Shown in pieces: positions 1 to 64,000 of a stretch of 64,000 nt of DNA. The DNA comes from Gammaproteobacteria bacterium (GTDB lineage Bacteria > Pseudomonadota > Gammaproteobacteria > Steroidobacterales > Woeseiaceae). The notes under the pieces are model-generated. The model did not search any database. It was given only the letters and a program-made list of their open reading frames with translations, and was not told the DNA's origin. The position numbers and the translations under genes are program-made. The stretch spans positions 1-64,000 of the forward strand of contig QOPG01000006.1 in assembly GCA_003331585.1 (NCBI GenBank), read 5' to 3'. Every line of letters begins with the position of its first letter. Within the stretch, counting starts at the first letter, position 1.

Positions 1-198
1 TGCTCCATGCAAGAAAATTGTATCCTTCTCTCTTCCATACAACATTGGAACAACTATTGGTCCCTGATCCTGGTTAAAGGCGATATGTGCAACTAAGCCA
101 GCATCTAAAATGGCATGCACAACTTTTTTATCATAATTTGCTTTTGTTTTAAGTTGTTTGATTTTGTTATTTTTTTTTATTTCATATTTCTCTTGCAT
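1..198 (-). CDS. PNPOx-like flavin-nucleotide-binding protein (C-terminal part outside window)
   Basis: Reading leftward from an ATG at 198, the frame stays open for 66 codons to the window edge, so only the N-terminus is seen. Residues 21-66 contain VVHAILDAGLVAHIAFNQD, then GPIVVPMLYGREKDTIFLHGA. This pattern is typical of the pyridoxamine-5'-phosphate-oxidase-related FMN-binding split barrel (Pyridox_ox_2 type), a family often annotated as flavin-nucleotide-binding or 5-nitroimidazole-resistance-like. The substrate is not predictable. The ATG lies two bases after the stop of the upstream transporter, so the two are probably co-transcribed. The first 20 residues are rich in lysine and asparagine and not conserved in appearance. 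Confidence 0.8.
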   Translation of the reverse strand, partial: MQEKYEIKKNNKIKQLKTKANYDKKVVHAILDAGLVAHIAFNQDQGPIVVPMLYGREKDTIFLHGA

Positions 199-200
199 AA

Positions 201-1667
201 TCATCCTAGAACATAAGGTGCCAATGTTAGTGATATTATCGACACAATAATAATTCCTATAATATTTAATATAAATCCAGCTCTTATCATTTTAGGTATT
301 GTCAGTAAACCCGATCCAAACACAATCGCATTCGGTGGTGTTGCAACTGGCAGCATGAAAGCACAGCTTGCAGCCAATGTAACGGGAGCTGCTAAAATTA
401 TGGGATTTATTCCCATTTCGATTGCAATAGCTCCTATGACGGGAAGAAATGTTGCCGTAGTTGCAATATTGCTAGTTAATTCTGTTAAGAAGATAATCAT
501 AATAGCTATGAGCATTACCAGTAACGATATTGGAAGATCACCCATATGAGATAAATTAGAACCTATCCATGAAGCGAGTCCAGAATTACTTACAGCGGCA
601 GCAAGGGATAATCCACCACCAAAAAGAAGCAGTATACTCCATGGTAAATTATTAAGATGCTCCCATCTTAATAGTATTGGATCAGATTTAGACCCACTCG
701 GCACTATAAATAAAGCTATTGCGCCTGCCATTGCGATACTCGAATCATCTAAAGCTTCTAATCCTGGTATCTTGATGAGTAATGGGCGGCATATCCAAGA
801 GATTGCAAGTAAAGAAAAAATAATACCAACTCGTATCTCAGGTTTTGAGACTACTCCAAGATCTTCTTTCATGAGCTTTAGTGATTCTTTACCAGCATTA
901 TTAGTCTCAAAATTGACTGTGAAAACCCATTTTGTTAGAGCAAGCCATGCCAAAGGTGCCATGAAAATACTTAAAGGAATTCCGATTAACATCCAATCAG
1001 AAAAATTCACATTCATTTCATAAGTTTCATAAAGGAATGCAGCCATCATTGCGTTTGGGGCTGTTCCCACTAAAGTGGACATTCCACCGATAGTAGAAGC
1101 GTAAGCTACCCCCAGCAACATTGCATATTGAAAGTCCTGTTTTTCTTTGTCATTAATTTTGTTATTTGTCGAGTGAATTACAGAAATTACAGATATTGCT
1201 ATTGGAAGAAGCATCATTGTTGTAGAGGTATTCATGACCCACATACTCAAGATAGCGCTGACAAACATGAAACCACCGACCAATGATTTTCCATTGCCAC
1301 CAACGTATTGAAGAATAGTGAGCGCTATTCGTTTATGCAGATTCCACCTTTGCATCGCAAAAGCAACTATGAAACCACCCAAAAAAAGATAAATTACCTT
1401 ATTAGCAAAGGGTGTTGCTGCATCTTGGATAGAAGAGATTCCTAGAATGGGAAAAAGTACCAAAGGCAGTAAAGCAGTAACAGCTATCGGAATTGCTTCA
1501 GTTGCCCACCAAACAGCCATTAATATACCAATACTGGCAACTTTATAGGCTTGTGGAGAAAGTCCTTCTGGTAATGGAAAAAAAGATAAAGTTATGGCAA
1601 GAATAGGACCCAGAAAAAGACCTATTTTTTGATGTGTTTCGAGTTGATTTTTTATAATATTTCCCAA
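201..1667 (-). CDS. SLC13/DASS-family sodium-coupled anion transporter
   Basis: A 488-residue inner-membrane protein with about a dozen hydrophobic segments. It carries SLC13 (divalent anion:Na+ symporter) signatures: WWATEAIPIAVTALLP at residues 53-68, MNTSTT near 145-150 (position of the first SNT substrate/sodium motif), TSNIATT near 398-404 (second SNT position, here SNI), and PVATPPNAIVFGSG near 440-453. Family members import C4-dicarboxylates, citrate or sulfate with sodium. Both SNT motifs deviate by one residue, so the substrate is uncertain; a dicarboxylate is the default guess. It sits 35 bases after a GbsR-type regulator and 2 bases before a flavin-binding protein gene on the same strand, suggesting a three-gene operon. 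Confidence 0.93.
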   Translation of the reverse strand: MGNIIKNQLETHQKIGLFLGPILAITLSFFPLPEGLSPQAYKVASIGILMAVWWATEAIPIAVTALLPLVLFPILGISSIQDAATPFANKVIYLFLGGFIVAFAMQRWNLHKRIALTILQYVGGNGKSLVGGFMFVSAILSMWVMNTSTTMMLLPIAISVISVIHSTNNKINDKEKQDFQYAMLLGVAYASTIGGMSTLVGTAPNAMMAAFLYETYEMNVNFSDWMLIGIPLSIFMAPLAWLALTKWVFTVNFETNNAGKESLKLMKEDLGVVSKPEIRVGIIFSLLAISWICRPLLIKIPGLEALDDSSIAMAGAIALFIVPSGSKSDPILLRWEHLNNLPWSILLLFGGGLSLAAAVSNSGLASWIGSNLSHMGDLPISLLVMLIAIMIIFLTELTSNIATTATFLPVIGAIAIEMGINPIILAAPVTLAASCAFMLPVATPPNAIVFGSGLLTIPKMIRAGFILNIIGIIIVSIISLTLAPYVLG

Positions 1668-1702
1668 GTTAGCACTTTCAAATTAATCGATAATTTAAAA
1701 AA

Positions 1703-2227
1703 TTATTTTCCGACAAGGCTTGTTATTGCATTGCCAAGCTTCATAATCTTTCTTAGAGTTGAGTTTGAAATGGATCGAATCTTTTCATACCAATCGTTGA
1801 TAGATTCAACGAAAGACAACATATTATGTATGCGTTCGCGAGTAATATCATCTGCCTGATCTTCAATTTCAATTTCTCGTGAACATTCTTTTAGCATCAT
1901 CAGTGTGGGACTTAGTTCTTTTTCTTTTCTTTTTTCAATAATCACACGGAAGAGTTCCCATACATCGTGAATCGATTCAAAATAATCATTTTTGTCATCT
2001 TCAATATATTGCATTTGAACGAGTCCATAGTTTTGCAGTTCTCTTAAACTAGTACTCACAGTTGATTTTTCGATCGAAAGCAATACGGATATATTTTCTG
2101 TTGTAAGTGGTTTTGGTGATAAATATAGAAGTGCTTGTATTTGAGCTACTGTCCTGTTTGTTCCCCACCTGATACCCATCTCACCCCAATGATTGATATA
2201 TTTTTCAATTGTTGGAGTCATTTTCAT
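1703..2227 (-). CDS. GbsR/MarR-type transcriptional regulator
   Basis: A 174-residue protein. Residues about 25-90 form a MarR-like winged helix: an RTVAQIQALLYLSPKPLT segment, a recognition-helix region with KSTVSTSLRELQNYGLV, then a basic/acidic wing. The C-terminal half is helical and charged, as in GbsR regulators, which dimerise through it. The opening, with MGIRWGTNRTVAQ, closely resembles the GbsR family start. GbsR proteins repress osmolyte or nutrient genes and respond to small molecules such as choline. The effector here is unknown, but the adjacent downstream SLC13 transporter is the likely target. The start could be either ATG at 2227 or the one two codons on. Confidence 0.88.
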   Translation of the reverse strand: MKMTPTIEKYINHWGEMGIRWGTNRTVAQIQALLYLSPKPLTTENISVLLSIEKSTVSTSLRELQNYGLVQMQYIEDDKNDYFESIHDVWELFRVIIEKRKEKELSPTLMMLKECSREIEIEDQADDITRERIHNMLSFVESINDWYEKIRSISNSTLRKIMKLGNAITSLVGK

Positions 2228-2297
2228 AATTTATTCAACCAATAATACAATTAACGCAATAATGATATCACTTCATCCATTAAATTGACCTCTAATC

Positions 2298-3272
2298 TTA
2301 ATGATATTTTTTGCAAACAACTACAATTCGATGTGGAGCTGGATAACCTTCAATTGTTAGATCATGATTCTCAGGATCCAAGCCATCAATTAATGATTGA
2401 GTTGTCATCCATTCTGTTGATCTTTGTTCTTCAATAGAGGTCCTATTTATTGATCCTAATTTTATTTCTGTGAATCCAGCTATTTTTAGCCAGATCATTA
2501 ATTCATTTAAATTGGGGAGATACCATACATTTCTCATTTGCGAGTATCTTTGATTGCCAGAGTTAATAAAATTGCTCATTCCTGGAAAAATAATTGTTTC
2601 TAGAACTAACTCGCCACCCGGTTTTAATAGAGCAGCACATTTTGATAGATGGCGATGATGGGATTTTTGATGATACAGAATACCCATTGAGAAAACAGTA
2701 TCAAATAATGATTTATTACTGGGTAGATCTTGAAGCCGCAAACGCAATAAATATAGTTGGATTGGATTAATGAAGTGAGTGATTGCTCGAAATTGCATCA
2801 TAAATAGATCAGATGGATCTATCCCAATAACTAATTTTGCTCCTTCTCCTATCATTCTGAAGGAGTAGTATCCATTTCCACAACCGACATCAAGGACTGT
2901 CTTATCATTTAGGGGGCTAACCATCGATTTAACACGATCCCATTTCATGTTTGATTTCCATTCACTGTCAATAAAAATCTCATCAACAGAAAAGGGACCT
3001 TTTCGCCATGGCCTGAGTTCTTTGAGGATATTTTTAGTAATTTTTTTTTCAGTATCATTCAATTCAATATTTTTGACAGAAATAACTGATTTATTGAGTG
3101 TTACATTTCTTTTTTCTTTTATTGGTAGTCCATTAATCGCATTTTTCCAAGTTTTTATATGCCCATGTTTCTTGGTTTCCTGTGTTTTTTGAATAATTTC
3201 TCTTAATTTTTTTGACCAATGAGTTTGATCCAAAGAATTAAGAATAGAAAATAACTTCTCATCAACAGTCAT
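2298..3272 (-). CDS. cmoB: tRNA U34 carboxymethyltransferase CmoB
   Basis: A 324-residue protein, matching the usual CmoB length of about 323. It transfers the carboxymethyl group of carboxy-SAM to 5-hydroxyuridine 34 of tRNAs to give cmo5U, widening wobble decoding. The N-terminal helical domain (1-80) is followed by RPWRKGPF (87-94), IDSEWKSNMKWDR (101-113) and the SAM-type loop DVGCGNGYY (128-136). Further along are GILYHQKSH and the C-terminal EGYPAPHRIVVV, all CmoB hallmarks. It starts two bases after the stop of cmoA, so enzyme and cofactor synthase are translated from one message. Confidence 0.97.
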   Translation of the reverse strand: MTVDEKLFSILNSLDQTHWSKKLREIIQKTQETKKHGHIKTWKNAINGLPIKEKRNVTLNKSVISVKNIELNDTEKKITKNILKELRPWRKGPFSVDEIFIDSEWKSNMKWDRVKSMVSPLNDKTVLDVGCGNGYYSFRMIGEGAKLVIGIDPSDLFMMQFRAITHFINPIQLYLLRLRLQDLPSNKSLFDTVFSMGILYHQKSHHRHLSKCAALLKPGGELVLETIIFPGMSNFINSGNQRYSQMRNVWYLPNLNELMIWLKIAGFTEIKLGSINRTSIEEQRSTEWMTTQSLIDGLDPENHDLTIEGYPAPHRIVVVCKKYH

Positions 3273-3274
3273 AG

Positions 3275-4006
3275 CTACTTTATTGCAATAAATGAACTGA
3301 AATTGAAATATTTCAGCAAAATTTCATGTTCTAAGAATCCAGACTTATCTAATCTTTCTTTATGTGTTTGTATATCGTCTCTTATCAGAATATTTTCCAG
3401 TGATGTTTTCTTGTTTTCGATTTCCATTTCACTGTAAGAGTTTTCGATCTTAAAGTTATGATGAAGTTTATCTGTTATTTCATTAAATTCTTGATTATCA
3501 GATTTGGTTTTTTCAGAGATAAAAAATAAACCACCCTCTAAAAGACCATTATATATTTTATCAATTATTCCCTGTCTTTCGTTTTTAGGAATAAATTGAA
3601 GTGTGTAGTTCATAACGACAATTGAGGCATTTTCAATTTTTGTATTTGTTATGTTTTCATTAATTATTTCTATGGGTGTGCTCAATTTTTTTGTTTTGAT
3701 ATTCTCTTTGAATTTATTTGTCATCGCTTTTGATTGATCTATTGCAATAATTTTGCATCCTTTCTTATCTATTCCTTTCATCAGCGACAAAGATGACGCG
3801 CCCAATGAGCAACCAAGGTCATAACACAGGGAATTCTCTTGTGAAAATTTTCGAGCGAGGTATTCAATCGCTTTTAATGTTGTTTTGTACCCAGGAATTG
3901 ACCGTTGCAACATATCTGGAAAAACATCAGTAACTTCATCATTAAATTCAAATGAACCGGCTTTAACTATTTTGTTATTATATATTTTATCTTTTTGCAT
4001 TATCAT
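3275..4006 (-). CDS. cmoA: Carboxy-S-adenosylmethionine synthase CmoA
   Basis: A 243-residue class I methyltransferase-fold protein that makes carboxy-SAM from SAM and prephenate for CmoB. Diagnostic features are FNDEVTDVFPDMLQRSIPGY (21-40), the nucleotide loop DLGCSLGASS (63-72) and VMNYTLQFIP, which matches the CmoA family. Two possible starts exist, ATG at 4006 and ATG at 4000 (MQKDKIY); neither has a clear Shine-Dalgarno. Divergent from the VanY-like gene across an 80-base AT-rich gap that must hold both promoters. Confidence 0.97.
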   Translation of the reverse strand: MIMQKDKIYNNKIVKAGSFEFNDEVTDVFPDMLQRSIPGYKTTLKAIEYLARKFSQENSLCYDLGCSLGASSLSLMKGIDKKGCKIIAIDQSKAMTNKFKENIKTKKLSTPIEIINENITNTKIENASIVVMNYTLQFIPKNERQGIIDKIYNGLLEGGLFFISEKTKSDNQEFNEITDKLHHNFKIENSYSEMEIENKKTSLENILIRDDIQTHKERLDKSGFLEHEILLKYFNFSSFIAIK

Positions 4007-4086
4007 TACATCTGTTTATATATTTTCTTTTGCAATCAAAATCGTAAATCAAGCCCCATAAAATAATTCTTTTCACTTAATAACAA

Positions 4087-4632
4087 ATGATGCAATCAAT
4101 GTTAAATAACAAACAAAAAGAAATATATAAGAATCTTGGTATTTCTCCAGACTATGGTGATAGAAACAACTTAAAGTTTTACAAAGATGCCATAGATTTG
4201 ATAGATGTAGGCCCAAACGTGGTCGGAGTCAATCAACGGCTATCAAAAAAAACAGCATTACAATGGGGTGAATTGTTAAAAGCTGCCGCAAAGGATAATA
4301 TCTCGATAATAATTGTTTCTGGTTACAGAAGCTTCAATTATCAGGCAAATCTTATTCAGAAAAAATTAGAAAAAGGTATCGATATTAAAGATATTCTTAA
4401 AGTAAATGCCCCGCCTGGTTTTAGTCAGCATCATTCGGGACGAGCTATCGATGTTGCTACAAAGGGTTATCCTCCGCTAACAGAAAAATTTGAGGAGTCG
4501 GATGCATTCATATGGCTAGAAAGAAACGCAAGTAGTTATAGTTTTTATATGCCGTACACAAAAAAAAATGAATTTGGAATTATATACGAGCCATGGCATT
4601 GGTTTTATGATCCTTTTTCTCATTCGAAGTAA
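4087..4632 (+). CDS. VanY/LdcB-type M15 carboxypeptidase
   Basis: A 181-residue LAS-family zinc peptidase (D-alanyl-D-alanine or L,D-carboxypeptidase class). Visible metal and active-site motifs are SGYRS (78-82), SQHHSGRAID (113-122, fitting SxHxxGxAxD with zinc ligands H115 and D122), and EPWH (168-171, catalytic E168 and zinc ligand H171). Such enzymes trim peptidoglycan stem peptides. No signal peptide or membrane anchor precedes the domain, unlike most VanY/LdcB proteins. It may therefore act in the cytoplasm on recycled muropeptides, as LdcA does, or use an unrecognised export route. Overlapping ATGs at 4087 and 4090 compete for the start. Confidence 0.88.
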   Translation: MMQSMLNNKQKEIYKNLGISPDYGDRNNLKFYKDAIDLIDVGPNVVGVNQRLSKKTALQWGELLKAAAKDNISIIIVSGYRSFNYQANLIQKKLEKGIDIKDILKVNAPPGFSQHHSGRAIDVATKGYPPLTEKFEESDAFIWLERNASSYSFYMPYTKKNEFGIIYEPWHWFYDPFSHSK

Positions 4633-4688
4633 AGTATTACCTCAAAGATTTAAATATAAGATTAATAGTAAATTTTTGTCATTATGTA

Positions 4689-4717
4689 TTGACACATAGC
4701 TCGTACGATTAGACAAT
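4689..4717 (+). promoter_or_regulatory. Sigma-70 promoter of the tRNA-tuf operon with GC-rich discriminator
   Basis: A perfect -35 TTGACA (4689-4694), a 17-base spacer and GACAAT (4712-4717) at -10. It is followed immediately by ACCCCGC (4718-4724), a GC-rich discriminator in an otherwise AT-rich region. Transcription would start about 10 bases before the tRNA-Tyr 5' end. GC-rich discriminators are typical of stable-RNA promoters under ppGpp/DksA control. Confidence 0.7.
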
Positions 4718-4734
4718 ACCCCGCTTGTCCTCGG

Positions 4735-4819
4735 GGAGGGGTACTCAAGCGGTCAACGAGGGCAGACTGTAAATCTGCTGGCTATGCCTACGTAGGTTCG
4801 AATCCTACCCCCTCCACCA
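4735..4819 (+). tRNA. tyrU: tRNA-Tyr (GUA)
   Basis: An 85-nt class II tRNA with encoded CCA. Acceptor arms are GGAGGGG (4735-4741) and CCCCTCC (4809-4815). Anticodon stem GCAGA/TCTGC encloses loop CTGTAAA with anticodon GTA at 4769-4771. A long variable arm follows, and the T arm is GTAGG-TTCGAAT-CCTAC. First gene of the tRNA-tuf cluster; the usual upstream tRNA-Thr of enterobacterial thrU-tyrU-glyT-thrT-tufB is absent. Confidence 0.98.
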
Positions 4820-5036
4820 GATGCTAAAAAGTTAGCGTAAGAAGCGGTTATATAAAGGGATTTGAGGAAAAAATTATATAGAAAAATTAATAATATAGTA
4901 TTAGGTAAGAACAGGCAGGGTTAAAAAGAAACATAAACTAGTAATCTGTAGCTACCTTATTCCGATTGTTAATTTTGCGCATTATTAACGGAGTTATTTA
5001 AGAATTTGATAAAATAGGAAGTAAAAGCAGTGGGTT

Positions 5037-5110
<74 letters not shown>

Positions 5111-5145
5111 AATATGGAAGGAATATTGAAATTTTTACCATTATA

Positions 5146-5220
5146 GCCCACATAGCTCAGGGGCAGAGCACTTCCTTGGTAAGGAAGAGGTCCCCGGTTC
5201 AAATCCGGGTGTGGGCTCCA
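5146..5220 (+). tRNA. thrT: tRNA-Thr (GGU)
   Basis: A 75-nt tRNA with encoded CCA. Acceptor GCCCACA (5146-5152) pairs with TGTGGGC (5210-5216). Anticodon stem CTTCC/GGAAG encloses TTGGTAA, anticodon GGT at 5178-5180. Lies 70 bases before tuf, as thrT does before tufB in E. coli. Confidence 0.98.
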
Positions 5221-5290
5221 AAATAGAGATTTTTTTTAATATAAATAGTAAAATTGGTATAACAAAATAAAACTTAAGAGAGTGTGAGAA

Positions 5291-6481
5291 ATGGCTAAAG
5301 AAAAATTTGAACGTAATAAACCGCATGTAAACGTAGGGACAATTGGTCATGTTGACCATGGGAAAACTACTTTAACAGCGGCACTAACAAAATGCATGGC
5401 AGAACGTCATGGAGGTGAAGTGCGTGACTATTCTCAAATTGATAACGCACCTGAAGAAAGGGAGCGAGGCATTACAATTGCTACAGCGCATGTCGAATAT
5501 GAAAGTGATAATCGACACTATGCCCATGTTGATTGCCCAGGCCACGCTGATTATGTAAAAAACATGATTACTGGAGCTGCTCAAATGGATGGTGCTATAT
5601 TGGTTTGTAGTGCTGCCGACGGTCCTATGCCACAAACACGTGAGCACATTCTTTTGGCTCGACAAGTCGGTGTTCCATATATTGTTGTTTACTTAAACAA
5701 GGCAGATCAGGTAGATGATGATGAATTGCTTGAATTAGTTGAAATGGAAGTACGTGAATTATTATCAAGCTATGAATTTCCTGGAGATGATACGCCAATT
5801 GTTACAGGTTCAGCATTAAAAGCTTTTGAGGGTGATACATCAGATATTGGGGTCCCATCAATCGAAAAGCTTGTTGAAGAAATGGATAGTTACATTCCAG
5901 AACCAGAACGAGCCATTGATGGTGATTTCCTAATGCCAGTAGAAGATGTATTTTCAATATCTGGCCGTGGAACGGTTGTAACAGGAAGAATTGAAAGAGG
6001 AATTGTCAATGTCAATGATGAAATAGAAATCGTTGGTATCAAGGATTCTGAAAAAACAACATGTACTGGTGTGGAAATGTTCCGTAAGCTTCTTGATCAA
6101 GGTCAAGCTGGTGATAATGTTGGTGTCCTCTTGAGAGGAACAAAACGTGAAGAGGTAGAAAGAGGTCAGGTTTTATGTAAGCCAGGCTCAATAAAACCTC
6201 ATACTGATTTTGAAGCTGAAATATATATCCTCAGTAAAGAAGAAGGCGGAAGACATACTCCATTCTTTAAAGGTTATCGACCACAGTTTTATTTCAGAAC
6301 AACTGATGTAACAGGTGCTTGTGAATTACCAGATGGTACAGAAATGGTAATGCCTGGTGACAATATTAAAATGTCGGTTGAGCTTATATCTCCAATTGCA
6401 ATGGAAGAAGGGCTCCGTTTTGCAATTCGTGAGGGCGGCAAAACAGTTGGTGCTGGAGTAGTTGCAAAAATCATTAAATAA
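5291..6481 (+). CDS. tuf: Elongation factor Tu
   Basis: A 396-residue GTPase that delivers aminoacyl-tRNA to the ribosome. The G domain shows GHVDHGKT (19-26), RGITI (59-63), DCPGH (81-85) and NKAD. Domains 2 and 3 follow, ending in the conserved GVVAKIIK. Context (tRNA-Tyr/Gly/Thr before, tRNA-Trp, secE and nusG after) identifies it as the tufB-type copy. No tufA follows fusA in this window, so this may be the only tuf gene unless another lies elsewhere. Co-transcription with the upstream tRNAs is likely. Confidence 0.99.
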
Positions 6482-6501
6482 TAACAATTTGGTGGTTCAA
6501 A

Positions 6502-6577
6502 AGGCCAGTAGCTCAATTGGCAGAGCGGCGGTCTCCAAAACCGCAGGTTGGGGGTTCGATTCCCTCCTGGCCTGCCA
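6502..6577 (+). tRNA. trpT: tRNA-Trp (CCA)
   Basis: A 76-nt tRNA with encoded CCA. Acceptor AGGCCAG (6502-6508) pairs with CTGGCCT (6567-6573). Anticodon stem GCGGT/ACCGC encloses CTCCAAA with anticodon CCA at 6535-6537. It lies 20 bases after tuf and before secE, the arrangement also found in Pseudomonas-type genomes. Confidence 0.98.
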
Positions 6578-6652
6578 AAAACTGATCTAAATGATTACTA
6601 ATTAAAAAGATCACGGTTTTGGCGCCACCAAATTACTTTTAAGGAACTTTGT

Positions 6653-7036
6653 TTGGATAATTCATCGATACAATCTGAAGAATCAGGTATTACCGACATT
6701 CTCAAGCTGTTAATAGCAGCGAGTCTACTGGTAGGTGGACTGTTTTGTTATTATTACTATCTTCAAGTCAGTCTGCCTCTAAGAGTGCTTATGGTATTGG
6801 GTGGATTTGTGGCTGGAGTTACAGTTGCAATGACAAGCCTTCAAGGTAAAAGGTTATGGCTTTTTATTCAAGGTTCGAGAATAGAGATAAGAAAAGTTGT
6901 CTGGCCTACAAATCAAGAAACTTCCCAAACAACTATAGCTGTATTCGTTTTTACTCTAGTTATGGCGATTTTTTTCTGGGGCTTAGATTCATTTCTTCTC
7001 TGGTTAACAAGGACATTAGTCGGCTCAGCTGGCTAA
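6653..7036 (+). CDS. secE: Preprotein translocase subunit SecE
   Basis: A 127-residue inner-membrane protein with three hydrophobic segments (about 15-32, 38-55 and 95-122), as in gammaproteobacterial SecE. The conserved amphipathic segment EIRKVVWPTNQETSQTT (about 78-94) precedes the last helix. SecE clamps SecY in the translocon. The frame has no early ATG. The best start is TTG at 6653, supported by AAGGA at 6641-6645 seven bases upstream. Stop and nusG start are 18 bases apart, the classic secE-nusG pair. Confidence 0.96.
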   Translation: MDNSSIQSEESGITDILKLLIAASLLVGGLFCYYYYLQVSLPLRVLMVLGGFVAGVTVAMTSLQGKRLWLFIQGSRIEIRKVVWPTNQETSQTTIAVFVFTLVMAIFFWGLDSFLLWLTRTLVGSAG

Positions 7037-7054
7037 ATATTTACGAGGTAAAAA

Positions 7055-7588
7055 ATGGCCCAACGTTGGTACATCGTTCATGCATACTCAAACTATGAGT
7101 ATAAGGTAAAAGCATCGCTAGAAGAGCGAGTTGAGCTCATGGGACTTCAAGATAAATTTGGGGATATATTAGTCCCTACTGAAGAAGTTGTAGAAATGAA
7201 AGAGGGACAAAAACGATCAACAGAAAGAAAGTTTTTTCCCGGATACGTTTTAGTTCAAATGGAAATGGATGATGAAACTTGGCATTTAGTTAAACAAGTT
7301 CCTAAGGTATTGGGTTTTATTGGTGGTTCAAGTGATCGCCCTGCACCAATCACTGAAAATGAAGCAAATAGGATACTGCAAAGAGTAGTTGATGGAGCGG
7401 ACAAGCCACAACCCAAAGTTATGTTTGAGTCAGGTGAGCTCGTGAGGGTTATTGATGGACCATTTAATGATTTCTCGGGCGTTGTAGAAAAAGTAAATTA
7501 CGAAAAAAATAGACTTCAAGTAGCAGTTCAAATTTTAGGGAGATCAACTCCCGTTGAGCTTGATTTTAGTCAAGTTGAAAAGGGTTAA
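7055..7588 (+). CDS. nusG: Transcription termination/antitermination factor NusG
   Basis: A 177-residue protein with the NGN domain at the start ([27 protein letters not shown]) and a C-terminal KOW domain ([22 protein letters not shown], from about residue 128). It binds RNA polymerase to speed elongation and couples it to Rho or the ribosome. Length is close to the E. coli protein (181). It follows secE and precedes the ribosomal L11 operon. Confidence 0.98.
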
Positions 7589-7605
7589 TTAACAAAACAA
7601 TAAAT

Positions 7606-7635
7606 TGAGGAGCTTTTTAAAAGCGTTTGCACTCA
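7606..7635 (+). promoter_or_regulatory. Possible L1-binding leader hairpin before rplK
   Basis: TGAG (7606-7609) can pair with CTCA (7632-7635), enclosing GCTT/AAGC arms (7612-7624) in the 63-base nusG-rplK gap. E. coli L1 represses the L11 operon by binding a hairpin just before rplK. Position fits, but I cannot confirm the L1 recognition loop by eye. Confidence 0.35.
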
Positions 7636-7651
7636 TTAAAGGTATAGAAAG

Positions 7652-8086
7652 ATGGCAAAAAAAGTACTAAGTTATATAAAACTTCAAGTTCCAGCAGGTC
7701 AGGCAAATCCTAGCCCCCCTGTTGGTCCAGCTTTGGGTCAGCATGGTGTTAATATCATGGAATTTTGTAAAGCATTTAACGCGTCAACTCAATCAGTTGA
7801 GGCGGGATTGCCAGTTCCAGTAGTGATTACAGTATATGCTGACCGTAGCTTCACGTTTATCACTAAAACACCACCGGCAGCAATACTTCTTCTCAAGGCA
7901 GCAGGGCTTCAAAAAGGTTCCGGTACACCTAATACCGAAAAAGTAGGAAAAGTTAATCGCGCGCAACTTGAAGAGATAGCAACTACAAAAATGCCTGATA
8001 TAACGGCTGCAGATATGGATGCTGCTGTGAGAACCATTGCTGGCACCGCTAGAAGCATGGGTATCGAAGTGGAGGGTGTAAAATGA
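7652..8086 (+). CDS. rplK: 50S ribosomal protein L11
   Basis: A 144-residue L11 of near-standard length. Visible are the N-terminal proline-rich switch region ([25 protein letters not shown], split here as residues 10-34) and the C-terminal 23S-binding domain ([29 protein letters not shown]). It forms the GTPase-associated centre with L10-L12 and is needed for RelA activation. Its stop overlaps the rplA start as ATGA, implying translational coupling. Confidence 0.99.
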
Positions 8087-8772
8087 TAACTAAGAAAAGA
8101 AAACTTATTAATGAAAAAATCGATAAAGAAAAATTATATTCAGCAGACGAGGCTTTAGCATTAGTGAAAGAATTTGCTAGTGCTAAATTCGAAGAAAGTA
8201 TTGATGTTTCTATTAATCTAGGAGTCGACCCCAAGCAGTCAGATCAGGTTGTGAGAGGTTCCACAGTGCTTCCTAATGGCACTGGTAAAACAGTTAGAGT
8301 GGCTGTATTTGCTCAGGGAGAAAATGCAGAAAAAGCAAAATCTATGGGTGCTGATATTGTTGGGTTTGAAGATCTAGCAGAAGAAATTAAGTCCGGAAAA
8401 ATGGACTTTGAGGTTGTTATTGCAACTCCAGATGCAATGAGAATAGTAGGGCAATTAGGGCAAATACTTGGTCCAAGAGGATTAATGCCTAATCCAAAAG
8501 TTGGAACAGTTACCCCGGATGTTGAAACAGCAGTAAAAAATGCAAAAGCAGGTCAAGTGAGATATAGAACTGATAAAGCGGGGATAATTCATTGCTCAAT
8601 CGGCTCGTCGAAGTTCGAAGTAAATAAATTACATGAAAATTTAAATGCTCTACTAAGCGATCTAAAAAAAGCGAAACCGGCTTCAGCTAAGGGTATTTAT
8701 CTAAAGAAAATGACGATGTCGTCAACCATGGGTCCAGGCATAAAAGTGGATCAGGGAAGCTTAGGAGTATAA
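8083..8772 (+). CDS. rplA: 50S ribosomal protein L1
   Basis: A 229-residue L1, the L1-stalk protein that moves deacylated tRNA out of the E site. It contains [14 protein letters not shown] (about 129-142) and [14 protein letters not shown], both invariant in the family, and the rRNA-contact TKSSTMGPG-like end ([16 protein letters not shown]). It starts inside the rplK stop (ATGA). In E. coli it also represses its own operon. Confidence 0.99.
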
Positions 8773-9028
8773 AAAATATTTTAGAAGGAATAATAATCCT
8801 TCCAAAAAACAGATATAAAATATCTGTAAAAAAATCGAAGACCGTAGGTGATGGAGTTTTCATCTTAATTTCCTACGCAGATGGTGTTATCTAAAGAGTG
8901 AATATAGGTAGTCACTATCACGATAAATGTGAAGTAACGGTTCTAATGAAGCTTTATTTTGCATTGAAAAATAGGGGGATAGAGTTTGTTTCTATCCAGA
9001 TTGTGACTAAAAAAGCCAGGGGATATTA
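8773..9028 (+). promoter_or_regulatory. L10-type leader of rplJL
   Basis: A 256-base gap without an ORF but rich in hairpins. These are GAAGGA/TCCTTC (8784-8802), CAGATAT/ATATCTG (8810-8826), GTAGG...CCTAC with inner GATG/CATC (8844-8876), closed further out by ACC (8841-8843) and GGT (8883-8885), and GGATAGA/TCTATCC (8977-8997) about 30 bases before the rplJ start. The third element, with GAAGACC before it and CGCAGATGGT after, resembles the kink-turn region to which the L10(L12)4 complex binds in E. coli. Function as autogenous L10 control is inferred from position and shape. Confidence 0.65.
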
Positions 9029-9547
9029 ATGGCACTAAAACTTGAAGACAAAAAATTGCTTGTCAGAGAGGTGAATGCGGTCGCTGGGGAATCCATATCT
9101 GCTGTTGCAGCTGAGTATAGGGGTTTATCTGTTGCCGACATGTCAGAACTTCGTGTTGAAGCTCGAAATTCGGGAGTTTATATACGCGTAGTTAAAAACA
9201 CATTGGCACGTCTTGCTATAAAAGGAACTGAATTTGAATGTCTCGAAGAATCACTGAAGGGGCCTATTATACTTGCTTTCACAAAAGAAGATCCTGGTGC
9301 TGCTGCTAGAGTAGTTAAAAAGTTCTCAAAAGATCATGAGGAATTGAAAGCTGTTTCATTGGTTCTTGATGGAGAATTACTGCCCGCTTCAGATTTAACG
9401 AAGTTGGCAGAATTACCTACTCAAGATGAGGCAAGAGCAATGCTTGTTGCGCTTCTAGCTTCTCCTCTAACGCAGTTAGTACGAACTCTTAATGAACCAT
9501 CAGCAATGTTAGCAAGGACAATGTCTGCGCGAAGCAACAATGGCTAA
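9029..9547 (+). CDS. rplJ: 50S ribosomal protein L10
   Basis: A 172-residue L10, the base of the L12 stalk. The N-terminal globular domain contains YRGLSVADMSELRVEARNSG (about 31-50) and VVKNTLARLA. The C-terminal helix that holds L12 dimers follows LVRTLNEPSAMLARTM. E. coli L10 is 165 residues. Preceded by the L10-type leader and followed by rplL after 69 bases. Confidence 0.99.
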   Translation: MALKLEDKKLLVREVNAVAGESISAVAAEYRGLSVADMSELRVEARNSGVYIRVVKNTLARLAIKGTEFECLEESLKGPIILAFTKEDPGAAARVVKKFSKDHEELKAVSLVLDGELLPASDLTKLAELPTQDEARAMLVALLASPLTQLVRTLNEPSAMLARTMSARSNNG

Positions 9548-9616
9548 TTAAGATTCCAAGTAGATTTGGTAATAAAAATAGATAAACACATAACATAAAA
9601 GAAGAGGTAACAAGAC

Positions 9617-9991
9617 ATGGCTATGTCAAATGAAGATTTATTAAAAGAGTTAAGTTCAAAATCCATAATGGAAGTAGTTGAATTAGTAAAAATGCTTGAA
9701 GAGGAATGGGGTGTATCTGCCGCCGCACCAGTTGCTGCAGTCGCAGGTGCCGCTGCTGATGGTGAAGCCGATGCTGAAAAAGATGAATTCGATGTTGTAT
9801 TGTCTGGATTCGGTGACAACAAAGTGGCCGTTATTAAAGCAGTCAGAGCTATTACCGGACTGGGGCTAAAAGAAGCTAAAGATTCTGTTGAAGGTGCACC
9901 ATCTACAATTAAGGAAGGTGCATCAAAAGCTGAAGCTGAAGAAGCTAAAAAGCAGCTCGAAGAAGCAGGAGCTTCTGTAGAACTTAAATAA
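9617..9991 (+). CDS. rplL: 50S ribosomal protein L7/L12
   Basis: A 124-residue L12. The N-terminal dimerisation helix ([21 protein letters not shown]) is followed by a hinge of alanine, glycine and acidic residues (about 36-57), then the factor-binding C-terminal domain with [20 protein letters not shown]. It recruits EF-Tu, EF-G and IF2 to the ribosome. Start is ATGGCTATG; either methionine is possible. AAAGAAGAGG just upstream is a good ribosome-binding site. Confidence 0.99.
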
Positions 9992-10052
9992 CAAAATAAC
10001 TTTACGCAATTACAAATACAGTTCTGTGTGTATAAATTTTGTTGATGTTAAG

Positions 10053-10082
10053 CCGACTAGCATATCTAGATATGTTAGTCGG
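10053..10082 (+). terminator. Long hairpin between rplL and rpoB (attenuator or RNase III-type processing site)
   Basis: CCGACTAGCATAT and its near-perfect complement ending TTAGTCGG form a 30-base inverted repeat with CATATCTAGATATG as a perfect palindromic centre and a single G-T wobble. It is followed by TATTT, not a full U-run. In E. coli an attenuator and an RNase III site lie in this same gap and set the ratio of ribosomal protein to RNA polymerase subunits. Partial termination or processing here is inferred. Confidence 0.65.
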
Positions 10083-10123
10083 TATTTAGAAATATAACTG
10101 AAATCTTATAAGGTAAAAAAAGA

Positions 10124-13100
10124 ATGGCTTATTCATTTACTGAGAAAAAAAGAATACGAAAAGACTTTGGAAAACAACCTACAACATTAGATATTCCTTA
10201 TCTCTTGTCTATTCAAATAGATTCATATAATAAGTTTCTGCAAAACGGAATACCTGATGATGATCGAGAAGATACTGGATTAAATTCTGCGTTTAAAACT
10301 GTTTTTCCGATTGTAAGCTATTCTGGAAATGCATCACTTGAATATGTTAGTTATAGGTTGGGTAAGCCTGTTTTTGATGTACAAGAGTGTAAATTAAGAG
10401 GTCAAACTTATGCAGCTCCCATGAGAGTAAAGGTTCGACTTGTCATATATGACAAAGAAGTAAGCGCAAAAGATAAACCAATAAAAGAAGTAAGAGAGCA
10501 GGAAGTTTATTTGGGTGAGATGCCACTCATGACTGATCATGGAACCTTTGTCATCAATGGTACTGAGCGAGTAATAGTCTCACAACTTCACAGATCACCT
10601 GGCGTTTTCTTTGATCATGATAAAGGAAAATCTCATTCATCAGGAAAATTACTTTTTTCAGCTCGAGTAATACCTTACCGGGGCTCTTGGCTAGATTTTG
10701 AATTTGATGCTAAAGATTCGCTATTCGCGAGAATAGATAGAAGAAGAAAATTACCAGTCACAATAATCATGAGAGCTTTGGGGCTATCCAGTCAAGAAAT
10801 GCTAAATTTATTCTTCGAAACAAATGAGTTTAATTTATCGAAAAAATCAATAAAAATGAAACTTATACCAGAGAGATTGAGGGGAGAAACTGCATCTTTT
10901 GATATCAAACTTGGAAAGAAGATGATCGCTGAGAGAGGCAAGCGAATCACAGCAAGACATGTAAATGAGATGAAAAAATCATCAACAGACTCATTGATCG
11001 TGCCAATCGAATATTTAGATAGCAAAATATTATCACACGATATAATTGATGAAGAAACAGGTGAAATATTAGCTGCAGCTAATGAAATTTTAACTGCTGA
11101 ACTCATCGAACAGCTCATTGAAAATAAGATCGATAAAATCAATGTCCTATATGTAAATGACTTGGACAGAGGGGCATACATATCAAATACTTTGAGAATA
11201 GATCCTTCGTCAGACAGAATGGAAGCGCTCGTTGAAATATATAGGATGATGCGTCCAGGAGAACCCCCTACAAAGGAGGCGGCAGAAAATTTATTTCAAA
11301 ATCTATTCTTTAATAATGATCGTTATGATTTATCTGATGTTGGAAGGATGAAGTTTGACTCTAGAATTCAGCATGCAAAAATAAAATATAATGAATTACA
11401 TCCATCTAATAAAGATGAGGAAAAAAACCTAAGAATATTAAATCGTGATGACATTCTAACTGTGATCATGCAGTTAATTTCCATAAGAAATGGAGAGGAT
11501 ACGGTTGATGATATAGATCACCTTGGGAATAGAAGAATTAGAAGTGTTGGCGAGATGACAGAAAATGCATTTCGAGTTGGTCTTGTAAGAGTTGAAAGAG
11601 CAGTTAAAGAAAGATTAGCTCAAGCTGAAGCAGATAATTTGCAACCACAAGATATGATAAATGCAAAACCGGTTGCGGCTGCGGTAAAAGAATTTTTTGG
11701 CTCAAGCCAATTATCCCAATTTATGGATCAAAATAATCCTCTCTCTGAAGTAACACATAAAAGAAGAATCTCTGCTCTTGGCCCTGGAGGTTTAACCAGA
11801 GAAAGAGCAGGATTTGAGGTAAGAGATGTCCACCCTACTCATTATGGCAGGGTATGTCCTATTGAAACCCCAGAAGGACCCAATATTGGACTTATAAATT
11901 CTCTCTCTGTTTATGCTAGAACGAATCATTATGGATTCTTAGAGACGCCTTACAGAAAAGTTATTAATGGAAAAGTGACAGATACAATTGACTATCTTTC
12001 AGCTATAGAAGAGAGCGGTTACATTATCGCTCAAGCGAACTCAGAGCTCGATAAAAAAGGCAAATTTGTTGAAGACTTAATTTCTGTCCGTTATAAGAAT
12101 GAATTTACACTAGCCAGTCCCGACGACATTAATTATATGGACGTCTCGCCGAGACAAATTGTTTCAGTAGCCGCATCTTTAATACCATTTCTTGAGCATG
12201 ATGATGCAAATAGAGCTCTCATGGGCTCAAATATGCAGAGACAGTCTGTGCCAACATTAAGAGCTGAGGCGCCATTAGTTGGAACTGGAATGGAAAGAAC
12301 GGTAGCAAAAGATTCTGGAGTGACAATTATTGCAAAAAGAGGTGGAAAAGTAGATTCAGTGGATGCCTCAAGAATAGTTGTTCGGGTTGATGATGGAGAG
12401 ACTGATGCATCTGCATCAGGAGTAGATATCTATAACTTAATTAAATACACAAGGTCTAATCAAAACACTTGCATTAACCAAAAACCACTAGTTAAGCCGA
12501 ATGACATTATCCAAAAAGGAGATGTACTGGCTGATGGCCCATCGACAAATCTCGGAGAATTGGCATTAGGGCAAAATCTTATGGTTGCTTTCATGCCATG
12601 GAATGGATACAACTTCGAGGATTCAATACTTATTTCTGAGCGAGTTGTAGAGGAAGATCGATTTACTTCAATTCATATTGAAGAAATGACATGCATAGCC
12701 AGAGATACAAAACTTGGACCTGAGGAAATTTCAGCAGATATACCAAATGTTGGAGATTCAGCATTAAGCAAGTTAGATGAGTCCGGGATTGCTTATATTG
12801 GAGCGGAAGTTAATTCGGGGGATATTCTCGTAGGAAAAATTACACCAAAAGGTGAGACACAATTAACTCCCGAGGAAAAATTATTACGAGCAATATTCGG
12901 TGAAAAAGCATCAGATGTAAAAGATACTTCACAGAAAGTACCATCCGGAATGGATGGAACCGTAATAGATGTTAGGGTCTTCACAAGAGATGGCATAGAA
13001 AAAGATGAACGTGCATTATCCATCGAGAAATCTGAACTCGAAAAAGTTAAAAAAGATTTGGATGATACAAAACGAATCATGGAAGATGATCTTTATCAAA

Positions 13101-14242
13101 GAATAGAAAAAAATCTTACTGGAAAAGTTGCTCAAGGTGGACCGAATGGACTTAAAAAGAACAGTAAAATTACTATTGCATATCTCGAGGAACTTCCAAG
13201 AGATAAATACTTCGAAATCAGACTCAAAAATGATAATGCAAATCTTCAGCATGAAAAATACGCAGAAAGATTGCAGTCACTTAATGAGGAATTCGAGCAG
13301 CTATTTAAGGAAAAGAAAGACAAAATTACTGCTGGAGATGATCTAGCACCAGGCGTAATAAAAATGGTAAAAGTCTATATGGCCGTCAAAAGACGAATTC
13401 AGCCTGGAGATAAGATGGCTGGTCGGCACGGTAACAAAGGTGTTATCTCTACGATTGTTCCTGTGGAAGATATGCCCTATATGGAAGATGGAACTCCAGT
13501 CGATATAGTTCTAAATCCTCTGGGTGTCCCTTCTAGAATGAATGTTGGTCAAGTTCTTGAAACTCATCTGGGCATGGCTGCAAAAGGAATTGGTAATAAA
13601 ATAAATAAAATGATCAAGGAACAGCAGTCGGTCCAAAAAATCCGCTCATACTTAGAGAAAATTTATAATACAACCGGAGGCAGAAAAGAAGATATTAAAT
13701 CATTTACAGATAACGAGGTAATTGAGTTAGCAGAAAACTTAATAGATGGTATGCCAACGGCTACCCCTGTTTTTGATGGTGCTGCTGAGGAGGAAATCAA
13801 AAACCTTCTCAAGATGGCTGATCTTTCTGAGACAGGTCAATTTGAATTAAGAAACGGACGTACTGGTGAGCTTTTTGATCGCCCGATAACAGTGGGGTAT
13901 ATGTATATGTTGAAGCTTAATCATTTAGTGGATGATAAGATGCATGCTCGTTCCACAGGTCCATACAGCTTAGTTACCCAACAACCGCTTGGAGGAAAAG
14001 CTCAATTTGGAGGCCAACGATTTGGTGAGATGGAGGTTTGGGCTCTTGAGGCATATGGTGCTGCTTATACCCTTCAGGAGATGCTAACTGTCAAATCAGA
14101 TGATGTGCAAGGAAGAACTAAAATGTACAAAAATATTGTTGATGGTGAGCATGAAATGGATGCTGGAATGCCCGAATCATTCAATGTGCTTGTAAAAGAG
14201 ATTCGATCACTTGGAATTAATATAGAATTGGAAACTGACTAA
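10124..14242 (+). CDS. rpoB: RNA polymerase beta subunit
   Basis: A 1372-residue beta subunit (E. coli 1342). The rifampicin-pocket segment is intact, with [16 protein letters not shown] and [13 protein letters not shown] at 11701-11790, so no classic resistance substitution is present. Downstream hallmarks include [51 protein letters not shown] and [25 protein letters not shown]. Together with beta' it forms the catalytic cleft. Its stop codon shares a base with the rpoC start (TAATG), implying coupled translation of the two large subunits. Confidence 0.99.
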
Positions 14243-17200
14243 TGAAAGATCTACTAAACTTATTTAGACAACAAAATCCTGTTAATGAATTCGATGCAAT
14301 CCGAATTTCATTATCATCTCCAGAAAAAGTTCGATCATGGTCATTTGGTGAGGTAAAAAAACCAGAAACCATAAATTACAGAACATTTAAACCCGAAAGA
14401 GATGGTCTATTTTGTGCAAAAATATTCGGACCTGTAAAGGATTTTGAATGCTTATGTGGAAAATATAAAAGACTAAAACATCGTGGTGTTGTGTGTGAAA
14501 AATGTGGAGTAGAAGTCACTCAAACCAAAGTGCGAAGAGAAAGAATGGGCCACATAAATCTTGCAACTCCTGTTGCCCATATCTGGTTTTTAAAATCCTT
14601 GCCATCCAGAATAGGTTTAATGCTCGATATGACTCTGAGAGAGATTGAGAGAGTTTTGTATTTTGAAGCATTTGTTGTAGTTGAGCCGGGTATGACGCCA
14701 CTTGAGAAGGGTCAATTAATGACTGATGAAATGTATCTCGATGCAGTTGAGCAATATGGTGATGAATTTGAGGCAGCAATGGGCGCAGAAGCTGTCAGTG
14801 GCCTTCTTTCGTCTTTTGACTTGCAAACAGAAATGTTGCAAGTTCGTGAGGATATGTCTGCTACAAAATCTGAAACTAAGATTAAAAGACTAACGAAAAG
14901 GTTAAAATTATTAGAATCTTTTGCTGAATCAGGCAATAAACCGGAATGGATGATACTAAATGTTCTACCTGTTTTACCTCCTGATTTAAGACCCTTGGTT
15001 CCATTGGATGGAGGGCGATTTGCAACATCTGATCTGAATGATCTCTACAGACGAGTCATAAATAGAAATAATAGATTAAGTCGACTTTTAGAGTTAAATG
15101 CTCCTGATATTATTTGTAGAAATGAAAAGAGGATGCTTCAGGAATCTGTTGATGCATTGTTAGATAACGGAAGAAGAGGAAGAGCAATAACCGGCACGAA
15201 TAAAAGACCATTAAAATCACTGGCCGATATGATTAAAGGTAAGCAAGGTAGATTTAGACAAAATCTTTTAGGCAAGCGAGTGGATTATTCAGGAAGATCA
15301 GTGATTGTTGTCGGTCCAACATTAAAACTTCATCAGTGTGGATTACCAAAAAAGATGGCTTTGGAGTTATTTAAGCCATTCATATACTCAAAATTACAAT
15401 TAAGAGGTGAAGCTTCCACTATTAAAGCTGCCAAAAGACTTGTTGAGCGTGAAGGTACAGAGGTATGGGATATTTTAGCCGAAGTAATAAGAGAGCATCC
15501 TGTTATGCTTAACAGAGCGCCGACTCTTCACAGGCTGGGAATACAAGCTTTTGAGCCAGTATTGATAGAAGGAAAAGCAATTCAACTCCACCCTCTAGTT
15601 TGCACAGCATTTAATGCAGATTTTGATGGAGATCAAATGGCTGTTCATGTCCCCTTATCAATAGAAGCCCAACTCGAAACCAGAGCATTAATGATGGCTT
15701 CAAATAATATACTTTCACCTGCGAATGGTGAACCGATTATTGTTCCATCACAGGATGTTGTGCTCGGGCTTTATTATATGACCAGATCAAAAATCAATGG
15801 TAAAGGTGAAGGTATGATTTTTACTGACATTGATGAGGCTAGAAGAGCCTATGAAAATCATATTGTGGAATTACAAACAAAAGCTAAAGTCCGAGTTTCA
15901 ATCAGCGAAAAGAATGAAAATGGCGATTATGAATTAAAAAATAAACTAGTTGAAACAACGATTGGAAGAGCTCTTCTCTCTACACTTCTCCCTGAGGGAT
16001 TGAGTTTTGAATTAGTCAATCGTGATATGACAAAGAAAGCGATTTCTGAATTAGTAAACTCATGCTATAGGATACTAGGACTCAAAGAAACAGTAATTTT
16101 TGCTGATAGATTGATGTATACAGGATTTAGATTTGCCACGTCTGCGGGAATCTCAATTGGTGTTGATGATATGGTGATTCCAAGCACTAAGAACGATATA
16201 TTAAGCTCAGCTGAAAATGACGTAAGAGAAATTCAAGATCAATTTTCTTCAGGATTAGTAACAGATGGAGAACGTTACAATAAAGTTGTAGATATATGGA
16301 CCAGGACCAATGAACAAATTGCAAAAGCAATGATGGATAAGTTGGGTTCAGAAAAAGTTCAGGATTCAGCTGGTAATGAGGTAACTCAGGATTCATTCAA
16401 TTCTATATATATGATGGCTGATTCAGGTGCGAGAGGTTCAGCAGCTCAAATTCGTCAATTAGCTGGTATGAGAGGATTGATGGCTAAGCCAGACGGATCT
16501 ATTATTGAGACGCCAATAACTGCTAACTTCAGAGAAGGTTTGGATGTACTTCAGTATTTTATATCAACTCATGGGGCCAGAAAAGGATTAGCCGATACTG
16601 CACTTAAAACTGCAAACTCAGGATATTTGACAAGAAGGCTTGTTGATGTAGCACAAGATCTTGTTATTACTGAAGAGGATTGTGGAACTAAGAATGGCAT
16701 CTCAATGACACCAATCGTTCAAGGTGGAGAGGTCGTTGAGCCACTTCATGAGAGAGTCCTCGGAAGAGTTCTCGCTGAATCGGTAAATATTCCCGGTACA
16801 GATGAGATTGCATTTGATGTTGGAACAATGCTGGATGAAGAGAAAGTAAGAAAAATTGAAGAATTATCAATTGATTACCTACTTGTTAGATCTCCAATTA
16901 CATGCGAAGTTAGATATGGTGTATGTCAGCAATGTTATGGAAGAGATCTGGCTAGAGGCCACACAATCAGTCTCGGTGAAGCAGTTGGTGTGATAGCAGC
17001 GCAATCAATTGGTGAGCCAGGAACTCAATTAACCATGAGAACTTTCCATATTGGTGGTGCTGCAACTAGTTCTGCAGCAACCAACTCAATAGAGATAAAA
17101 AACTCTGGAATATTGAAGCTTGAAATAGATAAAACAGTAAAAAATAAAAAGAAACAAATTGTTGCTGTTACACGTTCAGGTGTGATTAAAGTACTTGATG

Positions 17201-18471
17201 ATCAAGGAAGGGAAAGAGAAAGATATAAGGTCCCATATGGAGCCACCATAATGGTGAAAGACTCTTCTAAGGTAAAACAAGGACAAATCATTGCAACATG
17301 GGACCCATATACGCGTCCTGTAATCACCGAAGTAGCTGGTAGTCTTCATTTTGAAGATTTTGTTGACGGAGTCACAGTTACCGAACAAGTTGATGAGCTC
17401 ACGGGTCTTACAAATATTGTAATAGAGGATCCCAAGAAAAGGGGCAGTGCAAGCAAAGACTTAATTCCTCAAATTAGACTAATGAAGGGAGGAAAGCAGT
17501 TATGTTTTGCAAACACTGATATTCCTGCAGATTATCAATTACCGGCTGGAGCAATAGTAAGCATGAGTCATGGTGACAAGGTATCAGTTGGTGATGTTAT
17601 CGCAAGAATCCCTCAAGCTGCCTCAAAATCAAGAGATATTACTGGTGGTCTGCCAAGAGTGGCCGATTTATTTGAAGCAAGAAAGCCAAAAGATCCAGCA
17701 ATTATGGCTGAATCAACTGGAACAGTAAGCTTCGGAAAAGAAACAAAAAGTAAAAGACGTCTCGTTATAACCAATGAGGAGGGAGAGAGTCACGAAGAGT
17801 TGATTCATAACTATAGAACATTGAATGTGTTTGAAGGGGAGCAAGTCACCAGGGGTGAAGTAATTGCAGATGGTGAACCCGTACCTCATGATATATTGAG
17901 ACTTCAGGGTGTTGAGCCACTCGCAAGTTATCTGATCAGAGAGATTCAGGATGTTTATCGACTTCAGGGTGTTAAAATTAATGATAAGCACATTGAGGTT
18001 ATAATTCGTCAAATGTTGCGAAAAGTTTTAGTTGAAGATCCAGGCGATAGTAATTATCTTCGAGGTGAACAAATCGAAAAATCGAGAGTTTATGATATAA
18101 ATGAAGGGCTATCAAAGAAAGAGAAAAAAGAAATGGAGATTAGTCCAGTTCTTTTAGGGATAACAAAAGCATCACTTGCGACAGAATCATTTATATCAGC
18201 AGCATCTTTCCAGGAGACAACTAGAGTTCTTACCGAAGCCGCAGTGAAAGGGACAAAAGATAGTCTCCGAGGACTTAAAGAAAATGTTGTAGTTGGGCGA
18301 TTGATCCCGGCTGGAACTGGATTTGCTCATCATGCTGAGAGAAGGATGACACAGGAGCAAGATTTAGCAGAGCAACTTCAGGATCTTGAAGATTCAATCA
18401 CTGCAGAGAGTGAGGCAGTGATTGAAAAAAATCAAGATGAAAAATCCGAAGAAATCAGTGAAAATCAATAA
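14242..18471 (+). CDS. rpoC: RNA polymerase beta' subunit
   Basis: A 1409-residue beta' subunit (E. coli 1407). The N-terminal zinc ligands C70, C72, C85 and C88 are present ([19 protein letters not shown]). [12 protein letters not shown], the catalytic magnesium triad, lies at about 15616-15651, and the second zinc site [15 protein letters not shown] is at about 16903. The C-terminus ends in an acidic, glutamate-rich tail of about 35 residues. Starts on the last base of rpoB. A T-run (18478-18485) just after the stop has no hairpin before it, so I do not call a terminator there. Confidence 0.99.
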
Positions 18472-18530
18472 GAAATATTTTTTTTGGAAGTGAATAAGTA
18501 ATTAAATTGGACTAAATTTTTAATATGAAC

Positions 18531-18560
18531 TTGACAGCTGGTGAGTCAGATCAATACAAT
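18531..18560 (+). promoter_or_regulatory. Probable str operon promoter with flanking inverted repeat
   Basis: TTGACA (18531-18536), an 18-base spacer and TACAAT (18555-18560) lie 41 bases before rpsL. GGTGAG (18540-18545) and CTCACC (18562-18567) form an inverted repeat spanning the -10 box. It might be an operator or a stem in the 5' end of the message; no known regulator site is recognised. Confidence 0.6.
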
Positions 18561-18600
18561 GCTCACCTTCTGTGAAAAGGTTGAAAAATAAGAGAAATAT

Positions 18601-18972
18601 ATGGCGACTGTAAATCAACTCGTAAAGGGTGCTAGAAAAGTAAAATCATACAAAAGTAATGTACCAGCACTTCAGAGTAGCCCGCAAAAACGTGGGGTAT
18701 GCACACGTGTTTATACCACAACCCCCAAAAAACCAAATTCAGCCATGAGAAAAGTGGCTCGTGTTCGTCTAACAAATGGATTTGAAGTGACGAGTTATAT
18801 CGGTGGAGAAGGTCACAACCTTCAAGAGCACTCTGTAGTTTTAATTCGAGGTGGAAGAGTCAAAGATTTACCTGGAGTAAGATATCATACAGTCAGAGGT
18901 ACACTTGATTGTTCGGGTGTGAATGATAGAAAACAAGGCAGATCTAAATACGGAACAAAACGACCTAAATAA
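18601..18972 (+). CDS. rpsL: 30S ribosomal protein S12
   Basis: A 123-residue S12, the decoding-centre protein. [17 protein letters not shown] (41-57) keeps Lys43, and [17 protein letters not shown] keeps Lys88 and Asp89. Both lysines are sites of streptomycin resistance and are wild type here. Asp89 is the position methylthiolated by RimO in E. coli. First gene of the str operon; only 24 bases separate it from rpsG. Confidence 0.99.
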
Positions 18973-19476
<504 letters not shown>

Positions 19477-19502
19477 AAGATATCCGATCTTCTATTTATT
19501 AA

Positions 19503-21596
19503 GTGTCAAGAATAACACCGATAGATCATTACCGAAATATAGGTATCATGGCTCATATTGATGCCGGTAAAACAACCACTACAGAGCGAATTCTTTTTTA
19601 TACGGGCGTTTCTCATAAAATTGGGGAAGTTCATGATGGCGCAGCTATCATGGATTGGATGGAGCAAGAACAAGAGAGAGGTATAACAATTACCTCAGCT
19701 GCAACCACTTGTTTTTGGATGGGAATGAATCAACAATATGATCAGCATCGAGTCAATATAATTGATACACCTGGACACGTAGATTTCACAATTGAAGTCG
19801 AGAGAAGTCTTCGTGTTCTTGATGGAGCTGTAACAGTTTTATGTGCAGTAGGTGGTGTTGAACCTCAAACGGAAACGGTTTGGCGGCAGGGTAATAAATA
19901 CCATGTCCCAAGGATGATCTTTATTAATAAAATGGATAGGCCTGGTGCTGATTATTTTAGAGTTATAAAGCAAATAAAAGAAAGGCTTGGTGCGAATCCA
20001 ATTCCAGTTCAAATCCCTATAATGAAAGATGATGATTTTTTAGGTGTAATTGATCTAATCAAAATGAAATCTATCTTCTGGGATGAAGGTGGAAAAGGTT
20101 CAATTTATAGATATGAATCTATTCCAGATGAATTTAAAGAACTGGCTAATTACTGGAGAGAAATTCTAATAGAAACCGCAGCAGAATCTGATGAAGAGTT
20201 ATTGGAAAATTATCTCGAAGAAGGGTCATTAAGTGAAGAAAATATAATTTCTGGATTGAGAGCACTTTCAATAAGTAATGAGATTGTGGTTACGATGTGC
20301 GGATCAGCGTTCAAAAATAAAGGTGTACAAGCATTATTAGATGGAATTATTGATTTTATGCCTTCACCAGTGGATGTGCCTCCGATATCGGGGGTTTTAG
20401 AAAATGGTGAAAATGATATTCGAAATCCCTCAGATGAGGAGTCATTCTCTGCTCTTGCTTTTAAAGTAGCCACAGACCCATTTGTTGGAAATCTTACATT
20501 CTTTCGAGTTTATTCAGGAATAATCAGATCTGGAGATACTATCTTCAACCCTATCAAAGGAAAGCGCGAGAGAATAGGGAGATTATTGCAGATGCATTCA
20601 AATGACCGAAAAGAAATACAAGAAGTACTCGCAGGTGATATTGCTGCAGCGGTTGGACTGAAGGATGTAACCACTGGAGATTCACTTTGTGATCAAAAAA
20701 ATGCTATTACTTTAGAGAGAATGGAATTTCCTGAGCCAGTTATATCAGTTGCAATTGAGCCAAAAACAAAGCCAGATCAAGAAAAAATGGGTATAGCACT
20801 TCAGAAACTTGCTAAAGAAGATCCTTCTTTTAAAGTACATACTGATTTTGAGTCAGGCCAAACAATAATCTCTGGGATGGGAGAGCTACATCTGGATATA
20901 ATTGTAGACAGAATGTTCCGTGAATTTAGCGTAGATGCTAATGTTGGAAAGCCGCAAGTGGCATATAGAGAAACAATTACCAGAAAAGTCGAACAAGAGG
21001 GAAAATTTGTAAGGCAATCTGGTGGAAAAGGTCAATATGGGCACGTTTATTTAAATATAGAGCCAAGAGATTCAGGAGCAGGATATGAATTTGTTGATGC
21101 AATTGTTGGCGGAGCTGTTCCAAAGGAATATATCTCTTCGGTTGATAAAGGTATTCAAGAGCAACTTCAAAATGGGGTTGTTGCTGGTTTTCCGGTTGTG
21201 GATGTTAAGGTAACATTATTCGATGGCTCCTATCATGATGTCGATTCTAGTGAGATGGCATTTAAAATTGCCGCTTCCATCGCATTTAGAGATGGGACTC
21301 AAAAAGCTAATCCTATATTATTAGAACCTATAATGAGTGTAGAGGTTGTCACTCCAGAAGATTATATGGGCGATGTGATGGGTGACATTAATAGGAGAAG
21401 AGGTTTACCGCAAGGGATGGAGGAGTCTCCTGCAGGAAAAATAATCAAAGCTCATGTGCCTCTAGCAGAAATGTTCGGTTACGCAACTGATTTAAGATCA
21501 ATGACACAAGGAAGAGCTATATATTCTATGGAATTTTTCAAATATAATAGCGTCCCTAAAAATGTATTGGATGTTATAACCAACAAGATGATGTGA
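19503..21596 (+). CDS. fusA: Elongation factor G
   Basis: A 697-residue translocase GTPase (E. coli 704). AHIDAGKT (17-24) is the P-loop, then [12 protein letters not shown] and [21 protein letters not shown]. Domain IV contains [11 protein letters not shown], and the C-terminal domain V ends with [15 protein letters not shown]. Translation starts at GTG (19503), giving [15 protein letters not shown], in register with the family. It is the last canonical str gene. Where tufA usually follows, rpsJ begins after only 41 bases. Confidence 0.99.
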
Positions 21597-21637
21597 TAAA
21601 ATAATTTTAGATTGAAATTTAATAAAGGAAGAATAAA

Positions 21638-21952
21638 GTGAGTACAAATCAGAATATCCGTATCAGGCTAAAAGCTTTCGATCACAGGCTTATAGATTCA
21701 TCAGCTCGTGAAATAGTAGATACAGCAAAAAGAACAGGTGCAAATGTAAAAGGGCCTATACCATTACCCATGAAAATGGAGAGATTTACAGTATTAATTT
21801 CTCCTCATGTTAACAAAGATGCCCGAGATCAGTATGAGATTAGAACTCACAAACGTCTTATGGATATAGTAGATCCGACTGACAAGACTGTTGATGCACT
21901 GATGAAACTGGAGCTTCCAGCGGGTGTGGATGTCCAAATTAAGCTAAATTAA
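21638..21952 (+). CDS. rpsJ: 30S ribosomal protein S10 (NusE)
   Basis: A 104-residue S10 (usual 103). The sequence [21 protein letters not shown] and the C-terminal [16 protein letters not shown] are characteristic. It assembles into the 30S head and, as NusE, joins NusB in antitermination and NusG in coupling. Start is GTG (21638) behind AAAGGAAG (21625-21632). It is separated from rplC by 350 bases holding a promoter, whereas its distance to fusA is 41 bases, so it appears to belong to the str transcription unit. Confidence 0.98.
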
Positions 21953-22013
21953 TCAAATTCTAGGTTAAATTAAAGAAAATCATAAATAATTAAGTAAAAA
22001 GACCATTAATTAC

Positions 22014-22041
22014 TTGATAGAAACCAATCTAACGTTATAAT
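22014..22041 (+). promoter_or_regulatory. Sigma-70 promoter for the S10-spc operon, downstream of rpsJ
   Basis: TTGATA (22014-22019), a 16-base spacer and a perfect TATAAT (22036-22041). Transcription would begin near 22048, leaving a leader of about 255 bases before the rplC start. The unusual point is its place between rpsJ and rplC. Confidence 0.75.
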
Positions 22042-22047
22042 GGTCGG

Positions 22048-22302
22048 CTAATTTTAGCCGTTCCAAGAGTCGGCTAAATATTGGAAGTTGCTAGAATCTT
22101 TCTGGTAAAAAAGTTTGTTCACTTAATGAGAATTAATTAAGTGTGCTCGGCAAATCTTGGGCCTGGATTAATCCAGACGGGGTCAGTTCAAATACATAGA
22201 TGAATTATGGGGGACTGGCCCTTTATTGTGCTCAGATGAAATACATAAGTTTATTAATTGAAAACAAATTTTTCTAAGAAATAAACGATAAGAGGAACGA
22301 AT
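22048..22302 (+). promoter_or_regulatory. Structured leader RNA upstream of rplC (probable L4-responsive S10 leader)
   Basis: No ORF of note is present in this 255-base stretch. Hairpins in order: CGGCTA/TAGCCG (22045-22060), competing with TAGCCG/CGGCTA (22055-22076); TTCCAA/TTGGAA (22061-22086) extended by TAGC/GCTA; CACTTAAT/ATTAAGTG (22120-22143); CTGGA/TCCAG (22163-22176); and the 10-bp hairpin at 22180-22221 followed by TTTATT. In gammaproteobacteria, L4 controls the S10 operon by attenuation in a leader of this size. The same role is inferred here; no conserved sequence was checked. Confidence 0.55.
22180..22227 (+). terminator. Attenuator-like hairpin in the rplC leader
   Basis: GGGTCAGTTC (22180-22189) pairs with GGACTGGCCC (22212-22221): ten pairs, two of them G-T, around a 22-base loop. 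TTTATT (22222-22227) follows directly. This is the strongest terminator-like element in the leader and the natural place for regulated premature termination. Confidence 0.55.
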
Positions 22303-23112
22303 GTGTCAATAGGTTTAATTGGAAAAAAATGCGGTATGACAAGAATCTTTACTGAAGAAGGATCATCAGTTCCTGTCACTGTCATTGAGGCATTACCAAA
22401 TCGTATTTCTCAGCTGAAAGAAAAAACAAACGATGGGTATAATGCCGTTCAGTTATCATCTGGAAATGTAAAAAAATCTAGAATGTCCAAAGCAATCGCA
22501 GGGCATTTTGCATCCACAAAGACAAAACCAGGAAAAAATATCAATGAATTCCGAATCCTTGAAAATGATCAGAATGATTACAAATTAGGTATGGAATTAA
22601 CAGTAAACATTTTTGAAAAAGGGCAAAAGGTAGATGTAACTGGCAAAACAATAGGTAAAGGTTTTGCTGGTACAGTAAAAAGACATAATTTTAGTATGCA
22701 AGATGCTACTCATGGTAACTCTTTATCTCATAGGGCTCCTGGTTCGATTGGTCAAAACCAAACACCTGGTAGAGTCTTTAAAGGGAAGAAAATGGCAGGT
22801 CATATGGGTAATGTTCAACGTACAGTTCAAAATCTTGAAATCATCGATATTGATATAGAAAGGAACTTATTGATGATAAAAGGTGCTATTCCAGGTCATC
22901 CTGGTTCAGATGTGATAATAAAATTAGCTGTAAAACGCAACGATCAAGTTATCACGATAAATCGTCGAACAGATTCAAGCCCAGCAGAAGAAACATCCAA
23001 AGACACATCAGCAGATTCAAGCCCAGCAGAAGAAACATCCAAAGACACATCAGCAGATTCAAGCCCAGCAGAAGAAGCGGCTGATAAAAAAGTTGAATCA
23101 GAAGAGAATTAA
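22303..23112 (+). CDS. rplC: 50S ribosomal protein L3 with repeat-built acidic tail
   Basis: A 269-residue protein. L3 proteins are usually about 205-215 residues; the conserved domain here ends near residue 221. Family motifs are [13 protein letters not shown] (4-16), [13 protein letters not shown] (118-130) and [23 protein letters not shown], which includes the PrmB-methylated glutamine. Residues 223-258 are 2.5 copies of a 14-residue acidic, serine-rich unit ([14 protein letters not shown]), then a charged end. The start is GTG at 22303 with AGAGGA at 22291-22296. An out-of-frame ATG at 22301 overlaps it. L3 nucleates 50S assembly and lines the peptidyl transferase centre. Confidence 0.97.
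22970..23076 (+). repeat. 42-bp in-frame tandem repeat in the 3' end of rplC
   Basis: The unit starts CAGATTCAAGCCCAGCAG at 22970, 23012 and 23054. Period is exactly 42 bp; copies 1 and 2 appear identical, and copy 3 diverges after about 23 bases. Each full copy encodes 14 residues, so copy-number change would keep the frame. Identity at the DNA level points to recent duplication. Confidence 0.93.
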
Positions 23113-23119
23113 TAGAGAT

Positions 23120-23722
23120 ATGAAAATAAAAACACAAAATAGTAAAAGTGTTGAGCTTTTAGATAGCGCATTTTCTGTGCCGTATAATGAGTCGCTGGTT
23201 CATCAAGTAATCACTGCCATTTTATCTGGAGCTAGATCTGGGACAAAGGCTCAAAAAAATAGATCCCAAGTCTCTGGTGGGGGAGCAAAACCATGGAGAC
23301 AAAAGGGAACTGGTAGAGCTAGAGCAGGAACAATAAGAAGTCCAATTTGGGTCGGAGGAGGAAGAACTTTTGCAGCTAGACCAAGAGATTATACGCAAAA
23401 AGTTAATAAAAAAATGTATAAAGCTGCAATGCGATCAATATTTTCTGAATTATTCCGAAAAAATAAACTATTAATTGTAGAAAAATTTGAAGTAAAACAA
23501 CCAAAAACAAAGGAATTTTTAAAGTTCGCAAAAAAGCATGAGTTAGATAATGCTCTGATTATCACCAAGGAATTAGATGAAAACTTATATTTGGCTTCAA
23601 GAAATGTGAAGAATATAGAGTGTTCTGACATCCACTCGATTAATCCAGTCTCACTTTTAAAGTATGAAAAAGTACTTATGAGTTTAGAAGCTCTGAAACT
23701 AGTTGAGGAGCGTATTTCATGA
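23120..23722 (+). CDS. rplD: 50S ribosomal protein L4
   Basis: A 200-residue L4, matching the E. coli length of 201 when started at the ATG at 23120 instead of the in-frame ATG at 23093 inside rplC. The tunnel-lining loop is clear: RSGTKAQKNRSQVSGGG then KPWRQKGTGRARAG and RSPIWVGGGRTF. L4 is the autogenous repressor of the S10 operon in gammaproteobacteria, so this gene would be the effector for the leader upstream of rplC. Its stop overlaps the rplW start (ATGA). Confidence 0.98.
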   Translation: MKIKTQNSKSVELLDSAFSVPYNESLVHQVITAILSGARSGTKAQKNRSQVSGGGAKPWRQKGTGRARAGTIRSPIWVGGGRTFAARPRDYTQKVNKKMYKAAMRSIFSELFRKNKLLIVEKFEVKQPKTKEFLKFAKKHELDNALIITKELDENLYLASRNVKNIECSDIHSINPVSLLKYEKVLMSLEALKLVEERIS

Positions 23723-24024
23723 ATCCAAACCACCAAGAAAGACTGATGACCGTGATTGTAGGCCCTCATATCTCAGAAAAATCAACCATTATCGCCGAAG
23801 AAAACAATCAAATTGTATTCAAGGTAAGAAAAGATGCGAATAAGAAAGAGATTAAACAAGCGGTCGAACATCTTTTTGAAGTTAGTGTAGAAAATGTTTC
23901 CACTATTAATTATCAAGGCAAAAGAAAAGGCCGAGGTAATATGACTGGAAAAAGGGCTAATTGGAAGAAAGCTTATGTAACTCTAGCTATGGGAAGTCAA
24001 ATCGACTTTCTTGGGTCAGAGTAA
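23719..24024 (+). CDS. rplW: 50S ribosomal protein L23
   Basis: A 101-residue L23 located at the tunnel exit, where trigger factor and SRP dock. It contains [21 protein letters not shown] (residues 14-34) and the rRNA-binding loop [20 protein letters not shown]. Start overlaps the end of rplD by four bases; rplB follows after 20 bases. Confidence 0.98.
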
Positions 24025-24044
24025 ACAGAGTAGGAGACAATTAT

Positions 24045-24872
24045 ATGACATTACATAAATCAAAACCTACCTCAGCTGGAAGAAGATTCCAAGTAGCCGT
24101 TAAAACACCTGGTCTTCATAAAGGAAAACCATTCGAAGGACTTGTGTCAAAAAAATCAAAGAAAGGTGGAAGAAATAATAATGGAAGAATAACTGTTAGG
24201 CATCATGGAGGAGGGCATAAACAGCGTTACAGAATAATTGATTTTAAACGCGATAAAGACGGAGTTCCTGGGGTTGTAGAGAGGTTAGAATATGATCCAA
24301 ACAGAAGCGCGCATATTGCCTTAATAAAATATAATGACGGTGAAAGAAGATACATACTAGCTGCTAAGGGTCTTGAAGCAGGGTCTAAAATTCTATCAGG
24401 AAATGAATCTCCAATTAAACCAGGAAATGCATTGCAGTTAAAGAGTATACCCGTAGGTACACTGGTACATAATATTGAAATGAAACCAGGAAAAGGAGGT
24501 CAGCTTGTGAGATCTGCTGGTGCCACAGCTCAGGTAGCTGCTAGAGAGGGATCTTATGTATCTGTGAGATTAAGATCAGGTGAAACTCGAAAAATTCATA
24601 TTGATTGCATGGCCACAATTGGAGAAATAGGTCATGGTGAACATAATCTAAGAAAATTAGGAAAAGCTGGCGCAAAAAGGTGGAGAGGTGTTCGTCCAAC
24701 AGTAAGAGGTGTTGCAATGAACCCAGTAGATCACCCACATGGAGGGGGTGAAGGAAGAACTTCAGGTGGTAGGCATCCAGTAAGCCCATGGGGTACACCC
24801 ACAAAAGGCTTTAAAACTCGCTCAAACAAACGTACAAATAACATGATTGTACGCCGTAGGAAAAAGAAATGA
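24045..24872 (+). CDS. rplB: 50S ribosomal protein L2
   Basis: A 275-residue L2 (E. coli 273), started at ATG 24045 behind GGAGA (24032-24036); an upstream in-frame ATG at 23961 lies inside rplW and is rejected. Hallmarks are [32 protein letters not shown] and the C-terminal [15 protein letters not shown] with the conserved histidine close to the peptidyl transferase centre. Ends in the basic MIVRRRKKK. Confidence 0.99.
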
Positions 24873-24929
24873 TTTTGGATCAAAGTAACATAAAACAAAA
24901 ATTAACAATAATTGAAAAAGGACAACTTA

Positions 24930-25199
24930 ATGCCTAGATCAATAAAAAAGGGACCATTTGTGGATACGCACTTAGCGAATAAAGTAACTGAAGCGAATCA
25001 ACAAAAGTCAAGAAAACCAATAAAAACATGGTCAAGAAGATCAATGGTTTTGCCTGATATGGTTGGTCTTACAATTGCTGTCCATAATGGAAGGCAGCAT
25101 GTTCCAATTCTTATCTCTGAGAACATGGTTGGTCACAAGCTTGGGGAGTTTGCTGTAACAAGAACATTCAAAGGGCACTCAGGTGACCGAAAAACCTAA
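24930..25199 (+). CDS. rpsS: 30S ribosomal protein S19
   Basis: An 89-residue S19. [14 protein letters not shown] opens the protein, and [21 protein letters not shown] and [16 protein letters not shown] follow, as in all S19. It binds the 16S head with S13. ATG at 24930 is preferred over a TTG six codons upstream, since it gives the standard N-terminus and has AAAAGGA at 24917-24922. Confidence 0.98.
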
Positions 25200-25219
25200 C
25201 ATAATTGAGATATAGAAAA

Positions 25220-25555
25220 ATGATCGTAGCAGCTACATTAAGATATTCCAGAATTTCTCCTCAGAAAATGAGGTTAATGGCGGATGCTATTCGAGGAAAA
25301 AGTGTTGATGATGCAATAAAAACTCTCATCTTCTCACCTCAGAAGAGTTCAAATATAGTTAAAAAAGTACTCGATTCAGCAATTGCAAATGCCGAACATA
25401 ATTTGGGAGCTGATATCGATGAATTGAAAGTTGTTGCAGTGGAAGTAAATGAGGCGCCAAGATTTAAGAGATTTAGAGCTAGAGCAAAAGGTCGTGGCGA
25501 AAGAAGAATAAAACGTAATAGCCATATCACAATTCGTGTAGGCAATGAAAAATAA
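25220..25555 (+). CDS. rplV: 50S ribosomal protein L22
   Basis: A 111-residue L22 (E. coli 110). It reads [19 protein letters not shown] at the start, then [18 protein letters not shown], and ends with the tunnel hairpin [22 protein letters not shown]. The hairpin lines the exit tunnel and is where macrolide-resistance deletions fall; it is intact. ATG at 25220 is preferred over an upstream in-frame TTG. Spacing to rpsS is 20 bases. Confidence 0.98.
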
Positions 25556-25567
25556 AAGAGAATCTTT

Positions 25568-26254
25568 ATGGGACAAAAAGTACATCCAATAGGCATTAGA
25601 TTAGGAATAGTAAAAGATTGGTCTTCAAAGTGGTATGCAAACACTAAGGACTTTCCTGGCTATGTCAAACAGGACCATGAAGTAAGAACCTTTATAAAAA
25701 ACAAATTTAAAGATGCATCAATTAGTAAAATCAATATAGAGAGACCATCTAAAAAGGCAAATATAACAATTATGACTGCTCGGCCTGGGATAGTAATCGG
25801 AAAAAAAGGTGAGGATATTGAAAACTTACGAGCAAAGTTAGCATTAATGATGAATATGCATATCAATGATTTGCGTATAAATATTTCAGAAATAAGAAAA
25901 CCTGAATTGGATGCCCAACTCGTCGCAGATGGAATTGCTCAACAGTTAGAAAGAAGGGTAATGTTCAGAAGAGCGATGAAACGAGCAGTGACCAGCACAA
26001 TGAGATTAGGTGCTGAAGGCATAAAAGTAAAAGTTGGTGGCAGGCTTAATGGTGCAGAAATCGCAAGATCAGAATGGTATAGAGAAGGGCGCGTCCCACT
26101 CCATACTTTAAGAGCTGATATCGATTATGGTGTTGCAGAAGCTAAGACAACTTATGGAATCATCGGTGTAAAGGTCTGGATATTTAAAGGTGAAATCTTC
26201 GATAAACCAGTTGTTACTGAAAATGATACAGAAGATGATACTGCGAAGACCTAA
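25568..26254 (+). CDS. rpsC: 30S ribosomal protein S3
   Basis: A 228-residue S3 (E. coli 233). The N-terminal [14 protein letters not shown] is invariant. The KH domain contains [18 protein letters not shown] (about 73-90). The C-terminal domain includes [30 protein letters not shown], split across residues 155-184. It forms the mRNA entry pore with S4 and S5. The last ten residues are acidic. Confidence 0.98.
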
Positions 26255-26265
26255 GGAAAAATAAA

Positions 26266-26679
26266 ATGCTTCAACCAAAAAGAACAAAATATAGAAAACA
26301 AATGAAAGGTCGAAATAGAGGCCTAGCTCTTAGAGGAAGTTCCGTTTCATTTGGGGAATATGGTCTAAAAGCTACAGATAGAGGGCGCCTAACTGCTAGG
26401 CAAATAGAGGCAGCTAGGAGAGCAATGACTCGTTATATAAAAAGAGGTGGAAAAATCTGGATTAGGGTTTTTCCTGACAAACCTATTACAAAAAAACCTC
26501 TAGAGGTTAGACAAGGAAAAGGGAAGGGAAATGTCGAATATTGGGTGTGCCAAATACAACCTGGTCGCATGCTCTATGAAATGGAAGGTGTTACTGAAGA
26601 TGTTGCAAGACAAGCGTTTAAATTAGCTGCAGCTAAACTCCCTTTTTCTACAACTTTTGTATCAAGGCAGGTTATGTAA
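26266..26679 (+). CDS. rplP: 50S ribosomal protein L16
   Basis: A 137-residue L16, which contacts the A-site tRNA elbow. [19 protein letters not shown] opens it, then [18 protein letters not shown] and [18 protein letters not shown]. The arginine hydroxylated by RoxA in E. coli (Arg81) falls in the [12 protein letters not shown] neighbourhood. The stop directly abuts the rpmC ATG. Confidence 0.98.
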
Positions 26680-26862
26680 ATGGCTAAAATAGAAAAAAAA
26701 TCAAAAAAAGAAATACAAGATGAATTGATTGCCCTAAGAAGAGAGCAGTTTAACCTTAGAGTGCAGCAAATGACCGGTCAATTATCACGAAATCATGAGC
26801 ATCGTCGTGTCAGGAAGGAAATAGCAAGACTTAAAACCAAGATGAACCAAATAAATAAATAG
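26680..26862 (+). CDS. rpmC: 50S ribosomal protein L29
   Basis: A 60-residue two-helix L29 located near the tunnel exit. [21 protein letters not shown] and [14 protein letters not shown] are the family helices. It begins immediately after the rplP stop with no spacer, so translation is coupled. Confidence 0.97.
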
Positions 26863-26870
26863 GCAATACA

Positions 26871-27155
26871 ATGACCGAAAAATCAGAGAATAAAACAAAT
26901 AAATTACGAAGACCGATGATTGGGAAGGTTGTAAGTAATAAGATGGATAAATCTGTCTCTGTTGCCATTGAGCGATTAATTAAGCATCCAATTTATGGCA
27001 AGTATATTCGACGTACAACAAAAATAGTGGCTCATGATGAGGAAAATAAGTGTCAAGAAGGAGATACAGTCTCCATTAGCCCTTGTAAACCTATTTCCAA
27101 AAATAAATCGTGGAATGTAGTAAATATAAATAATACTGGTACTGATAAACAGTGA
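26871..27155 (+). CDS. rpsQ: 30S ribosomal protein S17
   Basis: A 94-residue S17; the usual bacterial length is about 84. The core [19 protein letters not shown] and [21 protein letters not shown] is standard. The extra length is split between a 13-residue hydrophilic N-terminal extension ([13 protein letters not shown]) and a few C-terminal residues. It binds 16S helices 7 and 11 early in assembly. Eight bases separate it from rpmC. Confidence 0.97.
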
Positions 27156-27202
27156 ATTGTCGGAAATATGGAAATGTCAATATATTCGTGTGGTAGAAGA
27201 TT

Positions 27203-27571
27203 ATGATTCAAATGCAAACAGTTTTAGATGCTGCTGACAACTCTGGAGCAAAACGAGTTCAGTGTATTAAGGTTTTGGGAGGATCAAAACGAAGATATGC
27301 TGCAATCGGTGACGTAATAAAAGTTACTGTTAAAGACGCAATCCCAAGAGGAAAAGTCAAAAAAGGTGAAATATACAATGCTGTTGTTGTCAGAACGGCA
27401 AAAGGTGTCAGGAGAAATGATGGTTCACTAATTAGATTTGATGGTAATGCTGCAGTGATTCTTGATTCAAGGCTAGAACCAGTGGGTACAAGGATATTCG
27501 GTCCAGTTACGAGGGAATTGAGATCCAAAAAATTCATGAAAATAATTTCATTAGCACCAGAAGTGCTTTGA
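27203..27571 (+). CDS. rplN: 50S ribosomal protein L14
   Basis: A 122-residue L14 (first gene of the classical spc operon). [20 protein letters not shown], then [19 protein letters not shown] and [13 protein letters not shown], are conserved. It contacts 16S helix 14 in bridge B8 and is the docking site of the silencing factor RsfS, whose gene lies at 60143. The gap to rpsQ is 47 bases, with no obvious strong promoter. Confidence 0.98.
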
Positions 27572-27590
27572 TCAACCAGTAGGTTAAAAG

Positions 27591-27908
27591 ATGAATAAAT
27601 TAAAACGTGGCGATGAGGTGTTTGTAAGCGTCGGAAAAGATAAAGGAAGAAGAGGGACAATTGTTGAAGTGATCGACAATAAAAAGGTATTGGTCGAGGG
27701 TGTTAATGTTGTTAAGAAACATACCAAAGCTAACCCTAATGCAGGAGTTGAAGGTGGAATTATCGATAAAACAATGCCTCTGGATATTTCTAATGTGATG
27801 ATTTGGAATGCAGAAAAAAATCAACCTGACAGAGTTGGTTTTGGGAAAAACAAAGATGGAAAAAAAATTAGAATCTTCAGATCCTCTGGTAATGAGATCG
27901 ATTTGTAA
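27591..27908 (+). CDS. rplX: 50S ribosomal protein L24
   Basis: A 105-residue KOW-domain L24. KRGDEVFVSVGKDKGRRGTIVE is the KOW motif, and VKKHTKANPNAGVEGGIIDK follows. It is an assembly initiator for the 50S subunit. Followed by rplE after 28 bases. Confidence 0.98.
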   Translation: MNKLKRGDEVFVSVGKDKGRRGTIVEVIDNKKVLVEGVNVVKKHTKANPNAGVEGGIIDKTMPLDISNVMIWNAEKNQPDRVGFGKNKDGKKIRIFRSSGNEIDL

Positions 27909-27936
27909 ATTAACATAAGAATTTTTGGGTTACATA

Positions 27937-28563
27937 ATGGCTAGACTAGAAAAAGAATATAACGATAAATTAAAAACTAAGATTCAAAAAGAACTGAATC
28001 TTAGTAATGTAATGGAAGTGCCAAAAGTTACTAAAATTACACTGAATATGGGCGTTGGTGAGGCTGTTGCCGATAAAAAGGTGTTGGATAATGCCTTAAA
28101 AGATATGGAGCAAATTGCTGGACAAAAACCTGTTAAAACTCTAGCTAGAAAATCAGTTGCAGGCTTCAAAATTAGAGATGGATACCCCATAGGCTGTAAA
28201 GTAACCTTGAGAAGGTCTAGAATGTATGAATTTTTAGATCGTCTGGTAAATATAGCCATACCAAGAATTAGAGATTTCAGAGGATTGAATCCAAAATCCT
28301 TTGATAAGCAGGGAAATTATAGTATGGGTGTTTCCGAGCAAATTATATTTCCTGAAATTAATTTTGACCAAATTGATGTAATAAGAGGAATGGATATCAC
28401 TATATCAACATCAGCCAAAAATGCTGACGAAGGCAGAGCTCTTCTAAGTGCGTTTAACTTTCCATTTAAAAATCAATCTCAACAAAAAATAAAAAATGAA
28501 TCATTAGAAATTAAAAAAGAATCGGAAGATAATCCAGATCAACAAGGCGCAGAAGCTGAATAA
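27937..28563 (+). CDS. rplE: 50S ribosomal protein L5 with charged C-terminal tail
   Basis: A 208-residue protein from ATG 27937 (the in-frame TTG at 27925 is rejected). Standard L5 is about 179 residues; the domain ends here at about 178 with [11 protein letters not shown]. The extra 29 residues ([16 protein letters not shown], then [12 protein letters not shown]) are charged and low complexity. Core motifs are [33 protein letters not shown] and [20 protein letters not shown]5 binds 5S rRNA and contacts P-site tRNA. In E. coli S8 represses the spc operon at the start of this gene, but only 28 bases precede it. Confidence 0.97.
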
Positions 28564-28594
28564 GCTGATCAAATATAAACGATAAGAGAAAATT

Positions 28595-28900
28595 ATGGCA
28601 AAGAAAGCGATGGTACAAAGAGAGCTGAAGAGACTGAAAATGGTCGAAAAATACTCAGCTAAAAGATTATCATTAAAGAGGGTTATAAGAGATACAAATG
28701 CCTCAGATGATGAAAAAGAATTGGCGCAGAAAAAATTAAATGCAATGCCAAGGGATTCAAGTCCATCGAGAATGAGAAAAAGATGTTCAATTACAGGAAG
28801 ACCACATGGTGTATATAGAAAATTTGGTCTTGCAAGAAATAAGTTAAGAGAATCTGCTATGAGAGGCGAGATTCCTGGATTGACTAAGGCTAGTTGGTAA
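28595..28900 (+). CDS. rpsN: 30S ribosomal protein S14 (zinc-independent type)
   Basis: A 101-residue S14 of the long, C-minus type. No CxxC pair is present; the region reads [24 protein letters not shown]. Length and composition match the E. coli-type protein. Binds the 16S head next to S19 and S10. The segment ends with [13 protein letters not shown], the universal S14 end. Confidence 0.98.
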
Positions 28901-28912
28901 AGGTAATAAATT

Positions 28913-29308
28913 ATGAGTATGAATGATCCAATTTCAGATATGTTAACAAGAATAAGAAACGGACAATCTTCAAATAAGAAAACCGTAAGTATGCCTTCAT
29001 CTTCTGCAAAAAAGTCTATTGCAGAAGTATTGAAAAATGAGGGATATATTATTGACTTTGAGGTAATAACCGAGAACTCAATAGATAATCTCGTAATTCA
29101 ATTAAAATATCATAAAGGCATACCAGTAATTGAAGATATTCAGCGTTCAAGTAGACCAGGATTGAGAGTTTATAAAAACAAGGAAGATCTTCCTCAAGTT
29201 TTAGGAGGTCTTGGTGTAGCAATAATATCAACTTCTGCTGGTGTAATGAGTGATAAAGAGGCACGAGAGAAAGGAATTGGGGGAGAAGTTATTTGCACTG
29301 TGTCTTAG
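28913..29308 (+). CDS. rpsH: 30S ribosomal protein S8
   Basis: A 131-residue S8. [15 protein letters not shown] opens it, and [31 protein letters not shown] closes it (residues 99-129). It binds 16S helix 21 and in E. coli represses the spc operon. Two ATGs (MSM) leave the start uncertain by two codons. Confidence 0.98.
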
Positions 29309-29331
29309 TGCTTTTATATAACGAGAACATT

Positions 29332-29865
29332 ATGTCAAGAATTGCCAAAGAACCAATTATTATTCCTAAAGATGTAGAAACAAATCTTGCAGGAACAACA
29401 TTAACTATAAAAGGAGCAAAAGGCTCAATATCCTTGGATCTTAACAATGAAATTGAGCTAGAAGAAAAAGAGAATGTTTTTACAGTGCTTCCTCGATCCA
29501 GATCTAAATTTTCTATAGCTATGTCTGGAACTACTCGAGCACTCCTTGCAAATATGGTTCATGGAGTATCAGAAGGTTTTGAGAAAAAATTAGAATTGGT
29601 GGGTGTTGGATATCGTGCGCAAGCACAGGGAAATAAACTTAATCTTACATTAGGTTTTTCACATCCTGTTTCTTATGATGTTCCTGAAGGAATTCAGGTA
29701 GAAACACCTAGTCAAACAGAAATTCTCGTTAAGGGAGTTGACAAACAAAAAGTAGGTCAAGTTGCTGCAGAAATCAGAAAATATAGACCTCCTGAACCGT
29801 ACAAAGGGAAAGGGGTTAGATACTCAGATGAGTATGTTGCGATGAAAGAAGCCAAAAAGAAATAA
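29332..29865 (+). CDS. rplF: 50S ribosomal protein L6
   Basis: A 177-residue L6 (E. coli 177) from ATG 29332. An in-frame ATG 13 codons upstream lies within rpsH and gives a non-family N-terminus. Core motifs are [32 protein letters not shown] (residues 63-94, listed as one conserved block) and [21 protein letters not shown]. It sits near the sarcin-ricin loop. Confidence 0.98.
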
Positions 29866-29882
29866 AGTTCAGTGAGAATATT

Positions 29883-30242
29883 ATGAAACTCGATAAAAAA
29901 CAAAATAGATTGAGAAGAGCGCGAAAGACTCGTGCAAAAATTCGCAAACTTGCGATGAATCGACTCAGCGTTCACAGAACACCAAGACATATATATGCAC
30001 AAATAATTGATGCTGATGGATCAAAAGTGCTCACAACAGCCTCAACTATTGATAAAGATGCAAAAAAAGAATTGAAAACTACCGGAAATATTGGTGCTGC
30101 ATCATATGTAGGAAAAGTTATTGCAAATAAAGCCAAAGAGATAGGCGTCAAAGAGGTAGCATTCGATAGATCTGGTTTTCTTTATCATGGCCGTATAAAA
30201 GCACTAGCAGAAGCGGCCAGAGAAGCTGGTTTAAAATTTTAA
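29883..30242 (+). CDS. rplR: 50S ribosomal protein L18
   Basis: A 119-residue L18 that carries 5S rRNA into the central protuberance with L5. [38 protein letters not shown] and the C-terminal [19 protein letters not shown] are diagnostic. Starts 17 bases after rplF. Confidence 0.98.
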
Positions 30243-30272
30243 AAACATTAATTGTGAGATTTGGAATAAATT

Positions 30273-30779
30273 ATGGCAAGAAATGACCAATCAAATCTAT
30301 CAGATGATCTGATAGAAAAACTTGTAACAGTCAATAGAGTAGCAAAGGTTGTGAAGGGCGGACGTCAATTTGGATTTACAGCCTTGACTGTTGTTGGTGA
30401 TGGAAAAGGGAAAGTTGGCTTTGGCTATGGAAAAGCAAAAGAAGTTCCAATTGCAATTCAAAAGGCAATGCAGTCAGCTAGAAAACAAATGATCAAAGTT
30501 AATCTCATAAATGACACACTACAATACGCAAAAAAGGGAAGGCATGGAGCCACATATGTTTATATGCAGCCAGCATCTGAGGGAACGGGTATTATTGCAG
30601 GTGGTGCAATGAGAGCAATTTTTGAGTGTGTTGGTGTTAGAAATGTTCTTGCAAAAAGTTATGGATCAAGAAACTCAATTAATGTAGTTAGAGCTACGAT
30701 ATCAGCTTTGGAGAACATACATTCACCTCAGCAGATAGCAGCAAAACGTGGAAAAAAAGTTAAGGAAATAATTGCTTAG
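30273..30779 (+). CDS. rpsE: 30S ribosomal protein S5
   Basis: A 168-residue S5 (E. coli 167). [40 protein letters not shown] covers residues 19-58 and includes the loop where spectinomycin-resistance substitutions map; no such change is apparent. The C-terminal domain has [23 protein letters not shown]. Part of the mRNA entry pore. Confidence 0.98.
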
Positions 30780-30801
30780 GTAGTCAAATAGAGAATTAGT
30801 G

Positions 30802-30993
30802 ATGACCAATCAAAGAAAAATAAGAGTTACACTCAATAAAAGTAAACATGGGAGATTAAAATCTCATAAAGCATGTATTGCCGGTCTAGGCTTAAGAAAG
30901 ATCAGGCAAACTGTTTCCGTCGATGATACACCACAAAATCGTGGAATGATAAATAAAATTTCATACCTTGTTTCCGTTGAGGAGGAAAAATGA
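30802..30993 (+). CDS. rpmD: 50S ribosomal protein L30
   Basis: A 63-residue L30. [33 protein letters not shown] spans residues 6-38 and matches the bacterial short L30. GTG (30799) and ATG (30802) are adjacent; ATG is preferred. The last codons overlap the rplO start (ATGA). Confidence 0.97.
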
Positions 30994-31424
30994 ATTTAAA
31001 TACTCTAAAACCCTCTAAAGGCTCAAAAAAGAATCCGAAAAGATTGGGGCGCGGCCATTCTGCAGGACAAGGAAAAACCTCTGGAAGAGGGCATAAAGGT
31101 CAACATGCTCGTTCAGGAGGTTACCATAAAGTGGGATTTGAAGGCGGACAAATGCCTCTTCAAAGGAGGCTTCCAAAAAGAGGCTTTACGTCAAGATTAT
31201 CAAAAAATTCCGCTGAACTAAGATTACACGAATTAGCCATTCCATCAGAAGATATTATTGATATGGATGTGTTAAAAAAATTAAATTTGGTACCTAAAAA
31301 CACAAATAAAGTGAAAATTATTCTTTCCGGAGAATTAAAAAAATCTGTAACAATAAAAGGGCTTAATGTAACAAAAGGTGCTCTCTCGGCAATAGAGGCT
31401 GCAGGAGGTAAAGTTGAAAATTGA
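30990..31424 (+). CDS. rplO: 50S ribosomal protein L15
   Basis: A 144-residue L15 (E. coli 144). The glycine/basic N-terminal extension reads [30 protein letters not shown] over residues 15-44, threading into 23S rRNA, followed by [17 protein letters not shown]. The C-terminus has [10 protein letters not shown]. Starts within the rpmD stop; GAGGAGG just upstream (30978-30984) is a strong ribosome-binding site. Confidence 0.98.
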
Positions 31425-31449
31425 GCTAAGATGACCAACTAAAATATAC

Positions 31450-32793
31450 ATGGCGAAGAAGAAAAATAAAAATCAGGCAGAAGCAAGCATTAATAACAAG
31501 AACGGAGAACTAAGCTCTCGGTTTATGTTTCTTGCTGGCGCATTAATTATATTTAGAGCAGGAACATTCATTCCAGTTCCGGGCGTTGATCCTGCTGCAC
31601 TTGCTGCTTTTTTTGATCAGCAAGCTGGTAATATGCTCGCACTTTTCAATTTGTTTTCAGGCGGAGCACTTTCAAGATTTGGAATTTTTGCTTTAGGGAT
31701 AATGCCATATATATCAGCATCAATAATAATGCAGATGTCCAGCATGATTGTTCCATCAATGCAGCAGTTGAGAAAAGAAGGTGAGTCAGGAAAAAGAAAA
31801 ATAACACAGTACACTCGATACGGAACAGTTTTTCTTTCTCTATTTCAATCAATTGCCGCCGCTTCATGGTTACAAAGTCAGCCTGGTGTTGTGGTAAACC
31901 CTGGTTTCTTTTTTCTTGTAACTGCATGTATAACTCTAGTGACAGGAACAATGTTTTTAATGTGGCTTGGAGAGCAAATAACAGAACGCGGTATTGGAAA
32001 TGGAATTTCAATGATCATTTTGGCTGGGATAATTGCAGGTTTGCCTGCCGCTGTAGCTGGTACAGCTGAATTAGTTAGAAATGGAGAGATGTCATCTGCT
32101 ACTGCTATTTTATTATTGATTGTATTTATTGGGGCTATCTTGTTCGTAGTTTACATGGAAAGAGCTCAAAGAAGAATCGCGGTGAACTATGCTCGAAGAC
32201 AACAAGGTAGAAGGATGATACAGGGGCAAAATACCCATCTTCCCTTTAAAATTAATATGTCAGGAGTAATACCTGCTATATTTGCATCAAGTATACTTTT
32301 ATTTCCTGCAACAATAGCTCAATTTTTTGGGCAATCAGCAAACCCAAATGCTTTCCAAGAAACTCTTCTAACAGTTGGTGCAAATTTAGGCCCAGGTCAG
32401 CCTGTCTATGTAATTTTATATGCTGTCATGATCATATTTTTCTGTTTTTTCTATACTGCACTTGTTTTCAACGCAAAAGAAACCGCAGATAACTTAAAGA
32501 GATCTGGAGCATTTGTTCCAGGTATAAGACCCGGAGCTCAGACTGCGGATTATATTGATAAAGTATTAACCAGAATAACTTTCTGGGGTGCAATGTACGT
32601 AGCTGCCGTTTGCTTACTCCCTGAGATATTTAGAATGTTTTATCCGAGTATGCCATTTAATTTTGGGGGAACATCTCTTCTGATATTGGTTGTAGTTACA
32701 ATGGATTTTATGTCTCAAATGCAGGCCCATGCAATGAGTCATCAGTATGACGGAATGATGAAAAAAGCAAATTTAAGAAATTATAAGAGATAA
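31450..32793 (+). CDS. secY: Preprotein translocase subunit SecY
   Basis: A 447-residue, ten-helix channel subunit of the Sec translocon (E. coli 443). [12 protein letters not shown] near residue 37, the plug and helix 2 region [27 protein letters not shown], the cytosolic [18 protein letters not shown], and the loop [20 protein letters not shown] are all present. It partners with SecE (6653). Standard position at the end of spc before rpmJ. Confidence 0.99.
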
Positions 32794-32829
32794 GTAATTT
32801 ACTATTAGTAAGTTTGGAGTGATCAGAAA

Positions 32830-32946
32830 ATGAAAGTTAGAGCGTCAGTGAGGAAAATGTGTAGAAACTGTAAAATTATCAGGCGTAAAGGCGTGGTGAG
32901 AGTAATATGCTCTTCTGATGCTAGACATAAACAAAGACAAGGTTAA
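32830..32946 (+). CDS. rpmJ: 50S ribosomal protein L36
   Basis: A 38-residue protein, [14 protein letters not shown] at the start and ending [10 protein letters not shown]. The zinc ligands C11, C14, C27 and H33 are all kept, so this is the zinc-binding (C+) type. Lies between secY and rpsM, as in E. coli. The rpsM start follows after only 21 bases. Confidence 0.97.
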
Positions 32947-32967
32947 TTAACTAAAAGGTATAAATAA

Positions 32968-33324
32968 GTGGCTCGAATAGCAGGTATAAATATTCCGTTA
33001 AATAAGCATATAGTAATTGCTTTAACGGCAATCTATGGGGTAGGTGACTCAAGAGCTCGCCTAATTTGTAATGTTGCAGGAGTTAAACCAGAAACAAAGG
33101 TAAAAGATTTAGCAGAAACTGAGGTTAATGATCTTAGGCAAGCAGTAGCAAAATACACTGTAGAGGGTGATCTTAAAAGAGAATCTTCAATGAATATAAA
33201 AAGACTCATGGACTTAGGATGCTACAGAGGTATTAGGCATCGAAAAGGATTGCCGTTAAGGGGTCAAAGAACAAAAACAAACGCAAGAACAAGAAAAGGT
33301 CCAAGAAGACCTATAAAAAGATAA
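32968..33324 (+). CDS. rpsM: 30S ribosomal protein S13
   Basis: A 118-residue S13 (E. coli 118) starting at GTG 32968 with AAAAGG upstream. [25 protein letters not shown] opens it (residues 2-26), and [30 protein letters not shown] covers the C-terminal tail that touches P-site tRNA. First gene of the alpha operon. In E. coli a pseudoknot before rpsM binds S4; the 21-base spacer here leaves no room for that structure unless it lies within rpmJ. Confidence 0.98.
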
Positions 33325-33362
33325 AAAAAATTTAGTATAAGGATTCTATCCTAGGAAAAAAA

Positions 33363-33743
33363 ATGGCTGAAAATAAGAAAAAGAAAGTTAAAAAACATGT
33401 TGTTGACGCAATTGCTCATATTCATGCTTCCTTTAATAACACAATTATTACGATAACTGATCGACAGGGTAACGCGCTCTCTTGGGCAACTTCTGGTGGA
33501 TGCGGTTTCAGAGGATCTAGGAAATCGACTCCTTTCGCAGCACAGGTTGCTTCTGATAAAGCTGGTCGTGCAGCCCAGGAATTTGGAGTGAAGAATGTTG
33601 ACGTTCGAGTAAAAGGCCCTGGCCCAGGAAGAGAGTCAGCAGTAAGAGCTCTTAACGCGCTTGGGATGCAAATTCAGAATATAGAGGATGTTACACCAAT
33701 TCCTCATAACGGTTGTCGACCACCAAAAAAACGTCGAGTATAG
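33363..33743 (+). CDS. rpsK: 30S ribosomal protein S11
   Basis: A 126-residue S11. [45 protein letters not shown] spans residues 13-57, and the C-terminus [17 protein letters not shown] then [13 protein letters not shown] is invariant. It lines the platform near the Shine-Dalgarno cleft. Spaced 38 bases from rpsM. Confidence 0.98.
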
Positions 33744-33756
33744 AGGATAGAAGAAT

Positions 33757-34377
33757 ATGGCAAGATATATTGGACCAAAATGTAAATTATCACGAAGAGA
33801 AGGTACGGACTTATTTCTTAAAAGTGGAGTAAGACCTCTCGAATCTAAGTGCAAACTTGATGTGCCTCCTGGAGGGAGCTCTCAACGCCGTCCAAGAACT
33901 TCAGATTATGGTCTGCAGTTGAGAGAAAAACAAAAATTACGTCGTATGTATGGAGTACTTGAGAGGCAATTTAGAAACTACTACAAGAAAGCAGCCCAAT
34001 TAAAAGGCTCAACAGGAGAGAATCTTCTAACTTTACTTGAAGGAAGATTAGATAATGTAGTTTATAGGATGGGCTATGCATCAACTAGAGCTGAAGCTAG
34101 GCAACTCGTGAGCCATAAAAGTATTGAAGTAAATGGTTCTATAGTAAATATACCTTCAGCTCAAGTATCAGCCGGTGATTCAATTTCTATTAGAGATAAA
34201 TCAAAGAAGCAACTTAGAATCAAAAGCGCCATTGAAATTGCTGAACAGATTGGACTTCCTGATTGGGTGGAGGTTGATACCAAAAAAATGTCAGGAACAA
34301 TAAAATCATTACCAAGTCGAGAAGACATTCTTCCCGATATAAACGAAAATTTAGTAGTCGAGTTGTACTCGAAATAG
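33757..34377 (+). CDS. rpsD: 30S ribosomal protein S4
   Basis: A 206-residue S4 (E. coli 206). [20 protein letters not shown] at the start; [22 protein letters not shown]; and the S4 RNA-binding domain [30 protein letters not shown] (about 99-128). It initiates 16S 5'-domain assembly and in E. coli represses the alpha operon. Confidence 0.98.
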
Positions 34378-34393
34378 TCAGGAGACTTTTCCC

Positions 34394-35377
34394 ATGCATG
34401 AATCAGTAAACGAGTTTTTAAAACCACGCAATGTAAAAGTTGCGTCATCAAACGAATGGCAGGCAAAAGTTGTGATTGAGCCATTTGAAAGAGGTTATGG
34501 TCATACTCTTGGTAATGCCCTAAGAAGAATACTTTTATCCTCAATGCCAGGAACAGCTATTGTTGAAGCTGAAATTGATGGGGTACTTCATGAATATACA
34601 AGTATAGACGGAGTGCAAGAAGATGTAGTCGAAATACTTTTGAATTTGAAAAAGGTTGCTGTTTGTCTTCATGGTAGGAATTCTGCTGAACTCACTATTT
34701 CAAAAAAAGGTCCTGGTGTAGTTACAGGCGCTGATATCAGTCTAGATCATGATGTTGAGATTATGAATCCTGATATTGTTATTGCTAATCTATCAAGTAC
34801 AGGAAGCATTTCGATGAAACTATTAGTCGAAAGAGGTCGAGGTTATCGTCCAGCTATTAGAGGTCCTGTTTTTGATGAAGAATCAGGCCCAATAGGTAGA
34901 CTTCAGCTTGATGCTTCATTTAGTCCAATTCACCGTGTTTCTTATGATGTTGAAGCTACGAGGGTAGAACAAAGAACTGATCTTGATAAACTAGTCATAG
35001 ATATTGAGACAAACGGAACCATCGACCCCGAAGAAGCAATTAGGCATGCAGGAAGTATTCTTAAAGATCAATTATCTGTTTTTGTGGACCTTGAAACTGA
35101 GGAAGAAGGTGCGAATGAAGAGGAAGAAAATCAGATCGATCCAGCACTCCTACGCCCAGTTGACGAGCTTGAACTAACTGTTCGTTCTGCTAATTGTTTG
35201 AAAGCAGAACAAGTTATGTATATTGGTGATCTTGTACAAAAAACTGAAGTTGAATTACTGAGGACACCAAATTTAGGTAAAAAATCACTGACTGAAATAA
35301 AAGAGATATTGGAGAGTAATGGATTGACTCTAGGCATGAAATTAGAAAACTGGCCTCCATCAAACTTGGCTCAGTAA
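34394..35377 (+). CDS. rpoA: RNA polymerase alpha subunit
   Basis: A 327-residue alpha subunit. The N-terminal assembly domain has [25 protein letters not shown] (residues 35-59). An acidic linker ([12 protein letters not shown], about 236-247) leads to the C-terminal domain with [25 protein letters not shown] and the DNA-contacting [14 protein letters not shown]. Located between rpsD and rplQ as in all gammaproteobacteria. Confidence 0.99.
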
Positions 35378-35410
35378 TAATAATTGATAGATATATAAAG
35401 AGATAAGGTT

Positions 35411-35815
35411 ATGCGTCACAGAAAATCAGGACGAAGATTAGGGCGAAACAGCTCACATAGAAAAGCAATGTTTAGAAATATGTCCGTTTCTTTGCTAATT
35501 AATGAAGCTATTAAAACAACAGTGCCAAAAGCAAAAGAACTAAGACGAGTTGTTGAACCGCTTATTACGAAAGCAAAAAAAGACAGTGTTGCTAATAGAA
35601 GACATGCATTCGATCGACTAAGAGACAAGGAAGCTGTTGGTAAACTTTTTTTAGATATTGGACCTCGATTTTCGAGTAGACCAGGAGGTTACCTTAGGAT
35701 ACTCAAGATTGGACCAAGAGCAGGTGATGCAGCACCAATGGCAATGGTGCAATTAGTAGAAAAACCTCAAAATAATGAGGAAAATTCAGAAATAACTCAG
35801 CCAGTAAAAGAATAA
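35411..35815 (+). CDS. rplQ: 50S ribosomal protein L17
   Basis: A 134-residue L17. [20 protein letters not shown] opens it, then [15 protein letters not shown] and [20 protein letters not shown]. It ends in a short acidic tail. Last gene of the alpha operon. Confidence 0.98.
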
Positions 35816-35869
35816 TTGCCAGCCACGAATATATAACAATTATTGACATCATGGTTAAAATAATAATGT

Positions 35870-35890
35870 CTCAGATCGTTTTAATCTGAG
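35870..35890 (+). terminator. Hairpin after the alpha operon
   Basis: CTCAGAT (35870-35876) and ATCTGAG (35884-35890) form a 7-bp stem with a 7-base loop. Only CATTTCT follows, so termination may be weak. The ATG of the next gene begins 7 bases later. The stem may therefore also mask that gene's translation start. Confidence 0.5.
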
Positions 35891-35897
35891 CATTTCT

Positions 35898-36713
35898 ATG
35901 TCAAGCATAAAAGCAAAACAAACTGTCATAATAACCGGTGCTTCAAAAGGAGTAGGAAAAGCTTGCGCTAGACTTTTTGCTCAGAAGCGTCTGAATCTTG
36001 TTCTTGTAGCAAGGAATAAAAAAAATCTTGATATATTGTCGGAGGAGTTAAATCTCCTTACCGAGGTTATGGTAGTGCCAATGGATGTAAAGAACCAAAG
36101 TCACTGTTCGACTCTAGTTGAGAAGGTATTTTCAATGTTTGGTTCAATTGATATCTTGATAAATAATGCTGGTTATCATGCAAGAGGCTTAGTCGAAAAT
36201 AATAAATTTGAAGATTTAGCCATGATGATAGATGTTAATTTAAAAGCCCCGATTGTATTAAGTAGGCTGGTCTTACCGTTTATGGTAAATAAGAATTGCG
36301 CAATTATTAATGTTGCATCCCTCGCAGGGAGGACGCCTATTCCAGGCTCATCTGTATATTCGGCCTCTAAGTTTGGATTGCGGGCTTTTACATATTCTCT
36401 GGCAACTGAACTTAGAGGAAGAGATATCAAGATTGCCGTTATTTCACCTGGCCCGATAGATACAGGATTTATTTTGGATGATATTGATAGTGTCTCAGAT
36501 TTAACTTTTTCTCAAAGAATTAGTACCGCGGAAAATGTTGCAAAAGAAATTTTAAATCTCTGCACAAATAAAAGAATTGAGAAGACTATGCCATGGTTAA
36601 GCGGCATCTTAACTAATCTTACTTATCTTTTTCCTAAAATTAGTCAATTTATGCTTCCTTTTATGGAAAATCAAGGAAGAAGAAATAAGAGAAAAATAAA
36701 AAATAAAATATAA
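35898..36713 (+). CDS. Short-chain dehydrogenase/reductase
   Basis: A 271-residue classical SDR. The Rossmann loop TGASKGVG lies at 13-20, NNAG at 89-92, the catalytic serine at about S141, and YSASK at 154-158 (Tyr and Lys of the active site). The basic residues after strand 2 (VARNKKN) suggest NADPH preference. The C-terminal 60 residues, unlike the core, are hydrophobic then very basic (GRRNKRKIKNK), resembling membrane-associated SDRs that act on lipids. Substrate unknown. No Shine-Dalgarno is visible, and a hairpin lies directly upstream. Confidence 0.9.
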   Translation: MSSIKAKQTVIITGASKGVGKACARLFAQKRLNLVLVARNKKNLDILSEELNLLTEVMVVPMDVKNQSHCSTLVEKVFSMFGSIDILINNAGYHARGLVENNKFEDLAMMIDVNLKAPIVLSRLVLPFMVNKNCAIINVASLAGRTPIPGSSVYSASKFGLRAFTYSLATELRGRDIKIAVISPGPIDTGFILDDIDSVSDLTFSQRISTAENVAKEILNLCTNKRIEKTMPWLSGILTNLTYLFPKISQFMLPFMENQGRRNKRKIKNKI

Positions 36714-36769
36714 ATTAGTTATTATCCTAAGCATTATTTATCATGTTACCTAAAGAAGGAAATAATGTT

Positions 36770-37780
36770 ATGCAAAAAGAAATATACCTTACTGGAATTA
36801 CCACAACCGGTACACCTCATATTGGAAATTATGTAGGGGCTATTGGGCCGGGAGTTCAAGCTAGCAAGGATAAATCTAAAGATAATTTTTATTTTCTTGC
36901 TGATCTTCATGCTTTAGCAAAAGCAGGAGATCCAGAAAGAATTACTAGATCTACATTAGAGATTGCAGCCGCATGGTTGGCGTTGGGCTTGGATATAGAT
37001 AATGCATATTTTTATAGGCAATCAGATATACATGAAATATCAGAATTGACATGGATACTGACGAGTATGACTTCAAAAGGGCTTATGAATAGAGCTCACT
37101 CCTACAAAGCTCAAGTACAAAATAATATTGAATCTAATGCTAAAGATCAAGATAAAGGGATTAATATGGCGTTGTATAGCTATCCAATTTTGATGGCTGC
37201 AGACATCCTCATGTTTAAATCAACGCATGTTCCAGTTGGTAGAGATCAGAAGCAACATATTGAAATGACTAGAGATATTGCTCAGAGATTCAATCATAAT
37301 TATGGGGATATTTTAGTTATTCCTGAAGCAGTGATAAGTGAAGAAACAGCAACATTATCTGGTTTAGATGGAAGAAAGATGAGCAAAAGCTATGATAATG
37401 TTATCCCCCTATTTGTCGATGAAAAAAAACTAAAAAAATTAATTATGAAAGTTAAAACTAATAGTCTCGAACCAGGTGAAAAAAAGGATAAAGATGATTC
37501 GATTTTGTTTGATATTTTCCAGGCTTTTTCATCGAAGGAAGAAACTAAAAACATTGAAAAACTTTATGAGCAGGGAATAGCATGGGGAGAAATGAAGAAA
37601 ATTCTTTTTGAATGCATAAATGATCAATTAAAACCCGCAAGAGAGAAGTATCAAATATTAATTAATAACCCAAAAGAAATAGAGAATGAACTAATCTCAG
37701 GAGCGAAGCGAGCGAGAGAGATTTCGATACCATATATGGAGCAGATAAGAAGTGCAGTAGGTATAAGAAAACTTTGTTAA
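36770..37780 (+). CDS. trpS: Tryptophanyl-tRNA synthetase
   Basis: A 336-residue class Ic synthetase. GTPHIGN (14-20) is the HIGH motif and KMSKS lies at 203-207; the tryptophan-pocket region includes FYRQSDIHEISELTWIL. It charges tRNA-Trp (CCA), whose gene is at 6502. ATG 36770 with GAAGGA nine bases upstream is preferred over ATG 36743. The stop TAA shares its last base with the next gene's ATG (TAATG), so it heads a tight gene group. Confidence 0.97.
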   Translation: MQKEIYLTGITTTGTPHIGNYVGAIGPGVQASKDKSKDNFYFLADLHALAKAGDPERITRSTLEIAAAWLALGLDIDNAYFYRQSDIHEISELTWILTSMTSKGLMNRAHSYKAQVQNNIESNAKDQDKGINMALYSYPILMAADILMFKSTHVPVGRDQKQHIEMTRDIAQRFNHNYGDILVIPEAVISEETATLSGLDGRKMSKSYDNVIPLFVDEKKLKKLIMKVKTNSLEPGEKKDKDDSILFDIFQAFSSKEETKNIEKLYEQGIAWGEMKKILFECINDQLKPAREKYQILINNPKEIENELISGAKRAREISIPYMEQIRSAVGIRKLC

Positions 37781-38241
37781 TGAAATTAATGACGAGAAAG
37801 AAGGGCCCGATACCACCAATTATTATTATTATAAATATTCTATTACAGTTTTCTTGCGGTGTATTTTTCAAATATTTAAGCTTTAATATAAAATTTCTTG
37901 TTATCCTGGGTTGGTTTTTAATTCCTGTATCATTACTAATGATTTTTGTTTGCTTGTTTGAATTTCGAAAGAATAAAACAACATTTGTCGTTTTTAAAAA
38001 TCCAGTAAAACTTATTACATATGGACTTTATTCATACTCACGAAATCCAATGTATTTGGGTATGCTAATGATGTTAATAGCAATTGCTTTAATATTGAGT
38101 AACATTGGAAGTATACTGTTTGCGTTTCTGTTTATACCAACAATGAAACATCGTATTATTCTTCATGAGGAGATGATACTTATGGATGAGTTTCCTTTGG
38201 AATATAAAATGTATAAAAAAAACACAAGAAGATGGATATAA
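37780..38241 (+). CDS. ICMT/PEMT-family membrane methyltransferase
   Basis: A 153-residue protein with four hydrophobic segments (about 11-30, 37-60, 92-107 and 110-121). It contains YGLYSYSRNPMYLGM (81-95), the E130-E131 pair and a C-terminal RRW (150-152). These match isoprenylcysteine-carboxyl-methyltransferase-like and phospholipid-methyltransferase enzymes, which bind SAM at the membrane face. Bacterial members rarely have known substrates. Start overlaps the trpS stop; its own 3' end overlaps the next gene by 10 bases. Confidence 0.83.
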   Translation: MKLMTRKKGPIPPIIIIINILLQFSCGVFFKYLSFNIKFLVILGWFLIPVSLLMIFVCLFEFRKNKTTFVVFKNPVKLITYGLYSYSRNPMYLGMLMMLIAIALILSNIGSILFAFLFIPTMKHRIILHEEMILMDEFPLEYKMYKKNTRRWI

Positions 38242-39023
38242 ATAATAAATTAAAAAAAATAATTGATTTTGAGAATTACCCAATACATCAAGCATCATTT
38301 ATCTCTAAATGTCGAGATAAAATTAATAATGAGGGATGTGTTGTTTTGCCAGATTTTTTGAATCATGAAACTATAAATCAATTAATTTCAGAAAGTAAAA
38401 AAAATCAAGAAAAAGCTTATTACTGTAGGCAAGAGCATAGTGTTTTTATAATGCCTTATGATGATAATTTTCCTCCTGATCATCCAAGGAATAGACTTGT
38501 TGTTTCTTCAAAAGGTTGTATTACAGATGATCAAATTTCATATAACTCAAGTTTAAAAATATTGTATAAATCAGATCTCTTTCGAGATTTTATTGCGCAG
38601 GTAGTTGGAGAGAAGAAGTTATATGAATACAATGACAAACTATCTTCCGTCAATATTCATTATGCGTCAGAAGGGCAAGAACTCGGTTGGCATTTTGATA
38701 ACTCATCTTTTGCTATTACGCTTCTTATTCAAAAACCAATCGCAGGAGGTGAATTTCAATACATCCGAAATTTTCGTGATGCCGACAGTAATGAAATGAA
38801 CTATGGAGGCGTAGAGGAGTTACTGAATGATAAAATTGGTTATGATTCACTATCTATGGATCCAGGAACACTTGTGTTATTTAGAGGGAGAAACTCAATA
38901 CATCGAGTGACACCAGTAAAAGGAGGGCTAACAAGAATGCTAGCAGTCCTTGCATATAATTCGGAGCCAAATATATCTTTATCTGAAACCTCGCGAATGA
39001 CTTTCTATGGAAGGCTGGAATAA
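38232..39023 (+). CDS. Fe(II)/2-oxoglutarate oxygenase, HalD/BesD-like
   Basis: A 263-residue protein. The double-stranded beta-helix core shows WHFDNSSFAITLLIQ (153-167, iron ligands H154 and D156), GGEFQYIRNFRD (172-183), then PGTLVLFRGRNSIHRVTPV (211-229, third ligand H224) and R235, the probable 2-oxoglutarate salt bridge. This layout recalls the ArpA and HalD/BesD group acting on free amino acids. Halogenases of that group replace the Asp of HxD with Gly; here Asp is present, so hydroxylation is expected. Substrate is not known. Overlaps the methyltransferase gene and is 5 bases before an SDR. Confidence 0.82.
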   Translation: MDINNKLKKIIDFENYPIHQASFISKCRDKINNEGCVVLPDFLNHETINQLISESKKNQEKAYYCRQEHSVFIMPYDDNFPPDHPRNRLVVSSKGCITDDQISYNSSLKILYKSDLFRDFIAQVVGEKKLYEYNDKLSSVNIHYASEGQELGWHFDNSSFAITLLIQKPIAGGEFQYIRNFRDADSNEMNYGGVEELLNDKIGYDSLSMDPGTLVLFRGRNSIHRVTPVKGGLTRMLAVLAYNSEPNISLSETSRMTFYGRLE

Positions 39024-39028
39024 ATCTG

Positions 39029-39787
39029 ATGTTTGATTTTAGAGGTAAAAAAGTATTTATAACTGGTGGAACCAGAGGAATTGGTAAGGCTGTTTCGGAA
39101 AAATTTGCTAAACACGGAGCTGATATAGCAATTACTTATTTTAAAGAAAAAATACTCGCAAAGAACTTAATTAATTCTTTATCAGGTTCCAATCACAATT
39201 GCTTTCAATTAGATATTTCTGATAAAGATCAGGTTCAAAATACGATTGATGATGCTATCTCCTTTCTGGGTGGATTGGATATTGTAATTAATAATGCTGG
39301 AATTTTTATTGACCATCCTATATTTGAGGTGACTTATGATGATTGGCAAGATTCATGGCATTCTACATTAGAAACAAATCTTATTGGTCCAGCAAATGTC
39401 TGTTATTTTGCGGGGTCATACTTTAAAAAAAAGAAAAAAGGGAAAATAATTAATATCTCATCGAGAGGGGCTAATAGAGGCGAGCCAACTGCTCCTGCTT
39501 ATGGAGCAAGTAAGGCTGGACTTAATGCATTGAGTCAATCGCTTGCAATTGCTCTGGCACCTTACAATATTTTTGTAGGAGTGGTTGCCCCAGGTTTTGT
39601 CGAAACTGACATGACAGCTGAGATTTTATCTAGCTCGAAAGGAGATATAATAAAGAGTCAAAGCCCCTTGAATAGAGTGGGTCAACCAGAAGAAATAGCT
39701 AATGCAGTAATGATGATGGCGATGGATGGAATGGAATATGCGACCGGTTCAATAATTGATTTAAACGGCGCCTCCTATTTAAGATAA
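39029..39787 (+). CDS. Short-chain dehydrogenase/reductase (FabG-like)
   Basis: A 252-residue classical SDR. TGGTRGIG at 12-19, NNAG at 88-91, catalytic serine at 144-145, YGASK at 158-162, and the C-terminal ATGSIIDLNGAS typical of FabG-like proteins. It begins five bases after the oxygenase, so the two may act in sequence, an SDR oxidising an alcohol created by hydroxylation. Being the fatty-acid FabG itself is unlikely, given the lack of fab neighbours. Confidence 0.9.
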   Translation: MFDFRGKKVFITGGTRGIGKAVSEKFAKHGADIAITYFKEKILAKNLINSLSGSNHNCFQLDISDKDQVQNTIDDAISFLGGLDIVINNAGIFIDHPIFEVTYDDWQDSWHSTLETNLIGPANVCYFAGSYFKKKKKGKIINISSRGANRGEPTAPAYGASKAGLNALSQSLAIALAPYNIFVGVVAPGFVETDMTAEILSSSKGDIIKSQSPLNRVGQPEEIANAVMMMAMDGMEYATGSIIDLNGASYLR

Positions 39788-39813
39788 AATTACCACGAAA
39801 CAAGGAAACATAA

Positions 39814-40152
39814 ATGTCTGATTTATCATGGAAAGAGTTTGAGAGAGTAGATATAAGAGTTGGAACTGTCGTAAAGGCAGAAATTTTTAAAGAAGCAATA
39901 AAGCCAGCAATTAAGTTAATGATAGATTTCGGTAAAGAAATTGGCGTGAAAAAGTCCTCTGCTCAAATAACTCATCATTACAATCCCTACGATCTGATAG
40001 GAAAACAAGTTTCTGCTGTAGTTAATTTTCCAGAAAAACAGATAGGCCCGTTTATGTCAGAGTGTTTGGTCACTGGTTTTTTAGAAGAAGATGGATCCGT
40101 GGTGCTTGCTGTTCCAGATAAGAAGGTGAAAAACGGAGTTAGGTTAGCTTAA
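39814..40152 (+). CDS. CsaA/YgjH-type tRNA-binding protein
   Basis: A 112-residue OB-fold protein. [17 protein letters not shown] opens it, then [23 protein letters not shown] and [21 protein letters not shown]. These match the EMAP-II-like tRNA-binding domain of CsaA, reported as a chaperone-like or tRNA-binding protein. Stand-alone and without a synthetase fusion. Spaced 26 bases from the SDR and 23 from upp. Confidence 0.9.
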
Positions 40153-40175
40153 TAAATATAGTATAGGAAAAACAT

Positions 40176-40796
40176 ATGCATATAGAAGTAAAACATCCTT
40201 GCATCGAACATAAACTAGCAGAGGTAAGATCAAATGATCAGCCCATTAGTAAATTCCGTGAATTAATTTCTGAAATCACAATGCTCTTGTCATTCAGAGC
40301 GCTTGAAGATCTCGAGCAAAAAGAAGTCGAGATTGAAACACCAATCGCTAAAACAATTTGTAAAAAAATTAAAGGTGAAATTATAGTAGTACCAATATTG
40401 AGGGCTGGCCTTGGTATGCTGGATGGTTTTTTATCTGTTATGCCATCATCAAAAGTAGGTTTTTTAGGGATGTTTCGCAATGAAGAAACTTCTTTGCCTG
40501 AGAGTTATTATGAAAACATACCTAGAGGATCTCAAGATGATTTGCATTTGATTGTAGATCCTATGTTGGCTACTGGTGGGTCTACTATTGCTGCAATAGA
40601 TTTATTGAAAGAAAAGAAGATAAAAAAAATTATTGTTGTATGCATTGTGACATGTCCTGAAGGTATTGAGGCGGTGGAGAAAATTCATCCTGATGTTAAA
40701 ATTTATACAGCTTCAATTGATAGCCATTTAAATGAAAAAAATTACATAGTTCCGGGTCTTGGCGATGCTGGAGATAGACTATTTGGAACATATTAA
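40176..40796 (+). CDS. upp: Uracil phosphoribosyltransferase
   Basis: A 206-residue enzyme converting uracil and PRPP to UMP in pyrimidine salvage. LRAGLGMLDG (75-84) and the PRPP-binding DPMLATGGST (128-137) are visible, as is the C-terminal PGLGDAGDRLFGTY. Length is close to E. coli Upp (208). Last of the plus-strand group that begins with trpS. Confidence 0.97.
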   Translation: MHIEVKHPCIEHKLAEVRSNDQPISKFRELISEITMLLSFRALEDLEQKEVEIETPIAKTICKKIKGEIIVVPILRAGLGMLDGFLSVMPSSKVGFLGMFRNEETSLPESYYENIPRGSQDDLHLIVDPMLATGGSTIAAIDLLKEKKIKKIIVVCIVTCPEGIEAVEKIHPDVKIYTASIDSHLNEKNYIVPGLGDAGDRLFGTY

Positions 40797-40830
40797 TATT
40801 AATTATTCATCTTAATTCACCCTTAATTCG

Positions 40831-40858
40831 TTGCACAATTCTGAAACATGAGTAGAAT
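40831..40858 (+). promoter_or_regulatory. Promoter of the cold-shock gene with long 5' UTR
   Basis: TTGCAC (40831-40836), a 16-base spacer and TAGAAT (40853-40858). Transcription from here gives an untranslated leader of about 108 bases with small stems CGGAA/TTCCG (40913-40925) and GCCA/TGGC (40933-40946). Long, refolding leaders are typical of cspA-type genes; RNA thermosensing is inferred only. Confidence 0.5.
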
Positions 40859-40972
40859 GCAAACATCTAAACGATAACTGAAAAAAATACATTATTGTTT
40901 AAATTAGCACCGGAAAAATTCCGTTAAGTAACGCCAGAAATTTGGCATAAAATATAAGTGAAAAATAAGAGT

Positions 40973-41182
40973 ATGTCTGAAGAAATACAAGGAACCGTTA
41001 AGTGGTTCAACGATGCAAAGGGTTTTGGTTTTATTGAAAGAGAAGATGGTAAGGACGTCTTCGTTCACTTCAGTGCGATAAATGCTGAAGGAAGAAAAAC
41101 TCTTCAGGAGGGTCAAAGTGTGACCATGACAGTTTCTGATGGAGAGAAAGGACCTCAAGCAGAAAATGTAAATCCACAATAA
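40973..41182 (+). CDS. Cold shock domain protein
   Basis: A 69-residue CspA-family OB fold. RNP1 KGFGFI at 16-21 and RNP2 VFVHF at 29-33 bind single-stranded nucleic acid; [17 protein letters not shown] is standard. ATG 40973 gives the usual length; a GTG five codons upstream is in frame but unlikely. RNA chaperone or antiterminator role expected. Which csp paralogue it corresponds to cannot be told. Confidence 0.97.
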
Positions 41183-41184
41183 AG

Positions 41185-41206
41185 AATAAGATATCTTATT
41201 TTTTAT
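41185..41206 (+). terminator. Intrinsic terminator after the cold-shock gene
   Basis: AATAAG (41185-41190) and CTTATT (41195-41200) form a stem with ATAT loop, followed by TTTTAT. The stem has little G+C but position, three bases after the stop codon, fits. Confidence 0.55.
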
Positions 41207-41292
41207 ACTTATATCCTAAAAATTAGGTTTGATAAGTTAGGAATCCGATTTAAAAGGCAGCTACTCTTCGTTCCATTAGGGAGTTAGTGTGT

Positions 41293-41913
41293 ATGAAAGA
41301 TCTTAAGTTTCTAAGAGTAATTATCTTTACTTTTTTTGCTCTTTCCGTGTCACTATCCTATGCAGCTCCTAGAGAAACTGTTACAACCAATATCGCCTTT
41401 AAGACATCCAAAGGTGACATCATCATTGAGCTGTATAATCAGATTGCACCAATAACTGTAGATAATTTTCTCCGTCATTTGGATGGAGGTCATTATGATG
41501 GTAGCTCTTTTTATAGGACTGTAACCCATCAAAATGATAATGGTTCTCCAAAGATCGAGGTCATTCAAGGTGGGTTAGGAGATATTGACAAACCTTTCCC
41601 CGCTATTAGTCATGAATCGACTAATATAACTAAACTGAAACATGAAGATGGAACAATTTCAATGAGTAGAGGCGAGGTTAACTCTGCCACCTCTGATTTT
41701 TTTATTTGTATTGGTTCTCAGCAAGGATTGGACTTTGGTGGTGAGAGAAATAATGATGGCCAGGGTTTTGCTGCGTTCGGAAAAGTGATTGAAGGTATGG
41801 ATATTGTTAGGGATATTAATGGAATGCCATCAAATAAAAAAACGGATAATGAGTATGTTAAAGGTCAAATGATCAATAACCCCATAATTATTGAAAAAGC
41901 TGTAAGATTGTAG
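41293..41913 (+). CDS. Periplasmic cyclophilin-type peptidyl-prolyl isomerase
   Basis: A 206-residue protein. Residues 1-24 form a signal peptide (LRVIIFTFFALSVSLSYA then cleavage before APRE). The cyclophilin domain shows FKTSKGDIIIELYNQIAPITVDNFLRHL, SSFYRTVTHQND, VIQGGLGD, GTISMSRGEVNSATSDFFICIG and FAAFGKVIEGMDIV. The active-site stretch is non-standard: FYRTV replaces the usual FHRV. Folding helper for exported proteins. ATG 41293 with AGGGAG nine bases upstream is preferred over GTG 41287. Convergent with uvrA, only 8 bases apart. Confidence 0.93.
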   Translation: MKDLKFLRVIIFTFFALSVSLSYAAPRETVTTNIAFKTSKGDIIIELYNQIAPITVDNFLRHLDGGHYDGSSFYRTVTHQNDNGSPKIEVIQGGLGDIDKPFPAISHESTNITKLKHEDGTISMSRGEVNSATSDFFICIGSQQGLDFGGERNNDGQGFAAFGKVIEGMDIVRDINGMPSNKKTDNEYVKGQMINNPIIIEKAVRL

Positions 41914-41921
41914 TTCAATCT

Positions 41922-44756
41922 CTAAGAAATTTTTAGTAAGTTTTTAAGATACATACCAGTATGCGAGCTCTTAACTTCTGACACCTCTTCTGGTGTACCT
42001 GTTGCAACAATCGTTCCACCTCCATCACCTCCTTCAGGACCGATATCAATTATCCAGTCAGCCGTCTTCACAACATCAAGATTATGCTCGATAACAACAA
42101 TTGTATTTCCTTTATCACGAAGCCTATGGAGCACAGATAGAAGAAGATTTATATCGTGGAAGTGCAAACCTGTTGTAGGTTCATCCAGTATATAAAGAGT
42201 ATTTCCGCGATTTCTTTTTGACAACTCTTTTGAAAGCTTAATTCTCTGTGCCTCTCCTCCCGAAAGTGTTGTGGCATTTTGACCAAGCTTGATGTAAGAA
42301 AGACCTACATCTACAAGAGTTTTGAGTTTACTGTGGATTGTGGGAATATTTTTAAAGAATTCTAATGCATCCTCCACAGTCATTTCCAGTATTTCAGTTA
42401 TATTTCTACCTTTATAAAGCACCCCTAATGTTTCTCTATTATATCTTTTGCCATTACATGTATCACAAGCAACGTAAACATCTGGTAAGAAATGCATGGC
42501 AACTTTTATTACACCATCTCCTTGACAGTTTTCACATCTTCCACCTTTCACATTAAAACTGAATCTGCCTGGCAAATAACCTCGTGATCTAGATTCTTGA
42601 GTTCCAGCAAAAAGTTCTCTAATTGGAGTAAAAAGACCGGTATAAGTTGCAGGATTTGATCTTGGAGTTCTCCCAATAGGACTTTGACTAATATTTATAA
42701 TCCTTTCAATCTGATTTACCCCCTCAATCTTTTGGTGCGGAGCAGCATTTCGATTGGATTTATTGAGTATATTAGCTACAGATTTATATAGAGTTTCATT
42801 AATTAATGTGGATTTTCCAGATCCAGAAACGCCTGTTACACATGTCATTAACCCAACTGGAATGAATACATCGATGGATTTTAAATTATTTCCTCTTGCA
42901 CCCATAATTGAAATGCATTTTTTATTATCGAATGGCAAGCGTTTTTCTGGGAGAGAGATCAGCTTTTTGCCAGAGAGATAGTCACCAGTAAGCGAATTAG
43001 GGTTATTTTTTATGATCTCTGGAGTGCCAGCTGCAACAATTTTACCTCCATGTACACCAGCACCAGGACCAATATCGACAACATGATCGGACGTCATAAT
43101 TGCTTCTTCGTCGTGTTCTACAACAATAACCGTATTTCCCAGATCCCGAAGATAGGTAAGTGTTTTAAGAAGTTTTTGATTATCTCTTTGGTGAAGACCA
43201 ATAGAAGGTTCATCTAATACATATAAGACTCCCACTAAACCTGAACCTATTTGACTAGCCAACCTTATTCTTTGAGCCTCCCCTCCAGACAACGTATCTG
43301 CACTTCGGCTTATTGTTAAGTAATCCAGCCCAACATCACTAAGAAAATTCAGCCTTGAACTGATTTCCTTTGTTATTTTTTTAGCGATTTCTGCTCGCCA
43401 ACCTTTAATTTTGATTTTTTCAAAATACTGCTTTGCTTCTTCTACAGACATTTGACTTATCTCTGGCAAAGAGAGTTTATTAATAAAAACATTCCTTGCA
43501 GATATATTTAGTCTTGTTCCTTGGCACGATGGACAAGTTTGAGTATTTAGATATTTACCAAGTTCATCTCTAACTGAATTTGAATCAGTTTCATGATATC
43601 TCCTATCAAGATTTGGAATAATTCCTTCAAAACTATGTTGTTTTTGAATTTTCATTCTTTTGCCTCTATAACTGGCATATGAAAATTCTATCTTTTCATC
43701 TCCGCTGCCAAAAAGAATAATATCTTTAATTTTTTTTTCGAGATTTTTGTAAGGAATCTCAACATCAAATTTGTAATGCTTTGCCAGGCTTTCGATCATA
43801 CTGAAGTAGTAACCAGTTTTACGATCTCTTCCCCTAATAGCACCTCCTGCTAGAGATAAATTCTCATTTACGACGACTTTTTCCGGATCAAAGAATTGTT
43901 TTACGCCCAATCCATCACAAGAAGTACATGCCCCTACAGGGTTATTGAATGAAAATAGTCTTGGTTCTAATTCTGTAAGACTATAACCGCAAATGTTACA
44001 AGCAAATTTATCGGAAAATATCAGCTCATCTGTTTTATTGTCATCAATGATTGCAATTTGTGCTATCCCATTGGATAGTTTTAAAGCGGCTTCAAAGGAT
44101 TCGGCCAATCTTTGTTTCATATCTGATTTAACTTTAAATCTATCTACAACTATTTCGATAGTATGTTTTTTATTTAATTCAAGTTTTGGGGGATCATTTA
44201 GATCGCAAATTTCACCATTAATTCTAGCTCTAATGAATCCCTGTGTAAGATAGTTTCGCATCAAAACAAGATGCTCTCCTTTTCTTTCTTTAACTACTGG
44301 CGACAGCAACATCATTGCCGTTCCTTCATTATGTGCTAGGGTTTTATCGACCATTTCGCTGATAGATTGTGCCTCAAGTTTTGTTCCGTGTTCCGGACAA
44401 AAAGGAATGCCTACACGCGCATACAGGAGTCTCAGATAATCATACATTTCAGTTACAGTCCCTACAGTCGACCGAGGGTTATGTGAAGTAGATTTTTGTT
44501 CAATGGATATTGCAGGTGAGAGTCCATTTATATGATCCACATCGGGCTTATCCATTACTGATAAAAATTGTCTCGCATAGGTAGATAGAGATTCAACATA
44601 ACGCCTTCTTCCCTCAGCGTATATCGTGTCAAATGCGAGAGAAGATTTTCCAGAACCAGATAACCCTGTAAAAACAATTAATTTGTTTCTTGGTAGGTTG
44701 ACATCGATATTTTTTAGATTGTGTGTTCTTGCTCCGCGAATGTCGATTGATTTCAT
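41922..44756 (-). CDS. uvrA: Excinuclease ABC subunit A
   Basis: A 944-residue damage sensor of nucleotide excision repair (E. coli 940). Two ABC ATPase modules are visible: Walker [11 protein letters not shown] at 31-40 and [10 protein letters not shown] in the second half, with signatures [19 protein letters not shown] and [15 protein letters not shown]. Zinc modules have [25 protein letters not shown] and CENCQGDG with CDTCNGKRY. It is divergent from the MFS gene, and ssb follows, the usual uvrA-MFS-ssb neighbourhood of gammaproteobacteria. No clear LexA box was seen upstream. Confidence 0.99.
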
Positions 44757-44940
44757 AATTTATGTATTAAATATATTAGACAACCTGCTAATATACCTTT
44801 ACACAATATCGAAGATCAAAAACACTTTGAAATAATTTTCTTATATCTACCTAGAAGGTTTTTTTTAAACAATAAAGAATTTATTCTTTTTTTTATTTCC
44901 ATATTTTTCAGAGACTTATGGATGGAAAATATTGATTCTT

Positions 44941-46113
44941 ATGAATATAAATCATAATAAAAATACACCGATGCTCCCTCAAGAAACAAAGAATGTTTTA
45001 TTGATTGCGCTCATTGCAATGTTGAGAATGTTCGGTTTATTTGCGTTACTGCCAGTAATGTCGATTTTTGCTAGTAAACTTGAAAATTCAACACCAATGT
45101 TAATTGGAATATCTGTCGGCGCTTATGGGCTTACCCAAGCAGTTTTACAAATACCATTTGGTTATTTATCTGACAAAATTGGAAGAAAACCAGTAATAAT
45201 TTTTGGATTATTAATTTTTATTTCTGGATGTGCAATAGCTGCTTATAGTAACTCCATATATGGATTGATTGCCGGCCGGTTACTTCAGGGGGCGGGAGCG
45301 ATTTCTGCAACACTTAGTGCACTTCTGAGTGATGTCACAAGAGATGAGGTTCGAACAAAATCCATGGCTATATTCGGTATTGGAATAGGTGCTTCTTTTC
45401 TTTTATCTTTAATACTTGGCCCAGTAATATCATCTTATTATGGCGCTAGATCCATATTTATTATTTCTATCTTTATGTCCTTAATGTCTATCGTTGTTTT
45501 AATGAATATTCCTAGCAAAAAAATAATTAACCATCATGAACCAATAAAAATCATGAATTTACTCAAAAAAAATCTTATTCTGCACGATCTGAATATTTTT
45601 TTCTTGCATCAAGTATTAACAATAATTTTTGTTATTTTTCCATTTATAATGATTGAAACTTTCTATATATCTGCAGTAGACCATTGGAAATATTATATTC
45701 TTTCATTATCCATTTCATTGATATTGGTAGCCCCATTAATTATCAATGATGATAAAAAAGAAAAGAAGATGAATTTAATTGTTCCAATATTACTTTTATT
45801 TTCGAGTCAATTTTTATTGTTTTTATTTGAACCATCTTCATCACTTCTTTTGATAAGTTTGACTACATTTTTCGTTGCATTTAATTATATGGAGGCAACG
45901 CTTCCTTCGAGAGTATCTATATTATCTGATAAGAAAATTAGAGGTTTTTCACTGGCTATATTTTCAAGCTTCCAATTTCTTGGTGCATTTACAGGAGGTA
46001 TAATAGGAGGGATTTTGATCGGAACATTTGGGTATGCAGAAGCGCATAATTTTTTGATAATTCTAATAGTTTTTTGGTTTTTAATTATGATCGGGAATAG
46101 AAAGTACCTGTAA
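44941..46113 (+). CDS. Major facilitator superfamily transporter
   Basis: A 390-residue protein with about 12 membrane segments. Motif A reads GYLSDKIGRKP (74-84), and GRLLQGAGAISATLSALLSDVTRDEVRTKSMA follows in helices 4-5. It resembles the YajR-type drug/H+ antiporters commonly found between uvrA and ssb, though the C-terminal cytosolic domain of YajR is absent. The start is ambiguous: ATG 44941, TTG 44932 (closer to GGA at 44924-44926), or ATG 44971. Substrate unknown. Confidence 0.88.
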   Translation: MNINHNKNTPMLPQETKNVLLIALIAMLRMFGLFALLPVMSIFASKLENSTPMLIGISVGAYGLTQAVLQIPFGYLSDKIGRKPVIIFGLLIFISGCAIAAYSNSIYGLIAGRLLQGAGAISATLSALLSDVTRDEVRTKSMAIFGIGIGASFLLSLILGPVISSYYGARSIFIISIFMSLMSIVVLMNIPSKKIINHHEPIKIMNLLKKNLILHDLNIFFLHQVLTIIFVIFPFIMIETFYISAVDHWKYYILSLSISLILVAPLIINDDKKEKKMNLIVPILLLFSSQFLLFLFEPSSSLLLISLTTFFVAFNYMEATLPSRVSILSDKKIRGFSLAIFSSFQFLGAFTGGIIGGILIGTFGYAEAHNFLIILIVFWFLIMIGNRKYL

Positions 46114-46204
46114 AAAAATATAAATAATACAAAGATTATATTTATAACGAATTATCATAATTTTTTTAGTATGATAGAACATTAAATCAATATTAGGTAA
46201 AGAC

Positions 46205-46651
46205 ATGGCACGTGGAGTAAATAAAGTAATTTTAGTTGGAACTCTAGGGCAAGACCCAGATACACGCTATACCCCAAGTAATGCAGCGGTAGCAAATTTG
46301 AGTATAGCAACAAATGAGTCCTGGAAAGATAAACAAACTGGGGAACAAAAAGAAAAGACAGAATGGCATCGAGTCGTAATGTTTAACCGTTTGGCTGAGA
46401 TTGCAACTGAGTATCTTAGAAAAGGCTCTCAAGTTTATATCGAGGGCAAAATTCAAACACGTAAATGGGAAGATAAAGACGGAAATGATCGGTATACTAC
46501 AGAAATTGTTGCCAATGAAATGCAAATGCTAGGAGGAAGATCTGCTGGAAATACCGGTTCTTCATCAATGAATAGTAATTCTTCAGAAGAAATTTCAAGC
46601 CCAAAAAATACTCAAGAAAATGATGACTTCGACGACGATATTCCATTCTAA
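46205..46651 (+). CDS. ssb: Single-stranded DNA-binding protein
   Basis: A 148-residue SSB. The OB fold includes [49 protein letters not shown] and [14 protein letters not shown] serine/asparagine-rich linker leads to the acidic protein-interaction tip DDDIPF (143-148). Shorter than E. coli SSB (178) because the linker is reduced. Upstream 45 bases hold TATGAT as a possible -10. Confidence 0.98.
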
Positions 46652-46719
46652 TTAAATTTAGTTGGATATATTTGAAGTTGCCCCATTCATAATCATAATT
46701 ATTTTCAAATTAATTTATC

Positions 46720-48048
46720 ATGACTAATAAACTCTACATCAAAACCATGGGTTGTCAGATGAACGTATATGATTCTGACAAAATGGCTGATGTTTTAAGA
46801 CAATCGCATGGATTTGAACTAACTAAAAATGCTGAGGAAGCAAATTTATTATTGGTGAATACCTGCTCGATCAGAGAAAAAGCACAAGAAAAAGTATTTT
46901 CTCAATTGGGCCGTTGGAAATTACTTAAGGATGGCAACCCAGAACTTTTGATAGGTGTGGGCGGATGTGTTGCAAGTCAAGAAGGATCGAAGATTATGGA
47001 TCGTGCACCATATGTTGACATGGTTTTTGGCCCGCAAACACTTCATCGTCTCCCAAAAATGTACGATGATGCAATTCATTCTAATGAATCTTCTATTGAC
47101 ATTTCATTCCCAAAAGTAGAGAAATTCGATACTTTTCCTAAAGTGCAGGATGCAGATCCTTCAGCTTTTGTTTCAATTATGGAAGGTTGCAGTAAGATAT
47201 GCAGTTTTTGTGTCGTTCCAAAAACCAGAGGTTATGAAGTAAGTAGAGAACCTGATCAAATAATTAACGAAATAAAAGATTTAGCAAAAAAAGGCGTAAG
47301 AGAGATTAATCTCCTTGGGCAGAATGTAAATGCTTATAGGTCAAAGAATAAAATTGGTGAAAAATTAAAGCTAGCTGACCTAATCAATCTTGTGTCCAAT
47401 ATTAATGGGATTGATAGGATAAGATTTACTACCTCACATCCACTTCAATTTACAGATGATTTGATTGAGGTATACAGAAATCCAAAGCTTGCAAATTATT
47501 TACATTTACCTGTTCAAAGTGGATCAAATAGAATCCTTAAGCTGATGAGGAGAAAATATAAAGTAGAGCGTTATATTGATAGAATTGAAAAATTAAGAAT
47601 TGTAAGACCGGATATTAGCATTTCATCAGATTTTATTGTTGGCTTCCCTGGAGAAACTCAGAAGGATTTCGAAGAAACCTTGAAATTAGTCGATGATATT
47701 GGCTTTGACCAATCATTTAGCTTCATATATAGCCCAAGACCGAATACTACTGCCGCTGAGATGGAAGATAATGTCCCATATGAGGTTAAATTAGAAAGGT
47801 TGCAACTTCTTCAATCAAAAATAAATAAAAATGCTAAGAAAATTAGCGATACTATGATCAATACCACTCAAGAAGTTTTGGTAGAAAAGCATTCTAAAAA
47901 AGATATGAACCAGTTAACAGGTAGGACAGAAAATAATCGGTGGGTTAATTTTGACGGTCCTATTTCATTGATTGGTGAATTTGTAAATATAAAAATTACT
48001 GAGGCCTTAGCGAACTCATTGCGTGGTCGTGTTTTCGAAACAAATTGA
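46720..48048 (+). CDS. miaB: tRNA-2-methylthio-N6-dimethylallyladenosine synthase
   Basis: A 442-residue radical SAM methylthiotransferase acting on i6A37 of tRNA. The auxiliary cluster cysteines are C12 (GCQMN), C49 (NTCS) and C83; radical [11 protein letters not shown] gives C157, C161 and C164. A C-terminal TRAM domain follows [14 protein letters not shown]. It begins the conserved miaB-phoH-ybeY-corC-lnt series. Confidence 0.98.
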
Positions 48049-48069
48049 ATATCCATTTAAACAACTACA

Positions 48070-49041
48070 ATGACCGATAAAAATATCATCTCATCGGAAT
48101 TTTTGTTAGCGCCATTTGATAACAGAAGATTTTCAAATCTTTGCGGTAATTTTGATGAAAATATCAAACAAATCGAAGAGTATTTTAAAGTTGATATTTT
48201 ATCAAAAGGAGATATTCTCAAGATTCGTGGGAGTGATGAATCTGTTGGAAAAACAAGAACTATAATTAATAAACTTTATAAAATATCCGCTTCAGAGGAA
48301 ATAAATTTTGAAGCAATTCATGTTCTCCTTAGGGAAAATGAAATGAATAAAAACGATGATTTCAAAGATTCAGATAAAATAAAAAATGAATTCAACCAAA
48401 TACAAACATCAAAAAAGCTAATCCGTGCTAGAGGAGACAATCAAAGTGATTATCTTTCCAATATTATGCTCAATGATCTTACATTTGGAATCGGCCCAGC
48501 CGGAACAGGAAAAACATATCTGGCCGTTGCAAGTGCAATAAAAGCGCTTGAAAATGATGATGTCAGGAGAATTATCCTTGTCAGACCTGCAGTAGAAGCT
48601 GGTGAAAGATTGGGTTTTCTTCCAGGAGATATGTCTCAAAAAGTAGATCCATTTTTGAGACCAATGTATGACGCTCTTTATGATATGTTGGGTGCAGATC
48701 AAGTTTCTAAATTAATTGACCAACATCTTATTGAAATAGCACCTCTGGCATTTATGAGGGGTCGTTCATTAAATGAGTCTTTTCTGATATTGGATGAGGC
48801 TCAAAATACAACTATTGAACAAATGAAAATGTTTTTGACAAGAATTGGATTTGGGTCCCGTGCTGTTGTGACTGGTGATATAACTCAAATCGACTTACCC
48901 AAAGGTCAGCGATCAGGATTAAAGCATTGCGCAAAAATTCTTAGAAAAATTAAAAAAATAGCATTCACTTATTTTACGGCTGAAGATGTAGTAAGACATG
49001 ATCTAGTAAAACTTATCATAGAGGCATATGAGTCATCCTAA
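48070..49041 (+). CDS. ybeZ: PhoH-like ATPase (YbeZ)
   Basis: A 323-residue P-loop protein with Walker A GPAGTGKT (142-149) and Walker B FLILDEAQNTT. GTGKTYLAVASAIKAL and VTGDITQIDLPKGQRSGL are PhoH hallmarks. The N-terminal region resembles a KH-like RNA-binding domain. PhoH/YbeZ is linked to YbeY and ribosome or RNA quality control. The ybeY start lies 14 bases inside its 3' end. Confidence 0.97.
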   Translation: MTDKNIISSEFLLAPFDNRRFSNLCGNFDENIKQIEEYFKVDILSKGDILKIRGSDESVGKTRTIINKLYKISASEEINFEAIHVLLRENEMNKNDDFKDSDKIKNEFNQIQTSKKLIRARGDNQSDYLSNIMLNDLTFGIGPAGTGKTYLAVASAIKALENDDVRRIILVRPAVEAGERLGFLPGDMSQKVDPFLRPMYDALYDMLGADQVSKLIDQHLIEIAPLAFMRGRSLNESFLILDEAQNTTIEQMKMFLTRIGFGSRAVVTGDITQIDLPKGQRSGLKHCAKILRKIKKIAFTYFTAEDVVRHDLVKLIIEAYESS

Positions 49042-49570
49042 ACAGAACACGGTGGGGAAAAAATTCAATTTAAAAATTGAAATTTTGGATAGCTCTATGG
49101 TTGACAATATACCTAGTGAAGAAAATATAGAAAAATGGATATCCGAATCCTTTCAATTTATTAATAATGAGAATAAACCAAAAAATAATAAGATGGAGTT
49201 AAGCTTAAAAACTGTCTCCTCCAATGAAATCCAAAAACTTAATAAGCAGTATCGAGGGAAAGATAAAACAACAAATGTATTATCTTTTCCATCAAAATCA
49301 AAAGATTCTAAATATTGGCCTGAATCCCCAAGATACCATTTAGGTGATATTGTGATTTGTCCTGAAATCATTGAGATGGAAGCAAAGAGACAAAAAAAAG
49401 AAATCAATTTTCATTGGTGCCACATTGTCATTCATGGGTTTCTACATCTATTTGGTTTTGATCATGTTTCTGATTCTAACGCAAAAGAGATGGAGCTTTT
49501 AGAAAAAAAGATATGCATTTATTTGGGATTCAGTGATCCATATTTACAAAATCTATCAGATAAACATTGA
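49028..49570 (+). CDS. ybeY: Endoribonuclease YbeY
   Basis: A 180-residue metalloprotein for 16S 3'-end maturation and ribosome quality control. The zinc motif HGFLHLFGFDH has H136, H140 and H146; NKQYRGKDKTTNVLSFP and LGDIVICPEII are also conserved. The opening 15 residues lie in the phoH overlap and are not family-like, so translation may start at a later codon. Confidence 0.97.
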   Translation: MSHPKQNTVGKKFNLKIEILDSSMVDNIPSEENIEKWISESFQFINNENKPKNNKMELSLKTVSSNEIQKLNKQYRGKDKTTNVLSFPSKSKDSKYWPESPRYHLGDIVICPEIIEMEAKRQKKEINFHWCHIVIHGFLHLFGFDHVSDSNAKEMELLEKKICIYLGFSDPYLQNLSDKH

Positions 49571-49606
49571 TCTTTTTAATTCAAGATTTAATACTTAAGA
49601 GAAGAA

Positions 49607-50455
49607 ATGACAGAAAATACTAAAAACCAAAAAAATAAAGGTTTCGTAGCGCTTTTCCATCGGATATCAAGAGCTATTAATCGTAAACCATATAGTCGTA
49701 AAGAAATTCAGGATTTATTCCAAGAGAATAACGGTGCTATCGATCCAGATGAACAGGAAATGCTATCAGGAGTATTGGATGTAGCTGAGACACAAGTTCG
49801 TGAAGTTATGATTCCGAGATCTCAAATGAAAGTTATCAATGAAGGTGATTCTTTAGATGAAATCTTAAGCACGATCGTCAAATCTGGCCACTCAAGATTC
49901 CCTGTTATGAACAAAGAATCTGATGAAAGTATTGGGGTTTTGCTTGCCAAAGATTTGCTCAGACATTATATGAATGAGCGTGATCAAAATATCAATTTGA
50001 AAAAGTATATTCGACCATTATCTGTGATACCAGAATCAAAGAGACTGAATACACTTTTAAAAGAATTTCGGGTCAGTAGAAATCATATGGCAATAGTAGT
50101 TGATGAATATGGAGGTATTTCAGGGTTATTAACAATCGAAGATGTTTTGGAAGAAATTGTTGGTGAAATTGATGATGAACATGATCCTCAAGAGCAAGAA
50201 TTTATAGAAATTTTAAAGAGTACCGATGGGTGTAAATTATACACTGTACAAGCTTTGACGAGAGTTGAAGATTTTAATGATTACTTTAAATGCGACCTTG
50301 ATCACAGTTCATACGACACAATCGGAGGGCTTGTTGTCAATGAGTTTGGTCGTTTACCTAGAAATGGTGAAAAACTTGTTTTTTCTGATTTCGAATTTAC
50401 AGTTACCAGAACTCATCGAAGACGTATCGAGATACTTGAAGTAAAAAAATTATAA
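49607..50455 (+). CDS. corC: CorC/HlyC-family CBS-domain protein
   Basis: A 282-residue cytosolic protein. A CBS pair (about 65-185) contains VREVMIPRSQMKVI and FRVSRNHMAIVVDEYGG then GLLTIEDVLEEIVGEI; the C-terminal CorC_HlyC domain includes SYDTIGGLVVNEFGRLPRNGE. Implicated in magnesium/cobalt homeostasis. Good ribosome-binding site AAGAGAAG. Precedes lnt by 32 bases, as in E. coli ybeX-lnt. Confidence 0.96.
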   Translation: MTENTKNQKNKGFVALFHRISRAINRKPYSRKEIQDLFQENNGAIDPDEQEMLSGVLDVAETQVREVMIPRSQMKVINEGDSLDEILSTIVKSGHSRFPVMNKESDESIGVLLAKDLLRHYMNERDQNINLKKYIRPLSVIPESKRLNTLLKEFRVSRNHMAIVVDEYGGISGLLTIEDVLEEIVGEIDDEHDPQEQEFIEILKSTDGCKLYTVQALTRVEDFNDYFKCDLDHSSYDTIGGLVVNEFGRLPRNGEKLVFSDFEFTVTRTHRRRIEILEVKKL

Positions 50456-50487
50456 TTAATTTTTAAATTAATTGCTCTAATTCTAAA

Positions 50488-52017
50488 ATGTTGAATAAAA
50501 TAATATTAAAGAAACATTCTTCTGGCTTCTTTAATGAGACATCTCTTTTATTCTTATTCTTGGGTGCCTCGCTTACTCTAATTTTTCCTCCTTATAATTA
50601 TTTCTTTTTAGCTCCAATTATAATGGCGATAATTTTTTATGCTTGCATTTCGCTTAAGCCAAAACAAACAGCAATTTATCTTTTTTTCTTTGGTATCGGG
50701 TTCAATCTTTTTGGTGTTTATTGGATTTATATTTCTATCCATATATTTGGAAATGCACCTATCTGGGTGGCCATAATTTTGATGATCGCCTTAGTGATTT
50801 TAATGTCTTTGTATATCGCTATTGCGGGATTACTTATTTCTTGGCTCGTCGGTAAGCGTAAAATTACACTAATTTTTTTGGGTCCTTCTGTGTGGGTTCT
50901 ACTTGAGTGGGCAAAAGGATGGATATTTACTGGTTTTCCATGGCTAACGATTGGTTATAGTCAAATTGATACATATCTGGCTGGATGGGCACCAATCTTT
51001 GGTGTTTATGGTGTTTCTTGGCTTTTACTATTTTCTTCGTGCTCTTTTTTATTTTTTTGTGTTAAGGCTCGCTTCTATTTAGCTTTTTCTACATTATTGG
51101 CGCCTTATTTGGTGGGATATTTTGTATCAGTAGATTTTTGGACTGAAAATTTTGACAAACCCATTGCAGTTAAAATTGTCCAGGGAGGTGTATCGCAGGA
51201 CTTAAAATGGAAAAAAGAGCAGTTATCGAAAACAATGAATTTATATAGGACAGCAACATTTGAGGCAGAAAAAGATACATTGATTGTTTGGCCTGAAGTC
51301 GCCATACCAGCATCTTTGAATATTATTGAACCTTTCATAAATGATATAAGTACTCATATTGGTGAGAACAACAAAAAATTGGCTTTTGGGGTGTTGGAAC
51401 AACAAAAAAATTCCAATAACTCTTATAACAGCTTGATGTTTTTAGATGATGAAAAAAGGCAGTTTTATAGAAAAAGACATCTGGTGCCATTTGGAGAGTA
51501 TTTTCCAGTACCTAATTTCATTCGAGAATGGATGAGAATGAAGAATTTACCAAATATTGATTTACTCAAAGGAGAAACAGATCAATCTCTCATACAATAC
51601 AATGATAATGTAAAAATAGCCTCAGCGATTTGTTACGAAATTGCTTTTGCTTCTGAGCAGCTTAACTTCTTTCCAGATGCAAACTTAATCATCAATATAA
51701 GCAATGATGCATGGTTTGGGGATTCTATAGCTCCACATCATCACCTTCAAATAACAAGAATGCGTGCACTTGAAACGGGGCGATATCTGATTAGATCAAC
51801 CAATGACGGTATAAGCGCATTTATAGATCCAGAAGGTAAAATCGTCAAAAGGTCAGGTCAATTCGATTATGAGATGCTGAATTATGAGATTCATCCAAGG
51901 ACAGGCTCAACTCCCTTTGTAATTTATGGGAATTGGTTAATTATTCTCTCTTCACTTTTGATTATTTTGATCTCCTTAAGCAGAATCGAACCTGTTAAAA
52001 ATAGAAAAAAAATATGA
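50488..52017 (+). CDS. lnt: Apolipoprotein N-acyltransferase
   Basis: A 509-residue inner-membrane enzyme (E. coli 512) that adds the third acyl chain to lipoproteins. Six to seven membrane segments fill residues 17-213, then a nitrilase-like domain carries E270 (VWPEVAIP), K329 (YRKRHLVPFGEY) and C382 (ICYEIAF) as the catalytic triad. The lipoprotein substrate LptE is encoded at 55142. A last membrane segment is at about 476-493. Confidence 0.98.
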   Translation: MLNKIILKKHSSGFFNETSLLFLFLGASLTLIFPPYNYFFLAPIIMAIIFYACISLKPKQTAIYLFFFGIGFNLFGVYWIYISIHIFGNAPIWVAIILMIALVILMSLYIAIAGLLISWLVGKRKITLIFLGPSVWVLLEWAKGWIFTGFPWLTIGYSQIDTYLAGWAPIFGVYGVSWLLLFSSCSFLFFCVKARFYLAFSTLLAPYLVGYFVSVDFWTENFDKPIAVKIVQGGVSQDLKWKKEQLSKTMNLYRTATFEAEKDTLIVWPEVAIPASLNIIEPFINDISTHIGENNKKLAFGVLEQQKNSNNSYNSLMFLDDEKRQFYRKRHLVPFGEYFPVPNFIREWMRMKNLPNIDLLKGETDQSLIQYNDNVKIASAICYEIAFASEQLNFFPDANLIINISNDAWFGDSIAPHHHLQITRMRALETGRYLIRSTNDGISAFIDPEGKIVKRSGQFDYEMLNYEIHPRTGSTPFVIYGNWLIILSSLLIILISLSRIEPVKNRKKI

Positions 52018-52077
52018 AAATGAGATGTTTAGACAAGGTATATATATAATATCCGATCTACAGATAAGACTTTTAAG

Positions 52078-52707
52078 ATGACAATAAAAATAAATCAAAA
52101 AGCAACTAATGTCTCATGGCATGAAGGCGAGATTTCTCGACTTGATAGATATGAAATTCTTCCACAGACGGGTGCAACTGTTTGGTTCACTGGCTTATCT
52201 GGAAGTGGTAAGAGTACAATTGCGGTCGCTTTAGAGAAGGCGCTGCATAGTGACAGCATTCTGTCATATAGATTGGATGGCGATAATGTAAGAATGGGTA
52301 TCAATAAGAACTTAGGATTTTCTGAGCAAGATAGAAAAGAAAATATCAGAAGAATTGGTGAAGTATGTAAATTATTTGGTGATGCTGGAATGATCGCCAT
52401 CTCAAGCTTCATTAGCCCATATAGTGAAGATAGAAATGAAGTAAGAATACTGCATGATGATGCGGACCTAAAATTTATTGAAGTTTTTGTTGATTGTCCT
52501 CTCGAAATTGCTGAAGGTCGAGATCCTAAGGGGCTTTATAAAAAGGCAAGAGCAGGAGAAATAAAAAACTTCACAGGAATTGATGACCCTTATGAAATGC
52601 CCAATAACCCAGAAATTCATCTAAACAGTCACAAAATGAGTTTAAAAGAAGAGGTGGGCATTATCATTGACTATCTTAAGAATTGCGGTGTTATAAAATT
52701 ATTATAA
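52078..52707 (+). CDS. cysC: Adenylylsulfate (APS) kinase
   Basis: A 209-residue kinase making PAPS from APS and ATP. P-loop GLSGSGKS (39-46), DGDNVR (67-72), FSEQDRKENIRRIGEV (81-96) and FISPYSEDRN with S113, the position phosphorylated in E. coli, are present. FVDCPLEIAEGRDPKGLY and NFTGIDDPYE complete the signature. It stands alone between lnt and leuS with no cysD, cysN or cysH nearby. PAPS could serve assimilation, if the rest is encoded elsewhere, or sulfotransfer. TATATATATAAT at about 52039-52050 may be its -10 region. Confidence 0.95.
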   Translation: MTIKINQKATNVSWHEGEISRLDRYEILPQTGATVWFTGLSGSGKSTIAVALEKALHSDSILSYRLDGDNVRMGINKNLGFSEQDRKENIRRIGEVCKLFGDAGMIAISSFISPYSEDRNEVRILHDDADLKFIEVFVDCPLEIAEGRDPKGLYKKARAGEIKNFTGIDDPYEMPNNPEIHLNSHKMSLKEEVGIIIDYLKNCGVIKLL

Positions 52708-52710
52708 ATA

Positions 52711-55155
52711 ATGATTAGTATGTATAAATCAGATCACATAGAGAAAGCTGCACAAGATTTTTGGGCTAAAGAAAAATGCTTTGAGTCATCAGAAGAAACT
52801 AAAAAGGAAAAGTTTTATTGTCTTACTATGTTCCCTTATCCCAGTGGTCAATTGCACATGGGTCACGTTCGTGTTTTTACAATAAGTGATGTAATTGCGA
52901 GATACCAAAGAATGAGAGGCAAGCATGTTCTTCAACCAATGGGTTGGGATGCATTTGGAATGCCCGCAGAAAATGCTGCAATTAAAAGAAATATCCCTCC
53001 AGCGAAATGGACATATGAAAATATTGACTATATGAGGGGGCAATTAAAACGTTTGGGTTATGCCTATGACTGGAATCGTGAGATTACCACTTGTGATCCA
53101 AAGTATTATAAATGGGAGCAGTGGCTGTTTATACGTCTATTTGAAAAAGGAATGGTCTATAGAAAAAATTCTATAGTGAATTGGGATCCTGTAGATCAAA
53201 CGGTATTGGCCAATGAGCAAGTAATTGATGGGAGAGGCTGGAGATCTGATGCTGTTGTTGAAAGAAAGGAAATACCTCAGTGGTTTATGAAGATTACAGC
53301 CTATGCTGACGAGCTTCTTGAGGATCTTGATAATCTTGAAGGATGGCCAACATCTGTAAAAACGATGCAGAGAAATTGGATTGGCAGATCTGAAGGCATT
53401 GAACTTTCATTCGATATCTATGGTAGCTCTTCAAAATTAGAAATATATACAACTAGACCAGATACTCTAATGGGTGCAACTTATATGGCAGTTGCTCCAG
53501 AACATCCTCTGGCACTAGAAGCATCTAAAAATGATACTGAAATTGCTGCATTCATCAAAGATTGTAAAAAGAATCATGCGTCTGAAGCAGCAATCGAAAC
53601 TATGGAAAAAAAAGGTCTCTCATTAGATATTTATGCCATTCATCCTATAACAGGCGAAAAAATACCAGTATGGGTAGCAAATTTTGTTCTAATGGCATAC
53701 GGAAGTGGAGCTATTATGGCCGTTCCGGGCCATGATCAACGTGATTGGGAGTTTGCAAAGAAATACGATCTGAATATAAAGCAGGTAATAAGACCGAATG
53801 ATGATGTTGAAGTAAACATTGATAATGCACCCTACGTGGGAAAAGGGATATTGATAGATTCATTAAATTACAGCGATATGACTTCAGATCAAGCTTTTGA
53901 TCGAATCGCTGATTATTTTGAGTCTACTGGCAAAGGAAAAAGAGTAACTAATTTTCGTTTACGAGATTGGGGCGTGTCTCGTCAACGATATTGGGGTACT
54001 CCTATACCAATAATTTATTGCGATGATTGCGGCGCTGTTCCTGTTCCAGAAAAACAATTACCTGTTATTTTACCCGAAGATGTAAAATTTTCAGGAATCG
54101 GCTCACCACTCAAAGATATGCCTGAGTTTTATAATACAGAGTGCCCAAAATGTAATAAGAGCGCAAAACGGGAGACAGATACTTTTGATACTTTTTTTGA
54201 ATCATCATGGTATTTTTCTCGTTATGCATGTCATGATGCCTCATCAGGGATGACGGATGAACGAGAAAGTTACTGGATGCCAGTTGATCAGTATACAGGT
54301 GGCATTGAGCATGCAATATTACACTTGCTTTATTCTCGTTTTTTTCAAAGATTGATGAGGGATGAGGGTTTATCTTCAGTCAGTGAGCCATTTACCAATC
54401 TCCTAACTCAAGGCATGGTGTTAAAAGATGGAGCAAAAATGTCTAAAGCTAAAGGAAATACAGTTGACCCTCAGGGATTGATTGAAAAGTATGGTGCAGA
54501 CACCGTTCGTCTTTTTATGATGTCAGCTGCTCCACCAGAACTTGCATTGGAATGGTCGGATGCTGGAGTCCAAGGTGCGTATCGTTTCTTGAATCGTTTA
54601 TGGAACGCCATCGATTCACATGAGATCATTAAAAATAAAAACTTTTCATGGGAATTATCTGAGTCTCAAAAAAATTTAAGATTTAAGGTTCACTCGACCA
54701 TAAAAAAAGTTACAGATGATATAGGAAGAAGATATAAATACAACACGGCAATAGCAGGAATTATGGAGCTATTGAATACTTTAAATAAATATCAACCGGT
54801 ATCACCTGAATGTGATATTTTAAAGCAAGAAGCATTTGAAGCTATTGTTAAACTTCTTTCTCCAATAACACCTCATATTTGTCATGCACTTTGGCAAAAA
54901 CTGGGTAAAGAAGATCCGCTTATTTATGCATCATGGCCAAATTATGATGAGAATATCTTAAAAAGAAAAGAAATTGAAATTATTATACAGATCAATGGAA
55001 AATTGAGAGGCAAATTGAATATTGATGTTGATTCAAAGCAGAAAGAGTTAGAAAGTATGGTTATGTCTAATGATAAAATCATTAAATTTCTTGATGGTAA
55101 ATCAGTTAAGAAGTTTATTTATGTAAAAGGCAAATTGATTAATGTTGTTATTTAG
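52711..55155 (+). CDS. leuS: Leucyl-tRNA synthetase
   Basis: An 814-residue class Ia enzyme, shorter than E. coli LeuS (860). HMGH (49-52) within FPYPSGQLHMGHVR and KMSK (576-579) are the catalytic motifs; the CP1 editing domain includes TTRPDTLMGATYMAVAPEHPLA. The start may be ATG 52711 or 52720 (MYKSDHIEK). The last 14 bases overlap lptE, the usual leuS-lptE coupling. Confidence 0.98.
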   Translation: MISMYKSDHIEKAAQDFWAKEKCFESSEETKKEKFYCLTMFPYPSGQLHMGHVRVFTISDVIARYQRMRGKHVLQPMGWDAFGMPAENAAIKRNIPPAKWTYENIDYMRGQLKRLGYAYDWNREITTCDPKYYKWEQWLFIRLFEKGMVYRKNSIVNWDPVDQTVLANEQVIDGRGWRSDAVVERKEIPQWFMKITAYADELLEDLDNLEGWPTSVKTMQRNWIGRSEGIELSFDIYGSSSKLEIYTTRPDTLMGATYMAVAPEHPLALEASKNDTEIAAFIKDCKKNHASEAAIETMEKKGLSLDIYAIHPITGEKIPVWVANFVLMAYGSGAIMAVPGHDQRDWEFAKKYDLNIKQVIRPNDDVEVNIDNAPYVGKGILIDSLNYSDMTSDQAFDRIADYFESTGKGKRVTNFRLRDWGVSRQRYWGTPIPIIYCDDCGAVPVPEKQLPVILPEDVKFSGIGSPLKDMPEFYNTECPKCNKSAKRETDTFDTFFESSWYFSRYACHDASSGMTDERESYWMPVDQYTGGIEHAILHLLYSRFFQRLMRDEGLSSVSEPFTNLLTQGMVLKDGAKMSKAKGNTVDPQGLIEKYGADTVRLFMMSAAPPELALEWSDAGVQGAYRFLNRLWNAIDSHEIIKNKNFSWELSESQKNLRFKVHSTIKKVTDDIGRRYKYNTAIAGIMELLNTLNKYQPVSPECDILKQEAFEAIVKLLSPITPHICHALWQKLGKEDPLIYASWPNYDENILKRKEIEIIIQINGKLRGKLNIDVDSKQKELESMVMSNDKIIKFLDGKSVKKFIYVKGKLINVVI

Positions 55156-55627
55156 AAAAACTATCTTAATAACTCTTATTTTTTCTCTTACTTCATGCGG
55201 ATTTCAGCTAAGACAGTCAATTCTTCAGCTCGAAAAAATTTCAAATGTATTTATTGAGACAAATGATCCAAGAAGTGTATTTTACAGATCTTTAAAAGAA
55301 GAATTAATATCAAATAAAGTTCAATTAGCAGAATCAAAATCAGAAGCAAAATCAGTAATTGATATCATTTCAGATGAAACTGGCCGGCGTGTTTTATCAG
55401 TGTCAGCCAGGAATATTGCAACCGAATATGAAGTATTTTATCGATTAATATATTCCTATGAAGATCAAAAACAGATGTTAATTAATTCTCAGGAATTGGT
55501 ATTAACAAGAAATTATACCTTTAATGAGAAATATGTCTTGGGTAAATCTCAAGAAGAAGAAATTTTAATTGAAGCCTTGGCTTCTGATTTGGTTAGAATG
55601 ATTTTAAATCAAATTTCATCAAAGTAG
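55142..55627 (+). CDS. lptE: LPS-assembly lipoprotein LptE
   Basis: A 161-residue lipoprotein. A signal peptide with lipobox LTSC places the acylated cysteine at C19, followed by GFQLRQS, the hallmark of LptE. It plugs the LptD barrel and helps insert lipopolysaccharide in the outer membrane. Starts inside leuS. In most gammaproteobacteria holA comes next; here five other genes intervene. Confidence 0.95.
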   Translation: MLLFRKTILITLIFSLTSCGFQLRQSILQLEKISNVFIETNDPRSVFYRSLKEELISNKVQLAESKSEAKSVIDIISDETGRRVLSVSARNIATEYEVFYRLIYSYEDQKQMLINSQELVLTRNYTFNEKYVLGKSQEEEILIEALASDLVRMILNQISSK

Positions 55628-55649
55628 GTTAATTAGAATTAAATATAAC

Positions 55650-57029
55650 ATGAATTTATTTTTACACGATACTTTGGTTGGAAAAAAAACTAGATTCATT
55701 CCATTGAATCCAGAGAGAGTGACAATGTATCTTTGCGGCCCAACTGTATATAACTATGCCCATATCGGAAATGCTCGACCTGCAGTAGTTTTTGATTTAT
55801 TAGCTCGGATAATAAGAGTCAATAACAAGCTTGTTTTTGCAAGAAACATTACTGATGTTGATGACAAGATAAATGCTGCCGCGATTAAAAAAAATATTTC
55901 AATTGAAGAAATAACTTCGAAATTTATCAAAGCATATAATGAAGACATGAGTGAACTCGGCGTTAATATGCCAGATATTGAGCCTCATGCTACAAAAAAT
56001 ATCAATGAAATGATCAGTATGATCGAAGAGCTTATTCAGAATGATTACGCATATATCTCTGATGGTCATGTTTTATTTGATGTATCTTCTTATAAAAATT
56101 ATGGACGGTTATCTCGGAGAGATTTGACAGAAATGGAGGCTGGAGCAAGAATTGAGGTGGCTTCCTACAAAAAATCTCCATTTGATTTTGTCCTTTGGAA
56201 ACCATCATCAAAAGAACTTCCAGGGTGGGATTCTCCTTGGGGAAGAGGAAGACCAGGCTGGCATCTTGAATGCTCAGCAATGATAAAAAAATATTTAGGT
56301 GTCACCATTGATATCCATGCTGGTGGTCAGGATCTAGTATTTCCTCATCATGAAAACGAAATTGCTCAAAGTACATGCGCAAACGGTGGAGAAATCTTTG
56401 CTCGTTATTGGCTGCATAATGGATTTTTGAGTATCAATAATGAAAAGATGTCAAAATCTCTCGGGAATATAAGTCTAGTGAGGGATTTGCTAAAAGATTA
56501 TCCAGGGGAAGTTATCCGTCTTGCCTTATTGAGTGCTCACTATAGACAACCTCTTGAGTGGTCTGATGATACCTTAAAATCAGCAAAAAAGATGCTCGAT
56601 CGAATATATGGCTCTATTAGAGACATTAAAATAAAAAAATCACATAAAAACAAAATAGATATACCAATATCTGTAATGAATGCATTGTTTGATGATATGA
56701 ATACCCCGAAAGCATTTGCAGAAATTTTTGATCTTGTTAAGGCATTGAATAAAGAGATAAATGAGAATAAAAAAAGTGAAATTGCATCACAAATTCTTGC
56801 TTCTGGACAATTTATGGGATTATTAAAATTTGATCCCAAAATGTGGTTTTCTGACATAAAAAATAAAAGCATTACTGAGAATGAAATAGAGGAATTAATT
56901 AATGCCAGAGAGTTAGCTAGATCACAAAAAAACTTTGAAGAGGCAGATTCAATAAGAGCGAAATTAGAAGAAAAGGGAATTATTTTGGAAGATACTGCTA
57001 ATGGCGTAAGGTGGAGTATTGTTAATTAG
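55650..57029 (+). CDS. cysS: Cysteinyl-tRNA synthetase
   Basis: A 459-residue class Ia synthetase (E. coli 461). C29 in YLCGPTVYNYAHIGNARP is a zinc ligand and HIGN (38-41) the HIGH motif. GWHLECSAMIKKYLG and HAGGQDLVFPHHENEIAQS supply the other zinc ligands, and KMSKSLGN comes at about 269. C-terminal ELARSQKNFEEADSIRAKLEEKGI is the anticodon-binding end. Confidence 0.98.
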   Translation: MNLFLHDTLVGKKTRFIPLNPERVTMYLCGPTVYNYAHIGNARPAVVFDLLARIIRVNNKLVFARNITDVDDKINAAAIKKNISIEEITSKFIKAYNEDMSELGVNMPDIEPHATKNINEMISMIEELIQNDYAYISDGHVLFDVSSYKNYGRLSRRDLTEMEAGARIEVASYKKSPFDFVLWKPSSKELPGWDSPWGRGRPGWHLECSAMIKKYLGVTIDIHAGGQDLVFPHHENEIAQSTCANGGEIFARYWLHNGFLSINNEKMSKSLGNISLVRDLLKDYPGEVIRLALLSAHYRQPLEWSDDTLKSAKKMLDRIYGSIRDIKIKKSHKNKIDIPISVMNALFDDMNTPKAFAEIFDLVKALNKEINENKKSEIASQILASGQFMGLLKFDPKMWFSDIKNKSITENEIEELINARELARSQKNFEEADSIRAKLEEKGIILEDTANGVRWSIVN

Positions 57030-57046
57030 TTTTAAGAGAAATAATT

Positions 57047-57460
57047 ATGAATGAGGTAATTAAAAGTCAAGACGAGATTATTGAGGAGTTTATGTTTCTG
57101 GATGACTGGATGGATAGATATCAATATATAATTGACCTTGGTAGAAGATTGGAACCCCTATCGGACGAAGAAAAGATAGAATCAAATAAAATCAAGGGCT
57201 GTCAATCTCAAGTCTGGTTTGTCCCTGCAATTAATGGAGAAAGATTGATATTTCGAGCTATCAGTGATGCAGCTATTGTATCTGGTTTAATAGCAATATT
57301 GATAAAAATATACAGTAATAAGAAACCAAAAGATATTATAGAAGCACCAGTTAATTTTATAAAATCACTTGGTCTAGATCAGCATCTCAGTCCGACCCGA
57401 AGTAATGGATTAGCATCTATGATGAAAGCCATAAAGAATTATGCGATACAATATACATAA
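57047..57460 (+). CDS. SufE-family sulfur acceptor
   Basis: A 137-residue protein. KIKGCQSQVWF places the sulfur-accepting cysteine at C52; DWMDRYQYIIDLGRRLEPLSDEEK and LGLDQHLSPTRSNGLASM are family segments. It takes sulfur from a cysteine desulfurase (SufS or CsdA) for Fe-S assembly. No suf or csd operon is nearby, so it could be SufE or CsdE. The 3' end overlaps yidD by 20 bases. Confidence 0.93.
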   Translation: MNEVIKSQDEIIEEFMFLDDWMDRYQYIIDLGRRLEPLSDEEKIESNKIKGCQSQVWFVPAINGERLIFRAISDAAIVSGLIAILIKIYSNKKPKDIIEAPVNFIKSLGLDQHLSPTRSNGLASMMKAIKNYAIQYT

Positions 57461-57680
57461 ATTAGTTATTCTTTTTTTGATAAAAATAATAAAAGGCTAT
57501 CAGAGCTTTATATCGCCAATGTTAGGTAATAATTGCAGATTTTTTCCGACATGTTCGAATTATTGTGAAGAAGCTTTATTAAAGTATGGTCTTATAAGAG
57601 GGTCACAATTATCAGTAAAAAGAATTTTCAAATGTCATCCTTGGGGAGGAGAAGGTTGTGATCCCATTCCAGATGAGTAA
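57441..57680 (+). CDS. yidD: Membrane protein insertion efficiency factor YidD
   Basis: A 79-residue protein. IKGYQSFISPMLGNNCRFFPTCSNYCEEALLKYG gives conserved cysteines C32, C38 and C42 (residues 17-50), and HPWGGEGCDPIP closes it. YidD usually stands between rnpA and yidC near the origin; here it is beside sufE, away from that cluster. Convergent with the MerC-like gene, 10 bases apart. Confidence 0.95.
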   Translation: MRYNIHKLVILFLIKIIKGYQSFISPMLGNNCRFFPTCSNYCEEALLKYGLIRGSQLSVKRIFKCHPWGGEGCDPIPDE

Positions 57681-57690
57681 ATTAGGATAT

Positions 57691-58074
57691 TTAGTGTGCG
57701 TGAGTCATTTGATGGTTATTAAAATGAGCTGCGGCGAGAAAAAACGAACCGGTTATTGTAATTACCACATCATAAACATTATCTAAATAATTATGAACTA
57801 AGGTTGCACCAAGAATTAAAAAAAATGCTCCAAAAAATCCCACTACTAGTATATTTTTATTTCTATGATGCTTAAAGCCATAATACAATGCGATCGCACT
57901 TATAGGTATTACAAAGAACAACATAATGGCATGAAAATGATAATTATAATAACTACCAAATACTGGTAACGATATGGTTAAAATAGGAAAAACCAGACAC
58001 TGAAACAAGCAGGCAACAGACATCCAAATTGATATCCTATCAAGACGTTTTGTTCTATTATGGAGTTTATTCAT
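57691..58074 (-). CDS. MerC-domain membrane protein
   Basis: A 127-residue protein with four hydrophobic segments. MSVACLFQCLVFPILTISLP (18-37) carries the C22/C26 pair characteristic of MerC-type proteins, and the end has HFNNHQMTHAH with several histidines. MerC imports mercury, but chromosomal MerC-like proteins without a mer operon are common and of unknown role. It is the only minus-strand gene between uvrA and the window end. Confidence 0.85.
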   Translation of the reverse strand: MNKLHNRTKRLDRISIWMSVACLFQCLVFPILTISLPVFGSYYNYHFHAIMLFFVIPISAIALYYGFKHHRNKNILVVGFFGAFFLILGATLVHNYLDNVYDVVITITGSFFLAAAHFNNHQMTHAH

Positions 58075-58157
58075 CCGAGATTTTTAGAGGAACAGTAAAT
58101 TTATTGTTACATTGTAACATTAAATTTAAAGAGAGAAATATTTTTTGAGATATAAAT

Positions 58158-58418
58158 ATGAAGAAAGAATTACTTAAAATAATTTGCTGTCCGATCACAA
58201 AGGAACCACTTCAAATTATAGATAAAGATCTCCTTGAGAGATTGAATGAATTAATTGTCAAAGGTGCGTTAAAAAATGAAGAGGGTGAGGTCCAAAAAAA
58301 TGAAATTCAAGAAGCATTAATTACGACAGACAAGAAAAGAATTTATTTAATTAGAGATGGTATACCTGTATTGATGTCAAACTTATCAATAAATATAAGT
58401 CAAGCTAGGGTTAAATAG
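58158..58418 (+). CDS. Trm112/YcaR-like small protein
   Basis: An 86-residue protein. ELLKIICCPITKEPL near the start and KRIYLIRDGIPVLMSN near the end match the Trm112p-like (YcaR) family, usually about 60 residues. A charged middle insert of about 25 residues is extra. The family's CPxC zinc pair is changed: C11 is followed by P-I-T14, so metal binding may be lost. Role unknown in bacteria. Confidence 0.85.
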   Translation: MKKELLKIICCPITKEPLQIIDKDLLERLNELIVKGALKNEEGEVQKNEIQEALITTDKKRIYLIRDGIPVLMSNLSINISQARVK

Positions 58419-58443
58419 CATCTTTTTATATTAACTATGATTT

Positions 58444-59460
58444 ATGAAGATCTCACAAGATAATTTATCCTCAGAATTAAATCGTGAATTGTTCAAATTT
58501 TATCTGGTATCAGGAGATGAGTATTTATTAGTTCAAGAATCAATAGAATTAATTAGATCTGCTGCCAAAAAAGAAGGTTTTTTATCGAGAGAAATTTATT
58601 ATCAAAATGATACCTTTGATTGGAATGATATTCTCGCATCGTCCTCTAATCTCTCATTATTCTCAGAGAAAAAAATTATTGAAATAAAATTGAGTACCCT
58701 GAGACTCGGAAGATCAGGCTCTCAATCTATTATTAATTTGATTGAAGGATGCGGCGATGAACTGATGATTATTGTTTCATCACCGAAGCTGGATAGAGCG
58801 GCTCAGTCATCAAAATGGGTTAAATTGTTTCAAAGTGACGGAGGATCTCTTCAGATATGGCCAATTCAAGGCGATCGATTAAAAGCTTGGTTAAGAATTC
58901 GGATGAAAAAAGAAGGATTGATTGCAGATAGAGATGCTATTGGAGTTTTAGCCAATAGGGTTGAAGGAAATTTATTGGCTGCTTCACAAGCAATTGAGAA
59001 ATTAAAACTCTTACTAGAAGATAATCATGTTAACGAGGATGATATACAAAAAGTAATTGCAGATAACAGTCGATACAGCGTTTTCCAGCTCATTGATGAA
59101 ACCATGAAAGGCAATCTTAAGCTTGGATTAAAAATCCTTTCTCAAAATAAAAATGAAGATAAAGAAGCATTCTTAATTATTGCAGCAATAACTAGAGAGT
59201 TACGTTCTCTGTCAAGAATAGCGAACTCTATTGAAAATGGAGTAAGTCGATCTTATGCATACAGAAATAATGGCGTTTGGGATTCAAGAAAAGGCATTGT
59301 TAATTCTTGTTTGTCCCGACATAATACTAGTGATTTTTTGCGAATGATCAAATTGTGCTTGAACGCTGATAATGTAGCAAAAGGTCAAAAAAAAGGAGAA
59401 GTTTGGCAATTAATTACTAATATCATAATTGATCTAGCTTCTCACAATCTGGAAGCATAA
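58444..59460 (+). CDS. holA: DNA polymerase III delta subunit
   Basis: A 338-residue clamp-loader wrench (E. coli 343). FYLVSGDEYLLVQESIELIR (residues 19-38) is the opening; WPIQGDRLKAWLRIRMKKEGL, LLAASQAIEKLKLL and SRYSVFQLIDETMKG are family segments. It opens the beta clamp. Followed by nadD after 29 bases. Confidence 0.95.
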   Translation: MKISQDNLSSELNRELFKFYLVSGDEYLLVQESIELIRSAAKKEGFLSREIYYQNDTFDWNDILASSSNLSLFSEKKIIEIKLSTLRLGRSGSQSIINLIEGCGDELMIIVSSPKLDRAAQSSKWVKLFQSDGGSLQIWPIQGDRLKAWLRIRMKKEGLIADRDAIGVLANRVEGNLLAASQAIEKLKLLLEDNHVNEDDIQKVIADNSRYSVFQLIDETMKGNLKLGLKILSQNKNEDKEAFLIIAAITRELRSLSRIANSIENGVSRSYAYRNNGVWDSRKGIVNSCLSRHNTSDFLRMIKLCLNADNVAKGQKKGEVWQLITNIIIDLASHNLEA

Positions 59461-59489
59461 TTTATGAAAATCATATTCGAGAAAAATAT

Positions 59490-60137
59490 ATGAATCCAAT
59501 TGGGGTATTTGGAGGAACTTTTGATCCTATTCACTATGGTCACTTAAGGACCGCTTATGAGATGTTGCAGGCATTAAAGTTCGATGAGGTAAGATTTATG
59601 CCTTGTGGAAAACCTCCACACCGAAATGAGCCGAGAGCTGATAGTACGGTAAGGCTATCAATGGTCACAGCTGCGATTCAGGGTCAAAAAGGTTTTATAG
59701 TTGATGATAGAGAGATAAATAGAGAGGGACCCTCATATTCTGTAGACACACTCAAAACACTTAGAACCGATTTTCCGCTAAGATCACTTGGACTTATCGT
59801 AGGTATGGATGCATTCTTAGGGTTACCAGAGTGGTATCAGTGGCGCGAAATTCTTGAGTTATCTCATATAGTTGTTGCTCATAGACCGGGATGGCGAATG
59901 CCAGACATGGGGCCATTAGATGAATTATTGAAAGAAAGAGGGACTCATCGTGTAGATGATTTGCATCAATCTAAATCTGGGTATATTTATATTCACGAAG
60001 TAACACAACTTGAAATATCCTCAACGGATATTCGAACACTAGTCAGATCAGGAAGAAACCCTAGATTCTTGACGCCTGCTTCAGTTACTAAAATAATAAA
60101 TGATAGTAAGTGCTATAAAAATAAATTAACGAACTAG
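59490..60137 (+). CDS. nadD: Nicotinate-mononucleotide adenylyltransferase
   Basis: A 215-residue enzyme of NAD synthesis. GGTFDPIHYGHLR (8-20) is the nucleotidyltransferase motif, with RFMPCGKPPHR and SSTDIRTLVRSG (the ISSTxIR motif). Length equals E. coli NadD. Five bases before rsfS, the conserved holA-nadD-rsfS-rlmH order. Confidence 0.97.
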   Translation: MNPIGVFGGTFDPIHYGHLRTAYEMLQALKFDEVRFMPCGKPPHRNEPRADSTVRLSMVTAAIQGQKGFIVDDREINREGPSYSVDTLKTLRTDFPLRSLGLIVGMDAFLGLPEWYQWREILELSHIVVAHRPGWRMPDMGPLDELLKERGTHRVDDLHQSKSGYIYIHEVTQLEISSTDIRTLVRSGRNPRFLTPASVTKIINDSKCYKNKLTN

Positions 60138-60142
60138 AAATT

Positions 60143-60493
60143 ATGGATGCATCAAAACAGACAGACACAATAATTGAAATTCTAGAAGAGAATAAAGCCT
60201 CAGATATTACGAAAATTGATGTTCAGCATCTGACATCTACAGTGGATTTTATGGTTATTGCTAATGGGACATCAACTCGACATATAAAGGCGCTATCAGA
60301 AATCGTCTTAAGAGAATCAAAAAAAATTAAAATTACATCAATTGGTATAGAAGGTGAGGATGGAAGCGATTGGATTTTAATTGATTTCCAGGATTTTTTG
60401 GTTCATTTGATGATTCCAAGAATAAGAGAATTTTATAATATAGAAAAGCTCTGGCAATTTAATTCAATGGAAAATAAAAAAATATCTGAATAA
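60143..60493 (+). CDS. rsfS: Ribosomal silencing factor RsfS
   Basis: A 116-residue protein of the RsfS/Iojap family. ASDITKIDVQHLTSTVDFMVIANGTSTRHIKALSE (residues 18-52) and DWILIDFQDFLVHLMIPRIREFYNIEKLW are diagnostic. It binds L14 (gene at 27203) and blocks subunit joining in starvation. Confidence 0.97.
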   Translation: MDASKQTDTIIEILEENKASDITKIDVQHLTSTVDFMVIANGTSTRHIKALSEIVLRESKKIKITSIGIEGEDGSDWILIDFQDFLVHLMIPRIREFYNIEKLWQFNSMENKKISE

Positions 60494-60506
60494 GAAGAAA
60501 TAGCTG

Positions 60507-60977
60507 ATGCATATTCACCTTATCACCGTAAGTTCAAAGCAGAAAAAATGGGAAAAATTGGCGTTTGATGATTATAAAGCAAGACTTCCTTCGAAATGGC
60601 GCTTCCAAATAGATGAGATCAGTACAATTAGACGAAAAAAAAACGAATCAACGTCAAATGTAGTAAAAGAGGAAAGCAAAAAAATATTAACCAAAATAAA
60701 ATCAAATGAATCAATAATAGTTCTAGATGAAGAAGGTGAAAATTTTACTACAAAAGAGTTGTATCTGAGGTTGCAATTGTTAAGCACTGTAAACAGTAAT
60801 CTTTGTTTTGTGATTGGAGGGCCTGATGGTATTTCAGAGGAATTGAAGCAAAAAAGCTCAATGAAGTGGTCGTTAACAAATTTAACATTACCACACGGGT
60901 TAGCAAAAATAGTATTTATAGAGCAAATTTATCGTCTTTGGACATTGGAGTCCCATCACCCTTACCACAGGTACTAG
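60507..60977 (+). CDS. rlmH: 23S rRNA pseudouridine-1915 N3-methyltransferase
   Basis: A 156-residue SPOUT methyltransferase (E. coli 155). VLDEEGENFTTKELYLRL, FVIGGPDGISEELKQ and LPHGLAKIVFIEQIYRLWTLESHHPYHR are present. Acts on helix 69 of assembled ribosomes. The next genes in most gammaproteobacteria are mrdA and rodA; here yhdP follows. Confidence 0.97.
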   Translation: MHIHLITVSSKQKKWEKLAFDDYKARLPSKWRFQIDEISTIRRKKNESTSNVVKEESKKILTKIKSNESIIVLDEEGENFTTKELYLRLQLLSTVNSNLCFVIGGPDGISEELKQKSSMKWSLTNLTLPHGLAKIVFIEQIYRLWTLESHHPYHRY

Positions 60978-61011
60978 AGAGAATTTTAATTCGAGCGAAT
61001 GCAATCTCTTG

Positions 61012-61017
61012 TATACT
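61012..61017 (+). promoter_or_regulatory. Possible -10 box before yhdP
   Basis: TATACT (61012-61017) lies 14 bases before the ATG. A -35 match 16 bases upstream (TTCGAG, 60990-60995) is poor. The short distance leaves almost no leader. Confidence 0.3.
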
Positions 61018-61031
61018 AACAATTAAAATAA

Positions 61032-64000
61032 ATGAAAATTAATTTAAAAAATCTTTCCTCTGCACTGATTATTTTTTTGGTAATTTCTTTTCTATTATCA
61101 GCGGCTGTCATAAGGACAGTTGTTCCTAAGATCGATGAATACAGCGAGGACTTAAAAAGCTGGATAAATGGTGGAAGTTCCTATGAAATTGATTTTTCAG
61201 CTGTAAATGCAAGATGGACATTCAGTGGTCCAGAATTGATATTCGATTATCCGCGTTTAGTAGAAAAGAATTCAAAAATTACTATCCTAAGTGCCGATCA
61301 ACTATTAGCTGAAATTGGAATCATTGATTTTTTATTAGGACGTTCGCTTGCCTTTGATCATCTGAAACTAAGCAACCTTGATATTATCCTTGAATATTCC
61401 ACTACTCATGGGCTTTCTGTCCAGGGCAAAGAATATAAAGATCTTTTAGCTCTTTTTAGTATAGGTGAAAAAAAAATCGAGGAATTTAAAATTGAAGGTG
61501 ATGCATTAAATGTGAGCATCAAATTAACTTCCTTGAGTAAAGAGTTTGATTTATTTTTACCTATCACAACTATAGAAATTAATGAAAATGAACTTTTGTT
61601 TGATACAAGGTTTGATTTACCAGAGAGCTTTGGTAAAACAATGTTATTTTCAGCGACCAAAAGACTGCTGAGTGAAGATAACTCTTCAGCATGGAGTTTG
61701 TATGTTGAGGGAGACGGCTTAAGCTTATCTCAATGGTTGAATTTAACTTCTTTTAAATATGATCGTGATTTAAGCGGATTAATCAATTTGGATTCGTGGA
61801 TGGAATTTGATCATGGTCGTTTGCAAAAAGTAACTTCAGATGTGTCTATAGTGGATTTAAAAAATAGTGCCGATGTAAATTCTCCAATTGGCATAAGTTC
61901 TCGTCTTGAGTTTTCTAGAAACGATTTTGGTTGGCTAGCTGTTGCTGATAAATTCCAATTTGAATCTGAGGGTAGATATACTCCAGAATCACGAATAGAA
62001 ATTCAAGCCTACGAGAGCAATTCTAATGATAATCTCACTTTAGATTCTAGTATTTCATATATTGCTCTTGAAGATTTGAGGATTTTATCTGGTTGGTTGA
62101 GAGTTGATTTTTTGGAGAATATATTAAAATATAATCCAAACGGAATCCTAAGAGATGCAAGTCTTAATATTTCAAATATTGATGATATAAGTTCAAGATT
62201 TGATTTTTCAACACGACTTAGCGATGTAAATATAGAGATCCCAATAAAAAAACACAGTGTGACAAATATAATGGGATTAAATGGCGAATTTTTCCTTAAT
62301 CAGACAGGAGGTAGGATTAATCTAGAATCGCAGAATCTCAGATTAAAATCTGACGATTTTATTGATGATGATTTAAGTCTGAGTAATATTGGAGGTTCTA
62401 TAATTTGGCGAGAAAACTCTGAAGGTATTGTTTTTCTCTCTGACCAAATTGTTATGAAAAACTCATATTTTGATATGTCATCGAGTTTAGAGATTACATG
62501 GCCTAAAAATAAAAAATTACCATATGTTGATATAGAGAGTTTTTGGAATATTGATGATGTAGTGCCTTTTAAAAGATTGCTTCCAAAAAAATACATAAAC
62601 CCTAATTTATATGATTGGATACAAGAAGCTTTCTTATCTGGAAGCGTTAAAAATGGAAAAATGAAAATTGCTGGAATGTTGGAGAATTTTCCCTTCAAGG
62701 AGCGAACTGGAATTTTTCAAGTCAGAGCAAAAGCTGAAGATATGGTTCTTAATTATGCAAGAAACTGGCCTGATGCTAAAATTATTTCAATGGATTTTGA
62801 GTTAGACTCCGACCATATATTTTCTCTAAAAAATCAATCCATTCATGCTGGGATGATTATGGAAAATGCAATGCTGGAAATCAAAGATCTTAGTGAACCT
62901 GAGCTTAGTATAGTATCCAATGCATCATCAGATCTAGAAACGATTAATAATTTTCTTGTTTCAACGCCGATCGATGATTATTTTGGTGGAATGCTGAGAA
63001 AAATGAGCTTCTTAGGTACAGCAGAATATGATGTTGATATTAAAATGCCACTTAGACTAAAAGAAAGAGAGAAATATAATTTTATAACTGGAGTTAAATT
63101 TTATGATTCTTCTATTGATGTTGAGGAGCTAGATCCTGTTATTTCCAATTTAAATGGCTTTATTTCCATATCAAGAAAAAATATCTTTACAGATAATTTA
63201 AATGCCAGATGGCTTGATTCTGATGTCAAGATAAGTGCTTCGAGAGCCCCAGAAGATGATTTATTTCTAAATAGCATTGTCAGTATAAAAGGAAAAACAT
63301 CGACTAAAAAGATTGAGGATCAATTCAATTTATCATTTGACGAAAAAGTTTCAGGAACCAGTAATTTTGAAGTAAATCTTAATATACCAAAATATGATCT
63401 TGATAATCCCTCACCTTTCTTTATAAATGTCAGTGCTGATCTTGATCATATAAGTATCAATCTTCCAGAACCATTTAAAAATTTAAGTAATTCAAAAAAA
63501 ATATTGGATTTAAATATTTTTTTCCCAGAGAAGGATTTGATTTCTTATAGAGGTGGGATTGATACAGATATCAGCTGGAATTTGAATTTTAAGAATGAAA
63601 TAAATGATTGGAATTTTGAAAGAGGAAGCCTAGTTTTAGGGGCAAAAGATTACTCTGATTCAAATTCAAGAGGTTTACACATTAGAGGTGAAACAAAATA
63701 TTTTGACTTTGAAGAGTGGGAGCAACCATCAGAATCAAGTAACAAAAAACAGGATAACCTTTATAAAAATATAATTAGATCTGCTGATGTTAGAGTAGGA
63801 AATCTCATGATTTTTGGACGTTCTTTCCCAAACCAACGCATAATTGTGAACAAAGGGTCCACTGATTGGATAATTGAGACTGAAGGTGAAAAAGCAGATG
63901 GTAATATAAGTTTGCCATATACAATCAATTATGATGATCCATTAAATATCGATATGAATAAACTTTATATTGGCGATGTTGAGAAAGAATGGGGGTCAAC
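61032..64000 (+). CDS. yhdP: YhdP-family AsmA-like envelope protein (3' end outside window)
   Basis: The frame from ATG 61032 stays open to the window edge, 989 codons plus two bases. YhdP proteins run to about 1270 residues, so some 280 are missing. An N-terminal membrane anchor (about 10-29) is followed by VRTVVPKIDEY-like text (VIRTVVPKIDEY) and a long beta-rich periplasmic part. NARWTFSGPELIFDYPRL near residue 57 and DGNISLPYTINYDDPLNIDMNKLYIG near the visible end match the YhdP (TIGR02099) family. Such bridge-like proteins help move phospholipid to the outer membrane. Follows rlmH by 54 bases. Confidence 0.9.
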   Translation, partial: MKINLKNLSSALIIFLVISFLLSAAVIRTVVPKIDEYSEDLKSWINGGSSYEIDFSAVNARWTFSGPELIFDYPRLVEKNSKITILSADQLLAEIGIIDFLLGRSLAFDHLKLSNLDIILEYSTTHGLSVQGKEYKDLLALFSIGEKKIEEFKIEGDALNVSIKLTSLSKEFDLFLPITTIEINENELLFDTRFDLPESFGKTMLFSATKRLLSEDNSSAWSLYVEGDGLSLSQWLNLTSFKYDRDLSGLINLDSWMEFDHGRLQKVTSDVSIVDLKNSADVNSPIGISSRLEFSRNDFGWLAVADKFQFESEGRYTPESRIEIQAYESNSNDNLTLDSSISYIALEDLRILSGWLRVDFLENILKYNPNGILRDASLNISNIDDISSRFDFSTRLSDVNIEIPIKKHSVTNIMGLNGEFFLNQTGGRINLESQNLRLKSDDFIDDDLSLSNIGGSIIWRENSEGIVFLSDQIVMKNSYFDMSSSLEITWPKNKKLPYVDIESFWNIDDVVPFKRLLPKKYINPNLYDWIQEAFLSGSVKNGKMKIAGMLENFPFKERTGIFQVRAKAEDMVLNYARNWPDAKIISMDFELDSDHIFSLKNQSIHAGMIMENAMLEIKDLSEPELSIVSNASSDLETINNFLVSTPIDDYFGGMLRKMSFLGTAEYDVDIKMPLRLKEREKYNFITGVKFYDSSIDVEELDPVISNLNGFISISRKNIFTDNLNARWLDSDVKISASRAPEDDLFLNSIVSIKGKTSTKKIEDQFNLSFDEKVSGTSNFEVNLNIPKYDLDNPSPFFINVSADLDHISINLPEPFKNLSNSKKILDLNIFFPEKDLISYRGGIDTDISWNLNFKNEINDWNFERGSLVLGAKDYSDSNSRGLHIRGETKYFDFEEWEQPSESSNKKQDNLYKNIIRSADVRVGNLMIFGRSFPNQRIIVNKGSTDWIIETEGEKADGNISLPYTINYDDPLNIDMNKLYIGDVEKEWGS

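Follow-up and report, generated by a model that had tools for sequence, protein, structure and literature searches.

Feedback by ribosomal protein L4 on the S10 operon is a textbook case of ribosomal protein autoregulation, usually thought to be narrow in its range, and the leaders of E. coli were reportedly found by Fu et al. in 2013 to have a narrow distribution. Attenuation at the S10 leader requires a factor, and S10 is itself the transcription factor NusE. In E. coli, L4 acts on the S10 leader located before rpsJ, for which both stem D and the attenuator stem E are needed (PMC10578931). Candidate leaders of ribosomal protein operons were described by Eckert and co-workers in 2020, including an L4 candidate positioned upstream of rplC in Archaeoglobi (PMC7247131). 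Comparison of 31 enteric-type leaders established that HD (CC-GAU-NN-GG) is their most conserved part, and a descriptor specifying an apical CC-(G/A)AU-NN-GG recovered 23 of the 31. HE of E. coli and of two near families carries the apex AU-CAAUCG(U/A)A-AU, while most other enteric-type leaders, the Pasteurella-like ones included, possess different HE loops.

The window analysed here, a stretch of 64,000 nucleotides, derives from a 1.3-Mb draft genome of the Woeseiaceae, a marine bacterial family, and according to its open reading frames carries the genes in the order rpsL-rpsG-fusA-rpsJ-[350 nt]-rplC-rplD and on (Table 1). The rpsJ gene, 94-98% identical to that of its genus relatives, follows fusA after 41 nt, as the initial annotation had stated. 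The interval between rpsJ and rplC was long in all 67 Woeseiaceae gaps (318-779 nt), as it was in most of the remaining families within the order (about 160-500 nt), and within the gap of the window plus-strand upstream open reading frames reach 20-25 amino acids at most. In most relatives tuf is located shortly upstream of rpsJ, a linkage that is found order-wide; the window genus displays fusA-tuf-rpsJ in one genome (L038/L210), tuf-rpsJ in another (L007) and fusA-rpsJ in four. In the window genome and in three sister species tufA is absent from the fusA-rpsJ interval (21597-21637 in the window), the remaining tuf of the window, at 5291-6481, being the other copy. Judged by these gene orders, the loss of tufA is a recent event within the window genus. 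It had been proposed that rpsJ was captured by the str unit; as the promoter and structured leader sit after rpsJ, this gene precedes the leader and is probably a member of that unit, but a capture event at this locus is not borne out, since long rpsJ-rplC and short tuf-rpsJ gaps span the order and only the tufA loss is recent. Unlike that of E. coli, which is upstream of rpsJ, the leader is situated between rpsJ and rplC in the window and throughout the Woeseiaceae, and on the evidence of sequence the large ribosomal protein operon of this family would start after the S10 gene, not before it. In a Granulosicoccus draft (L106) rpsJ and rplC are approximately 2.35 kb apart, which may mean that the two units are physically separate in that genome. 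Separately, the 3' end of the window rplC contains a 42-bp repeat in 2.5 perfect copies (22970-23076) encoding an acidic, serine-rich C-terminal tail; the L3 protein of the window is 269 amino acids long, the aligned core in relatives being about 215.

Table 1. Coordinates of the genes, promoter and predicted RNA structures around the rpsJ-rplC gap of the window
Feature	Position	Strand	Evidence
fusA (EF-G)	19503-21596	+	ORF list; final str-operon gene ahead of rpsJ, no tufA between
rpsJ (S10)	21638-21952	+	ORF list; upstream of promoter and leader
Promoter TTGATA-16-TATAAT of the rplC-led unit	22014-22041	+	Consensus match at 11 of 12 bases; conservation in relatives
Element B (model R1), a structured RNA leader conserved in Woeseiaceae	22048-22236	+	Alignment, covariation, R1 match
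Hairpin P1	22053-22078 (22053-22060 with 22071-22078)	+	95% of cells paired; double changes at 4 pairs
Pseudoknot, P1 loop CCAAGA (22063-22068) with UCUUGG (22155-22160)	22063-22160	+	100% of cells paired
Hairpin P3	22120-22143 (22120-22127 with 22136-22143)	+	Alignment, covariation, sequence
Hairpin P4 (CUGGA/UCCAG)	22163-22176	+	Folding and alignment
Hairpin P5 with UUUAUU tail, attenuator-like	22180-22227 (22180-22189 with 22212-22221)	+	Helix 100% paired; weak U tract
rplC (L3)	22303-23112	+	ORF list and relatives; first gene past the leader

The promoter and hairpin-rich leader that the initial annotation had placed between rpsJ and rplC are both present and both conserved in the Woeseiaceae. 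By single-sequence statistics the window promoter lies within chance expectation (3 promoter-like sites per 1 kb as against 5.0 expected), and it was accepted as real because it is conserved across the family and not because of this score. Among 58 alignable Woeseiaceae sequences, anchored on P1, a -10 box was present in all 58 (exactly TATAAT in 52), as was a -35 box starting with TTG at a spacing of 16 or 17 nt, and a promoter score of at least 9 out of 12 was attained by 53 of them as compared to 4% of shuffled sequences. The distance between promoter and RNA is nearly fixed in this alignment, and the transcript would start only a few bases away from the 5' end of element B. A terminator scan of the window found none in the stretch from rpsJ to the promoter; read-through from rpsJ is therefore possible, and such transcripts would carry the leader too.

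The minimum free energy of the leader is -70.4 kcal/mol as compared to -51.4 +/- 4.5 kcal/mol for shuffled sequences (z = -4.28, with 0 of 200 shuffles as good). Its conserved portion, element B, is 164-232 nt long and comprises a covarying pseudoknot and four hairpins. Absence of conserved pairing among relatives had been named beforehand as a possible refutation, but the pairing proved to be both kept and covarying: over 43 pairs the covariation was 0.201 as against 0.125 for shuffled alignments (0 of 500), all five covariation measures exceeded their shuffles (0-3 of 500), and shifting the partner by one column lowered pairing from 90% to about 50%. The pseudoknot strands read CCGGGA/UCCCGG in most relatives, CCAAGA/UCUUGG in the window genus and CCGAGA/UCUCGG in a further relative (L013), with double changes at two pairs. 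A competing local hairpin, CGG(CAAAUC)CCG/UUG, varies only to G-U, whereas the pseudoknot changes on both sides; a switch between the two is possible. Immediately 3' of P3 an invariant CGGCAAAU occupies positions 22148-22155, P4 is variable among relatives, and P5 (GGGUCAGYY...RRCUGGCCC) is nearly invariant. The 10-bp hairpin followed by TTTATT reported in the initial annotation is thus present as P5, albeit not as a strong intrinsic terminator, of which the scan found none; its tail is UUUAUUGU in the window and UUUCGCGU in most relatives, a poor U tract. An attenuator of the E. coli type, consisting of HE and a U run, is absent from the window and its genus, the U tract of P5 being weak.

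Of the 67 Woeseiaceae gaps, 66 contain element B, which was recognised in 63 from its core sequence and in three more with the model, and the window itself has an R1 match, the pseudoknot and the conserved promoter directly upstream. The R1 score on its own genome corresponds to E=1.4e-24, the window sequence forming part of the R1 training set. The only gap of the family devoid of element B (L030, genome G014) keeps two copies of hairpin C, described below, before rplC. Searches with R1 of 369 class genomes and 196 order genomes returned only marginal matches outside the Woeseiaceae: the solid matches in the class set were two Woeseiaceae only, and the strong matches in the order set were all from this family and all in the rpsJ-rplC gap. 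A weak match (10.9 bits) was obtained in another family of the order, where the rpsJ-rplC gap (L188:1245-1339) contains a GGGUCAGC...GGCUGACCCUU hairpin that may be a distant relative of P5. Comparison with Rfam 15 gave nothing at the gathering score for the window gap, only chance-level hits at E>1, and no match at E<=0.5 for 20 relatives; this silence is no proof of novelty, as the E. coli S10 leader, employed as a control, is itself missing from Rfam. Our literature search found no account of a gammaproteobacterial rplC leader or of element B, while a prior description of hairpin C is possible. Element B is on these grounds a new RNA, previously unlisted, of a kind, the ribosomal protein operon leader, that is already known.

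Outside the window genus, a second structure, hairpin C, with an 8-bp stem and the loop CAAUCG(A/U)A, is located 27-45 nt upstream of rplC. It is present in 58 of 61 Woeseiaceae loci of other genera, usually in two copies, and in 0 of 7 within the window genus, and its covariation is 0.87 as compared to 0.33 for shuffled alignments. R2, a hairpin C model built from the order only, detected it in many further gammaproteobacterial families, mostly as GGU-CAAUCG(A/U/C)A-AUC; all 23 R2 matches at E <= 5.4e-4 fall between rpsJ and rplC, and the best class matches lie in this gap mostly 34-45 nt upstream of rplC. R3, a class-wide model constructed without Enterobacterales-type S10 leaders, extended the families concerned, with matches outside its training set in G196, G334, G438, G199, G234, G236 and G357, bringing the gammaproteobacterial families in which hairpin C is conserved to at least 18. 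In many gaps of other families of the class (L303-L325) hairpin C comes last in a series, following a TATAAT-like box and a GC-rich hairpin that carries a U run, an arrangement that looks like a widespread attenuator. The window scored at best 3.5 bits with R2 and R3, a chance-level value, with no hairpin C near rplC, and by comparison with its relatives the genus has lost hairpin C and kept element B. When R3 was applied to 93 kb, the three HE hairpins were its three best matches (E 0.0017-0.016, that of E. coli having E=0.0017), and in whole-genome scans HE ranked second in both enterics where it was found. The resemblance first seemed a coincidence, since most other enteric-type leaders have other HE loops, and was reinstated as suggestive because the class-wide hairpin C carries the same apex. 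That hairpin C is the counterpart of HE, hinting at L4, is suggested by this likeness, not proven by it.

We consider it probable that element B acts in cis as the leader of an S10 operon headed by rplC, with a dedicated promoter, and that it senses a protein of this operon, the ligand being a candidate only; cis control of the rplC-led operon is likely. This reading is supported by the promoter, the covarying pseudoknotted fold, the fact that nearly all Woeseiaceae have the element, and its unchanging position before rplC. The S10 operon would then start at rplC, from its own promoter and element B, and one of the operon's ribosomal proteins, in its free form, would, through element B, set mRNA output from rplC onward, presumably by attenuation near P5, by blockage of the rplC start, or by both. 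Attenuation at P5 would need a factor because its U tract is poor, and translational blocking is equally possible, as in genera other than that of the window hairpin C lies directly next to the ribosome-binding site of rplC. L4 would be the first candidate for the ligand, and the likeliest one, since many relatives have a hairpin bearing the HE apex ahead of rplC; the window genus, having lost the HE-like hairpin, would depend on element B alone. Lying outside the unit, rpsJ would escape the feedback; the 'uncoupling' of S10 from L4 that the initial annotation had put forward is nevertheless not established by this, read-through from rpsJ being possible.

Among other readings, the one that fares best is a leader that does not respond to a ribosomal protein, serving instead in mRNA stabilisation, in RNase processing of a fusA-rpsJ-rplC transcript, in sensing a metabolite signal or in growth-rate control at the promoter. 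It is consistent with the rRNA comparison, where neither element B nor hairpin C gave anything beyond shuffled queries against E. coli 16S and 23S rRNA (the draft genome of the window has no assembled 23S), and pseudoknots also occur in metabolite riboswitches. In addition, most relatives have a GC-rich stretch past the -10 box, as stringently controlled promoters do. The element nevertheless heads a ribosomal protein operon and is adjoined in relatives by the HE-like hairpin, and we regard this reading as rather unlikely. Less probable again is the view of the initial annotation, a classical L4 leader of the E. coli type that came to stand ahead of rplC either by moving or through rpsJ bypassing it. 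The same operon, its own promoter, an attenuator-like hairpin near the coding start and the HE-like hairpins before rplC in relatives agree with it, and the part of the claim that stands is that a hairpin with the HE loop precedes rplC in many Gammaproteobacteria, but not in the window genus. Against it, the HD hairpin was found in 0 of 6 members of the window genus and, in about 105 gaps of the order, as a single marginal match, which falls among the 61 other Woeseiaceae, and element B is a different, pseudoknotted RNA that is without counterpart in enteric leaders. The missing HD, the missing hairpin C of the window genus, the poor U tract of P5, the lack of significant rRNA mimicry and the second rank of HE in two enterics also speak against the preferred reading of element B as a protein-sensing leader. 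We give least credence to an independent trans-acting small RNA extending from promoter to P5 and only incidentally placed before rplC, for despite the promoter, the high sequence conservation and the terminal hairpin with UUUAUU in the window genus, there is approximately one copy per genome, strong matches are confined to the rpsJ-rplC gap, and the tail of most relatives makes a poor terminator, with no conserved terminator at the end.

Returning to element B as a cis-acting leader, it would add a large pseudoknotted RNA, with a ligand candidate among the operon's ribosomal proteins, to the known leaders. If hairpin C is a widespread L4 counterpart, many Gammaproteobacteria differ from the E. 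coli model in the set of genes that feedback controls, S10/NusE being among them or not. A bolder and doubtful, though conceivable, extension is that element B represents a new class of ribosomal protein-sensing RNA and hairpin C a widespread gammaproteobacterial L4 operator, in which case the control before rpsJ in E. coli would be derived and L4 feedback would commonly leave out S10/NusE.

The candidate of Eckert and co-workers resembles the present locus in being a structured RNA directly upstream of a ribosomal protein operon that begins with rplC, and differs in being archaeal, the entries of their Table 1 considered here including no gammaproteobacterial rplC leader (PMC7247131). Hairpin C of other Gammaproteobacteria occupies the same gap, often with a promoter-like box and a hairpin upstream, but is a short, simple and widespread hairpin that is absent from the window genus, which has element B only. 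As compared to the E. coli S10 leader, that of the window lies after rpsJ, is without HD and without the HE-like hairpin, and adopts the pseudoknotted fold of element B; the two are nonetheless alike in that the S10 operon has its own promoter and is preceded by a leader that is long and structured, and in a hairpin near the start codon, the one before rplC in relatives bearing the HE apex UCAAUCG(U/A)AA.
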